Below, in pieces: positions 1 to 64,000 of a stretch of DNA of 64,000 nt. Positions within the stretch are counted from its first letter, which is position 1. The number at the start of each line of letters is the position of its first letter. The translations under genes and the position numbers were made by a program. A model generated the notes under the pieces. The model saw only the letters and a program-made list of their open reading frames with translations. It made no database searches and had not been told where the DNA came from. This DNA is from Cryptosporangium aurantiacum. GTDB lineage: Bacteria > Actinomycetota > Actinomycetes > Mycobacteriales > Cryptosporangiaceae. The stretch is taken from assembly GCF_900143005.1 (NCBI RefSeq), contig NZ_FRCS01000015.1:1-64000 (forward strand), written 5' to 3'.

Positions 1-882
1 GGCTGGCAAGGCGCGTTCGCCCTGGACGCCGAGGCCCACGGCGAAGGGCCGCCCACGTTCGCCGCGATGCTCACCCAGGAATTCCAGTGGTCGCGGAGCC
101 TGACGACGGTCGCGCTGAGCATGACCCGGCACCTGCGCCGGATGCCGTGGTCGCTGCGGCTGCGGTTCCTGCACGCGCTGCTGTACTACCCGCTGCTCAC
201 GCTGACCACCGCGTCCGGGCTGTTCCTCGCCCCGATCGCCGTGCTCACCGGACTGCAGTGGGTGGACGTGCCGTACCTGGAGTTCCTCGTCCGCTGGGGC
301 GCGGTGAACATCTGGCTGCTCGGCGTCGGGCTGCTGCTGCGCGGGGGCGGTGTCCGCCGTCCGAACGACGCGCCGATCATCGCGTGGGAAGACTGGCTGT
401 ACATGCTCACCCGCTGGCCACTCAACCTGCGGGGTGTCCTGGCGGCGATCGTCCAGCGGATCCGTCCGCGCCCGATCAACTTCCGCGTCACGCCGAAGGG
501 CAGCGACGGCTTCGAGAAGCTGCCGACCAGCCTGCTCTACCCGTACTTCGCGATCAGCCTCCTCCTCTCCGGCGCCGCGCTGGTCGGTGAGTTCGTCCTG
601 CACACCCGGTCGGGCGGCTACCTCCTGCTGTCGCTGGTCGCGGCGAACGCCTACACGATCGTCGGCTTGGCCGTGCCGCTGCTGCACGCCCGGGAGGCGG
701 CGCGGAACGCTCGCGTCGGGTTCTTCCAGGCGTTCGGAAAGACCGTCAGGCTCCCATTCTTCGTCGCGCTCCTGGTCGCGGTCCCGTTCGCGCTCGCCGT
801 CGCCAACTACCCATTCGAGTTCCTCCGCACGCTGTTCCAGCTCGACGACGTGCTCCAGCTCCGCGAGCTTCTCCCGTTCTGA
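1..882 (+). CDS. Glycosyltransferase family 2 membrane synthase, C-terminal part
   Basis: The reading frame is open from the first base, so the gene begins upstream and only about 293 C-terminal residues are present. Near the start is QEFQWSRS, which fits the acceptor-binding Q-x-x-R-W-like region of processive family 2 glycosyltransferases (cellulose and hyaluronan synthase type). Several hydrophobic membrane segments follow (LLYYPLLTLTTASGLFLAPI, and others up to the C-terminus). The catalytic GT-A domain lies outside the window. The family polymerises or transfers sugars from nucleotide-sugars at the inner face of the membrane. The next two genes make UDP-galactose and UDP-glucuronate, so a polysaccharide role is likely; the exact product cannot be read. 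Confidence 0.8.
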   Translation, partial: GWQGAFALDAEAHGEGPPTFAAMLTQEFQWSRSLTTVALSMTRHLRRMPWSLRLRFLHALLYYPLLTLTTASGLFLAPIAVLTGLQWVDVPYLEFLVRWGAVNIWLLGVGLLLRGGGVRRPNDAPIIAWEDWLYMLTRWPLNLRGVLAAIVQRIRPRPINFRVTPKGSDGFEKLPTSLLYPYFAISLLLSGAALVGEFVLHTRSGGYLLLSLVAANAYTIVGLAVPLLHAREAARNARVGFFQAFGKTVRLPFFVALLVAVPFALAVANYPFEFLRTLFQLDDVLQLRELLPF

Positions 883-893
883 AGGAAACATCC

Positions 894-1937
894 ATGTCCC
901 AAACCGTGCTGGTGACCGGTGGCGCCGGTTTCATCGGTAGCCACACCTGCGCCGAGCTGCTAGAGCACGACTACGAGGTGGTCGTCGTCGACGACTTCTC
1001 CAACAGCTCCGCCCTGGCTCTGGATCGGATCGCCGCGGCGGCCGGCCGGCCGATCAGCGCCTTCTACGAGGGCGATCTGCGTGACGCCGGGCTGCTGAAG
1101 TGGGTGTTCACCCAGCACCCGATCGACGCGGTGATTCACTTCGCGGCGAAGAAAGCCGTCGGCGAGTCCGTCGACATCCCGCTGGAGTACTACGACATCA
1201 ACGTCAGCGCGACGACCTCGTTGCTGCGGACGATGCTCGCTCACGGCGTCCACAAGTTGGTTTTTTCGTCGTCGTGCTCGATCTACGGGCAGACCGAGAC
1301 CGTGCCGCTCGGCGAAGCCGAGCCGGCTGCGCCGACCAACCCGTACGCCCGCTCGAAGTGGTTCTGCGAGAACATCATCGCGGACGCCTGCCTGCGCTAC
1401 CCCGAGCTGACCGCCGTCGCGCTCCGGTACTTCAATCCGGTGGGCGCCCACTCCTCCGGCCTGCTCGGCGAGGACCCGACCGGCGTCCCGAACAACGTGA
1501 TGCCGTACATGATGCAGGTCGCGGTCGGGCGCCGCCCCGAGCTGCAGGTCTTCGGCGACGACTACGCGACCGACGACGGCACGTGCGTCCGCGACTACAT
1601 CCACGTCATGGACGTCGCCGACGGTCACCGGGTCGCGCTGGAGCACCTCGGAGCCGGCTTCGAGATCTTCAACCTGGGCACCGGCGTCGGTACGTCCGTG
1701 CTCGGGCTCGTCCAGGCCTTCGAGGACGCCTGCGACGTCACGATCCCGGCCCGCATCGTCGGTCGACGCGCGGGGGACGTACCGAAGCTCATCGCCGACC
1801 CCGGCAAGGTCGCCGCCGCCTGGGGCTGGCGCACGACCCGCGACCTGCACGCGATGGTGCGGGACGCCTGGGCGTTCCAGCGACGCAACCCGTTCGGATA
1901 CGCGTCCGAGCTGACCACGAGCCCGGGGAGGGTGTAG
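894..1937 (+). CDS. galE: UDP-glucose 4-epimerase GalE
   Basis: This 347-residue protein is of normal length for GalE, the cytosolic NAD-dependent enzyme that interconverts UDP-glucose and UDP-galactose. The N-terminus carries the Rossmann motif GGAGFIGSH. The short-chain dehydrogenase catalytic pair is visible as Y151 and K155 in NPYARSK, preceded by the Ser-rich SSSCSIYG strand. The ATG is preceded by GAAGGA at good spacing, 11 bases after the GT2 stop. Its stop overlaps the GTG of the downstream dehydrogenase (TAGTG), which suggests translational coupling within one operon. Related nucleotide-sugar epimerases remain possible, but overall similarity favours GalE. Confidence 0.93.
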   Translation: MSQTVLVTGGAGFIGSHTCAELLEHDYEVVVVDDFSNSSALALDRIAAAAGRPISAFYEGDLRDAGLLKWVFTQHPIDAVIHFAAKKAVGESVDIPLEYYDINVSATTSLLRTMLAHGVHKLVFSSSCSIYGQTETVPLGEAEPAAPTNPYARSKWFCENIIADACLRYPELTAVALRYFNPVGAHSSGLLGEDPTGVPNNVMPYMMQVAVGRRPELQVFGDDYATDDGTCVRDYIHVMDVADGHRVALEHLGAGFEIFNLGTGVGTSVLGLVQAFEDACDVTIPARIVGRRAGDVPKLIADPGKVAAAWGWRTTRDLHAMVRDAWAFQRRNPFGYASELTTSPGRV

Positions 1938-3304
1938 TGCGACTGAATTCTTTTCGACCGACCCCTGCGGACGATGCTCAGCCTGCGGAAATACGTGAGG
2001 TTGAAAAGAGTTCACTGACGGTCATCGGCACCGGTTACCTGGGTGCCGTCCACGCGGCCTGCATGGCGGAGATCGGGCACGAGGTGCTCGGCGTCGACGT
2101 CGACGAGGCGAAGATCGCCGCGCTCGCCGAGGGCCGGGCGCCGTTCTTCGAGCCGGGCTTCCCCGAGGTGCTCAAGCGCAACCTGGAGAACGGCAGGCTG
2201 CGGTTCACGACGTCGCTGGCCGAGGCCGCCGCCTTCGGCGACGTCCACTTCGTCTGCGTCGGCACCCCGCAGCAGCCCGGGTCCCACGCCGCCGACCTGC
2301 GTTATGTGGACGCCGTGGTCGACGGCCTCGCGCCGCACCTCCGTCCCGGAGCGCTGGTCGTCGGGAAGTCCACGGTGCCGGTGGGCACCGCTTCCCGGCT
2401 GGCCGAGCGCATCGACGCCGAGCTGGCCTGGAACCCGGAGTTCCTGCGCGAGGGTTTCGCGGTCGAGGACACGCTGCGGCCCGACCGGCTGGTCGTCGGC
2501 GTGACGTCGCCCTCCGCCGAGCAGGTGCTGCGGGACGTGTACGCGCCGATGCTGGCCGCGGGGACGCCGTGGGTCAGCACCGATCCGGCCACCGCGGAGC
2601 TGGTCAAGGTCGCCGCGAACTCGTTCCTGGCCACCAAGATCTCGTTCATCAACGCGATGGCGGAGATCTGCGAGGCCACCGGCGCCGACGTGACGACGCT
2701 GGCGGCCGCGATCGGGTACGACGTCCGGATCGGCGACAAGTTCCTGCGGGCAGGCGTCGGGTTCGGGGGCGGGTGCCTGCCGAAGGACATCCGCGCGTTC
2801 CGGCACCGGGCCGCGGAGCTGGGGCTCGAGGAATCCGTGCGGTTCCTGCACGAGGTCGACGCGATCAACCTGCGCCGGCGCGACCGGGCCGTCTCGCTCG
2901 CGCGCGAGCTGGTCGGAGGGTCGTTCGCGGGGCGTTCGGTGGCGGTCCTCGGCGCCACGTTCAAGCCCGACAGCGACGACATCCGGGACTCACCTGCGCT
3001 GGCGGTGGCGAACGCGATCCGGGCGGAGGGCGCGCGGGTGACCGTGCACGACCCGCAGGGCATCGACAACGCGCGAGCCGTGCACCCCGACCTGGACTAC
3101 TCGCCGGGCGCGCAGAAGGCGTGCGAAGGGGCGCACGTGGTCGTGCACCTGACCGAGTGGAGCGAGTACCGCGACCTTGACCCGGTGAAGCTCGCCGAGG
3201 TCGTGCACGGGCGGGCGCTCGTGGATGCGCGGAACGCGCTCGACCTGGCGGCCTGGCGGGCGGCGGGCTGGGAAGTACGCGCGCTGGGACGTCCGCGGGC
3301 CTGA
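1937..3304 (+). CDS. UDP-glucose 6-dehydrogenase
   Basis: The protein (455 residues) belongs to the UDP-glucose/GDP-mannose dehydrogenase family, which oxidises UDP-glucose to UDP-glucuronate with two NAD+. The N-terminal NAD domain starts VIGTGYLGAVHAA. The catalytic cysteine is C280 in GFGGGCLPKD, and the C-terminal UDP-binding domain includes GATFKPDSDDIRDSPAL. I chose GTG at 1937 because it overlaps the galE stop and follows a GGGGAGGG ribosome site; no other start codon lies in frame before the Rossmann motif. About 28 residues precede that motif, a slightly long N-terminus. GDP-mannose as substrate is less likely next to galE. Confidence 0.92.
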   Translation: MRLNSFRPTPADDAQPAEIREVEKSSLTVIGTGYLGAVHAACMAEIGHEVLGVDVDEAKIAALAEGRAPFFEPGFPEVLKRNLENGRLRFTTSLAEAAAFGDVHFVCVGTPQQPGSHAADLRYVDAVVDGLAPHLRPGALVVGKSTVPVGTASRLAERIDAELAWNPEFLREGFAVEDTLRPDRLVVGVTSPSAEQVLRDVYAPMLAAGTPWVSTDPATAELVKVAANSFLATKISFINAMAEICEATGADVTTLAAAIGYDVRIGDKFLRAGVGFGGGCLPKDIRAFRHRAAELGLEESVRFLHEVDAINLRRRDRAVSLARELVGGSFAGRSVAVLGATFKPDSDDIRDSPALAVANAIRAEGARVTVHDPQGIDNARAVHPDLDYSPGAQKACEGAHVVVHLTEWSEYRDLDPVKLAEVVHGRALVDARNALDLAAWRAAGWEVRALGRPRA

Positions 3305-3317
3305 GCGTCGAAAGATC

Positions 3318-3345
3318 CGGGCGGGTCGGCTCACGCCGACCCGCC
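3318..3345. terminator. Bidirectional hairpin terminator
   Basis: A perfect 12-bp stem (GGGCGGGTCGGC with its complement) around a TCAC loop lies 13 bases after the dehydrogenase stop. It is just past the 3' end of the convergent beta-helix gene. There is no long T run, as is usual in high-GC actinobacteria. Confidence 0.7.
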
Positions 3346-3350
3346 CGTTC

Positions 3351-5238
3351 TCATTCGACGCGGGAGGACGGGACCTTGATCGTCTCCTGCGGCTGGGCCC
3401 GGGGCGGGGGCGGCGACGAACGACGCCGAACCTGACGCACCACGGCCACGACCGCACCACCACCGACCAGCGCCAGCAACACCAGCGCGACGACCAGCAG
3501 CCACCGGTTACCCGTGACCGGGCTGTCGTCCTGGCCGCCCGTCCGCGGCGCCACCGTGGCCGGCTGCGCGGCGCCGATGCTCACCGGACGGTCGCCGCCG
3601 AGCGTGGCGCCGAAGTAGTCGACGGTGTCGGCGCCGGTGTCCACGTCGACGCCCGCTCCCCCGGCCGGTGAGTCGGCGGCCAGCGCGAACTGCGTCACGC
3701 TGGTGACGCGCCCCGGGTCGGTGACGGCCGGCGACGCGGACGCGTCCTGCAGCCGCGGATCCGCGTAGATGCCGGTGTTCTCACCGCCGGCGCGCTCCTG
3801 GTCGGTGGCCGCGCGCCAGTCGTCGAGCGACCCGTAGGGACCGTCACCCCACTCGAACGCGGACCCACCGCCCTCGCGCCAGTAGGCGTTGCCCTGGAGC
3901 TGCACCTCGTCGGTGCTCAGGTCGGGTGCGCTGATCGCCGCCCCGCCGCGCTGCGAGAGCAGGATGTTGTTCTGCAGCGTGACCCCGGTCAGCCCGTCCA
4001 TGAGCTTCACCACGGCGGGCTGGTGCGATCCGTTCGCCCTGGTGACGATCGTGTTGTGGTAGATCGCGGTGTCGGCGATCCGGCCCGCGACCGTGAGGCC
4101 GCCGTACCACCCGTTGCCCACCGCGTCGTTGACGCTGACGTTGAACCGCACGGTGTTGCCGCGCTGGGCCCCGTTCTCCTGGGCCGTGAAGATCAGCAGG
4201 CCCGGCCCGTCGTTCTCGTACGACAGGTTGTACTGCAGGAACGAGTTCGAGACGTTCTGGTCGAGGTCGAAGCCGCCGCCGTCGGCGGTGGTGCCGGTGC
4301 GGTTGCGGTACGAGACGTTGCGCTGGATGGTGACGCCGGTCGAGTCGTAGGTCCAGATACCGACCGGGCCCTCGCTCGTCGAGGCGCACGACGCCCCGTT
4401 GTTATACGCGGACGACTGCTCGATGACGCCGTTCTGCACCGACCCGAGCACGATCCCGCTGCCGCTGTGCGAGGTCGTGTTCTGCGGGTTGCCCGCGTTG
4501 TCGTACGCGGTGACGCCACTCACCCGCACGTTCGCGTGCGCGTAGGAGGGGTTCGCCGGGTCGAACGTGGTGCCGTAGAACAGGACGCCGTCGTCCCGGT
4601 TGCCGTGCGCGGCGGAGTCGCTGATCGTGACGTCCTGGAAGCCACGCCCCGGGGGCGCCACCGGCCATCGCGATGCCGATCTGGAACCCGCTGACGTCGA
4701 CGTCGGTGATCGTGATCCCGGAGGGGCGGGTCGGCACCTTGTCGTCGGCGTAGAAGAGCACGCCGCTCCAGGAGTCGTACGTGCCGGCGTCCCCGACGAT
4801 CGTCAGGCCGCGGATCGTGATGCCGCCCGCGTTGTAGACCTTGATCGCTTCCAGGCCGGTGGCCTTGATCGTCGGACGGCCGGTGCCGTAGCCGGCGATG
4901 GTGACCGGAGCGTCCTTCGTACCCGCGTCGTCCTGCACGAGCAGCAGCTGGCCGTCGAACTGCGCGCCGCCCTGGAGCAGCACCTGGTCGCCGGGGAGGA
5001 AGCGCTCCTGGTTCGCGCGCGCGAGCGTCTTCCAGGCGGTGGCCTCGGAGCGGCCGTCGGCGGCGTCGTTGCCGAGCGGGCTGAGGTAGAACGTGCGGCC
5101 GGGCGCGGCGGTGGCGGGCACGGCGGGCGCGACGATCGCCGCCAGCGCGGCCACGAGTGCGAGCGCGAGTCGTAATAATCGGCCGCCCGCGCGGCCCCGG
5201 CCCGGGGCGTCGGCCGGGGTGTCGGCGGGGGCCTTCAC
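3351..5238 (-). pseudogene. Secreted right-handed beta-helix repeat protein, frameshifted
   Basis: Two overlapping frames make one protein of about 628 residues. The first part (GTG at 5238) has a signal peptide (LLRLALALVAALAAIVAPAV), a TFYLSPLGNDAADG start typical of parallel beta-helix carbohydrate proteins, and the first helix turns to about residue 194. The second part, in another frame from about 4655, continues the helix repeats (VTISDSAAHGNRDDGVLFYG and so on). It ends in a C-terminal membrane anchor (WLLVVALVLLALVGGG) followed by basic residues. The break lies in a C4G5 run at 4647-4655; removing one base restores one frame of 629 codons. The family includes polysaccharide lyases and epimerases, but no catalytic residue can be assigned. 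Sequencing error, mutation or slippage could all explain the shift. Its GTG overlaps the stop of the upstream gene. Confidence 0.8.
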
Positions 5239-5627
5239 AGGGCCGCCCGTAGGGCGTCGAGCCGATCGGTCAGGCGGTCCAGCGCCTCGGCCACGACGCC
5301 GGCCGCGAGCAGGTCGTGACCGAGCACCGTGAACTGGTCGGCGAGCACGGCGGGCTCCGTCAGCGGAGGCAGCGGCCGGCGGGGCCTGCCCTCGGCGTCG
5401 GCCCCGAGGTCAGCCAGGACCTGAGCCACCACGTGGAGCTGGTCGGCGACCGAACTGCCCGGTTCCACACCGTCCACACCCGCTGCTGAAGTGGAGCACA
5501 GCGCGGTCACAGCCTCCCCTATCAACGGCGACGCCGCCGCGGAGAACCGCGGCGGCGTCCAGTACGTCAGCAGTGTGGTCAACCGTTCCACCGAGCGGCG
5601 GAAGCGGTCGTCCGGGGCTGGGGTCAC
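5235..5627 (-). CDS. Small hypothetical helical protein
   Basis: I do not recognise this 130-residue protein. It is rich in Ala, Leu, Asp and Arg, has no signal peptide or membrane segment, and looks all-helical (RFRRSVERLTTLLTYW near the start, VAEALDRLTDRLDALRAAL at the end). GTG at 5627 overlaps the stop of the Bax-inhibitor gene as GTGA, and its own stop overlaps the GTG of the beta-helix gene in the same way. The three genes therefore look translationally coupled. The frame extends much further upstream, but that part is antisense-like shadow of the neighbour. The call rests on coupling and coding character only. Confidence 0.65.
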   Translation of the reverse strand: MTPAPDDRFRRSVERLTTLLTYWTPPRFSAAASPLIGEAVTALCSTSAAGVDGVEPGSSVADQLHVVAQVLADLGADAEGRPRRPLPPLTEPAVLADQFTVLGHDLLAAGVVAEALDRLTDRLDALRAAL

Positions 5628-6448
5628 TCCCGGAAGTACGAGAGCAGACGAAGGATCTCCAGGTACAGCCAGACCAGTCCGACGACGATGCCGAAGGCCG
5701 ACAGCCAGGCGTACTTCTTGTCCGCGCCGGCGTTCGACAGTTCCTCGATCTGCTTGAAGTCCAGCGCGAACGTCAGCGCCGCGATGCCGATGCAGACCAG
5801 GCTGAAGCCGATCGCGAGCGGACCACCATCGCGGAGCCCCAGGCCCCCGTCGATGAAGAGGCTGAACAGGAAGTTCGCCAGCATGAGCACGACGACGCCG
5901 ATCAGGGCGCCGATGACCCACTTGGCGAACGTCGGGGTGACCCGGATGACCTTGAACTTGTAAAGCGCGGCCATTCCGAAGAACACCGCGAACGTGCCGA
6001 CCACCGCCTGAATGACGATGCCCGGGTAGAACTCCTCGAACGACTGGCTGATCACACCGAGGAACAGGCCCTCGGCGGCAGCGTAGGTGAGGATGAGCGC
6101 CGGGTTCGTGATGCCGGCGAACGAAATGATCAGACCCAGCACGAGCCCGACCATCGCGGCGGCGATCGCGACGCCGACCGAGATGCTGTCCGGGAGAACG
6201 AACCATCCGATCGCGCCGAACACACCGACGACCGCGAGCATCGCAACAGTGCGAACCACGACGTCGTCGACGGTCATCCGCTGGGTGACCGGAGGCGCGT
6301 ACGGCGCCCCCTGCTGCGGCGATTGAGCGTGGCCGTACTGCGGTCCATAGGCGCCGTACTGCTGCTGCTCAGCCGGTACTCGTTGGAAGGTCGCGTGCTG
6401 CGCTGACCGGTCAGCCAGCCTGCTCAGCACGGGGTTGCTGCTCTTCAC
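5624..6448 (-). CDS. Bax inhibitor-1/YccA family membrane protein
   Basis: The protein (274 residues) has a hydrophilic, Gln/Tyr/Pro-rich N-terminus of about 60 residues and then seven hydrophobic segments. These include MLAVVGVFGAIGWFVL, the GITNPALILTYAAAEGLFLG stretch and a terminal LVWLYLEILRLLSYFRE. This matches the actinobacterial Bax inhibitor-1/YccA family, whose members are inner-membrane proteins linked to ion leak or membrane-protein quality control; the bacterial function is not settled. GTG at 6448 is chosen because GAGGAGG lies just upstream; the open frame before it does not resemble the family. It is the first gene of a coupled unit with a small unknown protein and a secreted beta-helix protein. 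Confidence 0.88.
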   Translation of the reverse strand: MKSSNPVLSRLADRSAQHATFQRVPAEQQQYGAYGPQYGHAQSPQQGAPYAPPVTQRMTVDDVVVRTVAMLAVVGVFGAIGWFVLPDSISVGVAIAAAMVGLVLGLIISFAGITNPALILTYAAAEGLFLGVISQSFEEFYPGIVIQAVVGTFAVFFGMAALYKFKVIRVTPTFAKWVIGALIGVVVLMLANFLFSLFIDGGLGLRDGGPLAIGFSLVCIGIAALTFALDFKQIEELSNAGADKKYAWLSAFGIVVGLVWLYLEILRLLSYFRE

Positions 6449-6633
6449 GACGCCTCCTCGGCCTGGGCGGCCAACGTCATCGGCCTTCCGACCTGCTGGT
6501 CGGGGCTCAATCGTAGCGCGATGGCACACCCGGCTGAATGTGCCCGCAGCCGATGCGGGCCCCCTTCTCAGCTGTTTGCCAGGTTTCCCATCCGTATCGC
6601 AGGAACCAGCGATCACCGACCGTCGGAACCGCC

Positions 6634-6647
6634 TTACCCGCGGGTAA
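6634..6647. promoter_or_regulatory. 14-bp perfect palindrome upstream of the Bax-inhibitor gene
   Basis: TTACCCGCGGGTAA is a perfect palindrome about 190 bases upstream of the Bax-inhibitor start and 20 bases past the amidase stop. It could be an operator or part of the amidase terminator. It is too short to decide. Confidence 0.35.
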
Positions 6648-6665
6648 ACCAGTTGCAGGGCTCCA

Positions 6666-8090
6666 CTATTCCAGCGTCGGCCGTAGCTCGGGCGCCTCGT
6701 ACCATCGCGCGGCAGCGTGGACGTCCTCGGCGACCGCGAACGCCATCGACTCGGCGTACGGCGCGGCGACCACCTGCACCGACCCCGGTATGCCCAGCGA
6801 CGTGACCGTCGACGGCACGGCGAGCACCGGACAGCGGCTCGCCATGTTGAACGGGAACGTGGCCACGAGTTCCACCGAGTGCCGGACGCCGACCGGCACA
6901 CCGTCGAGCGTGACGTCGCCGGGCAGGTAGTCGTTGCCCGCCTCCAGACCCGCCACCAGCGCAGTCGGGCACACCAGCGCGTCGACCTCCCCGAAGAGCG
7001 CCGCCAGGTCGGCCTGGACGCTCGCTTCGGCCGTCGTCACACCGAGCGGGCCGTACTCGGCGAGCGCCTCCTCGGCCTGCTCGACCAGGTAGCGCGAGTA
7101 GCGGTCGGCGTCGGCGTACCGATCGCCGAGCGCGGCCCGCATCATCGGCGTCATCATCAGGCCGAGGTGCCCGATCGCGATCCGGGCCAACTCGGCCAGG
7201 TCCCAGTCGATGCCGGCGTCGACGATCTGGTACCCGAGGCCGGAGAGGGTCTCGGCGGCGGCGTCCACCGCGGTCCGGACGTCCGGCGCGACCCGGTTGC
7301 GTCCGAGCGTGGCGCTGACCGCGACCCGGCGGCGATCCCGCGGCGGAACGTCGGTCGGGGGAACGGTCAGCGACACGTGGTCGTCCGGATGGGCACCGGC
7401 CACGACCCGGTGCAGGAGCAGCGCGTCCTGCGGGGACCGCGCCATCACGCCGTCGTGGCAGTAGGCGTCGAGGCTCGCCGGCGCGAGCGCCGGTACCGCA
7501 CCGTAGGGCGGCTTGTAGCCGACGACGCCGCAGAACGCGCCGGGGATCCGCAGCGAGCCGCCGATGTCCGACCCGGTGGCCAGCGGAGCCATCCCGGCCG
7601 CGAGCGCGGCGCCGGAGCCTCCCGACGACCCGCCGGACGTGTAGCGGCGGTTCCACGGAGAGACCGTCACGCCCCAGCGCTGCGAGTGCGTGTAGACGGC
7701 CGCACAGAACTCCGGCGTGGTGGTCCGGAGGTGCGGGATACCGCCCGCGGCGACGATGCGCTCGACGAGGGGGTGGGACCGGTCGGGGAACTGCTCGGGC
7801 ATCGCGACCGAACCCAAGCTGAGCGATCGGCCGGCGATCGGGTGCTCCTCCTTGATCGCCACCGGCAGGCCCTCCAACGGCCGGACGTCGCCGGAACGCC
7901 AGCGCTCGGCCGACTCCGCCGCCGCGGCCCGGGCCGTGTCCGCGAGCAGCTCGGTGACCGCGTTGACCCGTCCGCCCACCGCGTCGACCCGGTCGTAGAG
8001 GGCGTCGAGGTAGGCGGGCGGGGTCAGCTCGCCCGCGGCGAACGCGGCCCGGACACGTCGGGCGCTCCAGTAGTGGACGTCGTCGGTCAC
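6666..8090 (-). CDS. Amidase signature family hydrolase
   Basis: This 474-residue cytosolic protein is of typical length for the amidase signature family, which hydrolyses carboxamides with a Ser-cisSer-Lys triad. The triad is visible as K80 (PVAIKEE), S155 (GGSSGGSG) and S179 (GSDIGGSLRIPG). The signature GSSGGSGAALAAGMAPLATG is intact. GTG at 8090 overlaps the stop of the C45 hydrolase gene, so the two are coupled in an operon that starts with an alpha/beta hydrolase at 10131. The GatA role is unlikely because gatB and gatC are absent. The substrate is unknown; an amide product of the neighbouring C45 enzyme is a reasonable guess. Confidence 0.9.
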   Translation of the reverse strand: MTDDVHYWSARRVRAAFAAGELTPPAYLDALYDRVDAVGGRVNAVTELLADTARAAAAESAERWRSGDVRPLEGLPVAIKEEHPIAGRSLSLGSVAMPEQFPDRSHPLVERIVAAGGIPHLRTTTPEFCAAVYTHSQRWGVTVSPWNRRYTSGGSSGGSGAALAAGMAPLATGSDIGGSLRIPGAFCGVVGYKPPYGAVPALAPASLDAYCHDGVMARSPQDALLLHRVVAGAHPDDHVSLTVPPTDVPPRDRRRVAVSATLGRNRVAPDVRTAVDAAAETLSGLGYQIVDAGIDWDLAELARIAIGHLGLMMTPMMRAALGDRYADADRYSRYLVEQAEEALAEYGPLGVTTAEASVQADLAALFGEVDALVCPTALVAGLEAGNDYLPGDVTLDGVPVGVRHSVELVATFPFNMASRCPVLAVPSTVTSLGIPGSVQVVAAPYAESMAFAVAEDVHAAARWYEAPELRPTLE

Positions 8091-9277
8091 CGTGCGCCTC
8101 CGACCGCGGCGCAGACCTCGCTGCGGTCGCCGTTGACGCCGTCGAACGTCGGCCCGTCGTACAGGTTCCAGGGCAGCAGCCGATAGGAGTCCGGCTCCGG
8201 GACGCCGAGCACGAAGTGGTACTCCCCGGTCGTCAGGTCGACGATCGAGGAGGCCACCGTCCTGGCGTAGGCACCGCCGCTGCTGCGCGGCTGCCCGATG
8301 CTCGCCACGCCGTACGGGGCGCCGAACGGATCGCTGAGCGCGTGCTTGATGCCGGCGAGCGTGTCACCGCCCGGCGCGCGGACCTCCGGATCGCGCAACG
8401 ACCGCTCGAGCAGGTGATCCCGGTAGATCGAGTCGGCGGTGAACGGCCGGTAGTCCTCGGCGATGGCCGGCGGCACCTCCAGCTGGTAGTGGTTCGCGTG
8501 GGTGATCAGCCCGTCCTGGGCGAACCGCCACCGGTGCCCCTGCGGCGTGGTCTCCAGGTTGATGGAGAACCCGTTCCGGTAGGTGAGCAGCAGGTTCGCG
8601 GCGATGTGCTGGCGCAGCGCGAACGGGATGCGGATCGCGTCGTAGATCCGGGAGGTCTCCAGGACCAGCCGCCGGATGACGGTCTGGAGGACGCCGACGG
8701 TGGCGCCGAAGCGTCCGCCGAGACCGTTGGCGTTGAGCGCCAGACCGGCCGAGTTGGCGCCCTGACGGCCGATCTGTCCGGCCTCGGTCTGCATGACGAT
8801 CGTCGGTTTGCCCTCCTGGACGATCCGGACGATCGCGATCGTGTCCTCGACCGAGGAGTACCAGTCCCAGTTCTGGCCCGCGTAGACGCGCTGGTCACCG
8901 GTCGCCGTGGCCGCCAGGCTGAAGCTCGTGCAGCCGTCGTTGTCCGGCTCGGCGTCCATCGTCGCGAACGTGGCGTCGTAGACGATCTCGCCGCGGCCGT
9001 TGAGCGCGACCACCTCGGGCAGGGTCAGACCGGTGCTCTCCGCGATGCCGTCCATTTCCTCCAGCAGGTCGGGCGCCAGGTCGCGGGTCGGAGGGATCCA
9101 CAGTTCCGCCAGTTCCTGGACGCGCGCCCACGGCAACCCGAGCCGGGTGCCGAAGTACTCGGCGTAGCGGTCCCGCGACCGCACGACGGCGGCGGCCGCC
9201 TGCTCGCCGTGCTGCCGCCCGCGCTCCCGCGGCGTCGGCGCGTCGATCTCGACGAACAGCGGTTCCGGGCGCGTCAT
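8087..9277 (-). CDS. C45-family N-terminal nucleophile acyltransferase/amidohydrolase
   Basis: The protein (396 residues) resembles the C45 family of isopenicillin-N acyltransferase and related amidases, which self-cleave before a cysteine that becomes the N-terminal nucleophile. That cysteine is probably C116 in NDGCTSFSL. Other family features follow: GQNWDWYS, then GQIGRQGANSAGLALNANGL. The upstream ERGRQHGEQ segment is also typical. ATG at 9277 overlaps the stop of the preceding hydrolase as ATGA. Members cleave or transfer acyl groups on amides, including beta-lactams and acyl-amino acids. No beta-lactam synthesis genes are nearby, so hydrolysis of an N-acyl compound fits better. Confidence 0.85.
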   Translation of the reverse strand: MTRPEPLFVEIDAPTPRERGRQHGEQAAAAVVRSRDRYAEYFGTRLGLPWARVQELAELWIPPTRDLAPDLLEEMDGIAESTGLTLPEVVALNGRGEIVYDATFATMDAEPDNDGCTSFSLAATATGDQRVYAGQNWDWYSSVEDTIAIVRIVQEGKPTIVMQTEAGQIGRQGANSAGLALNANGLGGRFGATVGVLQTVIRRLVLETSRIYDAIRIPFALRQHIAANLLLTYRNGFSINLETTPQGHRWRFAQDGLITHANHYQLEVPPAIAEDYRPFTADSIYRDHLLERSLRDPEVRAPGGDTLAGIKHALSDPFGAPYGVASIGQPRSSGGAYARTVASSIVDLTTGEYHFVLGVPEPDSYRLLPWNLYDGPTFDGVNGDRSEVCAAVGGAR

Positions 9278-10131
9278 GCCACGCTCCCCGGCCGGGCGGC
9301 GAGCTGCCGGTCCAGAAACGCCATGATCTCGGGGAACAGGCCGTGCGGCAGGTGAGCGACGCCGGGCACTTCGACGTGCTCGGTCGGCACGCCCGCCTCG
9401 CGCAGCATCGCGGACAGGGTGCGGGCGCGGTCCAGCCGGGTCCGGCCGGCGCGTGCCGCGCCCGGCATCCACAGTGGGTGGTCGACGAACGCGTCGCCCT
9501 CCAGCTCCCAGGTCTCGACGTCGTCCAGTCCGACGATCGTCTGGACGGCGACGCGGCGCATCGCGTCGACGTCGAGCGGGCGGCCGAACCGCTCCTCGAC
9601 GTCTTGCACGCCGACCCACCAGGCACTCTCGGGGTCGAGCAGGGTGATCGCACCGGGCGCCGCGATCGAGCAGGCACGCAGCCGGTCGGGGTGCAGGAGC
9701 AGGAAGCGTTCGGTGAACTGCGCCCCGCCGGAGAAGCCGAACAGGAAGAAGCGGCTGCCGTCGAAGCCGAACCGGTCGGCGCTCTCCGCGATCATGGCGA
9801 GCAGCACCTGGTCGTAGCGGACGCCGAACGCGTCGACGAGCTTGTAGGCGTGCAGATCCCAGGCCAAGCCGTGCCCGGCCGGGAAGAGCGGCGCGAGCAC
9901 GGCGACCCGGCGGGTGTTCGCCCACTCCGCGAACACGTCCCGGTACCGCTCCGGGGTGCGCAGCGTGTCGTGGGCGATCACCAGCAGGGGTAAGCGCTCG
10001 CCCGGGTCTCGCTCGGGGAGGTAGAGCGTGTAACTGAAGCGAGGATCCGCCGCGCAGGCGAAGAACGGCGTGGTGCCCACCTCGTAGAACGCCTGCGGAT
10101 CGCGCGGGCGGACGGGCTCGAACGATGTCAT
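9274..10131 (-). CDS. Alpha/beta hydrolase (esterase-like)
   Basis: This 285-residue protein has the alpha/beta hydrolase layout: a strand with LPLLVIAHD, the nucleophile elbow GFSGGAQF, and a late histidine in GVAHLPHGLF. There is no signal peptide, so it probably acts in the cytosol. ATG at 10131 has GGAGG upstream. A longer open frame exists further upstream but runs antisense through the facing regulator gene and is not coding. It is the first gene of a coupled trio with a C45 acyltransferase-like enzyme and an amidase. It lies divergently from an RpiR regulator about 90 bases away. The substrate is unknown; its similarity is to poly(3-hydroxyalkanoate)-depolymerase-like esterases. Confidence 0.82.
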   Translation of the reverse strand: MTSFEPVRPRDPQAFYEVGTTPFFACAADPRFSYTLYLPERDPGERLPLLVIAHDTLRTPERYRDVFAEWANTRRVAVLAPLFPAGHGLAWDLHAYKLVDAFGVRYDQVLLAMIAESADRFGFDGSRFFLFGFSGGAQFTERFLLLHPDRLRACSIAAPGAITLLDPESAWWVGVQDVEERFGRPLDVDAMRRVAVQTIVGLDDVETWELEGDAFVDHPLWMPGAARAGRTRLDRARTLSAMLREAGVPTEHVEVPGVAHLPHGLFPEIMAFLDRQLAARPGSVA

Positions 10132-10221
10132 CGGATGCCTCCGAGAGTTGGGTGGGACGGCTGCGATCGGTGCGGGCCGCCGTCGCTCCGGGCGGCCGGG
10201 CGGGTGTGGCAGGCTGAAGCC

Positions 10222-11163
10222 ATGCCTACTCGCGACAGGTCCGCGGGCGTCGCGGGCAGCGGCCACGGCGGCGCCTGGCTCAACGACCTGGTGCGGGAGA
10301 AGTTCGGGACGCTCAGCCCGGCCGAGCGTCAGGTCGCCGAGTACCTCGTGCGGCAGCCCGAACGTGTGGTCTTCATGAGCGCCGCCCAACTGGCGGAGGC
10401 GACCGGGACCAGCGACGCCACGGTGATCCGAACCGCCCGCTCGCTCGGGTTCGCCGGGCTGCCCGAGCTCAAGCACGGCATCGGTGAGTCGCTGCTCAAC
10501 GTCGTCTCGCCCGGCGAACGGGTCACGCACCGCCTGCAGGGCCAGGACGGCAGCGGTGCCCGCGTTCTCGACACCGTGTTCACCGAGGTACGCGAGCGCG
10601 TCGACGAGCAGCAGCGGCGGCTCGACCCGGCGGAACTCACCGCGGCTGCCGACGCCATCGCGACCGGACCGCGCACCTGGACGTTCGGCGTCGGGGTGTC
10701 GGCCGTGGCCGCGCTGTATCTGGCGACGAAGCTGAACCGGGCAGGCGTCCGGGCGTTCTCCGCCCGGACGATGGGGTTCGCACTCGCCGACGACATCATC
10801 GGGTTGGAGCCCGGCGACACCGCCGTGCTGTTCTCGCCGTCTCGCGCGTTCCGCGAGGTCGAGGTGGTGCTGGACACCGTCCGCGAGCTCGGCGGGGTCA
10901 GCGTGCTGGTGGCCGACAGCCTCACCGCGCAGGGTGAGTCGCGGCCCGACGTCGTCCTCGCCGCCCCGCTGTCGATGACCGGTACGACCGGTGAGGTGTT
11001 CAGCGAACTGGTGATCTGCGACGCGCTGGTGCTGGCGGTCGCGCAGCGGGCCTCCGACGCCGCGGCGGCCACCTCCGAACGGCTCAACGCGGTGCGGCGT
11101 CAGCTGCTCGCACCGGTTCATCCGAGGTCTCGCCGGCGGGAGCCGGACACGCCGACCTCCTGA
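10222..11163 (+). CDS. MurR/RpiR family transcriptional regulator
   Basis: The protein (313 residues) has an N-terminal RpiR-type helix-turn-helix (LSPAERQVAEYLVRQPERVV, then AEATGTSDATVIRTARSLGF). A SIS sugar-phosphate-binding domain follows from about residue 140 (TWTFGVGVSAVAALYLATKL). Family members sense phosphosugars or related metabolites and usually regulate neighbouring catabolic genes. ATG at 10222 is preferred over earlier in-frame codons because the family homology begins soon after it. It lies back to back with the esterase, C45 and amidase operon, which it may control. Its last 46 bases overlap the 3' end of the convergent ABC permease gene. Confidence 0.9.
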   Translation: MPTRDRSAGVAGSGHGGAWLNDLVREKFGTLSPAERQVAEYLVRQPERVVFMSAAQLAEATGTSDATVIRTARSLGFAGLPELKHGIGESLLNVVSPGERVTHRLQGQDGSGARVLDTVFTEVRERVDEQQRRLDPAELTAAADAIATGPRTWTFGVGVSAVAALYLATKLNRAGVRAFSARTMGFALADDIIGLEPGDTAVLFSPSRAFREVEVVLDTVRELGGVSVLVADSLTAQGESRPDVVLAAPLSMTGTTGEVFSELVICDALVLAVAQRASDAAAATSERLNAVRRQLLAPVHPRSRRREPDTPTS

Positions 11164-12023
11164 TCGTCCCGGTCCGCCTGCCGCGGGGCGGGCGGCGACG
11201 CCAGACCCGGGGCCGGCGCGCGGACGCGGGTCGTCGAGAGGCGGCGCTCGAGGTGGACGGCCAGGGCGCTCAGCGCGACGTTGAGCGTGATGAAGACCGC
11301 CGCGACTACCGCGTACGCCTGCAGATAGCCGTCGCCGAGGTGGTCGGCGAGCAGCTGCCCGCGCCGGAGCAGCTCCGGGTAGCTGACCACGTACCCCAGC
11401 GACGTCTCCTTCAGCATCGCCACCGACTGGCTGATCACCGCCGGGAGGAGCGCCCGGAAGACCTGCGGGAGGATGACCGCGCGGAGCGCCTGAACCCGGG
11501 ACAGGCCGAGCGACGCCGCCGCCTCCGCCTGTCCCTTCGGGAGCGCCAGCATGCCCGCCCGGAAGATCTCCGCCAGCGCACCGGCGCCGTGCAACGCGAT
11601 CGCGACGACGATCTGCCAGAACGGCGGGACCCGCAGCCCCCAGAGCGGAGCCACCATCAGCAGGAAGTAGACGACGAACAGGATCGGCAGCGCGCGGCAC
11701 ACCTCGGTGACGGCGCCCGCCACCGCAGCGATCGGCCGGCGGGGGCTCAACCGCCCCGCCGCCAGCACCAACCCGACCGGGATCGCCAGCGCGATCGCGG
11801 TGGCGCCGGCCGTGACGGTGCCGACCAGGCCACCCCAGAGGAACTTCTGAATCGCCGGATCGGTGAGCGGCTCCCACTTCGCCGCGGCCAGCTCACCGGC
11901 TCGGGCCAGCTGGACCGCGCCGAGCACGAGCCCACCCGCGACCAGCGTCCAGACCGTCGCGTCGATGTAGCGGAGCCGGCGCCGGTGGCGAGGCCCATGG
12001 TCGATGCGCAACGTGTCGGTCAT
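11118..12023 (-). CDS. Amino-acid ABC transporter permease (GluD-like)
   Basis: The protein (301 residues) is a polar-amino-acid ABC permease with five or six membrane segments. It carries the EAA loop that docks with the ATPase (EAAASLGLSRVQALRAVILP) and the HisM-type AEIFRAGML segment before it. The C-terminal 45 residues are hydrophilic and rich in Arg, Pro and Asp. Its start overlaps the stop of the partner permease by four bases. It is the last gene of a four-gene importer operon (ATPase, binding protein, two permeases). Gene order and types match glutamate uptake systems of Corynebacterium (gluABCD), but specificity is inferred. Confidence 0.9.
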   Translation of the reverse strand: MTDTLRIDHGPRHRRRLRYIDATVWTLVAGGLVLGAVQLARAGELAAAKWEPLTDPAIQKFLWGGLVGTVTAGATAIALAIPVGLVLAAGRLSPRRPIAAVAGAVTEVCRALPILFVVYFLLMVAPLWGLRVPPFWQIVVAIALHGAGALAEIFRAGMLALPKGQAEAAASLGLSRVQALRAVILPQVFRALLPAVISQSVAMLKETSLGYVVSYPELLRRGQLLADHLGDGYLQAYAVVAAVFITLNVALSALAVHLERRLSTTRVRAPAPGLASPPAPRQADRDDQEVGVSGSRRRDLG

Positions 12024-12667
12024 CGCAACACCCGCGCCCGGTTCTCGACCACCCTGGTCAGCCGGGCGATCAGCAGCGCGAGCGCGATATAGAGCACCGC
12101 GACCAGGCCGAACAGGACGGCCGGCTCCGCGTACTGGCCGTTCAGGATCCGCGCCGAACCGGCGAGCTCCCGGACCCCGATCACCGACCCGATCGACGTC
12201 GCCATCGTCGTCGCCATGAAGAGCGTCCCGAGCGGCTGCACCATCGCGCGCAGCGTCTGCGGAACGATCACCCGGGTGAGGGCCTGCCCGTAGCTCAGAC
12301 CCAGCGACAGGGCCGCCTCCAGCTGGCCCCGCCCGACGGTGTTCACGCCCGACCGGACGATCTCGCAGACGTAGGTGGCGAAGTACAGCACCAGCCCGGT
12401 CGTGAGCGAGAGCTCGAGGTCGAGCACGACCCCGAACTCGGGCAGCACAAAAACGATGACGATGAGGATGAGCAGTGCGGGCATGTTGCGCACCGTCCCG
12501 ACGTACAGCGCGGCCAGCGTCCGTAGCGAGTGGATGGAACCCACCCGCGCGATCCCCAGTGCGGTTCCCAGCAGCAACGCGCCCAGGAAGCTGACCACCG
12601 CGAGCGCGACGGTGGTCAGCAGCCCTTCAGCGAGGAATCCCGCGTTCTCTGTGAGCACGTTCGTCAC
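12020..12667 (-). CDS. Amino-acid ABC transporter permease (GluC-like)
   Basis: This 215-residue permease has about five membrane segments and the EAA loop EAALSLGLSYGQALTRVIVP. The TVRNMPALLILIVIVF stretch is typical of the HisMQ type. It probably forms a heterodimer with the following permease, which overlaps its stop by four bases. It starts directly at the end of the binding-protein gene (four-base overlap), so all subunits are tightly coupled. The role is import of a polar amino acid, probably glutamate or aspartate, across the cytoplasmic membrane. Confidence 0.9.
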   Translation of the reverse strand: MTNVLTENAGFLAEGLLTTVALAVVSFLGALLLGTALGIARVGSIHSLRTLAALYVGTVRNMPALLILIVIVFVLPEFGVVLDLELSLTTGLVLYFATYVCEIVRSGVNTVGRGQLEAALSLGLSYGQALTRVIVPQTLRAMVQPLGTLFMATTMATSIGSVIGVRELAGSARILNGQYAEPAVLFGLVAVLYIALALLIARLTRVVENRARVLR

Positions 12668-13548
12668 TCGAGTCCCAGGTCACCGACGACCGGCGGCTTC
12701 GGCGCAGGCTCACCGGTGATCGGGGTGACGTTCTTCTCCCATAGTTTCTTCCAGGTCCCGTCGGCGATCGCCGCGGTGAGGAAATCGTTGACGAACTTCG
12801 TGAAGACCGGGTCGGACTTGGAGACGCCGATGCCGAACGAGGCGTCGGGCAGTGTGTTCGGGACGATCTTCAGGTTCTTGTGCTCTGCCAGGACCGCGAT
12901 GGCCGTCGCCTCGTTGTTGACAAAAACGTCACCCCGGCCGTCCTCCAGCGCCCGCACGCAGGCCACGGCCGAGTCGAACACCACCAGTTCGGCGCCGGGG
13001 ACCTCGGCCTTGAGGATGTCCGCCGCCGCGCCCGCCGTCGTGATCACCCGGACCTTCGCCAGCTGGGGAAGGGCGGTGACCGTCGCCATTTCGAAGTCCT
13101 TCCTGGCGACGATGCCGGTGCCCAGCAACAGGTCCGGGCCGGCGAAGTTGATCCGCTCCAGGCGCGCCGCGGTGATCTGGTAGGTCGACAGCACAGCGTC
13201 GACCGTGTTGTTGACGATCAGCGCCTCGCGGGTGTCGGTGGTGATCGCGACGTGCTTCACCTTCGGCGCGCCGAGGATGTGTTCGGCGAGCTCGGCGGCC
13301 AGGTCGGCCTCGAAGCCGGTGTACTTGCCGGTGATCGGATCCAGGAGGTTGAAGCCGGGCATGTCGTCCGGCGTTCCGACGACCAGCTCCCCCGCCTTCA
13401 CGATGCGCTCGAGCGTGGGGCTGCCGTCCGGGAGATCGGCTCTGGCCGCGGCAGGCGCGGTGTCGTCGGACGACGAACAGCCGGTCAGCGCGGCGGTGAC
13501 GGCGAGGAGGACGGCGGTGGCGAGTATCCGGAGGCGGGTTCGGGGCAT
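12664..13548 (-). CDS. Amino-acid ABC transporter substrate-binding lipoprotein (GluB-like)
   Basis: The protein (294 residues) has a lipoprotein signal with lipobox LTGC (C24), so it is anchored outside the membrane. It has a family 3 solute-binding fold: ERIVKAGELVVGTPDDMPGF, TGFEADLAAELAEHILG, and ARLERINFAGPDLLLGTGIV. ATG at 13548 has AAAGGA upstream and follows the ATPase gene by 32 bases. The binding protein delivers the amino acid to the two downstream permeases. Similarity favours glutamate-type ligands; ligand residues cannot be confirmed by eye. Confidence 0.9.
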   Translation of the reverse strand: MPRTRLRILATAVLLAVTAALTGCSSSDDTAPAAARADLPDGSPTLERIVKAGELVVGTPDDMPGFNLLDPITGKYTGFEADLAAELAEHILGAPKVKHVAITTDTREALIVNNTVDAVLSTYQITAARLERINFAGPDLLLGTGIVARKDFEMATVTALPQLAKVRVITTAGAAADILKAEVPGAELVVFDSAVACVRALEDGRGDVFVNNEATAIAVLAEHKNLKIVPNTLPDASFGIGVSKSDPVFTKFVNDFLTAAIADGTWKKLWEKNVTPITGEPAPKPPVVGDLGLE

Positions 13549-13580
13549 GGGAGGTCCTTTCCGGCGGCGGCGAGGTCGGG

Positions 13581-14324
13581 TCAGTGGGGCAGGACGTGGG
13601 ACAGGAAGGTCCGGGCACGCTCCGACGTCGGAGCGGCGAAGAATTCGGCGGGTGGCGCGACCTCGACGATGCGGCCACCGTCCATGAACGCGACGCGGTC
13701 GGCGGCGCGGCGGGCAAAGCCCATCTCGTGCGTGACGACCAGCATCGTGGTGCCCGCGGTCGCCAGCTCCTCCATCACGTCGACCACCTCGTAGGTGGTC
13801 TGGGGGTCGAGCGCCGACGTCGGCTCGTCGAACAGTAAGACGTCGGGCTCCATCGCCAGCGCTCGTGCGATGGCGACGCGCTGCTGCTGGCCGCCGGAGA
13901 GTTGGCCCGGCCGCGCGCCCGCCTTGTCGGCCAGCCCCACCCGGACCAGCAACCCGCGGGCCGCGTCCTCGGCGTCGGCGCGCGGCACCCGGTTGACCAA
14001 CCGCGGCGCGAGCGTGACGTTGTCCAGCACGCTGAGGTGGGGAAACAGGTTGAACTGCTGAAAGATGAAGCCGACCCGGCGACGGACGGCCGCCAGACCG
14101 GGTCCGCTCTCGGACAGCCGGTCCCCGCTGATCTCGACCGTGCCGGCGTCGAGCCGCTCCAACCCGTTCACGCACCGGCAGAACGTCGACTTGCCGGACC
14201 CGGATGGCCCGATCAGTACGACGACCTCCCCGCTGTGCAGTTCGAGGTCGACACGATCGAGGACCCGTAGTGGGCCGAAGGTCTTGGTGGCACCGGAAAC
14301 CCGCACGACAGCCGCGTTCGTCAT
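13581..14324 (-). CDS. Amino-acid ABC transporter ATP-binding protein (GluA-like)
   Basis: This 247-residue ATPase carries all ABC motifs: Walker [11 protein letters not shown]-loop [12 protein letters not shown], signature LSGGQQQR, Walker [13 protein letters not shown], and the switch histidine in VVTHEMGF. It is the GlnQ/GluA type that powers polar-amino-acid import. ATG at 14324 is preceded by GGAG. It is the first gene of the importer operon. An inverted repeat at 14341-14375 sits just upstream, so operon control from that site is plausible. Confidence 0.92.
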
Positions 14325-14340
14325 GATGCTCCATCTGGCG

Positions 14341-14375
14341 TGTTCACGTCAGGAGTGCGATAACTGTCGTGAACA
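14341..14375. promoter_or_regulatory. Inverted repeat in the divergent promoter region of the importer
   Basis: TGTTCACG and CGTGAACA form a perfect 8-bp inverted repeat with a 19-base spacer. It begins 17 bases upstream of the importer ATPase ATG. A PaiB-like gene starts 68 bases beyond it on the other strand. The placement suggests an operator for one or both genes. The binding protein is unknown. Confidence 0.5.
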
Positions 14376-14442
14376 CTACAACGACGGCGCGCCGCTACTA
14401 CAGCCCCCGGCGGAGCTGTTTACCGATTCGAGATGCGAGCCC

Positions 14443-15108
14443 ATGTACCAGCCGACAGAGTTCCGCGGCACCGATCCGCAGCAGGCCTACGCCCACATCG
14501 CGCGCTACCCGTTCGGGATCCTCGTCAGCGCGGCGGGACTCGCGGCCACGCACCTGCCGTTCCTCCTGAACACGCCGGACACCCCGACCGGCGTCGTCAG
14601 CCACTTCGCGCTCCGCAACGGGCAGTGGCGCACGATCGGTGACGGCGAGGAGGTGCTGGTCATCTTCCCCGGCCCGGACGCCTACGTCTCACCCCGCACC
14701 TACACCGCCGAGGAGGACGTACCGACCTGGAACTACACCGCGGTCCACCTCCGCGGCGCCTACCGGCGGATCGATCGGCCGAGCGAGGTGCGAGAACTGC
14801 TCGAGCGGACCGTGGCGACGTTCGAAGCCCGCTACGCCGCGCCCTGGTCGCTCAGCAGCATGGACGGCTCGGCGCTCGAATCGCTCGGGCGGGCGGTCGT
14901 CGCGTTCGAGGTGACCACCCGCACGCTGGAGCACGGCCTCAAGCTCAGCCAGGACAAGCTGCCCGACGACGTCAGGGGTGTGTGCGACGCGCTGTCGCGT
15001 TCGGCCGACCCGACCGATCGGGCGACGGAAGCGGAGATGCGCCGGGCCGGGGTGACCGGGCGAACCGGCCCGGCGAGTACCGACCCGGCGACGTGGCTGA
15101 CGGAGTAA
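14443..15108 (+). CDS. FMN-binding negative transcriptional regulator, PaiB-like
   Basis: The protein (221 residues) matches the PaiB family, a split-barrel FMN-binding fold first described as a negative regulator of sporulation and protease genes in Bacillus. Visible family features are YPFGILVS near the start, GVVSHFALRNGQW, VIFPGPDAYVSPRTY, and VPTWNYTAVHLRG. ATG at 14443 gives the family-typical N-terminus; the longer frame runs antisense to the ABC ATPase. It may really be a flavin-dependent enzyme, since direct DNA binding has not been generally shown for the family. It is divergent from the glutamate-type importer, sharing the region with the inverted repeat. Confidence 0.85.
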   Translation: MYQPTEFRGTDPQQAYAHIARYPFGILVSAAGLAATHLPFLLNTPDTPTGVVSHFALRNGQWRTIGDGEEVLVIFPGPDAYVSPRTYTAEEDVPTWNYTAVHLRGAYRRIDRPSEVRELLERTVATFEARYAAPWSLSSMDGSALESLGRAVVAFEVTTRTLEHGLKLSQDKLPDDVRGVCDALSRSADPTDRATEAEMRRAGVTGRTGPASTDPATWLTE

Positions 15109-15140
15109 CGTCACATTGCACTAGGTAAGGGGTAAACTAC

Positions 15141-15167
15141 GCTCGTGTGCGGAAATCGCACACGAGC
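15141..15167. terminator. Hairpin between the PaiB-like gene and tRNA-Leu
   Basis: An 11-bp perfect stem (GCTCGTGTGCG with its complement) encloses GAAAT. It lies 11 bases past the 3' end of the minus-strand tRNA and 33 bases past the stop of the PaiB-like gene. It can serve both strands. There is no T run. Confidence 0.6.
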
Positions 15168-15177
15168 GGTGGAGTCG

Positions 15178-15260
15178 TGCCCGGAGCGGGACTCGAACCC
15201 GCACGCCCTCACGGGCAGCCGTTTTTAAGACGGCCGTGGCTGCCTTTACACCATCCGGGC
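15178..15260 (-). tRNA. tRNA-Leu (UAA anticodon)
   Basis: Read on the minus strand, the acceptor stem GCCCGGA pairs with TCCGGGC. The T-loop is GGTTCGAGTCC. The anticodon stem GCCGT/ACGGC encloses the loop CTTAAAA, giving anticodon TAA. A long variable arm (TGCCCGTGAGGGCG) identifies a class II tRNA, so this is leucine. The discriminator is A, and the CCA end is not encoded. In a high-GC genome the TTA codon is rare; in Streptomyces the TTA-reading tRNA is bldA, but here TAA can also read TTG by wobble, so a bldA-like role is only a possibility. Confidence 0.93.
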
Positions 15261-15352
15261 CGGCCGCACTCACCGTACGGGGAGGACCCCCGGCGAGGTA
15301 GCGGCTTTCGTAGAAGTGGGATCGGTCGCCCCGACCCGGATCTGAACATGGA

Positions 15353-15381
15353 ACGTCGCCCGGCAACCTGCCGGGCGACGT
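15353..15381 (-). terminator. Hairpin terminator of the NDH-2 gene
   Basis: A perfect 13-bp stem (ACGTCGCCCGGCA with its complement) around a 3-base loop sits 18 bases downstream of the NADH dehydrogenase stop. No T run follows. Confidence 0.65.
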
Positions 15382-15398
15382 ACTGCAACCATCGGTAA

Positions 15399-16922
15399 CT
15401 ATCCGGCGGAGCGGGCCGCTGCGGCCGCCGCCTTGTCGGTGGGCTCGGTCGCCGCCTGGTCGGCCGTCGTCTCAGCCGGCTTGTCGGCGGCCGCGGGCTT
15501 CGCGGGCTCGGCCTCACCGGTCTTGCCGGTTTTGCCACCGGCCGGCGGTGCCGGGGTGGCCGCCTGCTTGGCCTCGGGCTTGCCCTCGGACTTGGCCGGC
15601 GGCATCGGCGTCGCGAACAGCTCGAAGCTGCGGCGCGGGTCGTGCAGCTGACCCAGCGCGACGACCTCACGACGGAGGAACAGCGCCAGCGTCCAGTCGG
15701 CGAGCACCCGGACCTTGCGGTTGAAGGTGGGCACCCGGCTCAGGTGGTACGAGCGGTGCATGAACCAGGCGACGAAACCCTTGGTCTTGATGCCGTAGGT
15801 CTGCGCGACGCCCTTGTACAGGCCGAGGCTCGCCACCGAACCGACGTGCTTGTGCTCGTAGTTCACCGGCTGGCCGCCGTTGATCATGATGCCGATGTTC
15901 TTGCCCAGGCGCTTGGCCTGCCGGACGGCGTGCTGCGCGCTCGGCGAGCAGGTCGCACCCGGGACGTCTGAACTCAGGTCCGGCACCGCGGCGCAGTCTC
16001 CGGCGCTCCACGCGCCCTCGACGACGTTGCCGTCGGGGTCGACGACCTGCAGCGTCGGCAGGCAGGTGACGCGGCCGCGCTCGTCCAGCGGCAGGTCGGT
16101 GTTGGCCAGCATCGGGTGCGCCTTGACGCCGGCCGTCCAGACGATCGTCCGGGCCGGGAACTCGTCGCCGTCGGACAGCTTGACCAGCCCGTCGACGCAC
16201 GACTGCAGGAACGTGTTGAGCCGGATGTCGATGCCCCGGTCGAGCAGCCGCTGGACGGTGTACGCGCCCATCTCCGGGCCGACCTCGGGCAGGATCCGCT
16301 GGCTCGCCTCGACCAGCACGAACCGGATGTCGGACTGGCTCAGCGTCTCGTAGTACTTGACCGCGTCCCGGACCATGTCCTCGAGCTCGGCCAGCGCCTC
16401 GATGCCCGCGTAACCGCCGCCGACGAAGACGAACGTCGTCGCGGCCTTGCGCAGCTCCGGGTCGTCGGTGCTGTCCGCAGCGTCCAGCTCGCCGAGTACC
16501 TGGTTACGGAGGTAGATCGCCTCACCGATGGTCTTGAAGCCGACCGCGTTCTCCTTGAGGCCCGGGATGGGCAGCGTCCGGGAGACCGATCCGGGCGCGA
16601 GCACGATCTGGTCGTACGTCAGCTCGTACGACTCACCCACCACGGGGACGATGTGCGCCGTCCGCCGGGCGTGGTCGACGCTCTCGACGTAGCCGGTGAT
16701 GATGTGGGCGTGCCGGAGCGTCTTGCGCAGCGGCGCCACCACGTGACGGGGTTCCAGGTTGCCTGCCGCGGCCTCGGGGAGGAACGGCTGGTAGGTCATG
16801 TGCGGCTGTGGGTCGACGACGGTGATACGCGCCTTCTTCGCCTTACGCTGCAGCTCCAACGCCGTGTACATCCCGACGTACCCACCACCGACGACGAGGA
16901 TGTGCGGTCGATCCGCGCTCAT
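15399..16922 (-). CDS. ndh: Type II NADH dehydrogenase (NDH-2)
   Basis: The protein (507 residues) is a membrane-associated flavoprotein that passes electrons from NADH to quinone without pumping protons. The FAD motif is GGGYVGMYTALEL at the N-terminus. A second dinucleotide fold is VFVGGGYAGIEALAEL, and the FAD-closing motif is AWSAGDCAAVPD. ATG at 16922 is supported by GAGAGAGG. After the family core, the last 70 residues are low complexity and rich in Ala, Pro, Lys and Glu (PAKSEGKPEAKQ and so on), an unusual tail for this enzyme. Other FAD-dependent pyridine nucleotide oxidoreductases are possible, but NDH-2 fits best. Confidence 0.88.
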   Translation of the reverse strand: MSADRPHILVVGGGYVGMYTALELQRKAKKARITVVDPQPHMTYQPFLPEAAAGNLEPRHVVAPLRKTLRHAHIITGYVESVDHARRTAHIVPVVGESYELTYDQIVLAPGSVSRTLPIPGLKENAVGFKTIGEAIYLRNQVLGELDAADSTDDPELRKAATTFVFVGGGYAGIEALAELEDMVRDAVKYYETLSQSDIRFVLVEASQRILPEVGPEMGAYTVQRLLDRGIDIRLNTFLQSCVDGLVKLSDGDEFPARTIVWTAGVKAHPMLANTDLPLDERGRVTCLPTLQVVDPDGNVVEGAWSAGDCAAVPDLSSDVPGATCSPSAQHAVRQAKRLGKNIGIMINGGQPVNYEHKHVGSVASLGLYKGVAQTYGIKTKGFVAWFMHRSYHLSRVPTFNRKVRVLADWTLALFLRREVVALGQLHDPRRSFELFATPMPPAKSEGKPEAKQAATPAPPAGGKTGKTGEAEPAKPAAADKPAETTADQAATEPTDKAAAAAARSAG

Positions 16923-17174
16923 GCCTCTCTCTACCTTCCGCGCTTGCGGCGGCACCGGGGTGGCGCCGTCAGGCTTGCTCCGGGCCTGCTCTGGTCCGGA
17001 CTCGCAAAAAGCGTAACCAGGCTCTCTGGAACGATTCGTTGCGCGGTCGACGCATGCGACCGCCGACACATTTTCGGCTACCCGCGCCGGGCGTTCCGAC
17101 ACCTCACCGGTACCGGCCGATGCTCCCGTTCACAGTTTTGACCGCCAGTCACCCGTCCAAACCGGCTCTGCTTC

Positions 17175-17942
17175 TCACATCCGTGTCAATGCTCTGGCCT
17201 GCGCGAATATTCCATCGAGCATAGGTTCGGTGAGCACTCCGGTGAAGGTGTTCTGCTGGCTCACGTGGTAACAGCCGAGCAGTGTGACGTCCGTGCCGGG
17301 GACCGCCACCGCGGCACCGTGGCCGAACCGGGGACGCGGGCGCGGTGCGGTGCCGCCGAGCGCGCCGACGACCGGCCAGAACGACGTCCAGGCGAAAGCG
17401 CCGAGCGCGACGATCACCTTCAGCGTGGGCGCGAGCAGCTCCAGCTCCCTCACCAGCCAGGGTGCGCAGGTGTCCCGCTCGGCAGGCGTCGGCTTGTTGG
17501 CCGGCGGTGCGCAGCGGACCGAGGCCGCGATCCGGACGTCGTACAGTTCGAGGCCGTCGTCGACCGAGACGCTGGTGGGCTGGTTGGCCAGCCCCGCACG
17601 GTGGAGTGCGGCGTACAGCCAGTCGCCCGAGCGGTCGCCGGTGAAGACCCGCCCGGTGCGGTTCGCTCCGTGGGCGGCCGGTGCCAGGCCGAGGACCAGG
17701 ATCGAGGCGTCCGCCGGGCCGAATCCCGGCGCCGGGCGGCCCCAGTAGGTCTGGCCGGCGAACGCAGCCCGCTTCTCTGCCGCGATCTGCTCCCGCCACG
17801 CGACCAGCCGCGCGCACGCCCGACAGTGCGCGACCCCCGCATCCAACTCCCCCAGGTCACCGGAGCCAGCGGCGAGCCGCCGAACGTCTGCCGCATCCGC
17901 GGCAGCGCGTGCGGTCGAGTGCAGGTAGGCCGGTCGTCCCAC
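17175..17942 (-). CDS. Uracil-DNA glycosylase, type 5 (UdgB-like)
   Basis: This 255-residue protein matches family 5 uracil-DNA glycosylases, iron-sulfur DNA-repair enzymes that excise uracil and other deaminated bases. Motif 1 is [19 protein letters not shown]. Motif 2 has the histidine [13 protein letters not shown]. Four cysteines probably hold the 4Fe-4S cluster (HCRACARL and [17 protein letters not shown]). GTG at 17942 is the first start in frame. A ribosome site is not evident, and TAGATA lies six bases upstream, so the mRNA could be leaderless. A 30-bp palindrome sits immediately upstream. Confidence 0.9.
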
Positions 17943-17954
17943 CCGAATATCTAA

Positions 17955-17984
17955 GCGGACGCGTGCCGCGCGGCACGCGTCCGC
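17955..17984. repeat. 30-bp perfect palindrome between UDG and the DLH-like gene
   Basis: GCGGACGCGTGCCGC is directly followed by its exact reverse complement, with no spacer. It is 13 bases upstream of the UDG start and 63 bases past the stop of the DLH-like gene. It may terminate the DLH-like transcript or act as an operator over a UDG promoter. Confidence 0.6.
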
Positions 17985-18047
17985 CTCACGCAGTTGCGGC
18001 TAAAGCGCCGCCAGGCGCGCGTAGTAGTAGTGACGTGGAGCCCGCCC

Positions 18048-18722
18048 TCATAAACGAGAGCGGAATAATTCTAGGGTGCGTGCCCAGGCGGTGGCGCTCG
18101 CGTGGGGGTCGTAGCTCTCGGTGCGGTCGTCGTTGTAGAAGCCGCGCTTCGTGCCCGGGTACTCGTGGATCGTCAGCTCGCCGCCCACCGTTTCGACGGC
18201 CTTGCGGGCGACGTCCAGCTCCGGCCCGGTCGTGGCGGAGTCCTCGTCGGCGGCGTGCACCACCGCGGCGGTCCCGCCGAACGCGCTCCAGTCGGGCTGG
18301 GCCGGGTGCCACGGGACGAGCGGGTAGAACGCCCCGGCCGCGACGACGTCGTCGGTCAGGCTCGCCGCCCAGAGCGCGAGCGACCCGCCGAGGCCGAACC
18401 CGACGGCGCCGACCTTGCCCTCCACTGTGGCGGCCAGGTAGCGGGCGGCGCCCACCAGGTCACCGGCAACACGGTCGGCCGGTAGCTCGGCCGCGAGTCT
18501 CTGCGCCTCGTCCGCGCCGGTGGCCACCGCACCCCGGTACAGGTCGGGCGCGAGCGCGACGAACCCTTCGCCGGCGAGCCGGTCGGCGACCGACTTGATC
18601 TGTCCAACCAGGCCCCACCACGCGGGCAGGACCAGGACACCCGGCCCGTTGCCGTCCGCCGGCCGCGCCAGATAACCGTCCGCCGTACCGCCATCAACCG
18701 GAAAACTTACGTTCTCACCCAC
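18048..18722 (-). CDS. Dienelactone-hydrolase-like protein lacking the catalytic triad
   Basis: The protein (224 residues) aligns along its whole length with the dienelactone hydrolase family, alpha/beta hydrolases with a Cys-Asp-His triad. The usual cysteine motif GFCxGG reads GFGLGG. The usual histidine before the Phe-Asn-Asp segment is arginine (YPGTKRGFYNDDR). The conserved Glu before WWGL is alanine (LPAWWGL). The triad is therefore absent, while the fold-defining segments remain (ADRLAGEGFVALAPDLYRG). GTG at 18722 is chosen because AAGGGAG lies seven bases upstream and the family N-terminus starts exactly there; ATG at 18767 is an alternative. It may be a non-enzymatic binding protein or a hydrolase with other chemistry. 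Confidence 0.85.
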   Translation of the reverse strand: MGENVSFPVDGGTADGYLARPADGNGPGVLVLPAWWGLVGQIKSVADRLAGEGFVALAPDLYRGAVATGADEAQRLAAELPADRVAGDLVGAARYLAATVEGKVGAVGFGLGGSLALWAASLTDDVVAAGAFYPLVPWHPAQPDWSAFGGTAAVVHAADEDSATTGPELDVARKAVETVGGELTIHEYPGTKRGFYNDDRTESYDPHASATAWARTLELFRSRL

Positions 18723-18881
18723 GGCAGACTCCCTTCGACTGGCGATCACCCAATCACGGGAGTGCATCGTGCGGAACCGATCCGGCGCTACGTCACATAC
18801 CACCTGAATCGATGCGGAGAGGACGCGCCGGGTCGGACTCCCCGTTCCCACCGGTTGGAGCGGACCGGATAACGTGCGCGC

Positions 18882-19304
18882 ATGAGCACTCTGTTGGCGA
18901 GCCTGCTCGCCGCACCCGGCTTGTACCGGGGGCGCGGCGACGGCGCCGAGTCCGGGCCGTTCCTGGCTCGGCTGGTGGTGACGCCGGTGGTCTCGGCTCG
19001 CGGGGTGGCCATCGACTACGAGGCCACCTCGGACCGACGCGGCCTGCACCACGTCGAGCACTCGATCCTGACCACGAGCGAGGACGGCCGGCAGGCACTG
19101 CACGTGTGCTGCACGGAGCTGCCCGGCATGGTCCAGTTCACCGAGAGCCGGCCCGGAGTGTTCACGGCGTACGACGGTGGCCTCACCGCACGCATCCTGA
19201 TCACCGCACCCCAGCCGGGGTCGCTGACCTACTCCTGGTGGTGGACCCGCGACGAGGGCGAGCCGAAGGAACAGTTCCGCGCCGATGTGAGAAGGACCGG
19301 CTGA
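18882..19304 (+). CDS. Hypothetical protein, possible beta-barrel fold
   Basis: I do not recognise this 140-residue protein with certainty. It has alternating hydrophobic strands (FLARLVVTPVVSARGVAIDYEA, then ARILITAPQPGSLTYSWWW) that suggest a small beta-barrel, reminiscent of lipocalin- or nitrobindin-like proteins. There is no signal peptide. ATG at 18882 gives a compact single-domain product. It is divergent from the DLH-like gene, with 159 bases between them. Its 3' end faces the Ppx/GppA gene. Confidence 0.6.
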   Translation: MSTLLASLLAAPGLYRGRGDGAESGPFLARLVVTPVVSARGVAIDYEATSDRRGLHHVEHSILTTSEDGRQALHVCCTELPGMVQFTESRPGVFTAYDGGLTARILITAPQPGSLTYSWWWTRDEGEPKEQFRADVRRTG

Positions 19305-19394
19305 GCGGTGCCCGCTCGTCGACGCGAACCCGGGCTGTAAGGGCCGCTGAGAGGCCGCTTTCGCGTCAGCCGCCGTCGCGTGGCATCGAGACGC

Positions 19395-20312
19395 TTACGC
19401 GAGCGACCAGGCGATGCCGTCGAGGATGTCGTGCTCGCTCGCGACGACCGACTCGGCACCCACCTCGTCCATGATCACGCGCAGCACCAGCGCGCCCGCG
19501 CCGATCACGTCCACCCGCCCGGGGTGCATCACCGGGTAGGCGGCGCGCTGCTCGCGGGTCTGGGTCAGCAGCCGCTCGGTGACCTCGGCGACCTGCGCCC
19601 GGCTGATTCGCGCGTGGTGGATCGCGGCCGGGTCGTACGCGTCCAGCCCGAGCGCGAGCGCGGTCACGGTGGTCACCGAACCGGCCAGCCCGACGAGCGT
19701 CCGTGCCTTCTCGACCGCAACGGTCTCCCGGGCGAGCCCGACCGCCGCGACGATGTCCTTCTCGGTCGCCGCGATCTCGGCGAGCGTCGGCGGGTCGCTG
19801 CGCAGGTGCCGCTCGGTGAGCCGCACGCAACCGATGTCCACTGAACGAGCCGCGTCCACCCCGTCCGTCCCCAGCACGAACTCGGTGGAGCCCCCGCCGA
19901 TGTCCACGACGAGGTACGGCGGCTCGGCGCCCCGCAGCCCCCGGACGGCGCCGGCGAACGACAGCCGGGCCTCCTCGTCACCGGAGATCACCTCGGGAGC
20001 GGTCCCTAGCGTGTCGAGCACCATCCGGCGGAAGTCGTCGGCGTTCGAGGCGTCGCGGCTGGCGCTGGTGGCGACCATTCGGACGCGTTCGGCCCCCAGC
20101 GTCCGGATCTGCTCCGCGTAGTCGGCGAGCGCCACCCGCGTGCGTTCGATCGCTTCGGCGGCGAGCCGGCCGGTGCGGTCCACGCCCTGCCCGAGCCGGA
20201 CGATGCGCATCTCACGGACGACGTCCACCAGCGGAGCGTCCGACTGAGACGGAAGATCAGCCACCAGCAGACGGATCGAGTTCGTCCCGCAGTCGATCGC
20301 CGCGACCCTCAT
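19395..20312 (-). CDS. Ppx/GppA family phosphatase (exopolyphosphatase)
   Basis: The protein (305 residues) has the sugar-kinase/Hsp70-like ATPase fold of exopolyphosphatase and pppGpp phosphatase. Phosphate-1 motif is IDCGTNSIRLLVAD at the N-terminus. Phosphate-2 is VVDIGGGSTEF, followed by SVDIGCVRLTERHL. The adenosine-like segment is LVGLAGSVTTVTAL. The short form without the C-terminal HD domain is typical of actinobacterial Ppx proteins. ATG at 20312 overlaps the stop of the DUF501 gene as ATGA. It closes the conserved eno, ftsB, DUF501, ppx order. Whether polyphosphate or pppGpp is the substrate cannot be told. Confidence 0.9.
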   Translation of the reverse strand: MRVAAIDCGTNSIRLLVADLPSQSDAPLVDVVREMRIVRLGQGVDRTGRLAAEAIERTRVALADYAEQIRTLGAERVRMVATSASRDASNADDFRRMVLDTLGTAPEVISGDEEARLSFAGAVRGLRGAEPPYLVVDIGGGSTEFVLGTDGVDAARSVDIGCVRLTERHLRSDPPTLAEIAATEKDIVAAVGLARETVAVEKARTLVGLAGSVTTVTALALGLDAYDPAAIHHARISRAQVAEVTERLLTQTREQRAAYPVMHPGRVDVIGAGALVLRVIMDEVGAESVVASEHDILDGIAWSLA

Positions 20313-20806
20313 TGTTCTTTCTCCACGACGCAAGGGTTCCGTTCCCACCAGTGGCCGACCGCTTCGAGGGCCTCGTCCCCGAGCTGGTTGACCCCTTCGC
20401 CCGCCGCCAGCGCGTGCCCGGCGAGCGCGTGCAGGCACTTGACGCGGGTCGGCATCCCGCCCGCGCTCACGCCGTCGATCTCCGGCACCGTGCCGAGCTT
20501 CCGGCGGCGCTCCAGGTAGTCCTCGTGCGCGGAGCGGTACTGCTCGGCCAGGTCCGGGTCGTCGGCGAGCCGCTCGGTCATCTCCCGCATCAGGCCGCTC
20601 GCCTCGGCGGTGCTGAGCGCTGCGGCCAGCCGCGGGCAGGTCAGGTAGAACGTGGTCGGGAACGGCGTGCCGTCGGGCAGCCGCGGTGCGGTCTCGACGA
20701 CGTCCGGCGCGCCGCACGGGCAGCGGTGGGCGACGCCGACGGCACCGCGCGGCACACGTCCGAGCTGCGCCGCCACGATCTCGTGATCTGCGGGGGAAAG
20801 GCTCAC
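20309..20806 (-). CDS. DUF501 family protein
   Basis: This 165-residue protein belongs to the DUF501 family, found next to ftsB and ppx in most actinobacteria. Features are GRVPRGAVGVAHRCPCGAPD near the start with a Cys-x-Cys pair, FPTTFYLTCPRL in the middle, and TRVKCLHALAGHALAAGEG with the WW-containing end. The cysteines and histidines may bind metal. GTG at 20806 overlaps the ftsB stop as GTGA, and its stop overlaps the ppx start. The function is unknown; conserved context suggests a link to division or wall growth. Confidence 0.88.
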   Translation of the reverse strand: MSLSPADHEIVAAQLGRVPRGAVGVAHRCPCGAPDVVETAPRLPDGTPFPTTFYLTCPRLAAALSTAEASGLMREMTERLADDPDLAEQYRSAHEDYLERRRKLGTVPEIDGVSAGGMPTRVKCLHALAGHALAAGEGVNQLGDEALEAVGHWWERNPCVVEKEQ

Positions 20807-21522
20807 TTCTGGTCGGCCGCCTCGACGCTGTCCCAGAGCCGCCCGTACCAGGACCGCGGGTCGCGGACCGGGGACGTGGACGGCTCGGTCGGGGTTCCGC
20901 CGGTGCCTTCCCGGCTCGGATCCTGGACGATGTACCGCTTCTCCCCGGGCTGCACCAGCTGCAGCCGGGAGCTGGCCTGGCTCCGGACGTACTCGGGGTC
21001 GTCCCACTTGGCCAGGTCGGCGCGGAGCGCGGCGATCCGCTCGGACTGCCGCGCCTGCGAACGCTCGGCCTCGGCGATCTGGGACCGCTGCGCCAGGTAC
21101 TGCTGGATCGGGTAGGCGAGCGTCAGCACGAGCACCGCGAACAGGATCGCGAGCACCGCCGCCCGCCCGGTGAACCGGCCCTCGCCGCGGCGGACGAACC
21201 GGCGCCCGTCGACCGCCGCGGTCGCCGACGCCGCGGTCCGGCGCACTCCGGGACGGCGTCCCTCCCGGCTTCCCGCTCCCGGGCTCCGGCCCGCGCCCCG
21301 GCGCTGAGCCGGGACCGACGAGACCGGGTAGTCACGCTGCTTGCCCGGCACTCGCCCGGTGACCCGCCCGCCGTGCGGGCTGGTCGTCCGCGGCGTGACG
21401 CGGGGGGTGCGAGGAGTGGCCGACCGCGCCGCACTCCGCGCAGCCGACGACGTCGACGGGCGGCGGTTGCCACCGGCCCGGGACGGACGCTGGCCGCTGG
21501 GAGTACGGCGCGGACTGGCCAT
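20803..21522 (-). CDS. ftsB: FtsB/DivIC-family septum formation initiator
   Basis: The protein (239 residues) has a single membrane segment (AVLAILFAVLVLTLAYPIQ, about residues 122-140) and a coiled coil (SQIAEAERSQARQSERIAAL). A C-terminal part with DDPEYVRSQASSRLQLVQPG follows, the hallmark of FtsB/DivIC. FtsB acts in the divisome with FtsL and FtsQ. The N-terminal 115 residues are a basic, Ser/Arg/Pro-rich disordered tail, longer than in E. coli FtsB but common in actinobacteria. It follows enolase by seven bases and overlaps the DUF501 start. Confidence 0.88.
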   Translation of the reverse strand: MASPRRTPSGQRPSRAGGNRRPSTSSAARSAARSATPRTPRVTPRTTSPHGGRVTGRVPGKQRDYPVSSVPAQRRGAGRSPGAGSREGRRPGVRRTAASATAAVDGRRFVRRGEGRFTGRAAVLAILFAVLVLTLAYPIQQYLAQRSQIAEAERSQARQSERIAALRADLAKWDDPEYVRSQASSRLQLVQPGEKRYIVQDPSREGTGGTPTEPSTSPVRDPRSWYGRLWDSVEAADQK

Positions 21523-21529
21523 CAGCTAC

Positions 21530-22825
<1,296 letters not shown>

Positions 22826-22933
22826 TCATGGTCGGGGCGTATGGCGGTCGGACGATGGCCCGCCGCTCTTCCCCAGAAGCGTAGTCGCGCACGTCCGGTG
22901 ACATGCGCCGCCCCACCGGTGGGCGGCCCGCCG

Positions 22934-22965
22934 AGGGCGGGGCCGGCGTCCGCCGGCCCCGCCCT
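22934..22965 (-). terminator. Hairpin terminator of the DUF885 gene
   Basis: A perfect 15-bp inverted repeat (AGGGCGGGGCCGGCG with its complement, 2-base centre) lies 14 bases past the DUF885 stop. It is upstream of enolase on the same strand and would isolate enolase transcription. Confidence 0.7.
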
Positions 22966-22979
22966 GATGGGGCTCCAGG

Positions 22980-24575
22980 TCAAATATCGAGCAAGCTGCG
23001 CAGATGCCGGGGAGAGGGGGAACCGTGGGCGAGCATGCGGTCGTGCCAGTCGCGCACTGACACGCCCGGCGGGCGGGCGGCAGCGATCGCGGACACCTCG
23101 GTGTAACCGACGAAGTACGTCGAGAGCTGCGCCGACGTCAGCAGCGCCCGGCGCCACTTCCCGGCGGCCTCGCCCTCCTCCTGGAAGCCCTTCTCCACCA
23201 TCAGCGCCATCGCGTCGCCCTCGGACAGGTCTTCCGCGTGCACCAGCTGGTCGAGCAGCGCGTTGATGACCATTCGCAGCTCCATCTTGAGCTGCTGCAG
23301 CCGCACCTGCGGCCCGCCGAAACCGGCGTCGCTCATCAGGTGTTCGGCGTGCACGGCCCAGCCCTCGACGAACGACCCGGACATGCACAGCGCCCTGGCG
23401 CGCGTGCTCGCCCGGAACCGGCGCGCGTGCGCCAGCTGCACGAAGTGGCCGGGCACCGCCTCGTGCACGGTCAGGTTCAGCAGCAGGTGGTTGTTGTACT
23501 CCCGGTAGAACGACTCCCGCCGCTCGTCCGACCAGTCCGCGGGCGTCGGCGCGATCGCGTAGAACGTCGGCACCGCGGCGGTCTCCAGCGGGCCGGGAGC
23601 GTCGCAGTACGCCACCGCCACACCGCGGGCGAACTCCGGCATCTCGATCACCCGGCACTCGTCCTCGGGCAGCGTCACCAGGTCGTGCTCGCGAACGAAG
23701 TCGAGCGTCGTCTGCAGGTCGGCGCTGGCGCGCGCGACGATGGTCCGGTCGGTCGGACGGTCGGCCGCCAGGACGTCCAGCGCGGCGCGGACGTCGTCGG
23801 AGCCGGTCAGCTCCTCGGCGACGGCGCGGGTCAGCTCCCCCAGCTCGGCGAGGCGTTTCTCGGCCGCGGCGAGCAACGTGCTCGCGGTCAGCTCGGAGTC
23901 GAGCTCGTGCCACAGCTTGGCCTCCCAGAGGCGGCGACCGAGCCGGGCCTCCCCCTGTGCGGTGTCCAGCTGCTCGACGAGCCAGGCGCGGTGCCGGTCG
24001 AGCGCGGCCAGTGCCGCGGTGGCGGGCGCCGTGACGTCCAGACCCGGGACCTGTGCCGCGAGACGCGGCACCTCGGTCGACACCAGACCGACGACGCCGT
24101 CGAGCTGGCCGATCGCGGTCTCGACGTGGATCCGCGGGCAGTCGTGCAGCGTCGTCTCGGCAGTGCGCAGCGCGTCCGGCACCTGCCGCAGCCGGTCGGC
24201 CAGCGCCTCGAGCCGCTCGGCGGGCGGGGCGAACTCACGGGTGATCAGCCCGTCGAGGAGCGCGCCCGGGTTGTGCAGCAGCGGGTTCCACTCGTGCTCA
24301 CGCAACTCGGTGAGCGCGAACAGGCGCTGGTCGACGGCGGATGCCAGCAACTGGGTGTCGACGGCGTCCTCCGGGCCGAGGTCGTCGACGTCGATCTCGG
24401 CGAGAGCGTCGGCGTCCTCGCGTAGGCGGCGGATCCGGTCGGCGACGGCATCCGCCGAGTAGTCGGGCAGGTCGTGGTCGCCCCGGTGGTCGCCGGCGTA
24501 CATGGCGCCGACCGGATCGCCGGCGAGCAGATCGTCGACGACGGCTTCCGCCGTCTTGCGGAACTCACGCGTCAT
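22980..24575 (-). CDS. DUF885 family putative metallopeptidase
   Basis: The protein (531 residues) matches the DUF885 family, predicted zinc metallopeptidases of the gluzincin type. The metal motif is HEAVPGH (an HExxxGH-like form), followed by a downstream FVEGWAVHAE segment that supplies the glutamate. There is no signal peptide, so it is probably cytosolic. ATG at 24575 is chosen; the frame before it is unlike the family. It is a single gene between the two-component operon and enolase, with a strong hairpin after it. The substrate is unknown. Confidence 0.87.
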   Translation of the reverse strand: MTREFRKTAEAVVDDLLAGDPVGAMYAGDHRGDHDLPDYSADAVADRIRRLREDADALAEIDVDDLGPEDAVDTQLLASAVDQRLFALTELREHEWNPLLHNPGALLDGLITREFAPPAERLEALADRLRQVPDALRTAETTLHDCPRIHVETAIGQLDGVVGLVSTEVPRLAAQVPGLDVTAPATAALAALDRHRAWLVEQLDTAQGEARLGRRLWEAKLWHELDSELTASTLLAAAEKRLAELGELTRAVAEELTGSDDVRAALDVLAADRPTDRTIVARASADLQTTLDFVREHDLVTLPEDECRVIEMPEFARGVAVAYCDAPGPLETAAVPTFYAIAPTPADWSDERRESFYREYNNHLLLNLTVHEAVPGHFVQLAHARRFRASTRARALCMSGSFVEGWAVHAEHLMSDAGFGGPQVRLQQLKMELRMVINALLDQLVHAEDLSEGDAMALMVEKGFQEEGEAAGKWRRALLTSAQLSTYFVGYTEVSAIAAARPPGVSVRDWHDRMLAHGSPSPRHLRSLLDI

Positions 24576-24681
24576 GACGCGCAACCCTATGCCGCCACTC
24601 GGGCACGCGGGGACCACAACGGTCGGGCCGTCCTCGGGCTCTGGTTCGGACGTTGACCTCATACCAACGAACCTGCCGACG

Positions 24682-25365
24682 CTAGGCGGGCGGGCGGTAG
24701 CGGTATCCGACTCCTCGGACGGACTCGATCGGAGAATCGGACGGATCGGACCAACCGAGCCGCCGCCGCAACCGCAGCACCGCGAACTTGACCCGCTCGG
24801 CACCGATCCCGGTCGGGTCGTCCCACACCTGCGACAGCAGCTGCGACGGCGAGAGCACCGCGCCCTTGTGCCTGGCCAGCGTGTTGAGCAGCCGGAACTC
24901 GATCGGCGTCAGGTGCACCGACTCGCCGTCCACGGTCACCGACCGCCGCACCGGGTCCAGCTGCAACCGGCCGTCGTCGTAGATCTCCTCCGACCAATCC
25001 GGCGCCGACGAGCGCCGCAGCAGCGCGGTCACCCGCGCCAGCAACTCCCCGTTGGTGAACGGCTTGGTCAGATAGTCGTCCGCACCACCGTGCAGACCGC
25101 GCACCTTGTCGCGCTCCTGCCCGTGTGCGGTCAGCAGCAGCACCGGGACATCCGAGATGTCCCGCACCCGCTCCAGAACCTGCCAGCCGTCCATGATCGG
25201 CAACCCGATATCGAGCACGACCAGATCAGGACGGACCTTGTGCACCAGGCGCAGCCCTTCCCGGCCGTCCTGGGCATGTTCGACGTTGTGCCCGGCCCGC
25301 TCGAACAACAGCTTGAGCCCGAGTGCGATATCCGGATTGTCCTCGACAACCAGTAGTTTGCTCAC
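24682..25365 (-). CDS. OmpR/PhoB-family response regulator
   Basis: This 227-residue regulator has a receiver domain with acidic pocket E8/D9, phosphoacceptor D52 (VVLDIGLP), T79 and K101 (LTKPF). A winged-helix DNA-binding domain follows from about residue 130 (LTPIEFRLLNTLARHKGAVL and VRGVGYRYRPPA). It follows the histidine kinase gene with a four-base overlap, so the pair is coupled. The kinase at 25362-26969 is its likely partner. The target genes are not visible. Confidence 0.93.
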   Translation of the reverse strand: MSKLLVVEDNPDIALGLKLLFERAGHNVEHAQDGREGLRLVHKVRPDLVVLDIGLPIMDGWQVLERVRDISDVPVLLLTAHGQERDKVRGLHGGADDYLTKPFTNGELLARVTALLRRSSAPDWSEEIYDDGRLQLDPVRRSVTVDGESVHLTPIEFRLLNTLARHKGAVLSPSQLLSQVWDDPTGIGAERVKFAVLRLRRRLGWSDPSDSPIESVRGVGYRYRPPA

Positions 25366-26969
25366 CGGTCCCCCTCCCGGTCACCGACTCGGCGTTGCGG
25401 CAACCAGACGGTCACCGTCGTCCCCCGGCCGAGCTCGCTCGTGATCTCCATCAGTCCGCCGTGGCGCTCCACGATCGCCTTACTGATCACCAGCCCGAGA
25501 CCCGTTCCGGGATGGCTGTGCTTCTCCACGTTCGAGGCGCGATGGAATGCCTCGAAGATGCGGTCCAGGTCCTCGGCCGGGATACCGATGCCGCTGTCGG
25601 TCACCGACAGCCGCCAGCCGTCGGCTGCGGGATGGCAGCGCACGGTCACCGATCCGCCGGGCGGCGTGAACTTCAGCGCGTTGCCGATCAGGTTCCCGAG
25701 CACCTGGTTGACCCGGAGCTCGTCGCAGGACATCACCGAGTCGCCGGACACTTCGGCCTTCAGCGTGACGTCGGCGGCCTGGGCGATCGGTGCGCGCTCG
25801 GCCACGGCGGCGCGCACGAGGTCGGGGAGGATGACACGGCTGGGGACGAACTGCAGCGTCCGAGCCTCCAGCCGGGAGAGCAGGAGCAGGTCCTCGATCA
25901 GCCGGAGGAGCCGGTCCGCGTTGCGCTGGATCACCTCGATGAACTGACGCTGCTCGTCGTCCAGTTCGCCCCAGTCCGGCTGGGCCAGCAGATTGCTGAA
26001 CGTGACCACCGACGTCAGCGGGCTGCGCAGCTCGTGCGAGACGCTCGCGACGAACTCGTTCTTCGCCGCCACCAGTGCCGAGAGCGCTTCGTTACGTTCT
26101 TCCAGGCTGCGCTGGGTGTTGGCGCGGGCCGTGACGTCCCAGGCGTGCAGGAGCGCGCCGCTGCCCCCGGCATTCACCGGGACCACGTCGATCTCGACCA
26201 CCCGTCCGCCGACCAGCATCAGGTCGGTGTCCAGCGCGGTCCACGGCTCCACCAGCAGTCGGTCGAGCCGGTCGGCGACCCGGTCCGGTGCGCGCATCGC
26301 GCCGGCCATCCGGCGGAGCAGCGCGCGGGCGTCGGTGCCGTGGTAGCGGTGCGGCGGGCCCGGGACGTCGAACAGGTCGAGCAGCGCCCGGTTCGTGACG
26401 ACGACCCGTCCCGCGGCGTCGACCAGCAGGATCCCGACGGTCAACGTCTCGATCAGCCGGGCGAGCCCGGCTGAGGTCTCGTTCAGCGCGCGCTCCGCGT
26501 CCCGTGCGCGACCCACTTCGACGCCGTAGTAGACGACGCCGCCGACGTCCGGGTCGTGGACGCGGCTCCGCACCGTCGTGGCGAGCTCGATCCAGGTGCC
26601 CTGGATCGTCCGCACGCGCACCGGGATCGACTGGGCAGGCTCCCGGCCGTCCAGCGCGGCCCGGAACGCCTCCAGCACGGCGCGCCGGTCGTGCGGGTGC
26701 ACCAGCGAGAGAACGCGTGCCCGAGCGGGCAAGTCGACGGGGTGCCCGAGGCCGCGGGTGAACGTGTCGCCCAGCGCGGTCCAGGAGCCGTCCGGGTAGA
26801 CGACGGCCACCGCGGCGCGAGCGGCCTCCACCACCGCACGGAACAGCTCAGGCCGCTCCGCACCGCGTCGGGAAGCACCCGGGCGCGGGGAACCGGCGGC
26901 CGCACGGGCCGCCGCTCCCACCGTCACGGCCGCACCGGCCGCAACGCCGCCGTTCGTGACCTCGGCCAC
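25362..26969 (-). CDS. PAS-domain sensor histidine kinase
   Basis: The protein (535 residues) has no membrane segment, so it senses a cytosolic signal. Two PAS-like domains (about residues 45-160 and 175-290) precede the dimerisation domain, with phospho-acceptor H312 in SVSHELRSPLT. The ATPase domain is complete: N-box VNQVLGNLIGNALKFTPPGG, G1 DSGIGIP, G2 HPGTGLGL. GTG at 26969 is chosen because GGAGGAGGGG lies just upstream. It overlaps and precedes its response regulator. A second, degenerate kinase gene starts 163 bases away on the opposite strand. Confidence 0.92.
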   Translation of the reverse strand: MAEVTNGGVAAGAAVTVGAAARAAAGSPRPGASRRGAERPELFRAVVEAARAAVAVVYPDGSWTALGDTFTRGLGHPVDLPARARVLSLVHPHDRRAVLEAFRAALDGREPAQSIPVRVRTIQGTWIELATTVRSRVHDPDVGGVVYYGVEVGRARDAERALNETSAGLARLIETLTVGILLVDAAGRVVVTNRALLDLFDVPGPPHRYHGTDARALLRRMAGAMRAPDRVADRLDRLLVEPWTALDTDLMLVGGRVVEIDVVPVNAGGSGALLHAWDVTARANTQRSLEERNEALSALVAAKNEFVASVSHELRSPLTSVVTFSNLLAQPDWGELDDEQRQFIEVIQRNADRLLRLIEDLLLLSRLEARTLQFVPSRVILPDLVRAAVAERAPIAQAADVTLKAEVSGDSVMSCDELRVNQVLGNLIGNALKFTPPGGSVTVRCHPAADGWRLSVTDSGIGIPAEDLDRIFEAFHRASNVEKHSHPGTGLGLVISKAIVERHGGLMEITSELGRGTTVTVWLPQRRVGDREGDR

Positions 26970-27132
26970 GCCCCTCCTCCGCAGGCGGGTTTCCACCCGC
27001 CGCACGCGACACGAAACTCACATTTCACTAGTTTTGCGTATCTTTCGCATAGTAGAGACTATCTGCGCACATTGACACACGTAACGGTCGCCAGGGAAGG
27101 ACCGTGCGTCGGACCGGGCGGGGGGAGGACGG

Positions 27133-28983
27133 ATGGAGCCGGCCATGCCGGTGGTCCCGCTGCCTCTCGCTGTCGTCACCGTCGATCCGGACGGCCGGGT
27201 GCTGACGTTCAGCCACAGCGCGGAACAGCTGCTCGGCTTCGCGCAGGCGGACGTCGTCGGCGAGTCGCTCGGCGAGCTGATCGTCCCGGCCCGGCTCCGG
27301 GACGGGGCCGACGACCCGCTGCGGGAGCTGTTCGACTGCTGCGCCGGCGAGGAGGGACAGGGCCACTGCGTCCAGCCGGTCCGGCGCGCCGACGGCAGCG
27401 ACTTCCCGGCCGACGTCCTGATCACGCCGCTGCCCGACCTCGGCTACGTGGTCGTCGTCAGCGCGCTGCCGCCGAAGTCCGACGAACGTCGCCAGTCCGA
27501 GTGGTTCCACCGGGCGCTGGTCGGGCGGTCGCCGGTCGTCACGATGGTGTACGACCCCGACGGCAGTTGGCGCTGGTCGTCACCGGCCGCCGTCCGGTTG
27601 CACGGGCCCGGCGCGCCGACCGCGGACGTGGCCGCGTCGATCGTCCACCCCGACGACCTGATCCTGATCCGCAAGCTGTTCGTCGCGGCGCTCAACGCGC
27701 CGCTGCCCGGCGGTGGTTCGCTCACGTCGGCTGCCAACGCGGAGACCGTCGAGATACGGCTGCGCCCGCCGGGGACGAACGGCAAGGAGTGGCGCGTCTA
27801 CGCGCTGACCGTGCAGAACCTGATCGACGAACCCGCCGTCGAAGGCATCGCGATCTACGCGATCGACGTCACCCGCGCGGTCGACGCCGAGCGCCGCGAG
27901 CAGTTGCACAGCGCACGGATCGACACGCTGATCGAGTCGCTGCGGGTCGGAATCCTGGTCGAGGACTCCGACCGACGAGCGGTGCTGGCGAACGACGCGC
28001 TGGCCCGCATCCTCGGCTCGCCGGTGTCCGCGCAGCGGCTGGTCGGCCAGAACACCTCCGAGTTGCTGCCGCCCGCCGAGATCTTCGCCGACCCGATCGC
28101 GCTGCGGGCAGAGACGCTGCGGCTGCTGGCCCAGGGCAAACCCGCGACCGGGTCGGAGTTCGCGCTCACCGACGGACGGGTGATCGTGCGGGACTACGCG
28201 CCGATCCACGCCGACGGTGTCGCCGTCGGTCACCTGTGGGTGGTTCGTGACGTCACCGACCAGGTCACGATCCGCCGGGGCCTGGAGGAGCGGAACCGCG
28301 CACTGGCCGAGGTGGCCACGCTCAAGACCGAGTTCGTCGCCGCCGCGTCGCACGAACTACGGACGCCGCTGACCTCGATCGCGACGTTCAGCCAGATGCT
28401 CGCCGAAGAACCGGACGCCGCGGCCGACCAGCGGCAGATCGCGCTGGAGGCGATCGCACGCAACGCCAACCGGACGCTGCGCATCGTCGACGACCTGCTC
28501 ACGCTGGCGGGGCTGGAGGGCAAGACGTTGCCGCTGGCGCTCCGGGCCGTGCACCTGCCCGACGTCGTCAGCGAGGCCGTGGACGGGTTCGCGGACTCCG
28601 CGCTGCGGGCGGGCGTCACGGTCGAGCTGGTCGGCAACGCGACCGGCCCGATGCTGCGGGTCGACCCGGCTCGGCTCCGGCAGGCGGTCGAGGCGCTGCT
28701 GAACATCGTCGCCACGGCCCACGCGGGGACCCGCATCGACGTGCGGGTGACGTTCGCGGCCGCGCAGTGGAACGTGCGCGTCGGGTCACCGTCCGCGCTC
28801 GCGGCCGGCGACCACCTGTTCACCACCGGGGACCGCGGCGCGGGCAACGCGCTCTCGTTCCTGATCGCCAGGGCGATCGTCTCCCGGCACGGTGGCCAGC
28901 TGGCCACGCCCCGCACCGGTCAGACCGACGCGTTCGCGATCAGCCTCCCGGTGCGCCCGCACCTCCCGGACGGGGATGGTTGA
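27133..28983 (+). CDS. Multi-PAS histidine kinase with degenerate ATP-binding domain
   Basis: This 616-residue protein has three PAS-like domains (about residues 5-110, 125-255 and 265-385). The dimerisation domain is intact, with H407 in AASHELRTPLTS. The catalytic domain is degenerate: the N-box position reads LRQAVEALLNIVATAHAG instead of NLxxNAxK, and no DxGxG box is seen between residues 540 and 570. The terminal LIARAIVSRHGG helix is kept. No membrane segment is present. ATG at 27133 follows GGGGGAGGAC. It lies divergently from the intact kinase/regulator pair. It may be phosphorylated by, or regulate, that kinase through a mixed dimer. Confidence 0.85.
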   Translation: MEPAMPVVPLPLAVVTVDPDGRVLTFSHSAEQLLGFAQADVVGESLGELIVPARLRDGADDPLRELFDCCAGEEGQGHCVQPVRRADGSDFPADVLITPLPDLGYVVVVSALPPKSDERRQSEWFHRALVGRSPVVTMVYDPDGSWRWSSPAAVRLHGPGAPTADVAASIVHPDDLILIRKLFVAALNAPLPGGGSLTSAANAETVEIRLRPPGTNGKEWRVYALTVQNLIDEPAVEGIAIYAIDVTRAVDAERREQLHSARIDTLIESLRVGILVEDSDRRAVLANDALARILGSPVSAQRLVGQNTSELLPPAEIFADPIALRAETLRLLAQGKPATGSEFALTDGRVIVRDYAPIHADGVAVGHLWVVRDVTDQVTIRRGLEERNRALAEVATLKTEFVAAASHELRTPLTSIATFSQMLAEEPDAAADQRQIALEAIARNANRTLRIVDDLLTLAGLEGKTLPLALRAVHLPDVVSEAVDGFADSALRAGVTVELVGNATGPMLRVDPARLRQAVEALLNIVATAHAGTRIDVRVTFAAAQWNVRVGSPSALAAGDHLFTTGDRGAGNALSFLIARAIVSRHGGQLATPRTGQTDAFAISLPVRPHLPDGDG

Positions 28984-29089
28984 GCCGCAGGTTGCTGCTG
29001 GGGGCCCTGGAACGGGGGTGTGAGCGGGGCTCCCGAGCGGAAACTTTTCCGCACCGCCCTGCGCACTCGGGGCTCCCGACATAGAGGGC

Positions 29090-30094
29090 ATGCGTAACCT
29101 GCTCCCCTTCCGGTCCGCCTCCGCCCCGGCCTCCACGGTCGCCGCGCTTGCCGCCGTTACCGCCGCTGTCGCGGTGAGTGCAGGCATCGCTACTGCCCCC
29201 GCTGCCTTCACGACCGCCGCCCCGGCCGTCGACTCCGCCGTCGACTCCACCGTCACCAACGACGGGCAGAGCGTCAGCTACCAGGGTCTGACCGTCCGCG
29301 TCCCCGCCGTCGGCGAGGGCGTCCAGGCCGCCGCCCAGAGCACGTCCGGCGACATCTCGCTGACCGTCACCCGCGGCGCCGACGGCAAGGTCGTCGTCAA
29401 GACCGACGCCCACACCCACGACGAGGACGGCGAGCACGCCGACGAGCACGCCGACGAGGAGAGCGCCGCCCAGGCCGCCACGGCCAGCAGCGCGCGCCCG
29501 TCCGCCGCGAAGACCTGCACGGACAAGGCGTACGCCCTGGCCGGCTGGAAGCTCCCCAGCTTCAAGTGGTACTACAACCCGGCCGGCGCCCCGGCCTCCG
29601 TCCGCAGCACCGCGGCGTCCGCGATCAGCGCCGGCACCTCCGCGCTGGTCAAGACCTGCGGCCAGAAGTCGATCAGGCTGGCCCCGTCCTACGCCGGGCA
29701 GACCTCGGCCGGCGTGCAGGTCGGCAAGGCCGGCAACTGCACCGGCAACGACGGTCGCAACGTCATCGGCTGGCGCGCCGGCAGCGGCCGCTGGCTCGGC
29801 ATGACCTGCACCTACTTCAAGACGATCAACGGCAAGAAGACCGTCACCGGCACCGACACCGCGCTGAACACGCAGTACAAGTTCTTCACCGCGACCAAGA
29901 ACTGCACCAACGCGTACGACCTGCAGTCCGTCGTCCTGCACGAGCGTGGCCACTCGCTGGGCCTGAACCACGTCAGCCAGTCGGCGCACGCCAGCGCGGT
30001 CATGACCCCGGCGCTGTCGGCCTGCTCGGTCGGCAAGCGGACGCTGGGCCTCGGCGACTACAAGGGCCTCGCCGCGACGTACGGCGTTCGCTGA
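29090..30094 (+). CDS. Secreted matrixin-like zinc metalloprotease
   Basis: The protein (334 residues) has a long Ala-rich signal peptide (VAALAAVTAAVAVSAGIATA). The metzincin zinc motif HERGHSLGLNH spans H284, E285, H288 and H294, with a Met-turn at M305 in AVMTP. Between the signal and the catalytic domain is an acidic His-rich segment (DAHTHDEDGEHADEH, about residues 107-125) that could hold metal. The domain begins at SAAKTCTDKAYALAGWK and has six further cysteines that may pair. ATG at 29090 has AGAGGG upstream. No inhibitor gene is seen nearby. The substrate is unknown. Confidence 0.88.
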   Translation: MRNLLPFRSASAPASTVAALAAVTAAVAVSAGIATAPAAFTTAAPAVDSAVDSTVTNDGQSVSYQGLTVRVPAVGEGVQAAAQSTSGDISLTVTRGADGKVVVKTDAHTHDEDGEHADEHADEESAAQAATASSARPSAAKTCTDKAYALAGWKLPSFKWYYNPAGAPASVRSTAASAISAGTSALVKTCGQKSIRLAPSYAGQTSAGVQVGKAGNCTGNDGRNVIGWRAGSGRWLGMTCTYFKTINGKKTVTGTDTALNTQYKFFTATKNCTNAYDLQSVVLHERGHSLGLNHVSQSAHASAVMTPALSACSVGKRTLGLGDYKGLAATYGVR

Positions 30095-30111
30095 GCCCAC
30101 TCCCAGAACCA

Positions 30112-30155
30112 CGGCGGTCCGTCGGCGCCCCTCGCGCCGACGGGCCGCCGTTTTT
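30112..30155 (+). terminator. Rho-independent terminator of the metalloprotease gene
   Basis: A 17-bp stem with one T-G wobble (CGGCGGTCCGTCGGCGC with its partner) encloses CCCTC and is followed by TTTTT. It begins 17 bases after the stop. It is the most canonical terminator in the window. Confidence 0.9.
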
Positions 30156-30456
30156 GGTCCCCGGCCGGCCGAAGCACTGCAACCCAGCCGCACCTCGCGT
30201 GCACCGTGCGCGCCACCGTCGGGCCGCACTGTAGAGGGAGTCAGCGCCCCGGATGCCTCCCTGCGATCCGGTCCGCCAACCGGCCGGGGTCGCTGACGTA
30301 CCGGGCAGCGTCGCCCGGCGGCACACGCCGTCCCCCCGCGTCAACGTCGCCGCGGCGCCGGGGCGCGACCACCGGTACGGCCCACAGCCCGGGTCGTGGT
30401 GGTCATCAGCCGGGGTCGGTCACCTGGAGGGGGTTGACCGGCCCCGGCTACCGTGT
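30156..30456. other. Intergenic region without a gene
   Basis: These 301 bases lie between the metalloprotease terminator and the 3' end of mazG. I see no credible gene, RNA or repeat; short frames here have no family features. Confidence 0.6.
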
Positions 30457-31506
30457 TCAGTCTTCGGACGCGCTGGTTCGGGCCTCGTCGGCCCGCACCT
30501 CGTCAGCGAACCGACGAGCGGCCGCCCGCAGCGCAGCCTCCGCATCGATGCCCGCCGCATCACCGGCGGCGACCAGCCCGAACAGCAGTGCTCCCAACTC
30601 GTCCGCGGAAGCCGGAGCAGCCAGCGACGGCGGGAGAGCCGGCGGGGACACCGCCACCCCTGCCCGGCGGGCCCGGGACAGGTACTTCGCGGCGAGCGAG
30701 AGCGCCGGCTGCGACTGCGCCACCCCGTCCAGCGCCGAGTCGCGCTTCTTCTCCGCCTTCTTGATCGCTTCCCAGTTCGTGTGCACCTCATCGGCGCCGG
30801 TGACCGTCCGGTCCGCGAACACGTGCGGGTGCCGCCGCACGAGTTTCGCGACCAGGTCGCCGGCGACGTCGTCGATGTCGAACCCCTCGTCCGGGTTCTC
30901 GCTCGCGACCCTGGCGTGGAACGCGACCTGGAGCAGCACGTCGCCGAGTTCCTCACGCAGCGCGTCGAGGTCGCCGTCGAGCAGCGCGTCGTAGGCCTCG
31001 TAGGCCTCCTCGAGCAGGTACGGGCGGAGCGACTCGTGGGTCTGCTCGGCGTCCCACGGGCAGCCGCCCGGCGACCGCAGGCGATCCATCACCGACGCGA
31101 CATCGAGCAGCCGCGCACCCGGCGGATCCCACGAGCCGTACAGGATCTCGACCTGGTAGTCGAGGGCCGGATCCTCGGCGAGGCGTTCGGCCACGACAGC
31201 GGGGAGCCGATCGCTCGGCCCCGCCAGCCACACCGCCGCGCCGGCTCCGTCGACCGCACCGTTCCCACCGGCCGCGGTCGCGTCGGTCGCCGCGGAGTCG
31301 GCGGCGCGCCGCAGGTGGACGAGCGCGGCCGCCGGGTCGTCGCCGACCTCGGCGACCAGCACGCCGGCCGCGCGGACGGCGTCGGCGAGCGGCGACGTAC
31401 CGGCCGCCAGCACCGGGTACGAACGCAGCGCGTCCCACGCGTCAGCAGTCAGTAACCCGGCGGGCAGCCGGGGTGAGGTGACCAGGACGATCAGACGAGC
31501 ACCCAC
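30457..31506 (-). CDS. mazG: MazG family nucleotide pyrophosphohydrolase
   Basis: The protein (349 residues) hydrolyses nucleoside triphosphates to monophosphates, a house-cleaning role in actinobacteria. The MazG domain begins around residue 135 (LRSPGGCPWDAEQTHESLRP). It carries the metal motif EExxE...ExxD as LLEEAYEAYD and REELGDVLLQ. The N-terminal 115 residues are a divergent region resembling the remnant methylase-like domain of mycobacterial MazG. The C-terminal tail is Ala-rich. GTG at 31506 starts one base after the stop of the SurA-like lipoprotein gene, so the two are coupled. Confidence 0.92.
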   Translation of the reverse strand: MGARLIVLVTSPRLPAGLLTADAWDALRSYPVLAAGTSPLADAVRAAGVLVAEVGDDPAAALVHLRRAADSAATDATAAGGNGAVDGAGAAVWLAGPSDRLPAVVAERLAEDPALDYQVEILYGSWDPPGARLLDVASVMDRLRSPGGCPWDAEQTHESLRPYLLEEAYEAYDALLDGDLDALREELGDVLLQVAFHARVASENPDEGFDIDDVAGDLVAKLVRRHPHVFADRTVTGADEVHTNWEAIKKAEKKRDSALDGVAQSQPALSLAAKYLSRARRAGVAVSPPALPPSLAAPASADELGALLFGLVAAGDAAGIDAEAALRAAARRFADEVRADEARTSASED

Positions 31507-31507
31507 G

Positions 31508-32101
31508 TCAGGACTGGCTCGCAGGTGTCGGCACCGGCTTCACCGCGACGTCGGAATCGGCCATCGTCGGCACTTCCTCGAGGTCGAACGCCCCGTAGCG
31601 GGGGTTGACCGTCACCGGGTTGTCTTTCTCGCTGGCCCGCAGCGCGTCGACGTACTTCTGGCCGGCCGCGGTCCGGTCGGTGCTACCGGCGGACGCCCAC
31701 TGACCCATCAGCACCTGGTAGACCTGGAACTCGGCCAGGTCGTCCAACGGCAGCAGCGCGAGCTCGCCGGTGACCATCGAACGCTGCGGCTCGATCTGTG
31801 CCTTCGCCTGAGCGATCTGTCCGGCAGTGACCGGTATACCCGCGGTGTCGGCCGCCTCCCGCAGCAGCTCGATGAAGACCAGCATGCTCACCAGTTGGGA
31901 CTTCGCGCCGCCGGGATCCTGCTGCGCCTGCGCTGCCGACACCGGGTCGGACACCGCCTTCGTGTAATAACTGTCGATCTGGCTGATCGTGATTTCGTCG
32001 TCACCCACATAGGCCGCGACCGTCGGGTCGGAGCGACAGGAGGACAGTCCGATCAGCAGGACGGACACGGCTACGGCGGCCAGCAGGCGACGGAACACCA
32101 C
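31508..32101 (-). CDS. SurA N-terminal-like lipoprotein
   Basis: The protein (197 residues) has a lipoprotein signal (LLAAVAVSVLLIGLSSC, C22) and then a SurA-type N-terminal chaperone domain (VAAYVGDDEITISQID, typical of peptidyl-prolyl isomerase N-terminal regions). It lacks a rotamase domain, so it is probably a periplasm-like, membrane-anchored folding helper. It is the gene usually found between mfd and mazG in actinobacteria, and here it directly precedes mazG. ATG at 32101 follows a moderate ribosome site. Confidence 0.85.
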   Translation of the reverse strand: MVFRRLLAAVAVSVLLIGLSSCRSDPTVAAYVGDDEITISQIDSYYTKAVSDPVSAAQAQQDPGGAKSQLVSMLVFIELLREAADTAGIPVTAGQIAQAKAQIEPQRSMVTGELALLPLDDLAEFQVYQVLMGQWASAGSTDRTAAGQKYVDALRASEKDNPVTVNPRYGAFDLEEVPTMADSDVAVKPVPTPASQS

Positions 32102-32289
32102 ACGCTCTCAACACTCAGCGCGCGGACGGAGCAGCGACGAGGTGATTACCGTCCGTGCGGGGGTCGGGTCGGTCGGATCGTCGGTCACTGTACGGGTAAC
32201 CCCCGACAACACGACAGCGACGCTCCGGGATCTGAAACCGGTTACGGGTGTGTTCGCCGGGACGTGGCATCGCATGACAACCTTGAGGC

Positions 32290-34743
32290 GTGCTCAGCCC
32301 AGGATCCCGGCTCGCGACGTACGAGGTGCGTAAGCGTCTCGCCGTCGGCGGCATGGGCGAGGTCTACCTGTGCCGGCACCGGTTGCTCGATCGGGACGAC
32401 GCGGTCAAGGTGCTCCGCCCCCACCTCGTCGCCGATCAGGCATTCCGGCGGCGCTTCCTGCGGGAGGCGCTGTCCGCGGCGCGGTTGCGCCACCCGCACA
32501 TCGTCACGGTCTACACCGCCGACGAGGTCGACCGGCAGCTCTACCTGGCGATGGAGTACATCCCCGGCGCCGACCTCGCCGCGATCCTCGACCACGAGCA
32601 GGTGCTCGAGCCCCGGCGGGCGGTGCGCCTGCTCGACCAGGTCGCCGACGCGCTGGACGCCGCCCACCGCCTGCAGATGACGCACCGGGACGTCAAGCCG
32701 AGCAACGTCCTCGTGGAGCGTCCGGGATCCCCCGACACCGATCCGCACGGTCCGCACGGCGGGCCGGAGCACGCCTACCTGGTCGACTTCGGCCTGAGCA
32801 AGAGCCACCAGGCCGTCGATCAGGACATCACGATGACCGGCCAGGTGCTCGGCACCGTGGCGTACATCGCGCCGGAGCAGTTGCAGGGCGCGGTCACCGA
32901 CGGTCGTTGCGACCAGTACTCGCTCGGTTGCATGGCGTACGAGACGCTCACCGGCCAGCTGCCGTTCCAGCGAGAGAACCAGGTCGCCGTGATCACCGCG
33001 CACCTGACCGCTCCCCCGCCGTCCGCGTCCGCCGTCCAGGCATCGCTGTCCCCCGCGGTCGACCGCGTGCTGGCCAAAGCGATGGCCAAGACGCCGCAGG
33101 AGCGGTTCGCGACCTGCAAGGAGTTCGTCGACGCGCTGCGCGCCGCGGTCGAGACCGGTGAGACCACTGTGGTCCAGAAGCCGGCCAGGCGGCTGGAGCG
33201 CAAGACCCCGAGCGGCGCCGAGGCCCGCCAGGAACAGGCCTGGGCGAACCCGGCGAACCAGGGCGCAGCGGTCGTCGCCGACTCCGAGCCCGAGCAGCCG
33301 CCCCTCCGGATCGCGGCGCGGCGTCCGGTCGATCGCACGCCGCCGCCACCGCCGTCGGGCCCGGTCGGTGAAGCCGCGCCGCCGTTGCCGGCCGACCCGC
33401 CGTTGTTGCCGGTCGACAAACCCGTTTCGGACGCTCCGGAGAGCCCCGACGTCGAGGAACCGAAACCCCCGGTGAGCTCCGATCCCGCGGCGCCGCCCGG
33501 GTTCACGCTGCCGGATGACACCCCGTTCGGCATGCCACCGCTGCACGACCTGCCGCCCGAGCGCGGTGGCGCGCCGTACTCACGGCCCGGTGGTCCGCCA
33601 CCCGCGTACTCGTCCCGGCCGGCCGCGACGTCGGGTCCGGCGCCGACGTCCGGTGGTGGCTACCGGTCGTACGCGTCGCAGTACCCCGCCGGTGCGCCGC
33701 TGCCGGATGCCACGCCGACGCCCGGCCGCACGCTGGACAGCCGGCTGTACCTCGCCGTTGTCGGTGGCCCGGACGCCGGACGGTTGGTGCCGCTCCCGGA
33801 CGGCGAGCGCTCGGTGACGATCGGCCGGGTCAGCCTCGGCATCACGGTGACCGGGTGGACCGTCCAGGTCGCCGGTGAGGCCGACGCCCAGGTCAACGGT
33901 GAACCGCTGCACGGCGCCCGGCAGCTGACGCCCGGTGACCTGGTCACCGCCGGGCCGGCGCTAATGGAGGTGCGCTCGGCGCGGCACCTGGCCCGGTTGG
34001 CCCCGAATGCACCGCCGCCCGACCCGGTGACGCTCGACCGGGTCGCGCGCGACCGGCTGGCCGGTGCGGTGCGCGGCCCGCAGCATCCACAGGCGCTGGT
34101 GACCCGGATCGGTTGGTTGGCGCGACGTCCACCGGTGCCGATCGCAGTGCCGTTGGGGAACGCGGGCGGGATCGCGATCCGCGGCCCGCTGCCCGCGGCG
34201 GCCCCGCTCGTGCGGTGGCTGCTCACCCAGGCCGCGGTGCTGCACGACGCCCGCGACCTCTGCCTCGCGGTGTCCGCCGGGCCGACGGACGACGAGCGAT
34301 GGACGTGGGTGTCGTCGCTGCCGCACGCCCGGCCCGCGACGCCGCCGCTGACCGGCCCGCACCTGGCCACGACGCGGGACGGGGCGCTCGATCTGACCGC
34401 CCGGCTCCGTCGGCTGGTCGAGGTGCGGCGCGCCGCCGCAGCCGATCCGCGGGCTCGCCAGCTGGTGGCGCTACCGCGGGTACTCGCCGTGCTCGACGAT
34501 CGGCTGGGCGGCGTGGACGCCGAGTTCATCACCGCGGTCGGCGGCAGCCTGGGCGTACACGTCGTGCGGTTGCTGCCGCCGGAGGCACGGCCCCCGGCGA
34601 GCTGCCGGCTCTGCATCGACCTGGACCCGACCGGGCAGACGCTCCGGGTGTGGGTCGCGGGCCGCAGCGGCTCGCAGAACGGCGTCCCCGACGGCGTCAG
34701 CGCGAGCTACGTCCGAGAAGTAGCCGACCTACTCGCCGATTGA
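32290..34743 (+). CDS. Ser/Thr kinase fused to degenerate FHA and EssC-like module
   Basis: This 817-residue protein begins with a complete Hanks-type kinase domain (about residues 9-290): glycine loop VGGMGEVYL, K40, D134 in HRDVKPSN, D166 in DFG, and APE. A Pro-rich linker follows (about 290-480). Then comes an FHA-like domain (about 485-575, VVGGPDAGRLVPLPDGE) that lacks the Ser-x-x-His and Asn-Gly-Thr signature. The last 215 residues resemble the N-terminal region of EssC/EccC-type FtsK ATPases (IGWLARRPPVPIAVPLG, then RWLLTQAAVLHDARDLCLAV), but no Walker A or B is visible. There is no membrane segment. GTG at 32290 is the first start that keeps the kinase N-terminus. The kinase call is firm; the C-terminal homology is my pattern recognition. 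Confidence 0.82.
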   Translation: MLSPGSRLATYEVRKRLAVGGMGEVYLCRHRLLDRDDAVKVLRPHLVADQAFRRRFLREALSAARLRHPHIVTVYTADEVDRQLYLAMEYIPGADLAAILDHEQVLEPRRAVRLLDQVADALDAAHRLQMTHRDVKPSNVLVERPGSPDTDPHGPHGGPEHAYLVDFGLSKSHQAVDQDITMTGQVLGTVAYIAPEQLQGAVTDGRCDQYSLGCMAYETLTGQLPFQRENQVAVITAHLTAPPPSASAVQASLSPAVDRVLAKAMAKTPQERFATCKEFVDALRAAVETGETTVVQKPARRLERKTPSGAEARQEQAWANPANQGAAVVADSEPEQPPLRIAARRPVDRTPPPPPSGPVGEAAPPLPADPPLLPVDKPVSDAPESPDVEEPKPPVSSDPAAPPGFTLPDDTPFGMPPLHDLPPERGGAPYSRPGGPPPAYSSRPAATSGPAPTSGGGYRSYASQYPAGAPLPDATPTPGRTLDSRLYLAVVGGPDAGRLVPLPDGERSVTIGRVSLGITVTGWTVQVAGEADAQVNGEPLHGARQLTPGDLVTAGPALMEVRSARHLARLAPNAPPPDPVTLDRVARDRLAGAVRGPQHPQALVTRIGWLARRPPVPIAVPLGNAGGIAIRGPLPAAAPLVRWLLTQAAVLHDARDLCLAVSAGPTDDERWTWVSSLPHARPATPPLTGPHLATTRDGALDLTARLRRLVEVRRAAAADPRARQLVALPRVLAVLDDRLGGVDAEFITAVGGSLGVHVVRLLPPEARPPASCRLCIDLDPTGQTLRVWVAGRSGSQNGVPDGVSASYVREVADLLAD

Positions 34744-34790
34744 GTGGGCGGGCCTCCACGTTCAAACAGACGCGCCTGCGGCGCGACGGG

Positions 34791-35591
34791 TCAGGCAGTG
34801 ACGAGGCTCTCGAGGCGCTCGGCGACGGCGAGGGCGGTGGCGGGGCGCTCGGTGCGGTCGGGGGCGATCGTCCAGCGGACGATCTCGGCGAGCGAGTCGT
34901 CCAGGCCCGGAGCGATCGTCGGGGGCGACGAGAGCACCTTGCGCAGCGCGAGGACCGGGTCGTGGTCGGGCAGCTCGCCGTGCAGGCCCTGCTGGGTCAG
35001 CGCGTAGTGCAGCGTGACGCCGAGCGAGTACACGTCGCTGGCCCGGGACGGCGGTTCGCCGTGCAGGACATCCGGGTCGACGAACTCGATCGAGCCGAGC
35101 GAGCCCATGCCGGTGAGCGTCATCCCGGGCGCGAGTACCTGGGAGAGACCGAGGTCGGAGAGCTTGCCGCCGTTCGGGTGCAAGAGGACGTTGCCCGGCT
35201 TGATGTCCCGGTGGACGATGCCCGCCTCGTGCAGCGCGTGCGCCGCCCGTGCCGCGTGCGCGACCGCACGGAGTGTGGCCGACTCGTCCAAGATGTACGC
35301 CGGCTCGGCCAGCGAACCGTCCGGCAGGTACTCCATCGAGTAGTAGAAGACGCCACCCTGCTGGCCGGCGTCGTACAGCGTGACCAGGTACTCCGAGCGC
35401 ACCGCGGCGAACGCGGCCAGCTCGCGGGTCGCGCGCCGGAACACCTCCTGCGTGGTGGAGCCGGAGAGCACCTTCACCGCCACCAGCTCGGCCTCCACCG
35501 GCAGCCGGCTCGGCGTCTTGGCGAGGAAGAACTCACCGTGGTTGCCATCGCCCAGCGACCGGACGAACTCGTAATCGGCGATGCCTTCCAC
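34791..35591 (-). CDS. Minimal Ser/Thr protein kinase
   Basis: The protein (266 residues) consists of little more than a kinase domain with no membrane segment or sensor. The glycine loop is LGDGNHGEFFLA, the ATP lysine is in AVKVL, and the catalytic loop is HRDIKPGN. The Mg-binding motif is DLG instead of DFG, and the APE motif reads DPD (EFVDPDVLHG). Those two changes are seen in some active kinases, so activity is possible but not certain. GTG at 35591 is chosen because AAGGAGAGG lies just upstream. It is divergent from the antiporter gene and faces the large fused kinase. Confidence 0.85.
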   Translation of the reverse strand: MEGIADYEFVRSLGDGNHGEFFLAKTPSRLPVEAELVAVKVLSGSTTQEVFRRATRELAAFAAVRSEYLVTLYDAGQQGGVFYYSMEYLPDGSLAEPAYILDESATLRAVAHAARAAHALHEAGIVHRDIKPGNVLLHPNGGKLSDLGLSQVLAPGMTLTGMGSLGSIEFVDPDVLHGEPPSRASDVYSLGVTLHYALTQQGLHGELPDHDPVLALRKVLSSPPTIAPGLDDSLAEIVRWTIAPDRTERPATALAVAERLESLVTA

Positions 35592-35713
35592 GTGCCTCTC
35601 CTTCAACAGTCCGCTTCCCGACGGACCTTCACTCCGGTCGGCCGGCGGTGTGAAACTACCGGCCGGAGCCCGCTCCCAAGGTCGGCTACCGGACACGGAT
35701 GAGGAGCACGCGA

Positions 35714-37714
35714 GTGACTGCGCACGACGTCGGCCTTCTGATGCTAGATCTTGCCTTGATCCTCGTGCTGGCACGGATCGGTGGCTGGTTAGCCCAGAAA
35801 GTCGGCCAACCCCCCGTAGTCGGCGAGATCATCGCCGGTATCGCGCTCGGGCCCACGATCATCGGTCCGCACCTGTCGACGGTACTCGTCCCCACCGACA
35901 TTCGAATCCCACTCTCGGCACTCGCCAACGTCGGCCTCGTCCTGTTCATGTTCATCGTGGGTTACGAGCTCGACCTTCTGCTGATGCGCGGTAAGGAGCG
36001 AATCGCGGTCAGCGTCTCGGTCGCATCGATCCTCTTGCCGTGCGCACTCGGCATCACGCTGGCGTACTGGCTGGCCGACCGGCACAACGTCACCGGCGAC
36101 GACCGATTGCCGTTCGTGCTGTTCATGGGCGCCGCGATGTCGATCACCGCGTTCCCGGTACTGGCCCGCATCCTGACCGACCGCGGCATGCACCGCACAC
36201 GGCTGGGTGGCCTCGCGCTGGCGAGCGCGGCAGTGGACGACGTGCTCGCGTGGTCGCTGCTGGCCGTGGTCGTGACGGTGGCCGGCGCCTCGGCGGACAC
36301 CCAGTGGCACGTTCTGCTGACGCTGCCCTACGTCGCGCTGATGTTCTTCGTGGTGCGTCCGCTGCTGCGTCGTCTGCTGCCGCTGCACGCGAAGGCCGGT
36401 CGGTTGACCCCGGCCCTGCTCGCCGTCGTCCTGATCGGGCTGCTGCTGTCGGCGTACGCGGCCGAGTGGCTGGGCGTCCACGTCATCTTCGGCGCGTTCC
36501 TGTTCGGAACGGTCATGCCGCGGGAGGGCGGCGAGGCGCTGCGCCAGGACATCTTGGAGAGGCTCGAGCAGGTCAGCGTCCTGCTGCTGCTCCCGGTGTT
36601 CTTCGTCACCGCCGGCATCAAGGTGGACCTGCGCAACCTCGGCACCGACGGCCTCGTCGAACTCGGCCTGATCCTGCTGGTCGCGATCAGCGGCAAGTTC
36701 ATCGGCGCGTACCTCGGCGCGAAGCTGCAGAAGGTGCAGTCACGGCAGGCGTTCGCGCTGGCCACGTTGATGAATACCCGCGGTCTGACCGAGCTGGTGA
36801 TCCTCGCCGTCGGTCTGCAACTAGGCATCCTCAACCAGGATCTGTACTCGTTGATGGTCGTGATGGCGCTCGTGACGACCGCGATGGCCGGCCCGCTGCT
36901 CTCGGCCTACTACCCGAAGCGGCGGATCGAGCGGGACATCGCCGAGGCCGAGCGCGCGACGCTCGGTGAGTCGCCGGCGACGAGGGTGCTCGTCGTCGTC
37001 GACGATCCCGCGACGCAGGGCGACGACGTGGAGCTGGCCGGTGCGCTGGTCGGGTCCCGCCGTCCGGCCGAGGTCGTGCTGTCGCGGCTGCTGCCGTATC
37101 GGTCGCCTCAGCTGGAGGTGGGCACCGGGCTCTCCGGTGAGCTGCTGGAGATGACCCGCTCGCTGGAGGAGCTGGAGACGCTGGCCGCCCGCGTCCGGCG
37201 GGACGACGTCCCGGCTCCGGTGCTCTCCCGATTCTCCGACGACGTCGAGCGCGAGCTGGGCGTTCAGATCGAGACGTCCGAACCGGACGTCGTCGTGGTG
37301 CGGGCCGGGGCACACGCGCTGGCCGACCGGGTCGCCGGCGAGCTGGTGACGGTCGGCACGCTGCCGGTGGCGCCGTCGTCGGTGGCCGTGCGGTGGGGCA
37401 CGGACGCCGACGCGACCGCCGCGCTGCGGGTCGGTGCGCTGCTCGCGGTCTCGCGGGGCTTGCCGCTGATCGTCGACGACGGGGAGCGCTCGGGCCGGCG
37501 GGCGGTGGCCGCCGCGGCGGACCTGGCCCGGCACGGCCTGGTGGCGTCGGCGGATCCGGCTCCGGCGGACGCGCTGGTGGTGACCGGGGGTACCGAGGTG
37601 AGCGCCGGGACGCACGTCGCGGTGCGAGCCGCCCGTGACACCGACGCGATGCCGGTGGCGGACTGGGTCGCGGACCTTCCCAACCCGACGGATCGGACGC
37701 CCGTGCTCGCCTGA
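35714..37714 (+). CDS. CPA2-family cation:proton antiporter with C-terminal cytosolic domain
   Basis: The protein (666 residues) has about twelve membrane segments in the first 400 residues. It has the Kef/CPA2 features GQPPVVGEIIAGIALGP at the start and SAAVDDVLAW with the paired Asp residues. VHVIFGAFLFG and MNTRGLTELVIL are also typical. The remaining 240 residues are a cytosolic domain resembling two universal-stress-like repeats (TRVLVVVDDPAT and so on), which could bind a nucleotide. GTG at 35714 is preferred because GAGGAG lies eight bases upstream; ATG at 35699 would add five residues. The transported ion, K+ or Na+, is not determined. Confidence 0.88.
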   Translation: MTAHDVGLLMLDLALILVLARIGGWLAQKVGQPPVVGEIIAGIALGPTIIGPHLSTVLVPTDIRIPLSALANVGLVLFMFIVGYELDLLLMRGKERIAVSVSVASILLPCALGITLAYWLADRHNVTGDDRLPFVLFMGAAMSITAFPVLARILTDRGMHRTRLGGLALASAAVDDVLAWSLLAVVVTVAGASADTQWHVLLTLPYVALMFFVVRPLLRRLLPLHAKAGRLTPALLAVVLIGLLLSAYAAEWLGVHVIFGAFLFGTVMPREGGEALRQDILERLEQVSVLLLLPVFFVTAGIKVDLRNLGTDGLVELGLILLVAISGKFIGAYLGAKLQKVQSRQAFALATLMNTRGLTELVILAVGLQLGILNQDLYSLMVVMALVTTAMAGPLLSAYYPKRRIERDIAEAERATLGESPATRVLVVVDDPATQGDDVELAGALVGSRRPAEVVLSRLLPYRSPQLEVGTGLSGELLEMTRSLEELETLAARVRRDDVPAPVLSRFSDDVERELGVQIETSEPDVVVVRAGAHALADRVAGELVTVGTLPVAPSSVAVRWGTDADATAALRVGALLAVSRGLPLIVDDGERSGRRAVAAAADLARHGLVASADPAPADALVVTGGTEVSAGTHVAVRAARDTDAMPVADWVADLPNPTDRTPVLA

Positions 37715-37726
37715 TCGCCGGTTCAC

Positions 37727-37760
37727 GACGGCCCTCATCCCGTGCGGGGTGGGGGCCGTC
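37727..37760 (+). terminator. Hairpin terminator of the antiporter gene
   Basis: A 15-bp stem with two T-G wobbles (GACGGCCCTCATCCC with its partner) around GTGC lies 12 bases past the antiporter stop. No T run follows. Confidence 0.6.
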
Positions 37761-37805
37761 GCGGCGTGCGGCGCGAGTGTCGGACCGAGGCTCTATCGTC
37801 GGGGC

Positions 37806-39791
37806 ATGGCGGAATCGAACGGTCCTCCGGTGCCTCCCACGGACGCGTTGCTGCGGCCGGGTGAGCGGCTCGGATGGATCTTCCGTGACCGCAACCTGTT
37901 CCGGCGCCCGTTCGGGCAACCACCGCCCACGATGGGCGAGGTCCCGGCCGACGTGTTGGCTTCGGCTCGCGCCGCGAACCCGCATCTGGTCCGCAACATC
38001 GCGATCGCGGTCCCGGCCGCGGTGGTCCTCAGCTTCATCCTGGTCTGCGGCCTGGCGCTGGGGTCCGGAGGCGACGGTGGCGGCCGGATCTTCCTGCTGA
38101 TGCTGATCGTCGTCGCGCTGGTGTTCGGCGGTGCCGGCGCGCTGGTCTGGCTCGGCGCGCAGCGGGCCCGCTCGGTCGCGTCACGGCCGAACGCGGTGGC
38201 CGCCGAGCAGCGCGCCCGCTTCGACAGCGAACTGGCCGACTGGAGCCGCCGCAAGGCCGAGTTCGACGCCGCCGAGCAACAGCGCAGCGAGCAGCTTCCG
38301 GAGTGGTCACCCGCGATCCCGCCGCCGCACACCCGCCGCATCGACGTGGTCGGCGGCACGCTCTGGGGCTGGGAGGGCCTGCTCACGGTCTTCGGATCAT
38401 CCACACTGGCCAGCGGCGGCCGGCTCACCGTGCTCGACCTGACCGGGGAAGGCGTCTGCCGGGAACTGGCCGAACTCGCGGCCGAGGCCGGCTTCAGCAC
38501 CGACGTCCAGCTGTTCCCGGCCGACTTGCCGACCGCGGACGTCCTGGCCGGGCTCGACCAGCGGCAGTTCGTGGACGTCCTGGTCGAAGCCGTGCACGGC
38601 GGTGACGACGCCGGCGGCACCGATCGGTACGGCCGGGCCGCGGACGACCGGGTGCTCGGCGCCGTCTGTGCGGTGCTCGCGCCGAGCGGCCTGACCGTGG
38701 CACGGGTGCTCGCGGCGCTCCGGGCGCTGCTCGGCGAACCGGCGGGCGGCGACGACGGCCTCTCCGACGCCGAGCGCCGCTCGATCGCCACGGAGCTGTT
38801 CTCCCCGGACTACCGGCGGGAGATCGGGCCGCGGTTGCGGCAGCTGGAGTCGCTGCTGCATCCGCTGGCGCCGTTGGGCACCGTGGCGCAGCCCCGCCCG
38901 GTGGCTCAGCTGGCGTGTGTCGCGATGCTGAGCACCGGCAGCACCGCCCGCGACGAGGTGCTCGGCGATCTGATCGTGCAGCGGCTGACCCGCGGTGCCG
39001 CTGAGGCCGACCAGTCCGGCGGCGGCAGTCCGCGGACGATCGTCGTCGTCGGTGCGGACGAGATCGCCCGCCGGCACCTCGAGCGGCTGTCCGACGTGTG
39101 CGAGCGGCGCGGCGTCCGGCTGGTGTACCTGTTCCGCCACCTGCGGGGGACGTCGCTGCAGGTGCTCGGCGCCGGAGCGGTCGGCGTGATGCGGCTGGGC
39201 AACCACCAGGAGGCCACCGAGGCAGCGGAGTTCATCGGGCGGCAGCAGCGGTTCGTGCTCACCCAGCTCACCCACCAGCTGGGCGGGGCCGAGACGCACA
39301 GCACGGGCGAGTCGGAGACCCGAACCAGGGCCAGCGCGGGCATGCCGTCGATGCGGCGGCCGTGGCAGGCGCTGTCGGGAATGGTGGGGAGCAGCTCACG
39401 CTCGTGGCGCACCACCGCAGGGCACGCCGAGGGCACAAACTGGAACAACGCCGAGATGTACCAGCGCGCGTCCGAGTTCGCGGTGGAGCCCCGCACGCTC
39501 CAGGGCCTGCCCGACTACGCGATGTTGCTGGTCACCGCGGGGCAGCACGGCCCTGCGATCACCGCGGTCGAGTGCAATCCCGACATCGTGTCGCTGCCGC
39601 GGGTCAGCACCGAGCCATTGCCCCCCGGCGCCGCCGGAATTCCGGGTTTCGTCAACCAGCCCTCGGCGATGCTCCCCCAACCGCAACCCGGCGCCGCCCC
39701 GTCCCATCCGCAATCCGGACAGCCCTATCCCGGCCGAATGCCCCCACCGGGCCCGCCGAATTCCTTCCCGCCTGGACCGAGCGTCCGGTAA
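37806..39791 (+). CDS. Membrane protein resembling VirD4/TraG-like ATPases but without a P-loop
   Basis: The protein (661 residues) has an N-terminal cytosolic stretch, two membrane segments (about residues 62-110: AVPAAVVLSFILVCGLAL and LMLIVVALVFGGAGALVWL), and a large cytosolic part. The cytosolic part has the strand and loop order of HerA/VirD4 ATPases: GGTLWGWEGLLTVFGSS at the Walker A place, TIVVVGADEIARRHLERL near Walker B, then VGVMRLGNHQEATEAAEFIG and FVLTQLTHQLG. The lysine of a Walker A motif is missing, so it probably does not hydrolyse ATP. The C-terminal 70 residues are Pro-rich. ATG at 37806 is used; the ribosome site is weak. Its role is unknown. Confidence 0.7.
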   Translation: MAESNGPPVPPTDALLRPGERLGWIFRDRNLFRRPFGQPPPTMGEVPADVLASARAANPHLVRNIAIAVPAAVVLSFILVCGLALGSGGDGGGRIFLLMLIVVALVFGGAGALVWLGAQRARSVASRPNAVAAEQRARFDSELADWSRRKAEFDAAEQQRSEQLPEWSPAIPPPHTRRIDVVGGTLWGWEGLLTVFGSSTLASGGRLTVLDLTGEGVCRELAELAAEAGFSTDVQLFPADLPTADVLAGLDQRQFVDVLVEAVHGGDDAGGTDRYGRAADDRVLGAVCAVLAPSGLTVARVLAALRALLGEPAGGDDGLSDAERRSIATELFSPDYRREIGPRLRQLESLLHPLAPLGTVAQPRPVAQLACVAMLSTGSTARDEVLGDLIVQRLTRGAAEADQSGGGSPRTIVVVGADEIARRHLERLSDVCERRGVRLVYLFRHLRGTSLQVLGAGAVGVMRLGNHQEATEAAEFIGRQQRFVLTQLTHQLGGAETHSTGESETRTRASAGMPSMRRPWQALSGMVGSSSRSWRTTAGHAEGTNWNNAEMYQRASEFAVEPRTLQGLPDYAMLLVTAGQHGPAITAVECNPDIVSLPRVSTEPLPPGAAGIPGFVNQPSAMLPQPQPGAAPSHPQSGQPYPGRMPPPGPPNSFPPGPSVR

Positions 39792-39895
39792 TCCGACGCC
39801 CTTTCCGCGCGAACGGCCCCGAATGGACGTCGCGGCCCGGCGTCGGTTTCTCCCACGATGGTGCGCAAGGGGGCTCGCACTGAGGGGGAGGATTC

Positions 39896-40234
39896 ATGTC
39901 GGTGTTCGGGGGGAACAGCGGTTTTGCGCCGCGCCCAGGTACGCAGCACGACCGAGTCGCGATCGCTTCGGCGACCGCCGGAGTGTGCGCTTACGCTATT
40001 CCGCTGGTGAGTGTGGTCGGCGCGGTCACCGCGATCATCACGGGTCACATCGCGGCCCGCCGAACCGCGGCCGGTTCGGAGAGCCGCAGCTTCGCGATCG
40101 CCGGGTTGATCTTCGGCTACAGCTACTTATTCACGCTCGTGACCGGCTTCTGGTACGCGGTGACCGTGTTCAGCATCCGCGGCTGGGGCTGGTTCTCGAC
40201 CGCGCAGACGTGGCTCGACCGCACGACGGGCTGA
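39896..40234 (+). CDS. Small DUF4190-like membrane protein
   Basis: This 112-residue protein has two or three hydrophobic segments (AYAIPLVSVVGAVTAIITGHIA and YSYLFTLVTGFWYAVTVF) around a HIAARRTAAGSESRSFAIAG loop. The IITGHIA...FAIAGLIFGY pattern fits DUF4190, a family of small actinobacterial membrane proteins of unknown function. ATG at 39896 follows GGGGGAGG. It is followed after seven bases by a second protein of the same size and pattern, which suggests they work as a pair. Confidence 0.75.
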   Translation: MSVFGGNSGFAPRPGTQHDRVAIASATAGVCAYAIPLVSVVGAVTAIITGHIAARRTAAGSESRSFAIAGLIFGYSYLFTLVTGFWYAVTVFSIRGWGWFSTAQTWLDRTTG

Positions 40235-40241
40235 GGCGAAC

Positions 40242-40580
40242 ATGTCCACCGTCACCGCGGTCAGCCCGCCGATGCCTGCGCCGATCTTCCGGCCGCCGAC
40301 CAGTCAGGTTGCGATTCTCGCGTTCGTCGCCGCGTTGATGAGTTTCGCCGGCGCCGCCTATGCCGGTCCGTTGACCGCGATCGTCTGCGGGCGAATGGCG
40401 TTGCGGCAAATTCAGCAAGCACCGATCACGGGCCGGGTGCCGATTCGGGGTAATCGTCTCGCCCGCGCCGCGATCGTCCTTGGTTATGTCGGCTTGGCCG
40501 TACATCTACTGGCGACGATCATCGCGCTCACGTTCGCCGTCCTAGTCGCGAACGGCACGATATCCCGCATGGTCTTCTGA
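40242..40580 (+). CDS. Small DUF4190-like membrane protein, second copy
   Basis: The protein (112 residues) has two membrane segments (AILAFVAALMSFAGAAYAGPL and YVGLAVHLLATIIALTFAVL) with a CGRMALRQIQQAPITGRVPI loop and a Pro-rich N-terminus. The pattern resembles its upstream neighbour and DUF4190, although the sequence is divergent. ATG at 40242 lies seven bases after the neighbour's stop. A long AT-rich inverted repeat follows its stop. Confidence 0.7.
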   Translation: MSTVTAVSPPMPAPIFRPPTSQVAILAFVAALMSFAGAAYAGPLTAIVCGRMALRQIQQAPITGRVPIRGNRLARAAIVLGYVGLAVHLLATIIALTFAVLVANGTISRMVF

Positions 40581-40594
40581 CTGGCTGCCGCGCG

Positions 40595-40642
40595 AGCAGA
40601 TTGCATTTGGAAGACCTATAGCCCTTCCAAATGCAATCTGCT
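40595..40642. repeat. 19-bp perfect inverted repeat between convergent genes
   Basis: AGCAGATTGCATTTGGAAG and its exact reverse complement flank a 10-base loop (ACCTATAGCC). It lies 14 bases after the DUF4190-like stop and 15 bases before the 3' end of the FHA-protein gene. The repeat is AT-rich compared with the surroundings. It can end transcription from both sides, but the base composition is odd for a native terminator. Confidence 0.75.
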
Positions 40643-40657
40643 TCTACGGCGCGGGAC

Positions 40658-42676
40658 CTACGGGTTCCGGTGCGACTCGTAGCGGAAGCCGCGGCGGCCG
40701 AAGACCACGCGGGTGCCCGGGGTGAGCGTGACCTTGCGGTGGGGGTCGAGCCGCGTCCAGGCCTCGCTGTTCGGCGGCGCGATGTGTGTCCCGTTCGCGG
40801 ACGCCAGGTCGATCACGTTCACGTCCCAGCCGTCCAGCTCGATCCGGGCGTGGATCCGCGACACGACTCCCTTCGGGTCATCGATGCGCAGCGCCCGCGC
40901 CCGCCCCTGCAGCACCGCGTCGTCCCGTTCCGGCTCCCGGCCGACCACGTAGTCGGTGTCGAGCCGGAACGTCGCGCCGTCGTCGAGCACCAGCAGCCCG
41001 AGCGGCGGCCGCGGACCGGTCCGTGAGACGTGCGTGAGCTGCGCCATCGAGATGCCGCAGACCGCGCAGTACGGCACCCGCGGGTCGTTGAAGTGGTCGT
41101 TCTTGCAGTAGATGCCGAGGACGATCGGCCGCGCGTCGGCCTCCTCGGCACCGTCGGCGGGCACCGGGCCGGGCGGCGGCTGCACGTCGGCCGGCGGGAG
41201 CGGGCCGGACGTCTGCGTCCGCTCCGATGAGTCCGCCTGGTCGCCGATGAGCAGGACGGCCTCGAACGGCGCCGCCGGGTCGAAGCCCCCGACGCCCTGC
41301 GCGGCCGGTGGCGCGGACGACGGCTGCAGCGACGGGTCCGGAACCGGCTGGTCGGGCAGCACCGGGGCGGGGAGCTGCCCCTCGCGCGGCGCGGGCGGCG
41401 CCGGCGGTTCCTCGGCCGCGACCGGCGGAATCGGCCGGTCGTCGAACGACGGCATCGAGGACGGCGGCGGAGGTGGCGGTGGCGCGTCGAACGACGGCGG
41501 TGCGTCGAACGAGGGCACAGGCGGCGGCGCGTCGAACGACGGCGGCGGTGTGTCCCACGACGGCACGCCGGACGGCGGCGGCGCGTCGAACGACCCGGGC
41601 GGAGGCGGCGGCTCGTCCACCGGTGCCGACGGCGCCGGTGCGGAGAACGACGCGGGCGGCTCGTACCCGCCCCGCTGCACGGACGCCGCACCACGCGACG
41701 CTGGTTCCGGCGGCTCCGGGGTGTCCATCGGCACCGGCGGCGGCGACACGTCCAACAGCGACGCGCGCGGCACCGGAGCGACCGCGGAGTCGTCCGCGTA
41801 GGGGTCGAAGGCCTCGGTGCGCTGCAGCGGGTCCCGGTCCTCCGGCTCCGAGTCCGGGACCGCGGCGAGCGGCACGGACGGCGCAGGCGGCGCTGACGGC
41901 GCTGCGGGCTCCACCGGCGGCACGGCGGCCACCGACGGCGAGGGCGGAACCGGCGCAGGCGCTGCCAAATCCGCCGACGGAACCGGCAAAACCGGCGGCC
42001 CGGACCGCGACGGCACAGCGGACGGCGACGGACCCGACAGCCCAGACCCCGACAGCCCAGACCCCGACGGCCCAGACCCCGACGGCCCGGATCGCGGAGA
42101 CACCACCGGTGCCGCCGACGAGACCGGCCGCGTCGGCGCCGACGGCACCGACGGCACCGGCGCAGCCGTCACCGCCGACGGCACCCCGAACACGAACCCA
42201 CCGGCCCGCACCACACCCGCGTCCAGCCGCGACCACGGATCCGGCGCAGGAACTCCGCTCAGCGTGTCGAGCGCACCGCGGATCACCCGCGCCGGCGCCG
42301 GAATCATCCGGTCGACCCAGGTCACCGCGTCCCGACCGTCGAGCACCAGTTCGCCGTCGTCGGTCACCACGGAGACCTGCGCGTCGCCGTGCACGATCAC
42401 CGCGACGCCGTCGCCGACCGGCCCGAACGCCGCGAGCGGCGGGAAGTCGGCGTCCTGGGCCGAGATCAGCAGGCTGGCCAGCCGCCGGCCGAGACGCCGC
42501 CCGTCGCCGCCCGCAGCCGACGCGATCGCGTCCAGCACCTCGGCCGTACGGTCGTCGTCGCCCTCGGGTGCGCCGTACAGGAGGACCAGGTCGCCGTACC
42601 GGGCGAGCAGGCCGGAACCGGCGACCGGCGCGAGCGCCCGGTCGTCCGGTTTGTCATCGGTAGTGCCTGTCGTCAC
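40658..42676 (-). CDS. FHA-domain protein with long Pro-rich linker
   Basis: The protein (672 residues) has an uncharacterised N-terminal domain of about 150 residues (LLARYGDLVLLYGAPEGDDD onward) and a very long Pro/Ser/Ala-rich linker. A Cys-rich stretch follows (IYCKNDHFNDPRVPYCAVCG, possible zinc knuckle). The C-terminal FHA domain (about residues 565-655) has intact phospho-threonine-binding motifs GREPERDD, SRIHARIE and SANGTHI. GTG at 42676 overlaps the stop of the membrane-protein gene, with GGGAGG upstream. It is the last gene of a three-gene operon. It may read phosphorylation by the nearby kinases. Confidence 0.85.
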   Translation of the reverse strand: MTTGTTDDKPDDRALAPVAGSGLLARYGDLVLLYGAPEGDDDRTAEVLDAIASAAGGDGRRLGRRLASLLISAQDADFPPLAAFGPVGDGVAVIVHGDAQVSVVTDDGELVLDGRDAVTWVDRMIPAPARVIRGALDTLSGVPAPDPWSRLDAGVVRAGGFVFGVPSAVTAAPVPSVPSAPTRPVSSAAPVVSPRSGPSGSGPSGSGLSGSGLSGPSPSAVPSRSGPPVLPVPSADLAAPAPVPPSPSVAAVPPVEPAAPSAPPAPSVPLAAVPDSEPEDRDPLQRTEAFDPYADDSAVAPVPRASLLDVSPPPVPMDTPEPPEPASRGAASVQRGGYEPPASFSAPAPSAPVDEPPPPPGSFDAPPPSGVPSWDTPPPSFDAPPPVPSFDAPPSFDAPPPPPPPSSMPSFDDRPIPPVAAEEPPAPPAPREGQLPAPVLPDQPVPDPSLQPSSAPPAAQGVGGFDPAAPFEAVLLIGDQADSSERTQTSGPLPPADVQPPPGPVPADGAEEADARPIVLGIYCKNDHFNDPRVPYCAVCGISMAQLTHVSRTGPRPPLGLLVLDDGATFRLDTDYVVGREPERDDAVLQGRARALRIDDPKGVVSRIHARIELDGWDVNVIDLASANGTHIAPPNSEAWTRLDPHRKVTLTPGTRVVFGRRGFRYESHRNP
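41440..41600. repeat. Pro/Asp-rich degenerate tandem repeat coding region
   Basis: Within the FHA-protein gene, repeats related to GGCGGCGCGTCGAACGACGG encode SFDAPPP-like units on the minus strand. They spread over about 160 bases and form a flexible linker. Confidence 0.6.
42034..42096. repeat. 15-bp tandem repeat encoding Ser-Gly-rich units
   Basis: Four near-identical copies of a CCCAGACCCCGACAG-like unit encode SGxSG units in the linker of the FHA protein. The copy number could vary between strains. Confidence 0.65.
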
Positions 42677-43116
42677 ACGAACCTCCCACCCCGGAACCGC
42701 CAGTGGATCGAGAACACCCGCATCGGGCCGTTCGCGAACACCCAGACTGCCACCCAGACCAGGATGAAGAGAATCCAGTACGAGAGTGACTGCAATCCGG
42801 TGAGACCTTCGATACCCGGAACGACGCCGGCGAGCAACAGCGCCCACACCAGCAGACCCTCGTTCAGGAACGTGAGCAGGCCGAACAGCGTCGGCCAATC
42901 CTTCTCCCACCGCCACTGCATGAGGAAGTGGTACAGCAGCTCCCAGAGAATGCCGATCACGGTGACCGTGACCAGCACCGTGAACGTGATGCGGTACTTG
43001 CTACCGAAACCTACGCCCAGCGGAAGCAGCGGCGTGACGAACAGCGTCACCAAGCCGCCGATGACCAGCGTGAACACGATTCGGCTCTGGATCCGACCCC
43101 ACAGCGTGGGCAGCAT
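42673..43116 (-). CDS. Hypothetical multi-pass membrane protein
   Basis: This 147-residue protein has four probable membrane segments (FTLVIGGLVTLFVTPLLPLG, FTVLVTVTVIGILWELLYHF, LLVWALLLAGVVPGI and YWILFILVWVAVWVFA). It ends in a basic tail (RFRGGRFV). I do not recognise the family. ATG at 43116 starts 27 bases after the stop of the flavoprotein gene, and its stop overlaps the FHA-protein start. It may anchor the two soluble partners at the membrane. Confidence 0.75.
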   Translation of the reverse strand: MLPTLWGRIQSRIVFTLVIGGLVTLFVTPLLPLGVGFGSKYRITFTVLVTVTVIGILWELLYHFLMQWRWEKDWPTLFGLLTFLNEGLLVWALLLAGVVPGIEGLTGLQSLSYWILFILVWVAVWVFANGPMRVFSIHWRFRGGRFV

Positions 43117-43143
43117 CGTTAACTCCTGTCCTGGAAGTGGGGG

Positions 43144-44880
43144 TCAGATCTGCTGGTTCCGGGCCCATTTGAGCCACTGGCTCACCGACCGGCCGGGCCC
43201 GATGCGCTTGCAGAACCCGCGCCGGGCCAGGTCGTCGGCGATTTCCTGCGCGGCCACCTGCAGGCCGAGGAACGTGTCGACGCCCGGGAAGTATCCGCCC
43301 AGCGTCGGCGACCCGGACGCGTAGATCCGGCCCTCGCCGTTCGCGGTTCCACGCAGCTCGAACGTCCGCTCGACGTCGAGCCGCCCGACCGGGTTGCGTC
43401 CGACGCCGCTGTGGTCCATGAGGTCGGCCAGCAGCCGGTGCTCGCGGACATCGGCCTCGAGACCGGTGCAGTCGATGATGAAGTCGGCCGGGATGTCCGT
43501 GATCTGCCCGTTGCCGAGCTTGACTCGGCTGAGCGTCCGGCCGTCCGGACCGAGGTTCACGGCCTCGGCCGTGCCTTCGAGCGTGTGGTACCAGTTGCCC
43601 TGGCGTCCGGCGTTCATCTGCGCCTGCCAGCGCCGCCGCCACGGGGTGTTGGTGCCGCCCATGTCCTTGTACGCCTGCGCCCGCTCGGCGCCCTCCAGCT
43701 TGCGCATCCGCGCCTTGAGCTGGCCGCCCCATACCGACTTCGGGTAGTTGAAGCCCTGGTAGGCGAACCCGTTGCTGCCCGGGCGGCGGAGCCAGGCGTT
43801 CTTGCCGTGCGGGCCGCGCACGTACGTCCGGAACAGGTGGACGATCTGCGTCTGCAGGCCGAACTTCTCCCGGTCGTCCATCAGCCGCTGGAGCACGCGG
43901 GACGCCACGATGCCGCCGCCGCGCACCAGCACCGTGCCGGGGCGGGACTTGAGGAACGTGTAGACGTGCTCGTGGTCCTCGTAGGCGTTGACCACGTGGT
44001 GGAAGTCCTGGTGCTTGGTGCGGAACTCCTGCAGTTCGGGCAGGAACTTCAGGCCCGGGTAGCCGATACCGACGTGCACGTACTGCGACCGGTAGGCGAT
44101 TCGCTTCGTCTGCGCGGCGCCGTCGGGTGGCGTCAGGATCGTGTAGTAGCCGCCACCGTGACGGCGGCGCACCATCCGCACCTGGCCCTTGACGAGCATG
44201 TCCCACCAGCGGATGCGCTTGGCCTCGCGCTCCAGGTTCTCGAACACCATGCCGGCGCGCGGGGTGTAGAAGTCCGCGAACATCGGCTCGACGAGCACCT
44301 GCCAGAGCGCCTTGAGTGACTTGTCCTTCATCGCTTCCTCGACCGCGTAGGACGGGAAGCCCCAGATGTTGTCCGGACGGGACGCCGAGTCCGACCGGAT
44401 GCGCTCCGGGCGCGGGATCTGCGAGACCCGGGTCAGGTATTCGTAGGTCTGCCACGGGGTGTCGATGTTGGACAGGATCCGGATGCTCTCGGTCGGGACG
44501 CCCGCGATCCGCAGGTAGTCCACGGTCACGAACGATCCGATACCGCCACCGATGGTGAGGAACGGGACGTCGATGACCGGGATGCCCGCCGCCGCCACTA
44601 ACTGGTCGGACCAGATGTCGGTCTCGATCAGCTGCGGCGTGAGATCACCACCACCGGCCGGGTACGACTGCTGCGCGGGGTACGACTGCTGCGCGGGGTA
44701 CGACTGCTGCGCGGGATATGACTGTTGCGCGGGGTACGACTGCTGCTGACCCGGGGCCGAAGACGGGAACACCGACGTCGGCGGCAGCCGACGTGCGTCC
44801 CCGGAGGGAGGACCCGCCGCATACCCGGGGCCAACACCACCACCATGGTTCGGCGTCTGACCGGGGTACGGACTGCTCAT
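43144..44880 (-). CDS. Flavoprotein/NAD(P)-binding oxidoreductase-like protein with repeat N-terminus
   Basis: The protein (578 residues) begins with a low-complexity Gly/Pro/Gln tail that includes five QQSYPA repeats (about residues 45-75). A dinucleotide-binding fold follows (FLTIGGGIGSFVTVDYLRIAG). Later features are a second fold-like GTVLVRGGGIVASRVLQRL, a TGLEADVREHRLL closing segment, and SGSPTLGGYFPGVDTF. It looks like an FAD-dependent oxidoreductase of the lysine/ornithine monooxygenase superfamily, but I cannot assign a reaction. ATG at 44880 has GAGG upstream. It is the first gene of an operon with a membrane protein and an FHA protein. Confidence 0.7.
   Translation of the reverse strand: MSSPYPGQTPNHGGGVGPGYAAGPPSGDARRLPPTSVFPSSAPGQQQSYPAQQSYPAQQSYPAQQSYPAQQSYPAGGGDLTPQLIETDIWSDQLVAAAGIPVIDVPFLTIGGGIGSFVTVDYLRIAGVPTESIRILSNIDTPWQTYEYLTRVSQIPRPERIRSDSASRPDNIWGFPSYAVEEAMKDKSLKALWQVLVEPMFADFYTPRAGMVFENLEREAKRIRWWDMLVKGQVRMVRRRHGGGYYTILTPPDGAAQTKRIAYRSQYVHVGIGYPGLKFLPELQEFRTKHQDFHHVVNAYEDHEHVYTFLKSRPGTVLVRGGGIVASRVLQRLMDDREKFGLQTQIVHLFRTYVRGPHGKNAWLRRPGSNGFAYQGFNYPKSVWGGQLKARMRKLEGAERAQAYKDMGGTNTPWRRRWQAQMNAGRQGNWYHTLEGTAEAVNLGPDGRTLSRVKLGNGQITDIPADFIIDCTGLEADVREHRLLADLMDHSGVGRNPVGRLDVERTFELRGTANGEGRIYASGSPTLGGYFPGVDTFLGLQVAAQEIADDLARRGFCKRIGPGRSVSQWLKWARNQQI
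44660..44749. repeat. 18-bp tandem repeat, five copies
   Basis: The unit GGGTACGACTGCTGCGCG occurs three times exactly, then once with three silent changes, and once with a different end. On the minus strand it encodes QQSYPA units of the flavoprotein. Identity of the first three copies suggests recent expansion. Confidence 0.85.
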
Positions 44881-45007
44881 AACCCTCACCATCTCCTCGC
44901 AGCACAGGAACCGCAGCGGACGCCGTCCGCCGCGACGGTGAGGTTAGGGCCACGACCTGCCGCTCCACGGGGCTGTGACGCGAATACGACTCACCCCGTG
45001 GAACGGA

Positions 45008-48637
<3,630 letters not shown>

Positions 48638-49005
48638 TCGGATGCCTTCCACTTCACAGGCCGGCCGGGATGCACGGATTAGCCCGGACGCGCACGCCAA
48701 AGAGGCCCCAACCGAGCGTATGCAGGGCCGGGAGCCGGTGGCCACGCACTCGCAAGACTACGCCGAGGCACCGACAAGACGAGGTGCGCACGGGCTCGCA
48801 CGGCGGTAGCCCGGCCCGATCGACGAGTCAATTGTTGGCAGCGGACCCACAAGTTTCCGGCTGACAGAGCGCACAATGTGCGCCCGTTGTTCCCGGATGG
48901 CTGGGGAATTGCACCAAGCCGCGGATTAGCGCCATCTTCGGCTGGCGAGTTTCGGTACCGTCGCTCCACCCCAGCAGGAGGCTCCCACCAGCGAGGAGAT
49001 CGGCG
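48638..49005. other. Divergent intergenic region, no gene
   Basis: These 368 bases separate mfd from a plus-strand membrane-protein gene. I see no convincing gene or RNA; a 96-codon minus-strand frame here has no family features. It holds the palindrome at 48869-48883 and presumably both promoters. Confidence 0.6.
48869..48883. promoter_or_regulatory. Palindrome GCGCACA-A-TGTGCGC
   Basis: A perfect 7-bp inverted repeat around one central base lies 232 bases upstream of mfd and 123 bases upstream of the DUF3533-type gene. It is symmetrical enough for a dimeric repressor site. Confidence 0.45.
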
Positions 49006-50679
49006 ATGCCGTTACCGCCAGCGGACCCTCGGAATCACCGCGGCCGGCATGCCCGGCCGCGAGTCGTACCCGAGGTCGTGGAGGCCGAGCTGGTCGAGCC
49101 GGTTCCGTCGCCGCTGGACGACACCACGGTCATCGACGTCGATGTGATCGACCTCCCACCGGAGCGCGCCACCGGTTACCAGCCGGACGGCCGGGGCACG
49201 ACCCCGCTCGTGACGACCGGACGAGCCGCTGGGCGCTGGGTGAAGTGGTTACGCGCACGCGGCGAGGACCCCGACGACCTGCTGCCGAGCGCGCGCCCGG
49301 CTCACCCCGTACGCCCCGGCCGCGCCGGCCGCCACGCCACGCCCCCGCCGCCCCCGGCTCCAGCTCCGGCCGAGATGAAGGCCGCTCCCGCCGCTCCGCC
49401 CGACCCGAACGCTCCGGCCGACCCGAGCGCGGCTGCGGCCCCGAGCGCGGCGGCGGCCCCGAGCGCGGCGGCGGCCCCGAGCGCGGCGGCGGCCCCGAGC
49501 GCGGCGGCGGCCCCGAGCGCGGCGGCGGCCCCGAGCACGGCGGGTGGGACACGGACCGTGGCGGCGCCGGTGGAGGTGCCGCGGCGCGATGACGAACCGG
49601 TGCCGGCCCGCGAAGCGCCTGCGCACAGCGTCCCCCGGGAGCAGGTAACGCGGGAGGGGGCGGAGCCGCGGACGCGGACGGCGGGAAGCGACGCCGGCGG
49701 ATGGCGGTCTTACCTGCGCGCCGGGCTGCTCGTGGTCGGCGCGCTGGGGATCCAGCTGGCGTTCATCCTGTCGTACGTCGGAGCGTGGCACGCGCCGGTC
49801 GCCGACGGCCTGCCGGTCGCGATCGTGACGTCATCGTCGGTGGAGCAGTTTCAGGCGCAGGTGGATCGCGAGTCGGAGGCCGTGGCGACCCGGACGTACA
49901 CCGACCGCACCGAGGCGTTCGAGGCGCTCGGCGACCAGGACGTCTACGCGGTGCTGATGAGCAGCGGCAACGGACTCGAACTCCACCTCGCGTCCGCCGC
50001 GAGCGGCGCGGCAGCCGAGTCGCTCACCCAGGTGTACGGCCAAGTGTCCACCACGACCGGCACGCAGCTCGAGGTCTACGACGACTATCCGCTGCCGGAC
50101 ACCGACAACCGGGGGATCTCGCCGTTCTACCTGGTCGTCGGGTGGGTGGTCGGCGGCTACCTGGTCTCGACGCTGCTCTCGTTCATCGCCGGGGCGCACC
50201 CGGAACCGCGTCGCGGGCGGATCCGCGTGCTGTCGCTGCTGGGGTACGCGGTGCTGTCCGGCATCGGCGGCGCGATGATCGTCGGGCCGGTGCTCGGCAT
50301 CTGGCAGGGCGACACGGTCGGGCTGGCCACTCTCGGCGTCCTCGTCGTGTTCGGCGCGGCGGTGACCGCGGCCGCGCTGTCCGCGCTGTTCGGCGCGGTC
50401 GGGACCGGGCTGACGATCCTCCTGCTGGTGGTGCTCGGCAACCCCGGATCGGGTGGGCCGTTCGCGCCGGAGATGCTGCCCGAGCCGTTCCGCGACCTGC
50501 ACGTCTGGCTGCTGCCCGGCGCCGCGACGACCGCCACCCGCTCGATCGTGTACTTCGACGGGCAGGGCATCGCCGGTGCCTACGCGGTGCTACTGCTCTG
50601 GTGCGCGATCGGCTCCGCGCTCTACCTGACGTCGATCACGCTGCGTGGCAAGCTACGGCGCGGACGTCCCACTACTTGA
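49006..50679 (+). CDS. DUF3533/YhgE-like membrane protein with long repeat-rich N-terminus
   Basis: This 557-residue protein has a disordered N-terminal region of about 230 residues (acidic/proline-rich, then six PSAAAA repeats). The first membrane segment is YLRAGLLVVGALGIQLAFIL. An extracytoplasmic domain of about 110 residues follows (ADGLPVAIVTSSSVEQFQAQ), then five or six more segments, for example YLVVGWVVGGYLVSTLLSFI. This is the layout of DUF3533/YhgE-Pip proteins, related to ABC-2-type membrane subunits. ATG at 49006 is used with GAGGAG at nine bases. The function is unknown; some relatives link to toxin export or wall assembly. Confidence 0.78.
   Translation: MPLPPADPRNHRGRHARPRVVPEVVEAELVEPVPSPLDDTTVIDVDVIDLPPERATGYQPDGRGTTPLVTTGRAAGRWVKWLRARGEDPDDLLPSARPAHPVRPGRAGRHATPPPPPAPAPAEMKAAPAAPPDPNAPADPSAAAAPSAAAAPSAAAAPSAAAAPSAAAAPSAAAAPSTAGGTRTVAAPVEVPRRDDEPVPAREAPAHSVPREQVTREGAEPRTRTAGSDAGGWRSYLRAGLLVVGALGIQLAFILSYVGAWHAPVADGLPVAIVTSSSVEQFQAQVDRESEAVATRTYTDRTEAFEALGDQDVYAVLMSSGNGLELHLASAASGAAAESLTQVYGQVSTTTGTQLEVYDDYPLPDTDNRGISPFYLVVGWVVGGYLVSTLLSFIAGAHPEPRRGRIRVLSLLGYAVLSGIGGAMIVGPVLGIWQGDTVGLATLGVLVVFGAAVTAAALSALFGAVGTGLTILLLVVLGNPGSGGPFAPEMLPEPFRDLHVWLLPGAATTATRSIVYFDGQGIAGAYAVLLLWCAIGSALYLTSITLRGKLRRGRPTT
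49423..49530. repeat. 18-bp tandem repeat, six copies
   Basis: The unit CCGAGCGCGGCGGCGGCC occurs five times exactly after one copy with a single change, and a partial copy follows. It encodes PSAAAA units in the DUF3533-type protein. Confidence 0.85.
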
Positions 50680-50781
50680 TCGATGCCGAGGTAGCGAGCC
50701 GGACCTCTCATCGAGGCTCTAGGCTGGGCTAACGCGGGACATCGAGGTCCCTGGAGTCCGACCTTAGCCCGGGGAGTCGTC

Positions 50782-53571
50782 ATGCCCGACACGGCCGTGC
50801 CCTCTGACCTGTGGGGGCTGGGCAGCGTCACGCCCGACGACGCGAACCAGGCCGACCGCGAGCTGCGCGCCGACATCCGGCGGATGGGCAACCTGCTCGG
50901 CGAGACGCTGGTTCGCCAGGAGGGGCCCGATCTGCTGGAGCTGGTCGAGAAGGTGCGGGCAGCCGCCCGCAGCGACGCCGCGGCCGCCGCGGACGCGCTG
51001 TCGGGCATCGGCATCCCGACCGCGATCCGGCTGGTCCGGGCGTTCGCCACGTACTTCCACCTGGCGAACATCACCGAGCAGGCGCATCGCGGCCGCGAGC
51101 TGCGCCGCCGCCGGGCGACCCAGGGTGGCTGGCTGGACGGGGCGGCCCGCCTGATCAAGGCACGCGGCCTGACGTCGGAGGAGATCGCGACCGGTGCGGA
51201 GCACCTGGCGATCCGTCCGGTGTTCACCGCCCACCCCACCGAGGCGGCACGCCGCTCGACGCTGGCCAAGCTGCGCCGGGTCGCCGACCTGCTGGAGGCG
51301 GAGTCGACCGAGGCCGCGGTGTCCGGCATCAGCGACGGGCCGGTCAGCAGGCGGACGAACCGCGAGCTCGCCGAGGTCGTCGACCTGCTCTGGCAGACCG
51401 ACGAGCTGCGGCTAGAAAAGCCGGAGCCCACCGACGAGGCCCGCAACGCGATCTACTACCTCAACGACCTGCACGCCGACGCGGCGCCCGAGGTGCTGAC
51501 CGAGCTGGCCGACACGCTGGCCGACCTCGGCGTGGAGGTGCCGCCGACCGCGACGCCGCTGACGTTCGGCAGCTGGATCGGCGGTGACCGGGACGGCAAC
51601 CCGTTCGTCTCCGCCCAGGTCACCCTCGATGTGCTGCGGCTGCAGCACGAGTACGGCATCCGCGACACCGACGCCGGGCTGGCCGCGCTGGTCGAGGAAC
51701 TGTCGGTCTCCGACCAGGTCGTCGAGGTGTCGCCGGAGCTGCTGGAGAGCGTCGCCGCCGACCTGGCGAACCTGCCCGAGCTGGAGGCGCGCTACCGGCG
51801 GGTCAACGCGACCGAGCCGTACCGGCTGAAGATCCGGTGCATGCGGACGAAGCTCGCCAACACCCGGGCGCGGCTGGCCCGCAACACCCCGCACCAGCCG
51901 GGCCGTGACTACCTCGGCTCCACCGAGCTGGTCGCCGACCTGGAGCTGATGCGGCGGTCGCTGCTCGAGCATCGCGGGACGCTGATCGCGAACGGCACGC
52001 TCACCAAGCTGATCCGCACGGTCTCGGCGTTCGGGCTGCACCTGGCGACGCTCGACATCCGCGAGCACTCCGGCGCCCACCACCAGGCGCTCGCGCAGTT
52101 CGTCGACCACGTCGCCGAACTCGACGTGCCGTACGCGGAGCTGACCCGCGAGGCCCGCACGTCGTATCTCGGTCGCGAACTGGCGGGACGGCGTCCGCTC
52201 GCGGGTGCCGACATCCGGCTCGACGAGGCGGGCGCGAAGACGTTCGGCGTGTTCGGCGCCGTCCGCGAGATCCTCGACCAGTTCGGGCCCGAGGTGATCG
52301 AGTCGTACATCATCTCGATGACCGAGGGCGTCGACGACGTGCTCGCGGCGGCCGTGCTGGCCCGCGAGGCGGGGCTGGTCGACGTCAACAGCGGCCTGGC
52401 ACGGATCGGGTTCGTGCCGCTGCTCGAGCAGGTCGCCGAGTTGAAGGCGGCCGGCGAGATCCTCGACCAGCTGCTCTCGATCCCGGCCTACCGGACGATC
52501 GTCGCCGCGCGCGGGGACGTCCAGGAGGTCATGCTCGGGTACTCCGACTCGAACAAGGACGCCGGGATCACGTCGTCGCAGTGGGAGATCCACCGGGCGC
52601 AGCGGGCGCTGCGGGACGTCGCTCAGCGGCACGGCGTCCGGCTGCGGCTGTTCCACGGACGCGGCGGCACGGTCGGCCGCGGTGGTGGCCCGACCCACGA
52701 GGCGATCCTGGCGCAGCCGTACGGCACGCTCGACGGCGCGATCAAGGTCACCGAGCAGGGTGAGGTCATCTCCGACAAGTACGCGGTGTCGGCGCTGGCC
52801 AGGGAGAACCTGGAGCTCACGGTCGCGGCCGTGCTGCAGGCGACGCTGCTGCACACCGAGCCGCGGCAGCCGCAGGCCGACCTCGACGCCTGGTCGGAGC
52901 TGATGGACAAGGTGGCCGCGCCCGCGCAGCAGGCGTACCGCGACCTGATCCACGACCCCGACCTGCCGCGGTACTTCTGGGCCTCGACGCCGGCCGAGTT
53001 GCTCGGCGCGCTGAACATCGGGTCGCGTCCGGCGAAGCGTCCGGATACCGGGTCGGGGTTGGCCGGGCTCCGGGCGATCCCGTGGGTGTTCGGGTGGACG
53101 CAGTCCCGGCAGATCGTGCCGGGTTGGTACGGGGTCGGCACCGGGCTGGCCGCCGCTCGGGAGGCCGGGCTCGGCGACCTGCTCGCCGACGCCTACGCCC
53201 GCTGGCACTTCTTCCGGACGTTCGTGTCGAACGTCGAGATGACGCTGGTCAAGACCGACCTGTCGATCGCCCGCCGGTACGTGGAGCGGCTGGTCGATCC
53301 GGCGCTGCGGCACATCTTCGACAAGATCGTCGCCGAGCACGACCGGAGCGTGGCCGAGATCCTGCGGATCACCGGTGAGCCGGCGCTGCTCGACGCCCAG
53401 CCGGTCCTGCAGCGGACGCTGGCGGTGCGCGACACGTATCTGCAGCCGCTGCACCACCTGCAGATCGAGCTGCTGGCGCGGTACCGGGCGAACGAGGACG
53501 ACCCGCAGTTGCAGCGTGCGCTGCTGCTGACGATCAACGGCGTCGCAGCCGGGATGCGTAACACCGGCTAG
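50782..53571 (+). CDS. ppc: Phosphoenolpyruvate carboxylase
   Basis: The protein (929 residues) forms oxaloacetate from phosphoenolpyruvate and bicarbonate, refilling the citric-acid cycle. The catalytic histidine is H151 in [12 protein letters not shown]. The second signature is [13 protein letters not shown], followed by [16 protein letters not shown]. The C-terminus is MRNTG, close to the RNTG end of the family. ATG at 50782 lies 21 bases after GGTCCCTGGAG. Length and motifs are standard. Confidence 0.96.
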
Positions 53572-53692
53572 GCCGCGGGAAGGGGACTCCGCGCGTAGTA
53601 TTCGGCTCACCGCACATGTCAGGTGACAGCTCGATCTGTCGCCTCGGCGCCGTTCGGTCAATGCCGACCGCGCGGTCCCCGTCCTGTCCGTA

Positions 53693-53722
53693 ACGCCGAC
53701 GACACGATTCTGTCGTCGGCGT
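53693..53722. promoter_or_regulatory. Hairpin between ppc and the aldo/keto reductase gene
   Basis: A perfect 12-bp stem (ACGCCGACGACA with its complement) around CGATTC lies 122 bases past the ppc stop. It is 25 bases before the reductase ATG and ends about 12 bases before its ribosome site. It could be the ppc terminator or a leader structure for the reductase. There is no T run. Confidence 0.5.
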
Positions 53723-53747
53723 GCAGCGCATTGGCGGAGGACTTGCC

Positions 53748-54683
53748 ATGAAGGCGAGAACACTCGGCACAGATGGGCCGCGCGTCAGCGCGGTCGGGCT
53801 CGGCTGCATGAGTCTGAGCTGGTCTTATTCGGCTTCGACCAGGGATGACGACATCTCGGTCGCGGTCATCGCATCCGCGCTCGACCACGGTGTGACGTTC
53901 TTCGACACCGCCGACGTGTACGGCGCCGGCTCCAACGAGGAGATCGTCGGCCGCGCGTTACGCAAGCATCGCCACGAGGTCACGGTGGCCACCAAGGTGG
54001 GGCTCGTGCCGGGAGGTGCCGATGGCTCCCCCGACCACATCGAGACCGCGATCGACGCGAGCCTCTACCGGCTCGGTGACGACGCCGTCGACCTCTACTA
54101 CCTGCACCGGGTGGATCCGGGCGTGCCGCTCGCGGAGAGCTGGGGCGCGATGGCGTCGCTCGTCGAGAAGGGCAAGGTGCGCCACCTCGGGCTGTCCGAG
54201 GTGACCGTCGAGCAGGCCGCCGAGGCACACGCGATCCACCCGGTCACCGCGATCCAGTCCGAGTTCTCGCTGTGGACCAGGGATCCGCAGGAGGCCGGGG
54301 TCCTCGACTGGTGCCGGGACAACGGCGTGGCGTTCGTGCCGTTCGCACCGCTGGGCCGTGGCGTGCTCAACGGCGCGGTCACCGCGGCCCGTGAGCTTCC
54401 GGCCCGGGGGCCGGAAGGCCGGGGACCGGAGGGCCGTGGGCCTTCGGCGAACCGGACCTTGGGGCTGCTGCGGGAGGTGGCGGCGCGGCACTGGGCGACG
54501 CCGGCGCAGATCGCGATCGCGTGGGTGCTGGCGCAGGGCGAGCACGTGATCCCGATTCCCGGGACCAAACACCGCCGCTACCTGCAGGAGAACGTCGGCG
54601 CGGCCCGTCTGGTGCTGACCCCGGAAGACCTCGACGACCTCGCCGCTCGGCAGCAGCTACTGAGTCCGCACCCGGGGCCGTAG
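53748..54683 (+). CDS. Aldo/keto reductase
   Basis: The protein (311 residues) is a cytosolic NADPH-dependent reductase of the AKR family. The catalytic residues are visible: Asp and Tyr in FFDTADVYGAG, Lys in VATKVG and His in YLHRVD. The C-terminal cofactor segment is IPIPGTKHRRYL. The loop normally holding a Phe/Pro-rich FR-rich segment is replaced by a short stretch with two GPEGR units (ARGPEGRGPEGRGP). ATG at 53748 has GGAGG upstream, better than the GTG further upstream at 53721. Its last 27 bases overlap the 3' end of the convergent Wzz-like gene. Confidence 0.88.
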   Translation: MKARTLGTDGPRVSAVGLGCMSLSWSYSASTRDDDISVAVIASALDHGVTFFDTADVYGAGSNEEIVGRALRKHRHEVTVATKVGLVPGGADGSPDHIETAIDASLYRLGDDAVDLYYLHRVDPGVPLAESWGAMASLVEKGKVRHLGLSEVTVEQAAEAHAIHPVTAIQSEFSLWTRDPQEAGVLDWCRDNGVAFVPFAPLGRGVLNGAVTAARELPARGPEGRGPEGRGPSANRTLGLLREVAARHWATPAQIAIAWVLAQGEHVIPIPGTKHRRYLQENVGAARLVLTPEDLDDLAARQQLLSPHPGP

Positions 54684-55208
54684 GTAACCCAGCGCGAGGA
54701 TCGCCAGGACGCCGAGGCAGAGCGCGCCAGAGCCGCCCACCAGGTACAACATCCGGCGGGGCGGTCCGCTGGGCGCGACCGGCACCACCGCGGGCACGAT
54801 CAGGTCGGCGATCACCTGCGGATCGTCGACGCTCTGCCGCACGCCGGCGCGGGCGAGCGCGTTCGCGACCTCGGCGCCGCCCGTGGCGTCCGGGCCGGTG
54901 ACGCTGATCCGCAGGCTGACCGTGGCCGGCTGCTGCACGACGTGGGCGCTCTTCGCGACGACACCCCGACGGAGGCCGAGCGTGGTAGCGACGCCCTCCA
55001 GCGTCGCCGGGGCGGAAAGGTACGCGACGTACCGGCTGGCGGCGAGCGTCAGGTCGTCCGAGCCGACTTCCCCGGTGTCGCGCGGCGACAGGCTCAGGAC
55101 CGCGGTGCTGGTGTAGGTGTCCGGTTGCGCGTGGACGTAGCCGACCGACGTCGCGGCCAGGCAGACGACCAGCGCGACCACCAGTGCGAGCGGTGAGCCA
55201 CGGTTCAT
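54657..55208 (-). CDS. Wzz/chain-length-determinant-like membrane protein
   Basis: The protein (183 residues) has two membrane segments, one at each end (LALVVALVVCLAATSVGYVHA and LYLVGGSGALCLGVLAILAL). An extracytoplasmic region between them has the YTSTAVLSLSP start of Wzz-like proteins. Such proteins set polysaccharide chain length or tether a tyrosine kinase; the kinase domain is absent here. Its ATG overlaps the stop of the beta-propeller-like gene. It is the first gene of the polysaccharide block on this side and resembles the protein at 58239-59018. Confidence 0.8.
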   Translation of the reverse strand: MNRGSPLALVVALVVCLAATSVGYVHAQPDTYTSTAVLSLSPRDTGEVGSDDLTLAASRYVAYLSAPATLEGVATTLGLRRGVVAKSAHVVQQPATVSLRISVTGPDATGGAEVANALARAGVRQSVDDPQVIADLIVPAVVPVAPSGPPRRMLYLVGGSGALCLGVLAILALGYLRPRVRTQ

Positions 55209-56404
55209 CGGGCGATCGCCTCCGCGAGCTCGCGTTGCTCCGTCTCGACGGGTGCCGCCGGAGGGGGCGGAGTGCGGCGGCGCCAGGCGAGCAGCCCGAG
55301 GCCGGCCGTGAGCAGGACGCTCGCCCCGGCTCCGGCCAGCACCGCGGGCGGGACGACCGGGCCGAACACCGGTGCCGGGCCGGGCGTGCGGGTGATCGCC
55401 ACCTGCCCGAGCGGGCTCGGCACCTGCTCACCGGCGGTCAGCAGCGCCGTCCCGTCGTCGGTGTAAGTGATCGCCTCGCCCTGGGGCGCACGGCCGAGCG
55501 CCATCTGACGCGGGACGCCGGTCCGCAACGCGCGGGCGACGTCGCCGTCCGGCGCGTCCCACTCCAGGGCCGCTCCGGGGGTACGCAGGACGAAGCGGAC
55601 GCCGTCCGGGGACACCGCGCCGCCGGTGACCGCCAGCGCGTCCCCGGTGCGCCCCGGCAGCAACGGACGCAGATCGAGCGTCCCGACCCGGCGAAGCGTG
55701 CTCGTCGGCTCCAGCGGCAGGTCAGCCGCGTAGATCCCGGCGACCCCGGTCCGGACCTTGGTCACGAGCACGACCTGGCCGGTCAGCGTCACCAGCAGCG
55801 CTTCGACGTCCCGCGCGCCGTCCGGGTAGCGCAGGTCGTACCGGCTGACCGCGTTGACCGTAGGGATCGGGTTGTCCCGTGTCACCGGCTGGCCGGCGCG
55901 GGCCGAGTCGAGCGTCCGGCCTGGTACCCAGCGGTACAGCGACACCGCGTTGCGGCTGCTGGTGTTGCCACCGGTGTCGGCGAGCCAGAGCGCGCCGTCC
56001 GCGGTGAGCCCGATGTCCTCCAGGTCGACGGCCTTCGTGCCGCTCGCGCGCAACGTGGCCCGCGGATCGTGGGCGGTCGGGAGCGTGAGGATCGTCTGCC
56101 GCACGGCGCGGCAACGGCCGTCGAGCTGCCAGACCGTCACCGGCGCGGTGTCGTTGACCACGTACAGCGCGCCGCGGCTGGCCGCCATGCCACTGACCTG
56201 GTCGAGCCGGGGATCGGTGACCGTGCAGCGTGTCGACGGCGCGCCGTACGTCGTCCGCGACCCGTCGTCGGCGCGTACGTGGCCCGCGCTCGCGCCGAGG
56301 AGCCCTACGGCGAGCAGCGCGGTCACCCACGACATCACCCGCGCCCGCGTCGCCGGACCACCCACCCGCGCCTCCGCGTCCGCCCCGCCGGGCACGCCCG
56401 GCAA
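55205..56404 (-). CDS. Secreted beta-propeller-like protein with C-terminal anchor
   Basis: This 399-residue protein has a signal-like segment (WVTALLAVGLLGASAGHVRA), then a domain with repeated strands such as GMAASRGALYVVNDT, LEDIGLTADGALWLADTGGN and GDALAVTGGAVSPDGVRFVL. This is typical of beta-propellers (esterase-like or NHL-type). A C-terminal membrane segment (VLAGAGASVLLTAGLGLLAW) and a basic tail follow. The start is uncertain: TTG at 56404, GTG at 56395 and ATG at 56335 are in frame, and I list the longest. The stop overlaps the Wzz-like start. No catalytic motif is visible. Confidence 0.72.
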   Translation of the reverse strand: MPGVPGGADAEARVGGPATRARVMSWVTALLAVGLLGASAGHVRADDGSRTTYGAPSTRCTVTDPRLDQVSGMAASRGALYVVNDTAPVTVWQLDGRCRAVRQTILTLPTAHDPRATLRASGTKAVDLEDIGLTADGALWLADTGGNTSSRNAVSLYRWVPGRTLDSARAGQPVTRDNPIPTVNAVSRYDLRYPDGARDVEALLVTLTGQVVLVTKVRTGVAGIYAADLPLEPTSTLRRVGTLDLRPLLPGRTGDALAVTGGAVSPDGVRFVLRTPGAALEWDAPDGDVARALRTGVPRQMALGRAPQGEAITYTDDGTALLTAGEQVPSPLGQVAITRTPGPAPVFGPVVPPAVLAGAGASVLLTAGLGLLAWRRRTPPPPAAPVETEQRELAEAIAR

Positions 56405-56654
56405 TTCCTGTGCGCCCTGAGGCTACCGTCTTCAGCCGTTTAGTGTTGCCCCGTACCTAAAAGTCCAGTTATGCGTTTGACTGTCCAGGAAGTACCAGTT
56501 CGCGTACTTTGCGAACTTCGCGGCGTGAAGGCGGTGGGCGACGGGGCGACGTCCTTCCTCGGCTCCCTCGCCGGATACGAGGGGGACGGATGATCGACCG
56601 GGGCGTCCGGAGTACCAGCTGTGCCGATTCCGAAACGCGACCGGGAGTCGCCAG

Positions 56655-58208
56655 ATGACCGCGGAGCAGGTCACCGACACCCTCGTCCTACCCAGAATCC
56701 CCGAAGCGGTCGAGGCGGCAGCGCAGGCGACGCCGGCCGACCGCCAGGACGCCCTGCGCAGAGCCGCGGTCGCCGCCTGCGACGCCGTGGCCGCGGTCGC
56801 GACCGCGGTCGCACTCGGCGGGCTCCTCGACGCACTACCGCTCCAGGAAGCGCTGGCGGTGCCTGCGGGTTGGACGCTCACCGCCTGGGCAGTCGGTGCC
56901 TACCACCGGCGCCGGTTGAAGATCCGGCTGTGCGACGCCAAGGCCATCCTGGTGACGACCGTGACGCTGTGGGCCGTGGTGGGCGTCGCGACGGCGGTCG
57001 CCCCGCAGTCCGGCGTCCGCGCGCTGATGCTGGTGGCCGTCCCGGCCACCGCGCTCGCGGTCGCGCTGACCCGGACGGCGTTGACCCAGCTCACCCGCGC
57101 CGGTGGGGCGTTGGCGGCTGCTCCGGTGGTGCTCTACGGCCCGCAGGACGCGGTGCGGCGCTACTGCGCCTCTGCCCGGCGTGACGTCCACGCGCCGACG
57201 ATCGCCGCGGCGTGCGTGACCGACCTCGGCCACACCGGATGGAACTCCGCCGACTGGGACGACGCACCCGGCGAGGCCGAGCGAACCGTCGACCTGTCGG
57301 CGCTGACCGTGACCGGCCTACCCGGCGGGCGTGGCCTGCCGGTCGTGGACGCGACCGCACGCGCCGACGACGAGCCGGGACGGGCGATGGACGCGGTGAT
57401 CAACACCGTGCGGCGGACCGGCGCGGACACCGTGGTGGTCACCGGCGAGTGCGATCCGGACACGCTCCGGGCGCTCTCCTGGCGCTTGGAAGAGCACGCA
57501 GTCGGCGTCGCGGTCACCCCGTTGTGGCCGGTCAGCCCGGAGCGGGTGTCGGTACGGGCCTACGGGGACGCGACGCTGGTCGAGGTCACGCCGCCCCGGT
57601 ACGACGGGGCCCGGATCGCGCTGCGGTACCTGGTCGACCGGGCGATCGCCGCCGCGGCGCTCGTCGCACTGTCGCCGCTGCTGCTCGGCGTCGCGCTCGT
57701 GGTGAAGCTGACCAGCCCGGGGCCGGTGTTCTTCACCCAGCTCCGTACCGGCCAGGGCGGCAGGCGGTTCCGGCTGCTGAAGTTCCGGACGATGGTCGCG
57801 GACGCCGAGGCGCTGAAGGACGCGCTGTCCGGCGCGAACCAGTACACCGCCGGGACGTTGTTCAAGGTCAGAGACGACCCGCGGATCACACCGGTCGGCA
57901 CGATCCTGCGCGCGCTCTCGCTCGACGAGCTGCCGCAGCTGGTGAACGTCGTCCGCGGCGACATGGCGCTGGTCGGGCCGCGACCCACCGCGACTCCACC
58001 CGAGCAGATGCCGCCCGACTACCGGCGCCGCACGCTCGTGAAGCCGGGGATGACCGGGCTTTGGCAGGTCAGCGGGCGGTCGAACCTGCCGTGGGAGGAA
58101 GCGGTCCGGCTCGACCTGCGCTACGTGGAGAACCGATCGCTCGCGATGGACATCGACATCGTCCGCCGGACGCTGCCCGCGGTGCTCTCCCGCGACGGCG
58201 CGTACTGA
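56655..58208 (+). CDS. Polyprenyl-phosphate sugar-1-phosphate transferase (WbaP/CpsE type)
   Basis: The protein (517 residues) starts polysaccharide synthesis by moving a sugar-1-phosphate onto undecaprenyl phosphate in the membrane. The N-terminal part has four hydrophobic segments and a middle Rossmann-like region. The C-terminal catalytic part (from about residue 320) has the re-entrant helix and the family blocks TSPGPVFFTQLRTGQGGRRF, LLKFRTM, LSLDELPQL, VGPRP, and KPGMTGLWQVSGR. ATG at 56655 is preceded by GGGAG. It is divergent from the propeller gene across 250 bases and is the likely priming enzyme of the exopolysaccharide locus. Confidence 0.93.
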   Translation: MTAEQVTDTLVLPRIPEAVEAAAQATPADRQDALRRAAVAACDAVAAVATAVALGGLLDALPLQEALAVPAGWTLTAWAVGAYHRRRLKIRLCDAKAILVTTVTLWAVVGVATAVAPQSGVRALMLVAVPATALAVALTRTALTQLTRAGGALAAAPVVLYGPQDAVRRYCASARRDVHAPTIAAACVTDLGHTGWNSADWDDAPGEAERTVDLSALTVTGLPGGRGLPVVDATARADDEPGRAMDAVINTVRRTGADTVVVTGECDPDTLRALSWRLEEHAVGVAVTPLWPVSPERVSVRAYGDATLVEVTPPRYDGARIALRYLVDRAIAAAALVALSPLLLGVALVVKLTSPGPVFFTQLRTGQGGRRFRLLKFRTMVADAEALKDALSGANQYTAGTLFKVRDDPRITPVGTILRALSLDELPQLVNVVRGDMALVGPRPTATPPEQMPPDYRRRTLVKPGMTGLWQVSGRSNLPWEEAVRLDLRYVENRSLAMDIDIVRRTLPAVLSRDGAY

Positions 58209-58234
58209 GGTTCCGGGGGGCCGCCCCCGGAACC
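58209..58234. terminator. Bidirectional hairpin terminator
   Basis: A perfect 11-bp stem (GGTTCCGGGGG with its complement) around GCCG lies between the stop codons of the sugar transferase and the convergent Wzz-like gene. Only 30 bases separate the two genes. Confidence 0.75.
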
Positions 58235-58238
58235 CAGC

Positions 58239-59018
58239 TCAGCGGCTGCTCGGCGTGGCCGACCGGGTGACCACGGTCGCCGGGTCGAAGTCGACGGTGT
58301 CCTGCTCCTCGAGCGGCGGCATCTCGACGGTGTCCTCCGGCGGGACCGGCCGGGGCAGGGCCGCGGTGCCGAGCACGGTGTCGGGGCCCGGGCGTCGCAT
58401 CGACGGAGGTACGACCGGCACGGTGACCGGCGGATACCGGCGCCGCACGTACCACCGCACTCCACAAGCCGCGAACGCCCCGACCACCAACGCCCCGACC
58501 GCCGCCCCACCGAGCAGCGTGCTCTCGCCCGGCCCGGCCGGGCTCGTCGGCACCGTCGCCTCGGCGAGCATCCGCGCGGCGAGCACCGGATCGGCCGACG
58601 CCCGCTCCACCACCAGCGCCGCGATCCGGTTCGCCGCCTCGGCCGCCACCGCCGCCGACCGGCCGGACACCGTGATCGCCACGTTTGCGGTCGTCGCGGG
58701 CATCGTGACGTTCAGCCCGCCCTGCAGCTCGGTCGACGGCACCCCGACCGCAGCCGCGGCCTGCCGCACGACGTAGGGCGACGCCGCGTAGGCGACGTAC
58801 CGCGGCACCATCAGCGTCACCGAGGTCGCGCTCACCGGCCGCTCCCCCACCGGGACGAACGCGATGACCGATTGCGCCGACCAGGTCACCGGCCTGGTGA
58901 CGACGTGGGCGGCCGCCCCACCCAGCACCGCCACCGCGGTTACCAGGAAGAAGAGCCAGCCACGGAGCAGGGCCGGCGGGCGGTGCCGGGCGGGCGGCGG
59001 GGCGTCGAGGGTGGTCAA
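58239..59018 (-). CDS. Wzz-like chain-length/transport membrane protein
   Basis: This protein (259 residues) has a first membrane segment (LLRGWLFFLVTAVAVLGGAA), an extracytoplasmic part (SVTLMVPRYVAYAASPYVVRQ and so on), and a second segment (LLGGAAVGALVVGAFAACGV). A cytosolic Pro-rich tail follows. The layout matches Wzz-like polysaccharide copolymerases. TTG at 59018 is the probable start because AAGGGA lies six bases upstream and no ATG or GTG suits. It is divergent from the phosphotransferase gene. Its region YVAYAASPYVVRQAAA resembles that of the other Wzz-like protein at 54657-55208. Confidence 0.78.
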   Translation of the reverse strand: MTTLDAPPPARHRPPALLRGWLFFLVTAVAVLGGAAAHVVTRPVTWSAQSVIAFVPVGERPVSATSVTLMVPRYVAYAASPYVVRQAAAAVGVPSTELQGGLNVTMPATTANVAITVSGRSAAVAAEAANRIAALVVERASADPVLAARMLAEATVPTSPAGPGESTLLGGAAVGALVVGAFAACGVRWYVRRRYPPVTVPVVPPSMRRPGPDTVLGTAALPRPVPPEDTVEMPPLEEQDTVDFDPATVVTRSATPSSR

Positions 59019-59091
59019 GACGAGTCCCTTCAGTGAGGTTTTGCGCTCTTTGTATAGTTTGACCCATCTTCGTCCCTTAGGCTGCCGACCC

Positions 59092-59949
59092 GTGACCCCC
59101 TCCCTCCCGCCTGCCGTCCGGACGCTGCTGACCGACGCGGGGATTCCGCCGGAAACGCTGCGAACCGCTGCGTTCGCGGGGCCGCGGCGGCCGGTCCAGC
59201 GACTGCTCGGCGACGGGGTGGTGGTCGAGGTCGCGTCGACCGAGACCGGCAGGCTGCGGCTGCGCCGAGAACTCTGGGGACGCGAATGGGCGCGGCAGGT
59301 CGGCGTGCCGACCGTCCCGGTACTGGACGCCGACCCGGGCGGCGGCTGGATGGTCGCCGAGTGGTGGCGCCCGCACCCACCCACCGGCACCGAGTTCCTG
59401 GACGCCGCGGTCACGACCGCGCTGCGGATCGCCGGTTCGCCGCCACCGCAGCCGGGTCCACCCCCGGCACGGTGGACGTCACCCCGGTGGGCGGCGCCGA
59501 TCCGGCTGGCCAGGGGCGCGCTGGGCGGGGTTCCGACCCGGCTCTGGCTGGCGGCGCGCCGGGCCGCCGCCGCACTGCCGAGCGTCCCGGTGGCGCACGG
59601 CGACTTCTACCACCGCAACGCGCTGTGGTGTCCGGAGCAGGGCGGCGTCCACGTCGTCGACTGGGAGTACCTGGGGCACGGACCCAAACACGGCGACCTG
59701 CTGCGGCTCTGGACGCTGCTCCCGCACCGCACCGACCGGGACGCGCTGCTCGACCGGCTCTTGGCCCTGACACCGCCCGGCGAGCACCGGGCGGTGGGGA
59801 CGTTGGCGCTCTATCTGGCGTTGCGGCTGCTCGGCGAGAACGTCAAGGGCCAGCGGGCCGACCGGCACCGGGCCGACCTGGACCACGCCCGGACGATCCA
59901 GCCGGAGGCCCGGGCGGTGGCGCGATCGCTGGACGCCTGGCCCGTGTGA
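59092..59949 (+). CDS. APH-family phosphotransferase
   Basis: The protein (285 residues) has the aminoglycoside/choline kinase-like fold. The catalytic loop is HGDFYHRN (D171), and the metal site is VDWEY (D190). The N-terminal ATP-binding part is short. The family phosphorylates small hydroxyl compounds, and in polysaccharide loci relatives act on sugars or lipid-linked intermediates. GTG at 59092 has no clear ribosome site; TATAGT lies about 35 bases upstream, so a short leader is likely. Resistance is a less likely role given the polysaccharide setting. Confidence 0.82.
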   Translation: MTPSLPPAVRTLLTDAGIPPETLRTAAFAGPRRPVQRLLGDGVVVEVASTETGRLRLRRELWGREWARQVGVPTVPVLDADPGGGWMVAEWWRPHPPTGTEFLDAAVTTALRIAGSPPPQPGPPPARWTSPRWAAPIRLARGALGGVPTRLWLAARRAAAALPSVPVAHGDFYHRNALWCPEQGGVHVVDWEYLGHGPKHGDLLRLWTLLPHRTDRDALLDRLLALTPPGEHRAVGTLALYLALRLLGENVKGQRADRHRADLDHARTIQPEARAVARSLDAWPV

Positions 59950-59961
59950 AGCCCGCGCCGG

Positions 59962-61107
59962 TCAGCTGCTCACGGTGGCCGGGGGACGGCGTCCGCGGAG
60001 TAGTTCGCCGTAGAGGTCGAGCAACCTCGCCGACGAGTCGTCGCCGATCGTCAACGCGGCGCGGCGCCGGCCGGCGTCTGCCGCAGCGCGGGCGGCCTCG
60101 TGATCGGTGAGCACGGTCACGACGGCCCCGGCGAGCGCCTCCGGATCCTCCGGCGGCACGATCCACCCGGTTCCCGGCGGTACCGACTCGGCCATGCCGT
60201 CGACCGCGGTGACGACCACCGGACGCCCGAGCGCCATCGCCTCCAGCGGCACCAGCGACATGCCCTCCCAGCGCGAGGGACAGACCACGACGTCGGACGC
60301 GTAAAGCCAGCTCAGGGCTATGGAACGGTCCACCGGGCCGGTGAAGTGGACACCCTCGGCGCCGACCTCCTCGACCGCGGCCTCCAGCGCCGGCCGGGCC
60401 ACCCCGTCGCCGACCAGCACCAGGCGCGCACCCGGGATCGCCGCCCGGACCGCGGGCCACGCGTCGATCAGTACGTCCTGACCCTTCTGCCGGGCCAGCC
60501 GGGCGGTGCAGACCGCCACCGGGACGCCGGGCTCGACCCCGAGCGACTCCCGAACCTCCTGGCGCGAACGCGCCCGGATCGGCTCCACGGCGCCCGGCAG
60601 CACGGCGTTGGGCAGCACCTCCATCCGGCCGCGCAGACCGTGGGCTACCCCGGTGTCCCGCTCGGCCGCGCTGACGCAGACGACGACGTCCGTCCACCTC
60701 ATCGCGTGTCTCTCCCAGCCGAGCACCAGGCGTCTGAGCGCACCGTCTACCGCCTGGAACGACCAGGCGTGGGGGCTGAAGACGGTCGGAACCCGGCCAC
60801 GCAGCACTGCCCGCCCGATCAGCCCGGCCTTGGCGCAGTGCAGGTGGACGACGTCCGGCCGGATGTCCTCGAAGATCCGCCGGAACTGCTGGGCCTCGGC
60901 CAGCATCCCCGGCCCCGGCCCTCGCGCGGCGCGCCAGGTGACGACGTCCGCGCCGCGGGCACCGGTGAGCGCCGCGAGCCGCCCGCCGGGGCACGCGACG
61001 GTCACGTGCACGCCGTGCTTGGCCTGGTACTCGACATAGTCCCCGACGCAGTGGGCCAGACCGGTGTTGACGGCATGGGACACATGCAGAACCTGGACGG
61101 ACGACAC
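59962..61107 (-). CDS. Glycosyltransferase family 4
   Basis: This 381-residue cytosolic enzyme has the GT-B fold of GT4 enzymes: LHVSHAVNTGLAHCVGDYVE at the start, RPDVVHLHCAKAGLIGR, ARLARQKGQDVLIDAW, and the nucleotide-sugar-binding EGMSLVPLEAMALGRPVV. GTG at 61107 is chosen because GGAGGG lies six bases upstream; the earlier frame lacks homology. It faces the phosphotransferase gene with a 12-base gap. It is divergent from the GT4-GT2 fusion. The donor and acceptor are unknown. Confidence 0.9.
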   Translation of the reverse strand: MSSVQVLHVSHAVNTGLAHCVGDYVEYQAKHGVHVTVACPGGRLAALTGARGADVVTWRAARGPGPGMLAEAQQFRRIFEDIRPDVVHLHCAKAGLIGRAVLRGRVPTVFSPHAWSFQAVDGALRRLVLGWERHAMRWTDVVVCVSAAERDTGVAHGLRGRMEVLPNAVLPGAVEPIRARSRQEVRESLGVEPGVPVAVCTARLARQKGQDVLIDAWPAVRAAIPGARLVLVGDGVARPALEAAVEEVGAEGVHFTGPVDRSIALSWLYASDVVVCPSRWEGMSLVPLEAMALGRPVVVTAVDGMAESVPPGTGWIVPPEDPEALAGAVVTVLTDHEAARAAADAGRRRAALTIGDDSSARLLDLYGELLRGRRPPATVSS

Positions 61108-61281
61108 TAATAACCCTCCAGTACACAAAGTCTTCGTTCTTGCTTTTATCGTCGTAAAGAGACTAAAACGACCCAGGCGACCAGTGAGCGTGCCACAGCC
61201 GGAGCCACCGACGCGAGCCACGCCACGCCGGGGCGGGCCCGCACCCCCACCGCGACCGGCCTACCGGGAGGACAAGCACCG

Positions 61282-63705
61282 ATGGCTCATTCCGCGATCA
61301 CCCGACCGCTCGAAGCGCTGGTCGTCACGCCCAGCGGGGTTCTCGGGGGTGCGGAGTCCTGGCTGCTCTCGATGCTCGACCACACCGATCGCCTGCAACC
61401 GCGGGTGGTGATGCTGGAGGACGGCCCGCTGCGGGCCGAGCTGATCCGGCGGGGCATCCCGGTGACCGTGCGGCCGGTGGGACGCACCGGCGCCGCGATC
61501 GCCGCCGCCACGGCCTGGCTCGCGCGGGCGCTGCGCGCGGTCGACCCGGACGTCGTCATCGGCAACGGCGTGAAGGCCCAGTGCGTGGTGGCGCCTGCGG
61601 CGCTCGCGGTCGGTGTCCCGTCGGTGTGGGTCAAGCACGACTACAGCTACGACCGACGACTGGCGCGCGGGCTCGCCGCGGCATCCGGCCGGGTCGTCGC
61701 GACCGCCGACGACGTGGCGCTCGCCGCCCGCCGCGCGGACACGCTGACGATCACCCCGCCCCGCCCCCGGCCACCGCACTCGCGGGACGAGGCCGTGCAG
61801 GTCCTCCGCGCGCTGAACGTGCCCGCCGACGAGCGGCTGATCCTGGCGATGCCGGTGCGGTTCGTGCCGTACAAGGGCATCGACACCGCGATCCGGGCGC
61901 TCGCCGAGCCGTACGCCGCCGGCTGGGACCTGCTCGCGATCGGCCCCGACGACCCGAGCCGCCCCGGCGAGCGGGACCGGCTGGCCTCGCTGGCTGCCGA
62001 CTGGGGTGTGGCCGACCGGGTCCATCTCCGGCAGAGCGTCCCGTCGGTCGGCCGGTTGCTCGCCGGTGCGGACGCCGTGGCGGTGCTCACCCGCCCGGAC
62101 GGTCCGCGCACGCCCGGCCGCGAGGGTTTTGGTCTCACCGCGCTGGAAGCCCAGCTGGCAGGCGTCCCGGTGATCGCGGTCGACGACGGCGGGCCGGTCG
62201 CCCGGCGGATCGGACCGCAGCCGTTGGGCTCGGTCAGCCGGTCAGCGGGGATCCTGGTGCCGCCCGCCGACCCGGCCGAGGTCGCGGGTGCGCTGGCCGC
62301 GCTGGACGACGCCGAGGTCCGGGCGGCGCTCGGCGCCGAGGGCCACCGGCGGTCGGCCCACCACCCGGACGCGGTGACCCAGGCCGCCCGGTTCGCCGCG
62401 CTGCTCGCCGAGGTCGCGCGCCGGCCGGGCGCCGGGCTGTGCCGAGTCTCGGCACCGGCGATCAGCGTGGTCAGCCCGGTGCTCGACGAGGCACCGGTGA
62501 TCGACGGCCTGATCGGCACGCTCGCCGCCCAGCTCGGCCCGGACGACGAGTACGTGCTGGTCGACGGCGGGTCGACGGACGGCACCGCGGAGCGCATCGC
62601 GGCGTGGCACGCCGAGGACCGGCGGATCCGGCTGGTGCGCCACGGCGGCGGGACGATCGGCTTCAGCCGCAACCGCGGGGTGGAGGCGGCACGGCACGAG
62701 TTCATCGCCTGCACCGACGCCGGCTGCACACCGTCGGCGACCTGGCTGGACGGGTTCCGGGCCGCCGCCGCGGAAACCACCGCGGCGGCACGGCGGCTCG
62801 GGGAGAACCCGGCCGAGTTCCCGATCGAGTTGTACGTCGGCGTGTACTCGGCCGCGGTGCGCGCCGGGCGCTGGTTCGAGCCCGCGATGGCGGCGATGAA
62901 CTGGCCGGACCCGGAGGAACTGCGGCGGCGGACCGCGCTGCGCGCGCTCTACGGGCGGCTGTTCGGCCGGTCGTTCTCCGCGTCCCGCGTCGACGGGCGG
63001 TCGGTCGGGTTCACCCGGGATGTCTGGGCGGCCGCCGGTGGGTTCCCGGAGGACCTGCGGACGGCCGAGGACGAGGCGTTCGGCCGCGCCGTGCGGGCCG
63101 TCGGCGCCCGTACCGCGCTGACCCTGGACGCCGCCGTGACGTGGTACCAGCGCGTGGGCGTCCGGGCCGCGTTCGCGCAGTTCCGGGGCTACGGGCGGGG
63201 CGGTGGCACCGGCCGGTCGGGCGCGCTGCTGCAGCGCGACGCGATCCGCTTGGGCGGTTACCTGGGCGCGACGGCGGCGATCGTCTGGGGCGGGACACCC
63301 GGCCGCGTGCTGGCGGCCGCGGGTGCTGCGGCGTACTTCTCGCTTCCGGTCGCGCGGGTGCTGCGACGGGGTCAGTCGCCGCTGGTGCTGCCGCTGGTGC
63401 CGGTGGCTGCGGTGCTCAAGGACGGGGCCAAGCTGGTCGGCACCGCCGAGGCACTGCTGGCGTCTCTCACCGCCCGCGACCTCGCCACGTGGACGCCAGG
63501 GCGCCACGACGCCCCTCCCCGTCCGACGCCTGAGACCGCCCCGCCCGGCTACCGGCCACGCCACCGAGCCGACGCCCGGCCCGGCGCGACGGCGCAGCAC
63601 CTGGTCACCGCACACACCGCCCACCGGCATGTCGTCGAAGGGCAGGTCGTCGCGGAGGGCCGGGTGCCTGCGGCGGCCGGGCAGGTCGCTGAGGCGGAGA
63701 CGTGA
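61282..63705 (+). CDS. Bifunctional GT4-GT2 glycosyltransferase
   Basis: The protein (807 residues) is a fusion. The N-terminal GT4 part (about residues 10-390) has PSGVLGGAESWLLSMLDH, FVPYKGIDTAIRAL, and the donor-site EGFGLTALEAQLAGVPVIAV. The GT2 part begins near residue 394 (ISVVSPVLDEAPVIDGL) with the DGGSTDGT loop and a CTDAGCTP segment. Two hydrophobic stretches close to residues 660-710 (AIRLGGYLGATAAIVWGG and AYFSLPVARVLRRG) suggest membrane attachment. A 75-residue hydrophilic tail follows. ATG at 61282 is used. The fusion could add two sugars in sequence. Confidence 0.85.
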   Translation: MAHSAITRPLEALVVTPSGVLGGAESWLLSMLDHTDRLQPRVVMLEDGPLRAELIRRGIPVTVRPVGRTGAAIAAATAWLARALRAVDPDVVIGNGVKAQCVVAPAALAVGVPSVWVKHDYSYDRRLARGLAAASGRVVATADDVALAARRADTLTITPPRPRPPHSRDEAVQVLRALNVPADERLILAMPVRFVPYKGIDTAIRALAEPYAAGWDLLAIGPDDPSRPGERDRLASLAADWGVADRVHLRQSVPSVGRLLAGADAVAVLTRPDGPRTPGREGFGLTALEAQLAGVPVIAVDDGGPVARRIGPQPLGSVSRSAGILVPPADPAEVAGALAALDDAEVRAALGAEGHRRSAHHPDAVTQAARFAALLAEVARRPGAGLCRVSAPAISVVSPVLDEAPVIDGLIGTLAAQLGPDDEYVLVDGGSTDGTAERIAAWHAEDRRIRLVRHGGGTIGFSRNRGVEAARHEFIACTDAGCTPSATWLDGFRAAAAETTAAARRLGENPAEFPIELYVGVYSAAVRAGRWFEPAMAAMNWPDPEELRRRTALRALYGRLFGRSFSASRVDGRSVGFTRDVWAAAGGFPEDLRTAEDEAFGRAVRAVGARTALTLDAAVTWYQRVGVRAAFAQFRGYGRGGGTGRSGALLQRDAIRLGGYLGATAAIVWGGTPGRVLAAAGAAAYFSLPVARVLRRGQSPLVLPLVPVAAVLKDGAKLVGTAEALLASLTARDLATWTPGRHDAPPRPTPETAPPGYRPRHRADARPGATAQHLVTAHTAHRHVVEGQVVAEGRVPAAAGQVAEAET

Positions 63706-64000
63706 GCGCACCGCCGGCGCAGAGCCGAGCCGTCCGCGGCGCCCCGGCAGCCACCGTTGCCCGGGGCGACCTGGTGCCGCTCTGCGCGGTGGCACTCGTC
63801 TTCGCCGGCCCCGCCGTCGGTGACCGGCCCGTTCCCGGTGGCGGCGGTGACCTGCAGGTCGTCCACGTCGTCTGCGTGACCGCGATCGCCGTCACCGCGC
63901 TCTGGGCGCTCGCCGGGCGACTCCCGATCCAGGCCGCGCTGAGCAGACGCGAGATCCGCCCGCCGCTCTGGTTCGGGCTGGGCCTGGTCGCCGCGGCCGC
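63702..64000 (+). CDS. Membrane protein, N-terminal part (possible polymerase or ligase)
   Basis: Only the first 99 or so codons are in the window. GTG at 63702 overlaps the stop of the fusion gene. At least two hydrophobic segments are visible (LVPLCAVALVFAGPAVG and VVCVTAIAVTALWALAG), with PPLWFGLGLVAAA starting a third at the edge. The start and spacing are like Wzy/WaaL O-antigen polymerase or ligase proteins, but the rest is missing. The call is based on coupling in a polysaccharide locus and on the hydrophobic pattern. Confidence 0.65.
   Translation, partial: MSAPPAQSRAVRGAPAATVARGDLVPLCAVALVFAGPAVGDRPVPGGGGDLQVVHVVCVTAIAVTALWALAGRLPIQAALSRREIRPPLWFGLGLVAAA

Follow-up and report, generated by a model that had tools for sequence, protein, structure and literature searches.

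The window analysed here is a stretch of 64,000 nucleotides from Cryptosporangium aurantiacum (contig NZ_FRCS01000015.1), and one of its open reading frames raises the question of why a Ser/Thr kinase should carry, in the same chain, pieces that resemble the ATPase of a type VII secretion system (T7SS). Judged by its sequence, the gene encodes a naturally occurring hybrid in which a signalling kinase is joined to FHA and pseudo-ATPase parts of a T7SS motor. No report of such a kinase-FHA-DUF fusion was found in the CC-licensed PMC literature, as judged by titles and abstract openings. We examined the kinase half, the ancestry and condition of the C-terminal module, its distribution and its gene neighbourhood, and we weigh below what the module might do for the kinase. 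The features are collected in Table 1.

Table 1. Features of the fusion gene and of its cluster in the window
Feature	Position	Strand	Residues	Evidence and remarks
Ser/Thr kinase-linker-degenerate FHA-arm-EccC/EssC DUF (degenerate ATPase) fusion	32290..34743	+		817 aa, GTG start
Protein kinase domain	32320..33114	+	11-275	Pfam PF00069, E 2.4e-43; Hanks motifs K40, E59, D134, N139, D166
Pro-rich linker	33160..33741	+	291-484	Fast evolving, dN/dS 0.19-0.65; no TM helix by hydropathy
Degenerate FHA	33742..33975	+	485-562	Phosphothreonine loop deleted; profile, Foldseek, hhalign
Post-membrane arm	33976..34140	+	563-617	hhalign: aligns with the FHA-FtsK segment between membrane helices and DUF
DUF (degenerate ATPase domain preceding ATPase 1 in EccC/EssC)	34141..34740	+	618-817	TIGR03924, PDB 4nh0, EccC3 chains, hhalign
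Degenerate Walker A position	34183..34206	+	632-639	GPLPAAAP; placed by alignment with EccC and FHA-FtsK DUFs
Walker-B-like strand	34480..34500	+	731-737	VLAVLDD; L735, D736 and D737 invariant in six sequences
Second Ser/Thr kinase (STK2), cluster member	34791..35774	-		Pfam 8.7e-31; longest ORF, true start probably further in
Kef-type cation/proton antiporter, cluster member	35699..37714	+		Pfam PF00999, 1.3e-59; linked in G008, G056 and G042
FHA adaptor, cluster member	40658..42916	-		Cys-rich (zinc-ribbon-like, by eye) stretch, then canonical FHA; Pfam FHA 6.7e-8

The kinase half

The ORF looks to be a genuine gene, with a GC content of 0.90 at third and 0.55 at second codon positions, and in the window, as in four of its five orthologs, the longest ORF opens at the same homologous codon; that of the remaining one, L044, extends 27 codons further upstream and was trimmed for comparison. 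The kinase domain, which the preliminary description credited with all Hanks motifs (K40, D134, D166), holds up by the Pfam match and by the invariance of K40, E59, H132-R133-D134, K136, N139 and D166-F167-G168 in all six fusion sequences. Since K40, E59, D134, N139 and D166 do not vary among the six, the fusion kinase gives no sign of being a pseudokinase, and its catalytic residues are intact.

Two families of membrane-bound kinase folds come to mind for comparison. EssB/YukC consists of a catalytically dead kinase fold, a transmembrane helix and an extracellular domain, and membrane kinases of the PASTA/PknB type have a transmembrane helix plus extracellular PASTA domains. By hydropathy no TM helix was detected in the window protein, and none in five of the six fusion kinases, with a weak peak (1.76) in L044. 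An EssB/YukC identity was ruled out on the intact catalytic residues and the missing TM helix. The PknB_PASTA_kin profile matched residues 11-316 only, at 293.6 against a cut-off of 450, and the protein lacks the TM helix of that class. Matches from PADLOC were generic to kinase domains and were disregarded.

Origin of the C-terminal module

The preliminary description had likened the C-terminal ~330 residues to the FHA and pre-ATPase region of EssC/EccC, and profile comparison bears this out. The last 333 residues aligned by hhalign with an actinobacterial FHA-FtsK family at a probability of 99.9% (E 4.9e-35) over 332 columns, in the order FHA, a gap across the membrane segment, arm, DUF and end, which is colinear with FHA-FtsK. 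The outcome was thus neither a lack of EssC/FtsK-type matches nor a plain FHA match, as FHA and pre-ATPase domain were recovered together and in order. The fusion protein stops before ATPase domain 1 and gave no match to PF01580 (FtsK/SpoIIIE ATPase). Because the FHA and DUF homologies are colinear, the protein is, on present alignments, a kinase joined to an EssC-type ATPase that has been stripped of its N-terminus, membrane helices and three ATPase domains.

Several searches point to the same ancestry for the DUF. The NCBIfam EccCa profile TIGR03924 matched residues 616-816 (E 3.6e-14; profile positions 182-377 of 673), with a score of 52.5 bits versus a curated cut-off of 509, a cut-off that applies to all 673 profile positions, about a third of which the fusion covers. 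An annotation based on TIGR03924 would therefore miss the module, whose score falls far under the cut-off as expected for a fragment. Searching the PDB with a profile of the six orthologs (13 rows up to E 10) returned T. curvata EccC (4nh0, 1.1e-5) and four ESX-3 EccC3 sequences (8.9e-5 to 1.4e-4), followed by two EccC5 sequences at 0.012 and 0.052, with unrelated proteins from 0.031. In the host genome, a single-sequence search retrieved the EccC of both ESX loci (3.7e-6 and 6.5e-5), in each case just before the first FtsK match. Throughout the 30 ATPases compared (28 FHA-FtsK and the two host EccC; L155 was left out of the 29 FHA-FtsK stretches by the GKS filter, hence sets of 28), the DUF match preceded the first Walker A by 69-161 residues. 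Most of the best non-orthologous matches from related genomes were long ORFs (about 1450-1700 aa), and those inspected were FHA-FtsK proteins. This family is EssC/EccC-like by NCBIfam (as judged from the L121 protein) and has a TM helix upstream of the DUF in 26 of 28 proteins. The DUF is closer to FHA-FtsK (1e-20 to 1e-26) than to EccC (E about 2e-11). A tree built from 36 DUF domains unites the six fusions in a single clade (97/98; recovered by 98% of the bootstrap trees), which sits with the 28 FHA-FtsK proteins, separated from both EccC of the host (100/100, midpoint rooting). We infer the fold of the DUF from its homology to the solved EccC chains.

For the FHA part, the profile of the six fusions matched the FHA of FHA-FtsK ATPases at 2.6e-11 and 7.5e-11 at best, with 13 of 28 passing 0.01, and found nothing up to E 10 in either host EccC; among 600 shuffled control sequences the lowest E was 0.044. 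Two AF2 models, each from two sequences (the window protein and ortholog L056, which lies on the same contig as that of G004, is the reverse complement of L044 and so adds no further ortholog), had mean pLDDT of only 42.6 and 36.3, and the FHA part scored mostly 50-70 in the first of them. A Foldseek search with this weak FHA model gave a best E of 2.0e-4, and the best 50 of 274 rows were all FHA, FHA-like or FHA-holding complexes, some of them assigned to FHA from the entry title alone. The FHA fold is thereby supported.

Could the resemblance be compositional, a chance similarity within a GC-rich protein? The absence of any Pfam match in the C-terminal half, FHA included, the TIGR03924 score and the fact that just 13 of 28 FHA-FtsK proteins pass 0.01 would fit such a reading, but we regard it as extremely improbable in view of significant matches at colinear positions in all 30 ATPases, the shuffled FHA controls, the hhalign E value and a cut-off made for a profile about three times as long.

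Degeneracy, distribution and selection

The module has lost motifs for phosphothreonine and for nucleotide. In the FHA, described at the outset as devoid of phospho-peptide residues, the phosphothreonine loop is deleted in the four genus members, while L044 and L045 keep a longer loop; phosphothreonine-binding residues are thus absent from the window protein and its relatives in the genus. The claim that Walker A and B are both missing stands for Walker A, replaced by GPLPAAAP; as to Walker B, all six sequences share a Walker-B-like LDD without variation. The alignment further shows that the module holds the DUF core motifs common to the secretion ATPases. In the ESX system, the DUF of EccC5 is described as an ATPase fold in degenerate form, which binds no ATP and may provide contacts between protomers (PMC11154593), and the FHA domains of YukB and EssC likewise lack phospho-binding residues (PMC9600267, PMC9436818). 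As EccC5 DUF and YukB/EssC FHA are themselves reported to be degenerate, the state of the FHA and of Walker A in the fusion would not be odd for domains of these kinds.

In our sample of the order the fusion occurred in 6 of 397 genomes, all at E 1.5e-157 or better with the next match at 5.7e-24, and in the sample of the class in 1 of 394, the window's own; the two samples overlap and are not exhaustive. A search with the kinase domain across 61 genomes recovered the same six at 1.7e-110 or better, the next being 1.6e-72. Four carriers belong to the genus, a fifth (G004, a MAG) to the same family and the sixth (G008) to a different family, so that the fusion is kept in three genera of two families. 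Among the three genomes of the G008 family one has the fusion, and in another, G035, two short DUF matches lie in broken frames with no adjoining kinase match. Across the six pairs of the four genus members, dN/dS ranged over 0.12-0.19 in the kinase, 0.09-0.22 in the FHA, 0.10-0.17 in arm and DUF together and 0.19-0.65 in the linker. With dN/dS of 0.09-0.22, FHA and DUF are, by this measure, under purifying selection and the module is maintained.

These values bear on the idea that the module is a decaying relic, left when a defunct ATPase fragment became fused by chance and serving no function. The loss of the phosphothreonine loop and of Walker A is what such a relic would show, but the low dN/dS of the module, its retention in three genera of two families and the reports that this degeneracy is usual for the EccC DUF and the YukB/EssC FHA (PMC11154593, PMC9600267) make a relic very improbable.

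The gene cluster around the fusion

In the window the fusion gene is bordered on one side by SurA-like and MazG genes and on the other by STK2, the Kef-type antiporter, a membrane protein at 37806, the FHA adaptor and an oxidoreductase. The cluster is the same in G001, apart from two extra genes between the kinase and STK2; G002 has oxidoreductase and adaptor in inverted orientation and at a greater distance, and in G003 the cluster is divided over two contigs. In G008 the kinase is accompanied by antiporter, adaptor and oxidoreductase, with no STK2 match within the stretch. In G004 the fusion kinase lies at a contig end, adjoining SurA-like and MazG; no antiporter was found there at 1e-80, and a 41% match to the adaptor sits beside mfd on a different contig. 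The antiporter is near the fusion kinase in five of the six fusion genomes.

Two genomes of two other families, G056 and G042, have kinase, STK2, antiporter, adaptor and oxidoreductase in this order, with STK2 relatives (57% and 54%, respectively) at the same place. Their cluster kinases (639 and 542 aa) possess a TM helix, with hydropathy peaks of 2.84 and 3.61, and no FHA-DUF module. The outer flanks differ, as SurA-like, MazG and Mfd gave no match in the 18-kb stretches of both. The orthology of these module-less kinases is positional, and best hits support it only in part: with the kinase domain of L187 (G056) as query, the fusion ranks first in G008 and third in the host (G000), behind two paralogs. 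The occurrence of the same cluster with membrane-anchored, module-less kinases in G056 and G042 suggests that the FHA-DUF module replaced a membrane-anchored sensor half within a conserved cluster.

The membrane protein at 37806 had been proposed as the partner of the module, the latter acting as its pseudo-ATPase. Its gene is a neighbour of the fusion in the genus (on separate contigs in G003), which speaks for a partnership, but no FtsK relationship emerged when it was compared with FHA-FtsK by hhalign (4.8%), and it showed no convincing family in Pfam or NCBIfam. It matched in six genomes out of 81, and four of these carry the fusion; the protein was not found in the fusion carriers G004 (a fragmented MAG) and G008, and it is present in the fusion-negative G018 (43%) and, as a partial match, in G035 (a 74% complete genome). 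By its occurrence, it is not an obligate partner of the fusion kinase, and the proposed partnership is quite improbable and was abandoned.

Relation to type VII secretion

Two ESX loci that look complete are present in the host, each with EccB, EccC and EccD above NCBIfam cut-offs and WXG100 by Pfam; in the one locus scanned for it, a mycosin-like protease matched below cut-off. The fusion cluster is on another contig than both, the two EccC genes being on contigs C2 and C7. On the fusion contig (C15) there is no PF01580 match, and no WXG100 was found among the neighbour ORFs scanned by Pfam, which comprised part of the small ORFs. A T7SS cluster would hold a WXG100 gene and a full ATPase, and the fusion locus has neither by these searches. 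In five of the six fusion genomes no FHA-FtsK match was obtained at 1e-15 (five candidates scored per genome), so the partner of the module in a secretion machine would have to be an EccC, with its more distant DUF; weaker DUF matches were seen in long ORFs of G001, G002, G004 and G008.

Kinases are encoded near FHA-FtsK genes in other genomes. A kinase gene matching the window kinase at 1e-20 or better was present in 8 of 29 FHA-FtsK stretches (6.7 to 18 kb) versus about 2 of 29 expected by chance (47 kinase-domain matches were counted across the 9.58 Mb of the host, or about 0.08 per 16 kb), an expectation which presumes that the other genomes resemble the host in kinase density. In three of the stretches (L121, L152, L162) PP2C, kinase, FHA-type proteins and an FHA-FtsK ATPase are encoded one after another, and each of the three stretches has a protein related to the C-terminal region of the window's FHA adaptor (1e-15 to 3e-19). 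When the query is the whole adaptor, L121 (1e-13) and a 213-aa protein of L162 (3e-13) remain, a 714-aa protein of L162 is weak and of low complexity, and L152 is not among the matches at 1e-6. WXG100-type genes were matched in the L121 and L152 stretches and not in L162. The queries ftsk, fha239, pp2c and wxg_a are L121's own genes, so that L121 matches by construction; by Pfam its kinase and PP2C are supported, WXG100 is below cut-off and nothing is returned for the 239-aa protein read as FHA. Separate kinases, phosphatases and FHA proteins have been described in several T7SS subtypes, with control by phosphorylation raised as a possibility (PMC11217815). Taken at the level of sequence, tethering of the kinase to a secretion machine, as the preliminary description had ventured, is plausible. 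The points that we counted against docking on a T7SS are the lack of FHA-FtsK matches at 1e-15 in five of six genomes, the lack of WXG100 or FtsK beside the gene and the occurrence of the cluster also without the module.

What the module may do

The reading that we favour, to which we attach about as much belief as doubt, is that the module replaced the sensor half of the kinase and acts as a docking and assembly module within the kinase/STK2/antiporter/FHA-adaptor cluster, the FHA lying on the kinase and the DUF on EccC rings or on itself. The phosphothreonine-blind FHA would pack in cis on the kinase domain with no need of phosphorylation, much as the FHA of EssC/YukB does in trans on EssB/YukC: the YukC pseudokinase binds the FHA region of YukB independently of phosphorylation (PMC9600267), and EssC FHA2 is required for the association with EssB (PMC9436818). 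The DUF, presumably unable to bind ATP, could join DUF rings, either those of the host EccC ATPases or its own homo-oligomer. The state of assembly would then control activation of the kinase and bring it to its substrates, and the canonical FHA of the adaptor would be the likely phospho-reader.

A tentative alternative, somewhat less probable than the docking reading and still to be taken seriously, is that the module serves homo-oligomerisation or as a sensory scaffold with no T7SS contact, the FHA-DUF having been recruited purely for self-assembly or ligand sensing in the cytosol and activating the kinase by proximity and the pathway being that of the antiporter, STK2 and FHA adaptor. It draws on the conservation of the cluster without the module in G056 and G042, on the missing FHA-FtsK and WXG100 matches, on the antiporter being kept near the kinase and on the hypothesised hexamerisation of the DUF (PMC11154593). 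Against it, the module retains the DUF core motifs of secretion ATPases, the host has two ESX loci, and weaker DUF matches occur in long ORFs of four of the other five fusion genomes.

That the kinase is a dedicated T7SS subunit, a regulatory protomer which the FHA-DUF brings into mixed EccC rings and which phosphorylates the machine or its cargo from within, seems to us doubtful. If true, one chain would fuse the interface between kinase fold and FHA that T7SSb splits between EssB and EssC.

To return to docking and assembly, the fusion is a hint that phosphorylation and protein export may be directly connected in soil-type actinobacteria. It is also an example of the DUF existing outside an ATPase, and the soluble-looking protein offers a test object for FHA-kinase and DUF-DUF contacts.

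Comparison with known systems

Like the EssC/FHA-FtsK ATPases of T7SS (EssC, YukB, TsdC/TseC and actinobacterial FHA-FtsK), the fusion has FHA, arm and DUF in the same order (332 columns with the actinobacterial family); unlike them, it is without the N-terminal ~100 residues, the membrane helices and ATPase domains 1-3, and has a kinase with complete motifs attached. With the EccC of ESX systems (T7SSa; T. curvata 4nh0, EccC3, EccC5) it shares the homology of the DUF, whereas host EccC has no detected FHA and no kinase, and the fusion DUF groups with FHA-FtsK. The PknB/StpK7-like membrane-anchored kinases of G056 and G042 have kinase domains 42% and 40% identical to that of the fusion and stand in the same cluster, but they carry a TM helix and are without the FHA-DUF module. 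A kinase fold is encoded beside the T7SS ATPase in T7SSb-e, and the ATPase bears an FHA in T7SSb, d and e (PMC11217815, PMC9600267). The fusion resembles TscD/TsdD/TseD (T7SSc-e) and EssB/YukC (T7SSb) in linking a kinase fold to a T7SS ATPase; those are, however, separate proteins, unfused to an FHA-DUF, and EssB is a pseudokinase, whereas here the kinase and the FHA-DUF share one chain.

Genes flanking the fusion kinase

The Kef-type antiporter, a kinase and the FHA adaptor occur as clustered genes in genomes from four families, and this clustering hints at ion exchange under phospho-control. The same cluster in G008, a genome of another family that carries the fusion kinase, and in G056 and G042, genomes of two further families whose clustered kinases lack the module, also includes a relative of the protein read as an oxidoreductase. 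This protein has a QQSYPA repeat close to its N-terminus and returned nothing from Pfam at an E-value of 1. Between the window and L041, a stretch of a related genome, the second kinase is better conserved than the fusion kinase (98.5% against 90% identity). Its longest ORF overlaps the beginning of the oppositely oriented antiporter gene.

Features around the fusion kinase in the window
Feature	Position	Strand	Family search
Second Ser/Thr kinase	34791-35774	-	
Kef-type antiporter, long C-terminal tail	35699-37714	+	
Membrane protein, 661 aa	37806-39791	+	Pfam, NCBIfam
Small DUF4190-like membrane protein, first of an adjacent pair	39896-40234	+	Pfam
Small DUF4190-like membrane protein, second of the pair	40242-40580	+	Pfam
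FHA adaptor, Cys-rich stretch and long Pro-rich linker	40658-42916	-	
Protein read as oxidoreductase	43144-44892	-	

The 661-aa membrane protein found no convincing family in Pfam or NCBIfam and showed no similarity to FtsK in profile comparison; its orthologs are present in the genus, and of two genomes without a fusion match G018 has one at 43%, while in G035 the ortholog is partial. Only the second of the small DUF4190-like proteins passed the Pfam cut-off.

Type VII secretion surroundings

Two more kinase genes of the host lie at C2:715415-719145, about 8-12 kb past the mycosin-like gene of one of its ESX loci. In L194 and L195, stretches of G035 (a genome 74% complete), the DUF matches are short and in broken reading frames, and small ORFs nearby look WXG100- or secretion-like by eye. 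The FHA adaptor has matches at 1e-20 in 18 of the 61 relatives, and relatives of it are contained in T7SS-like clusters.
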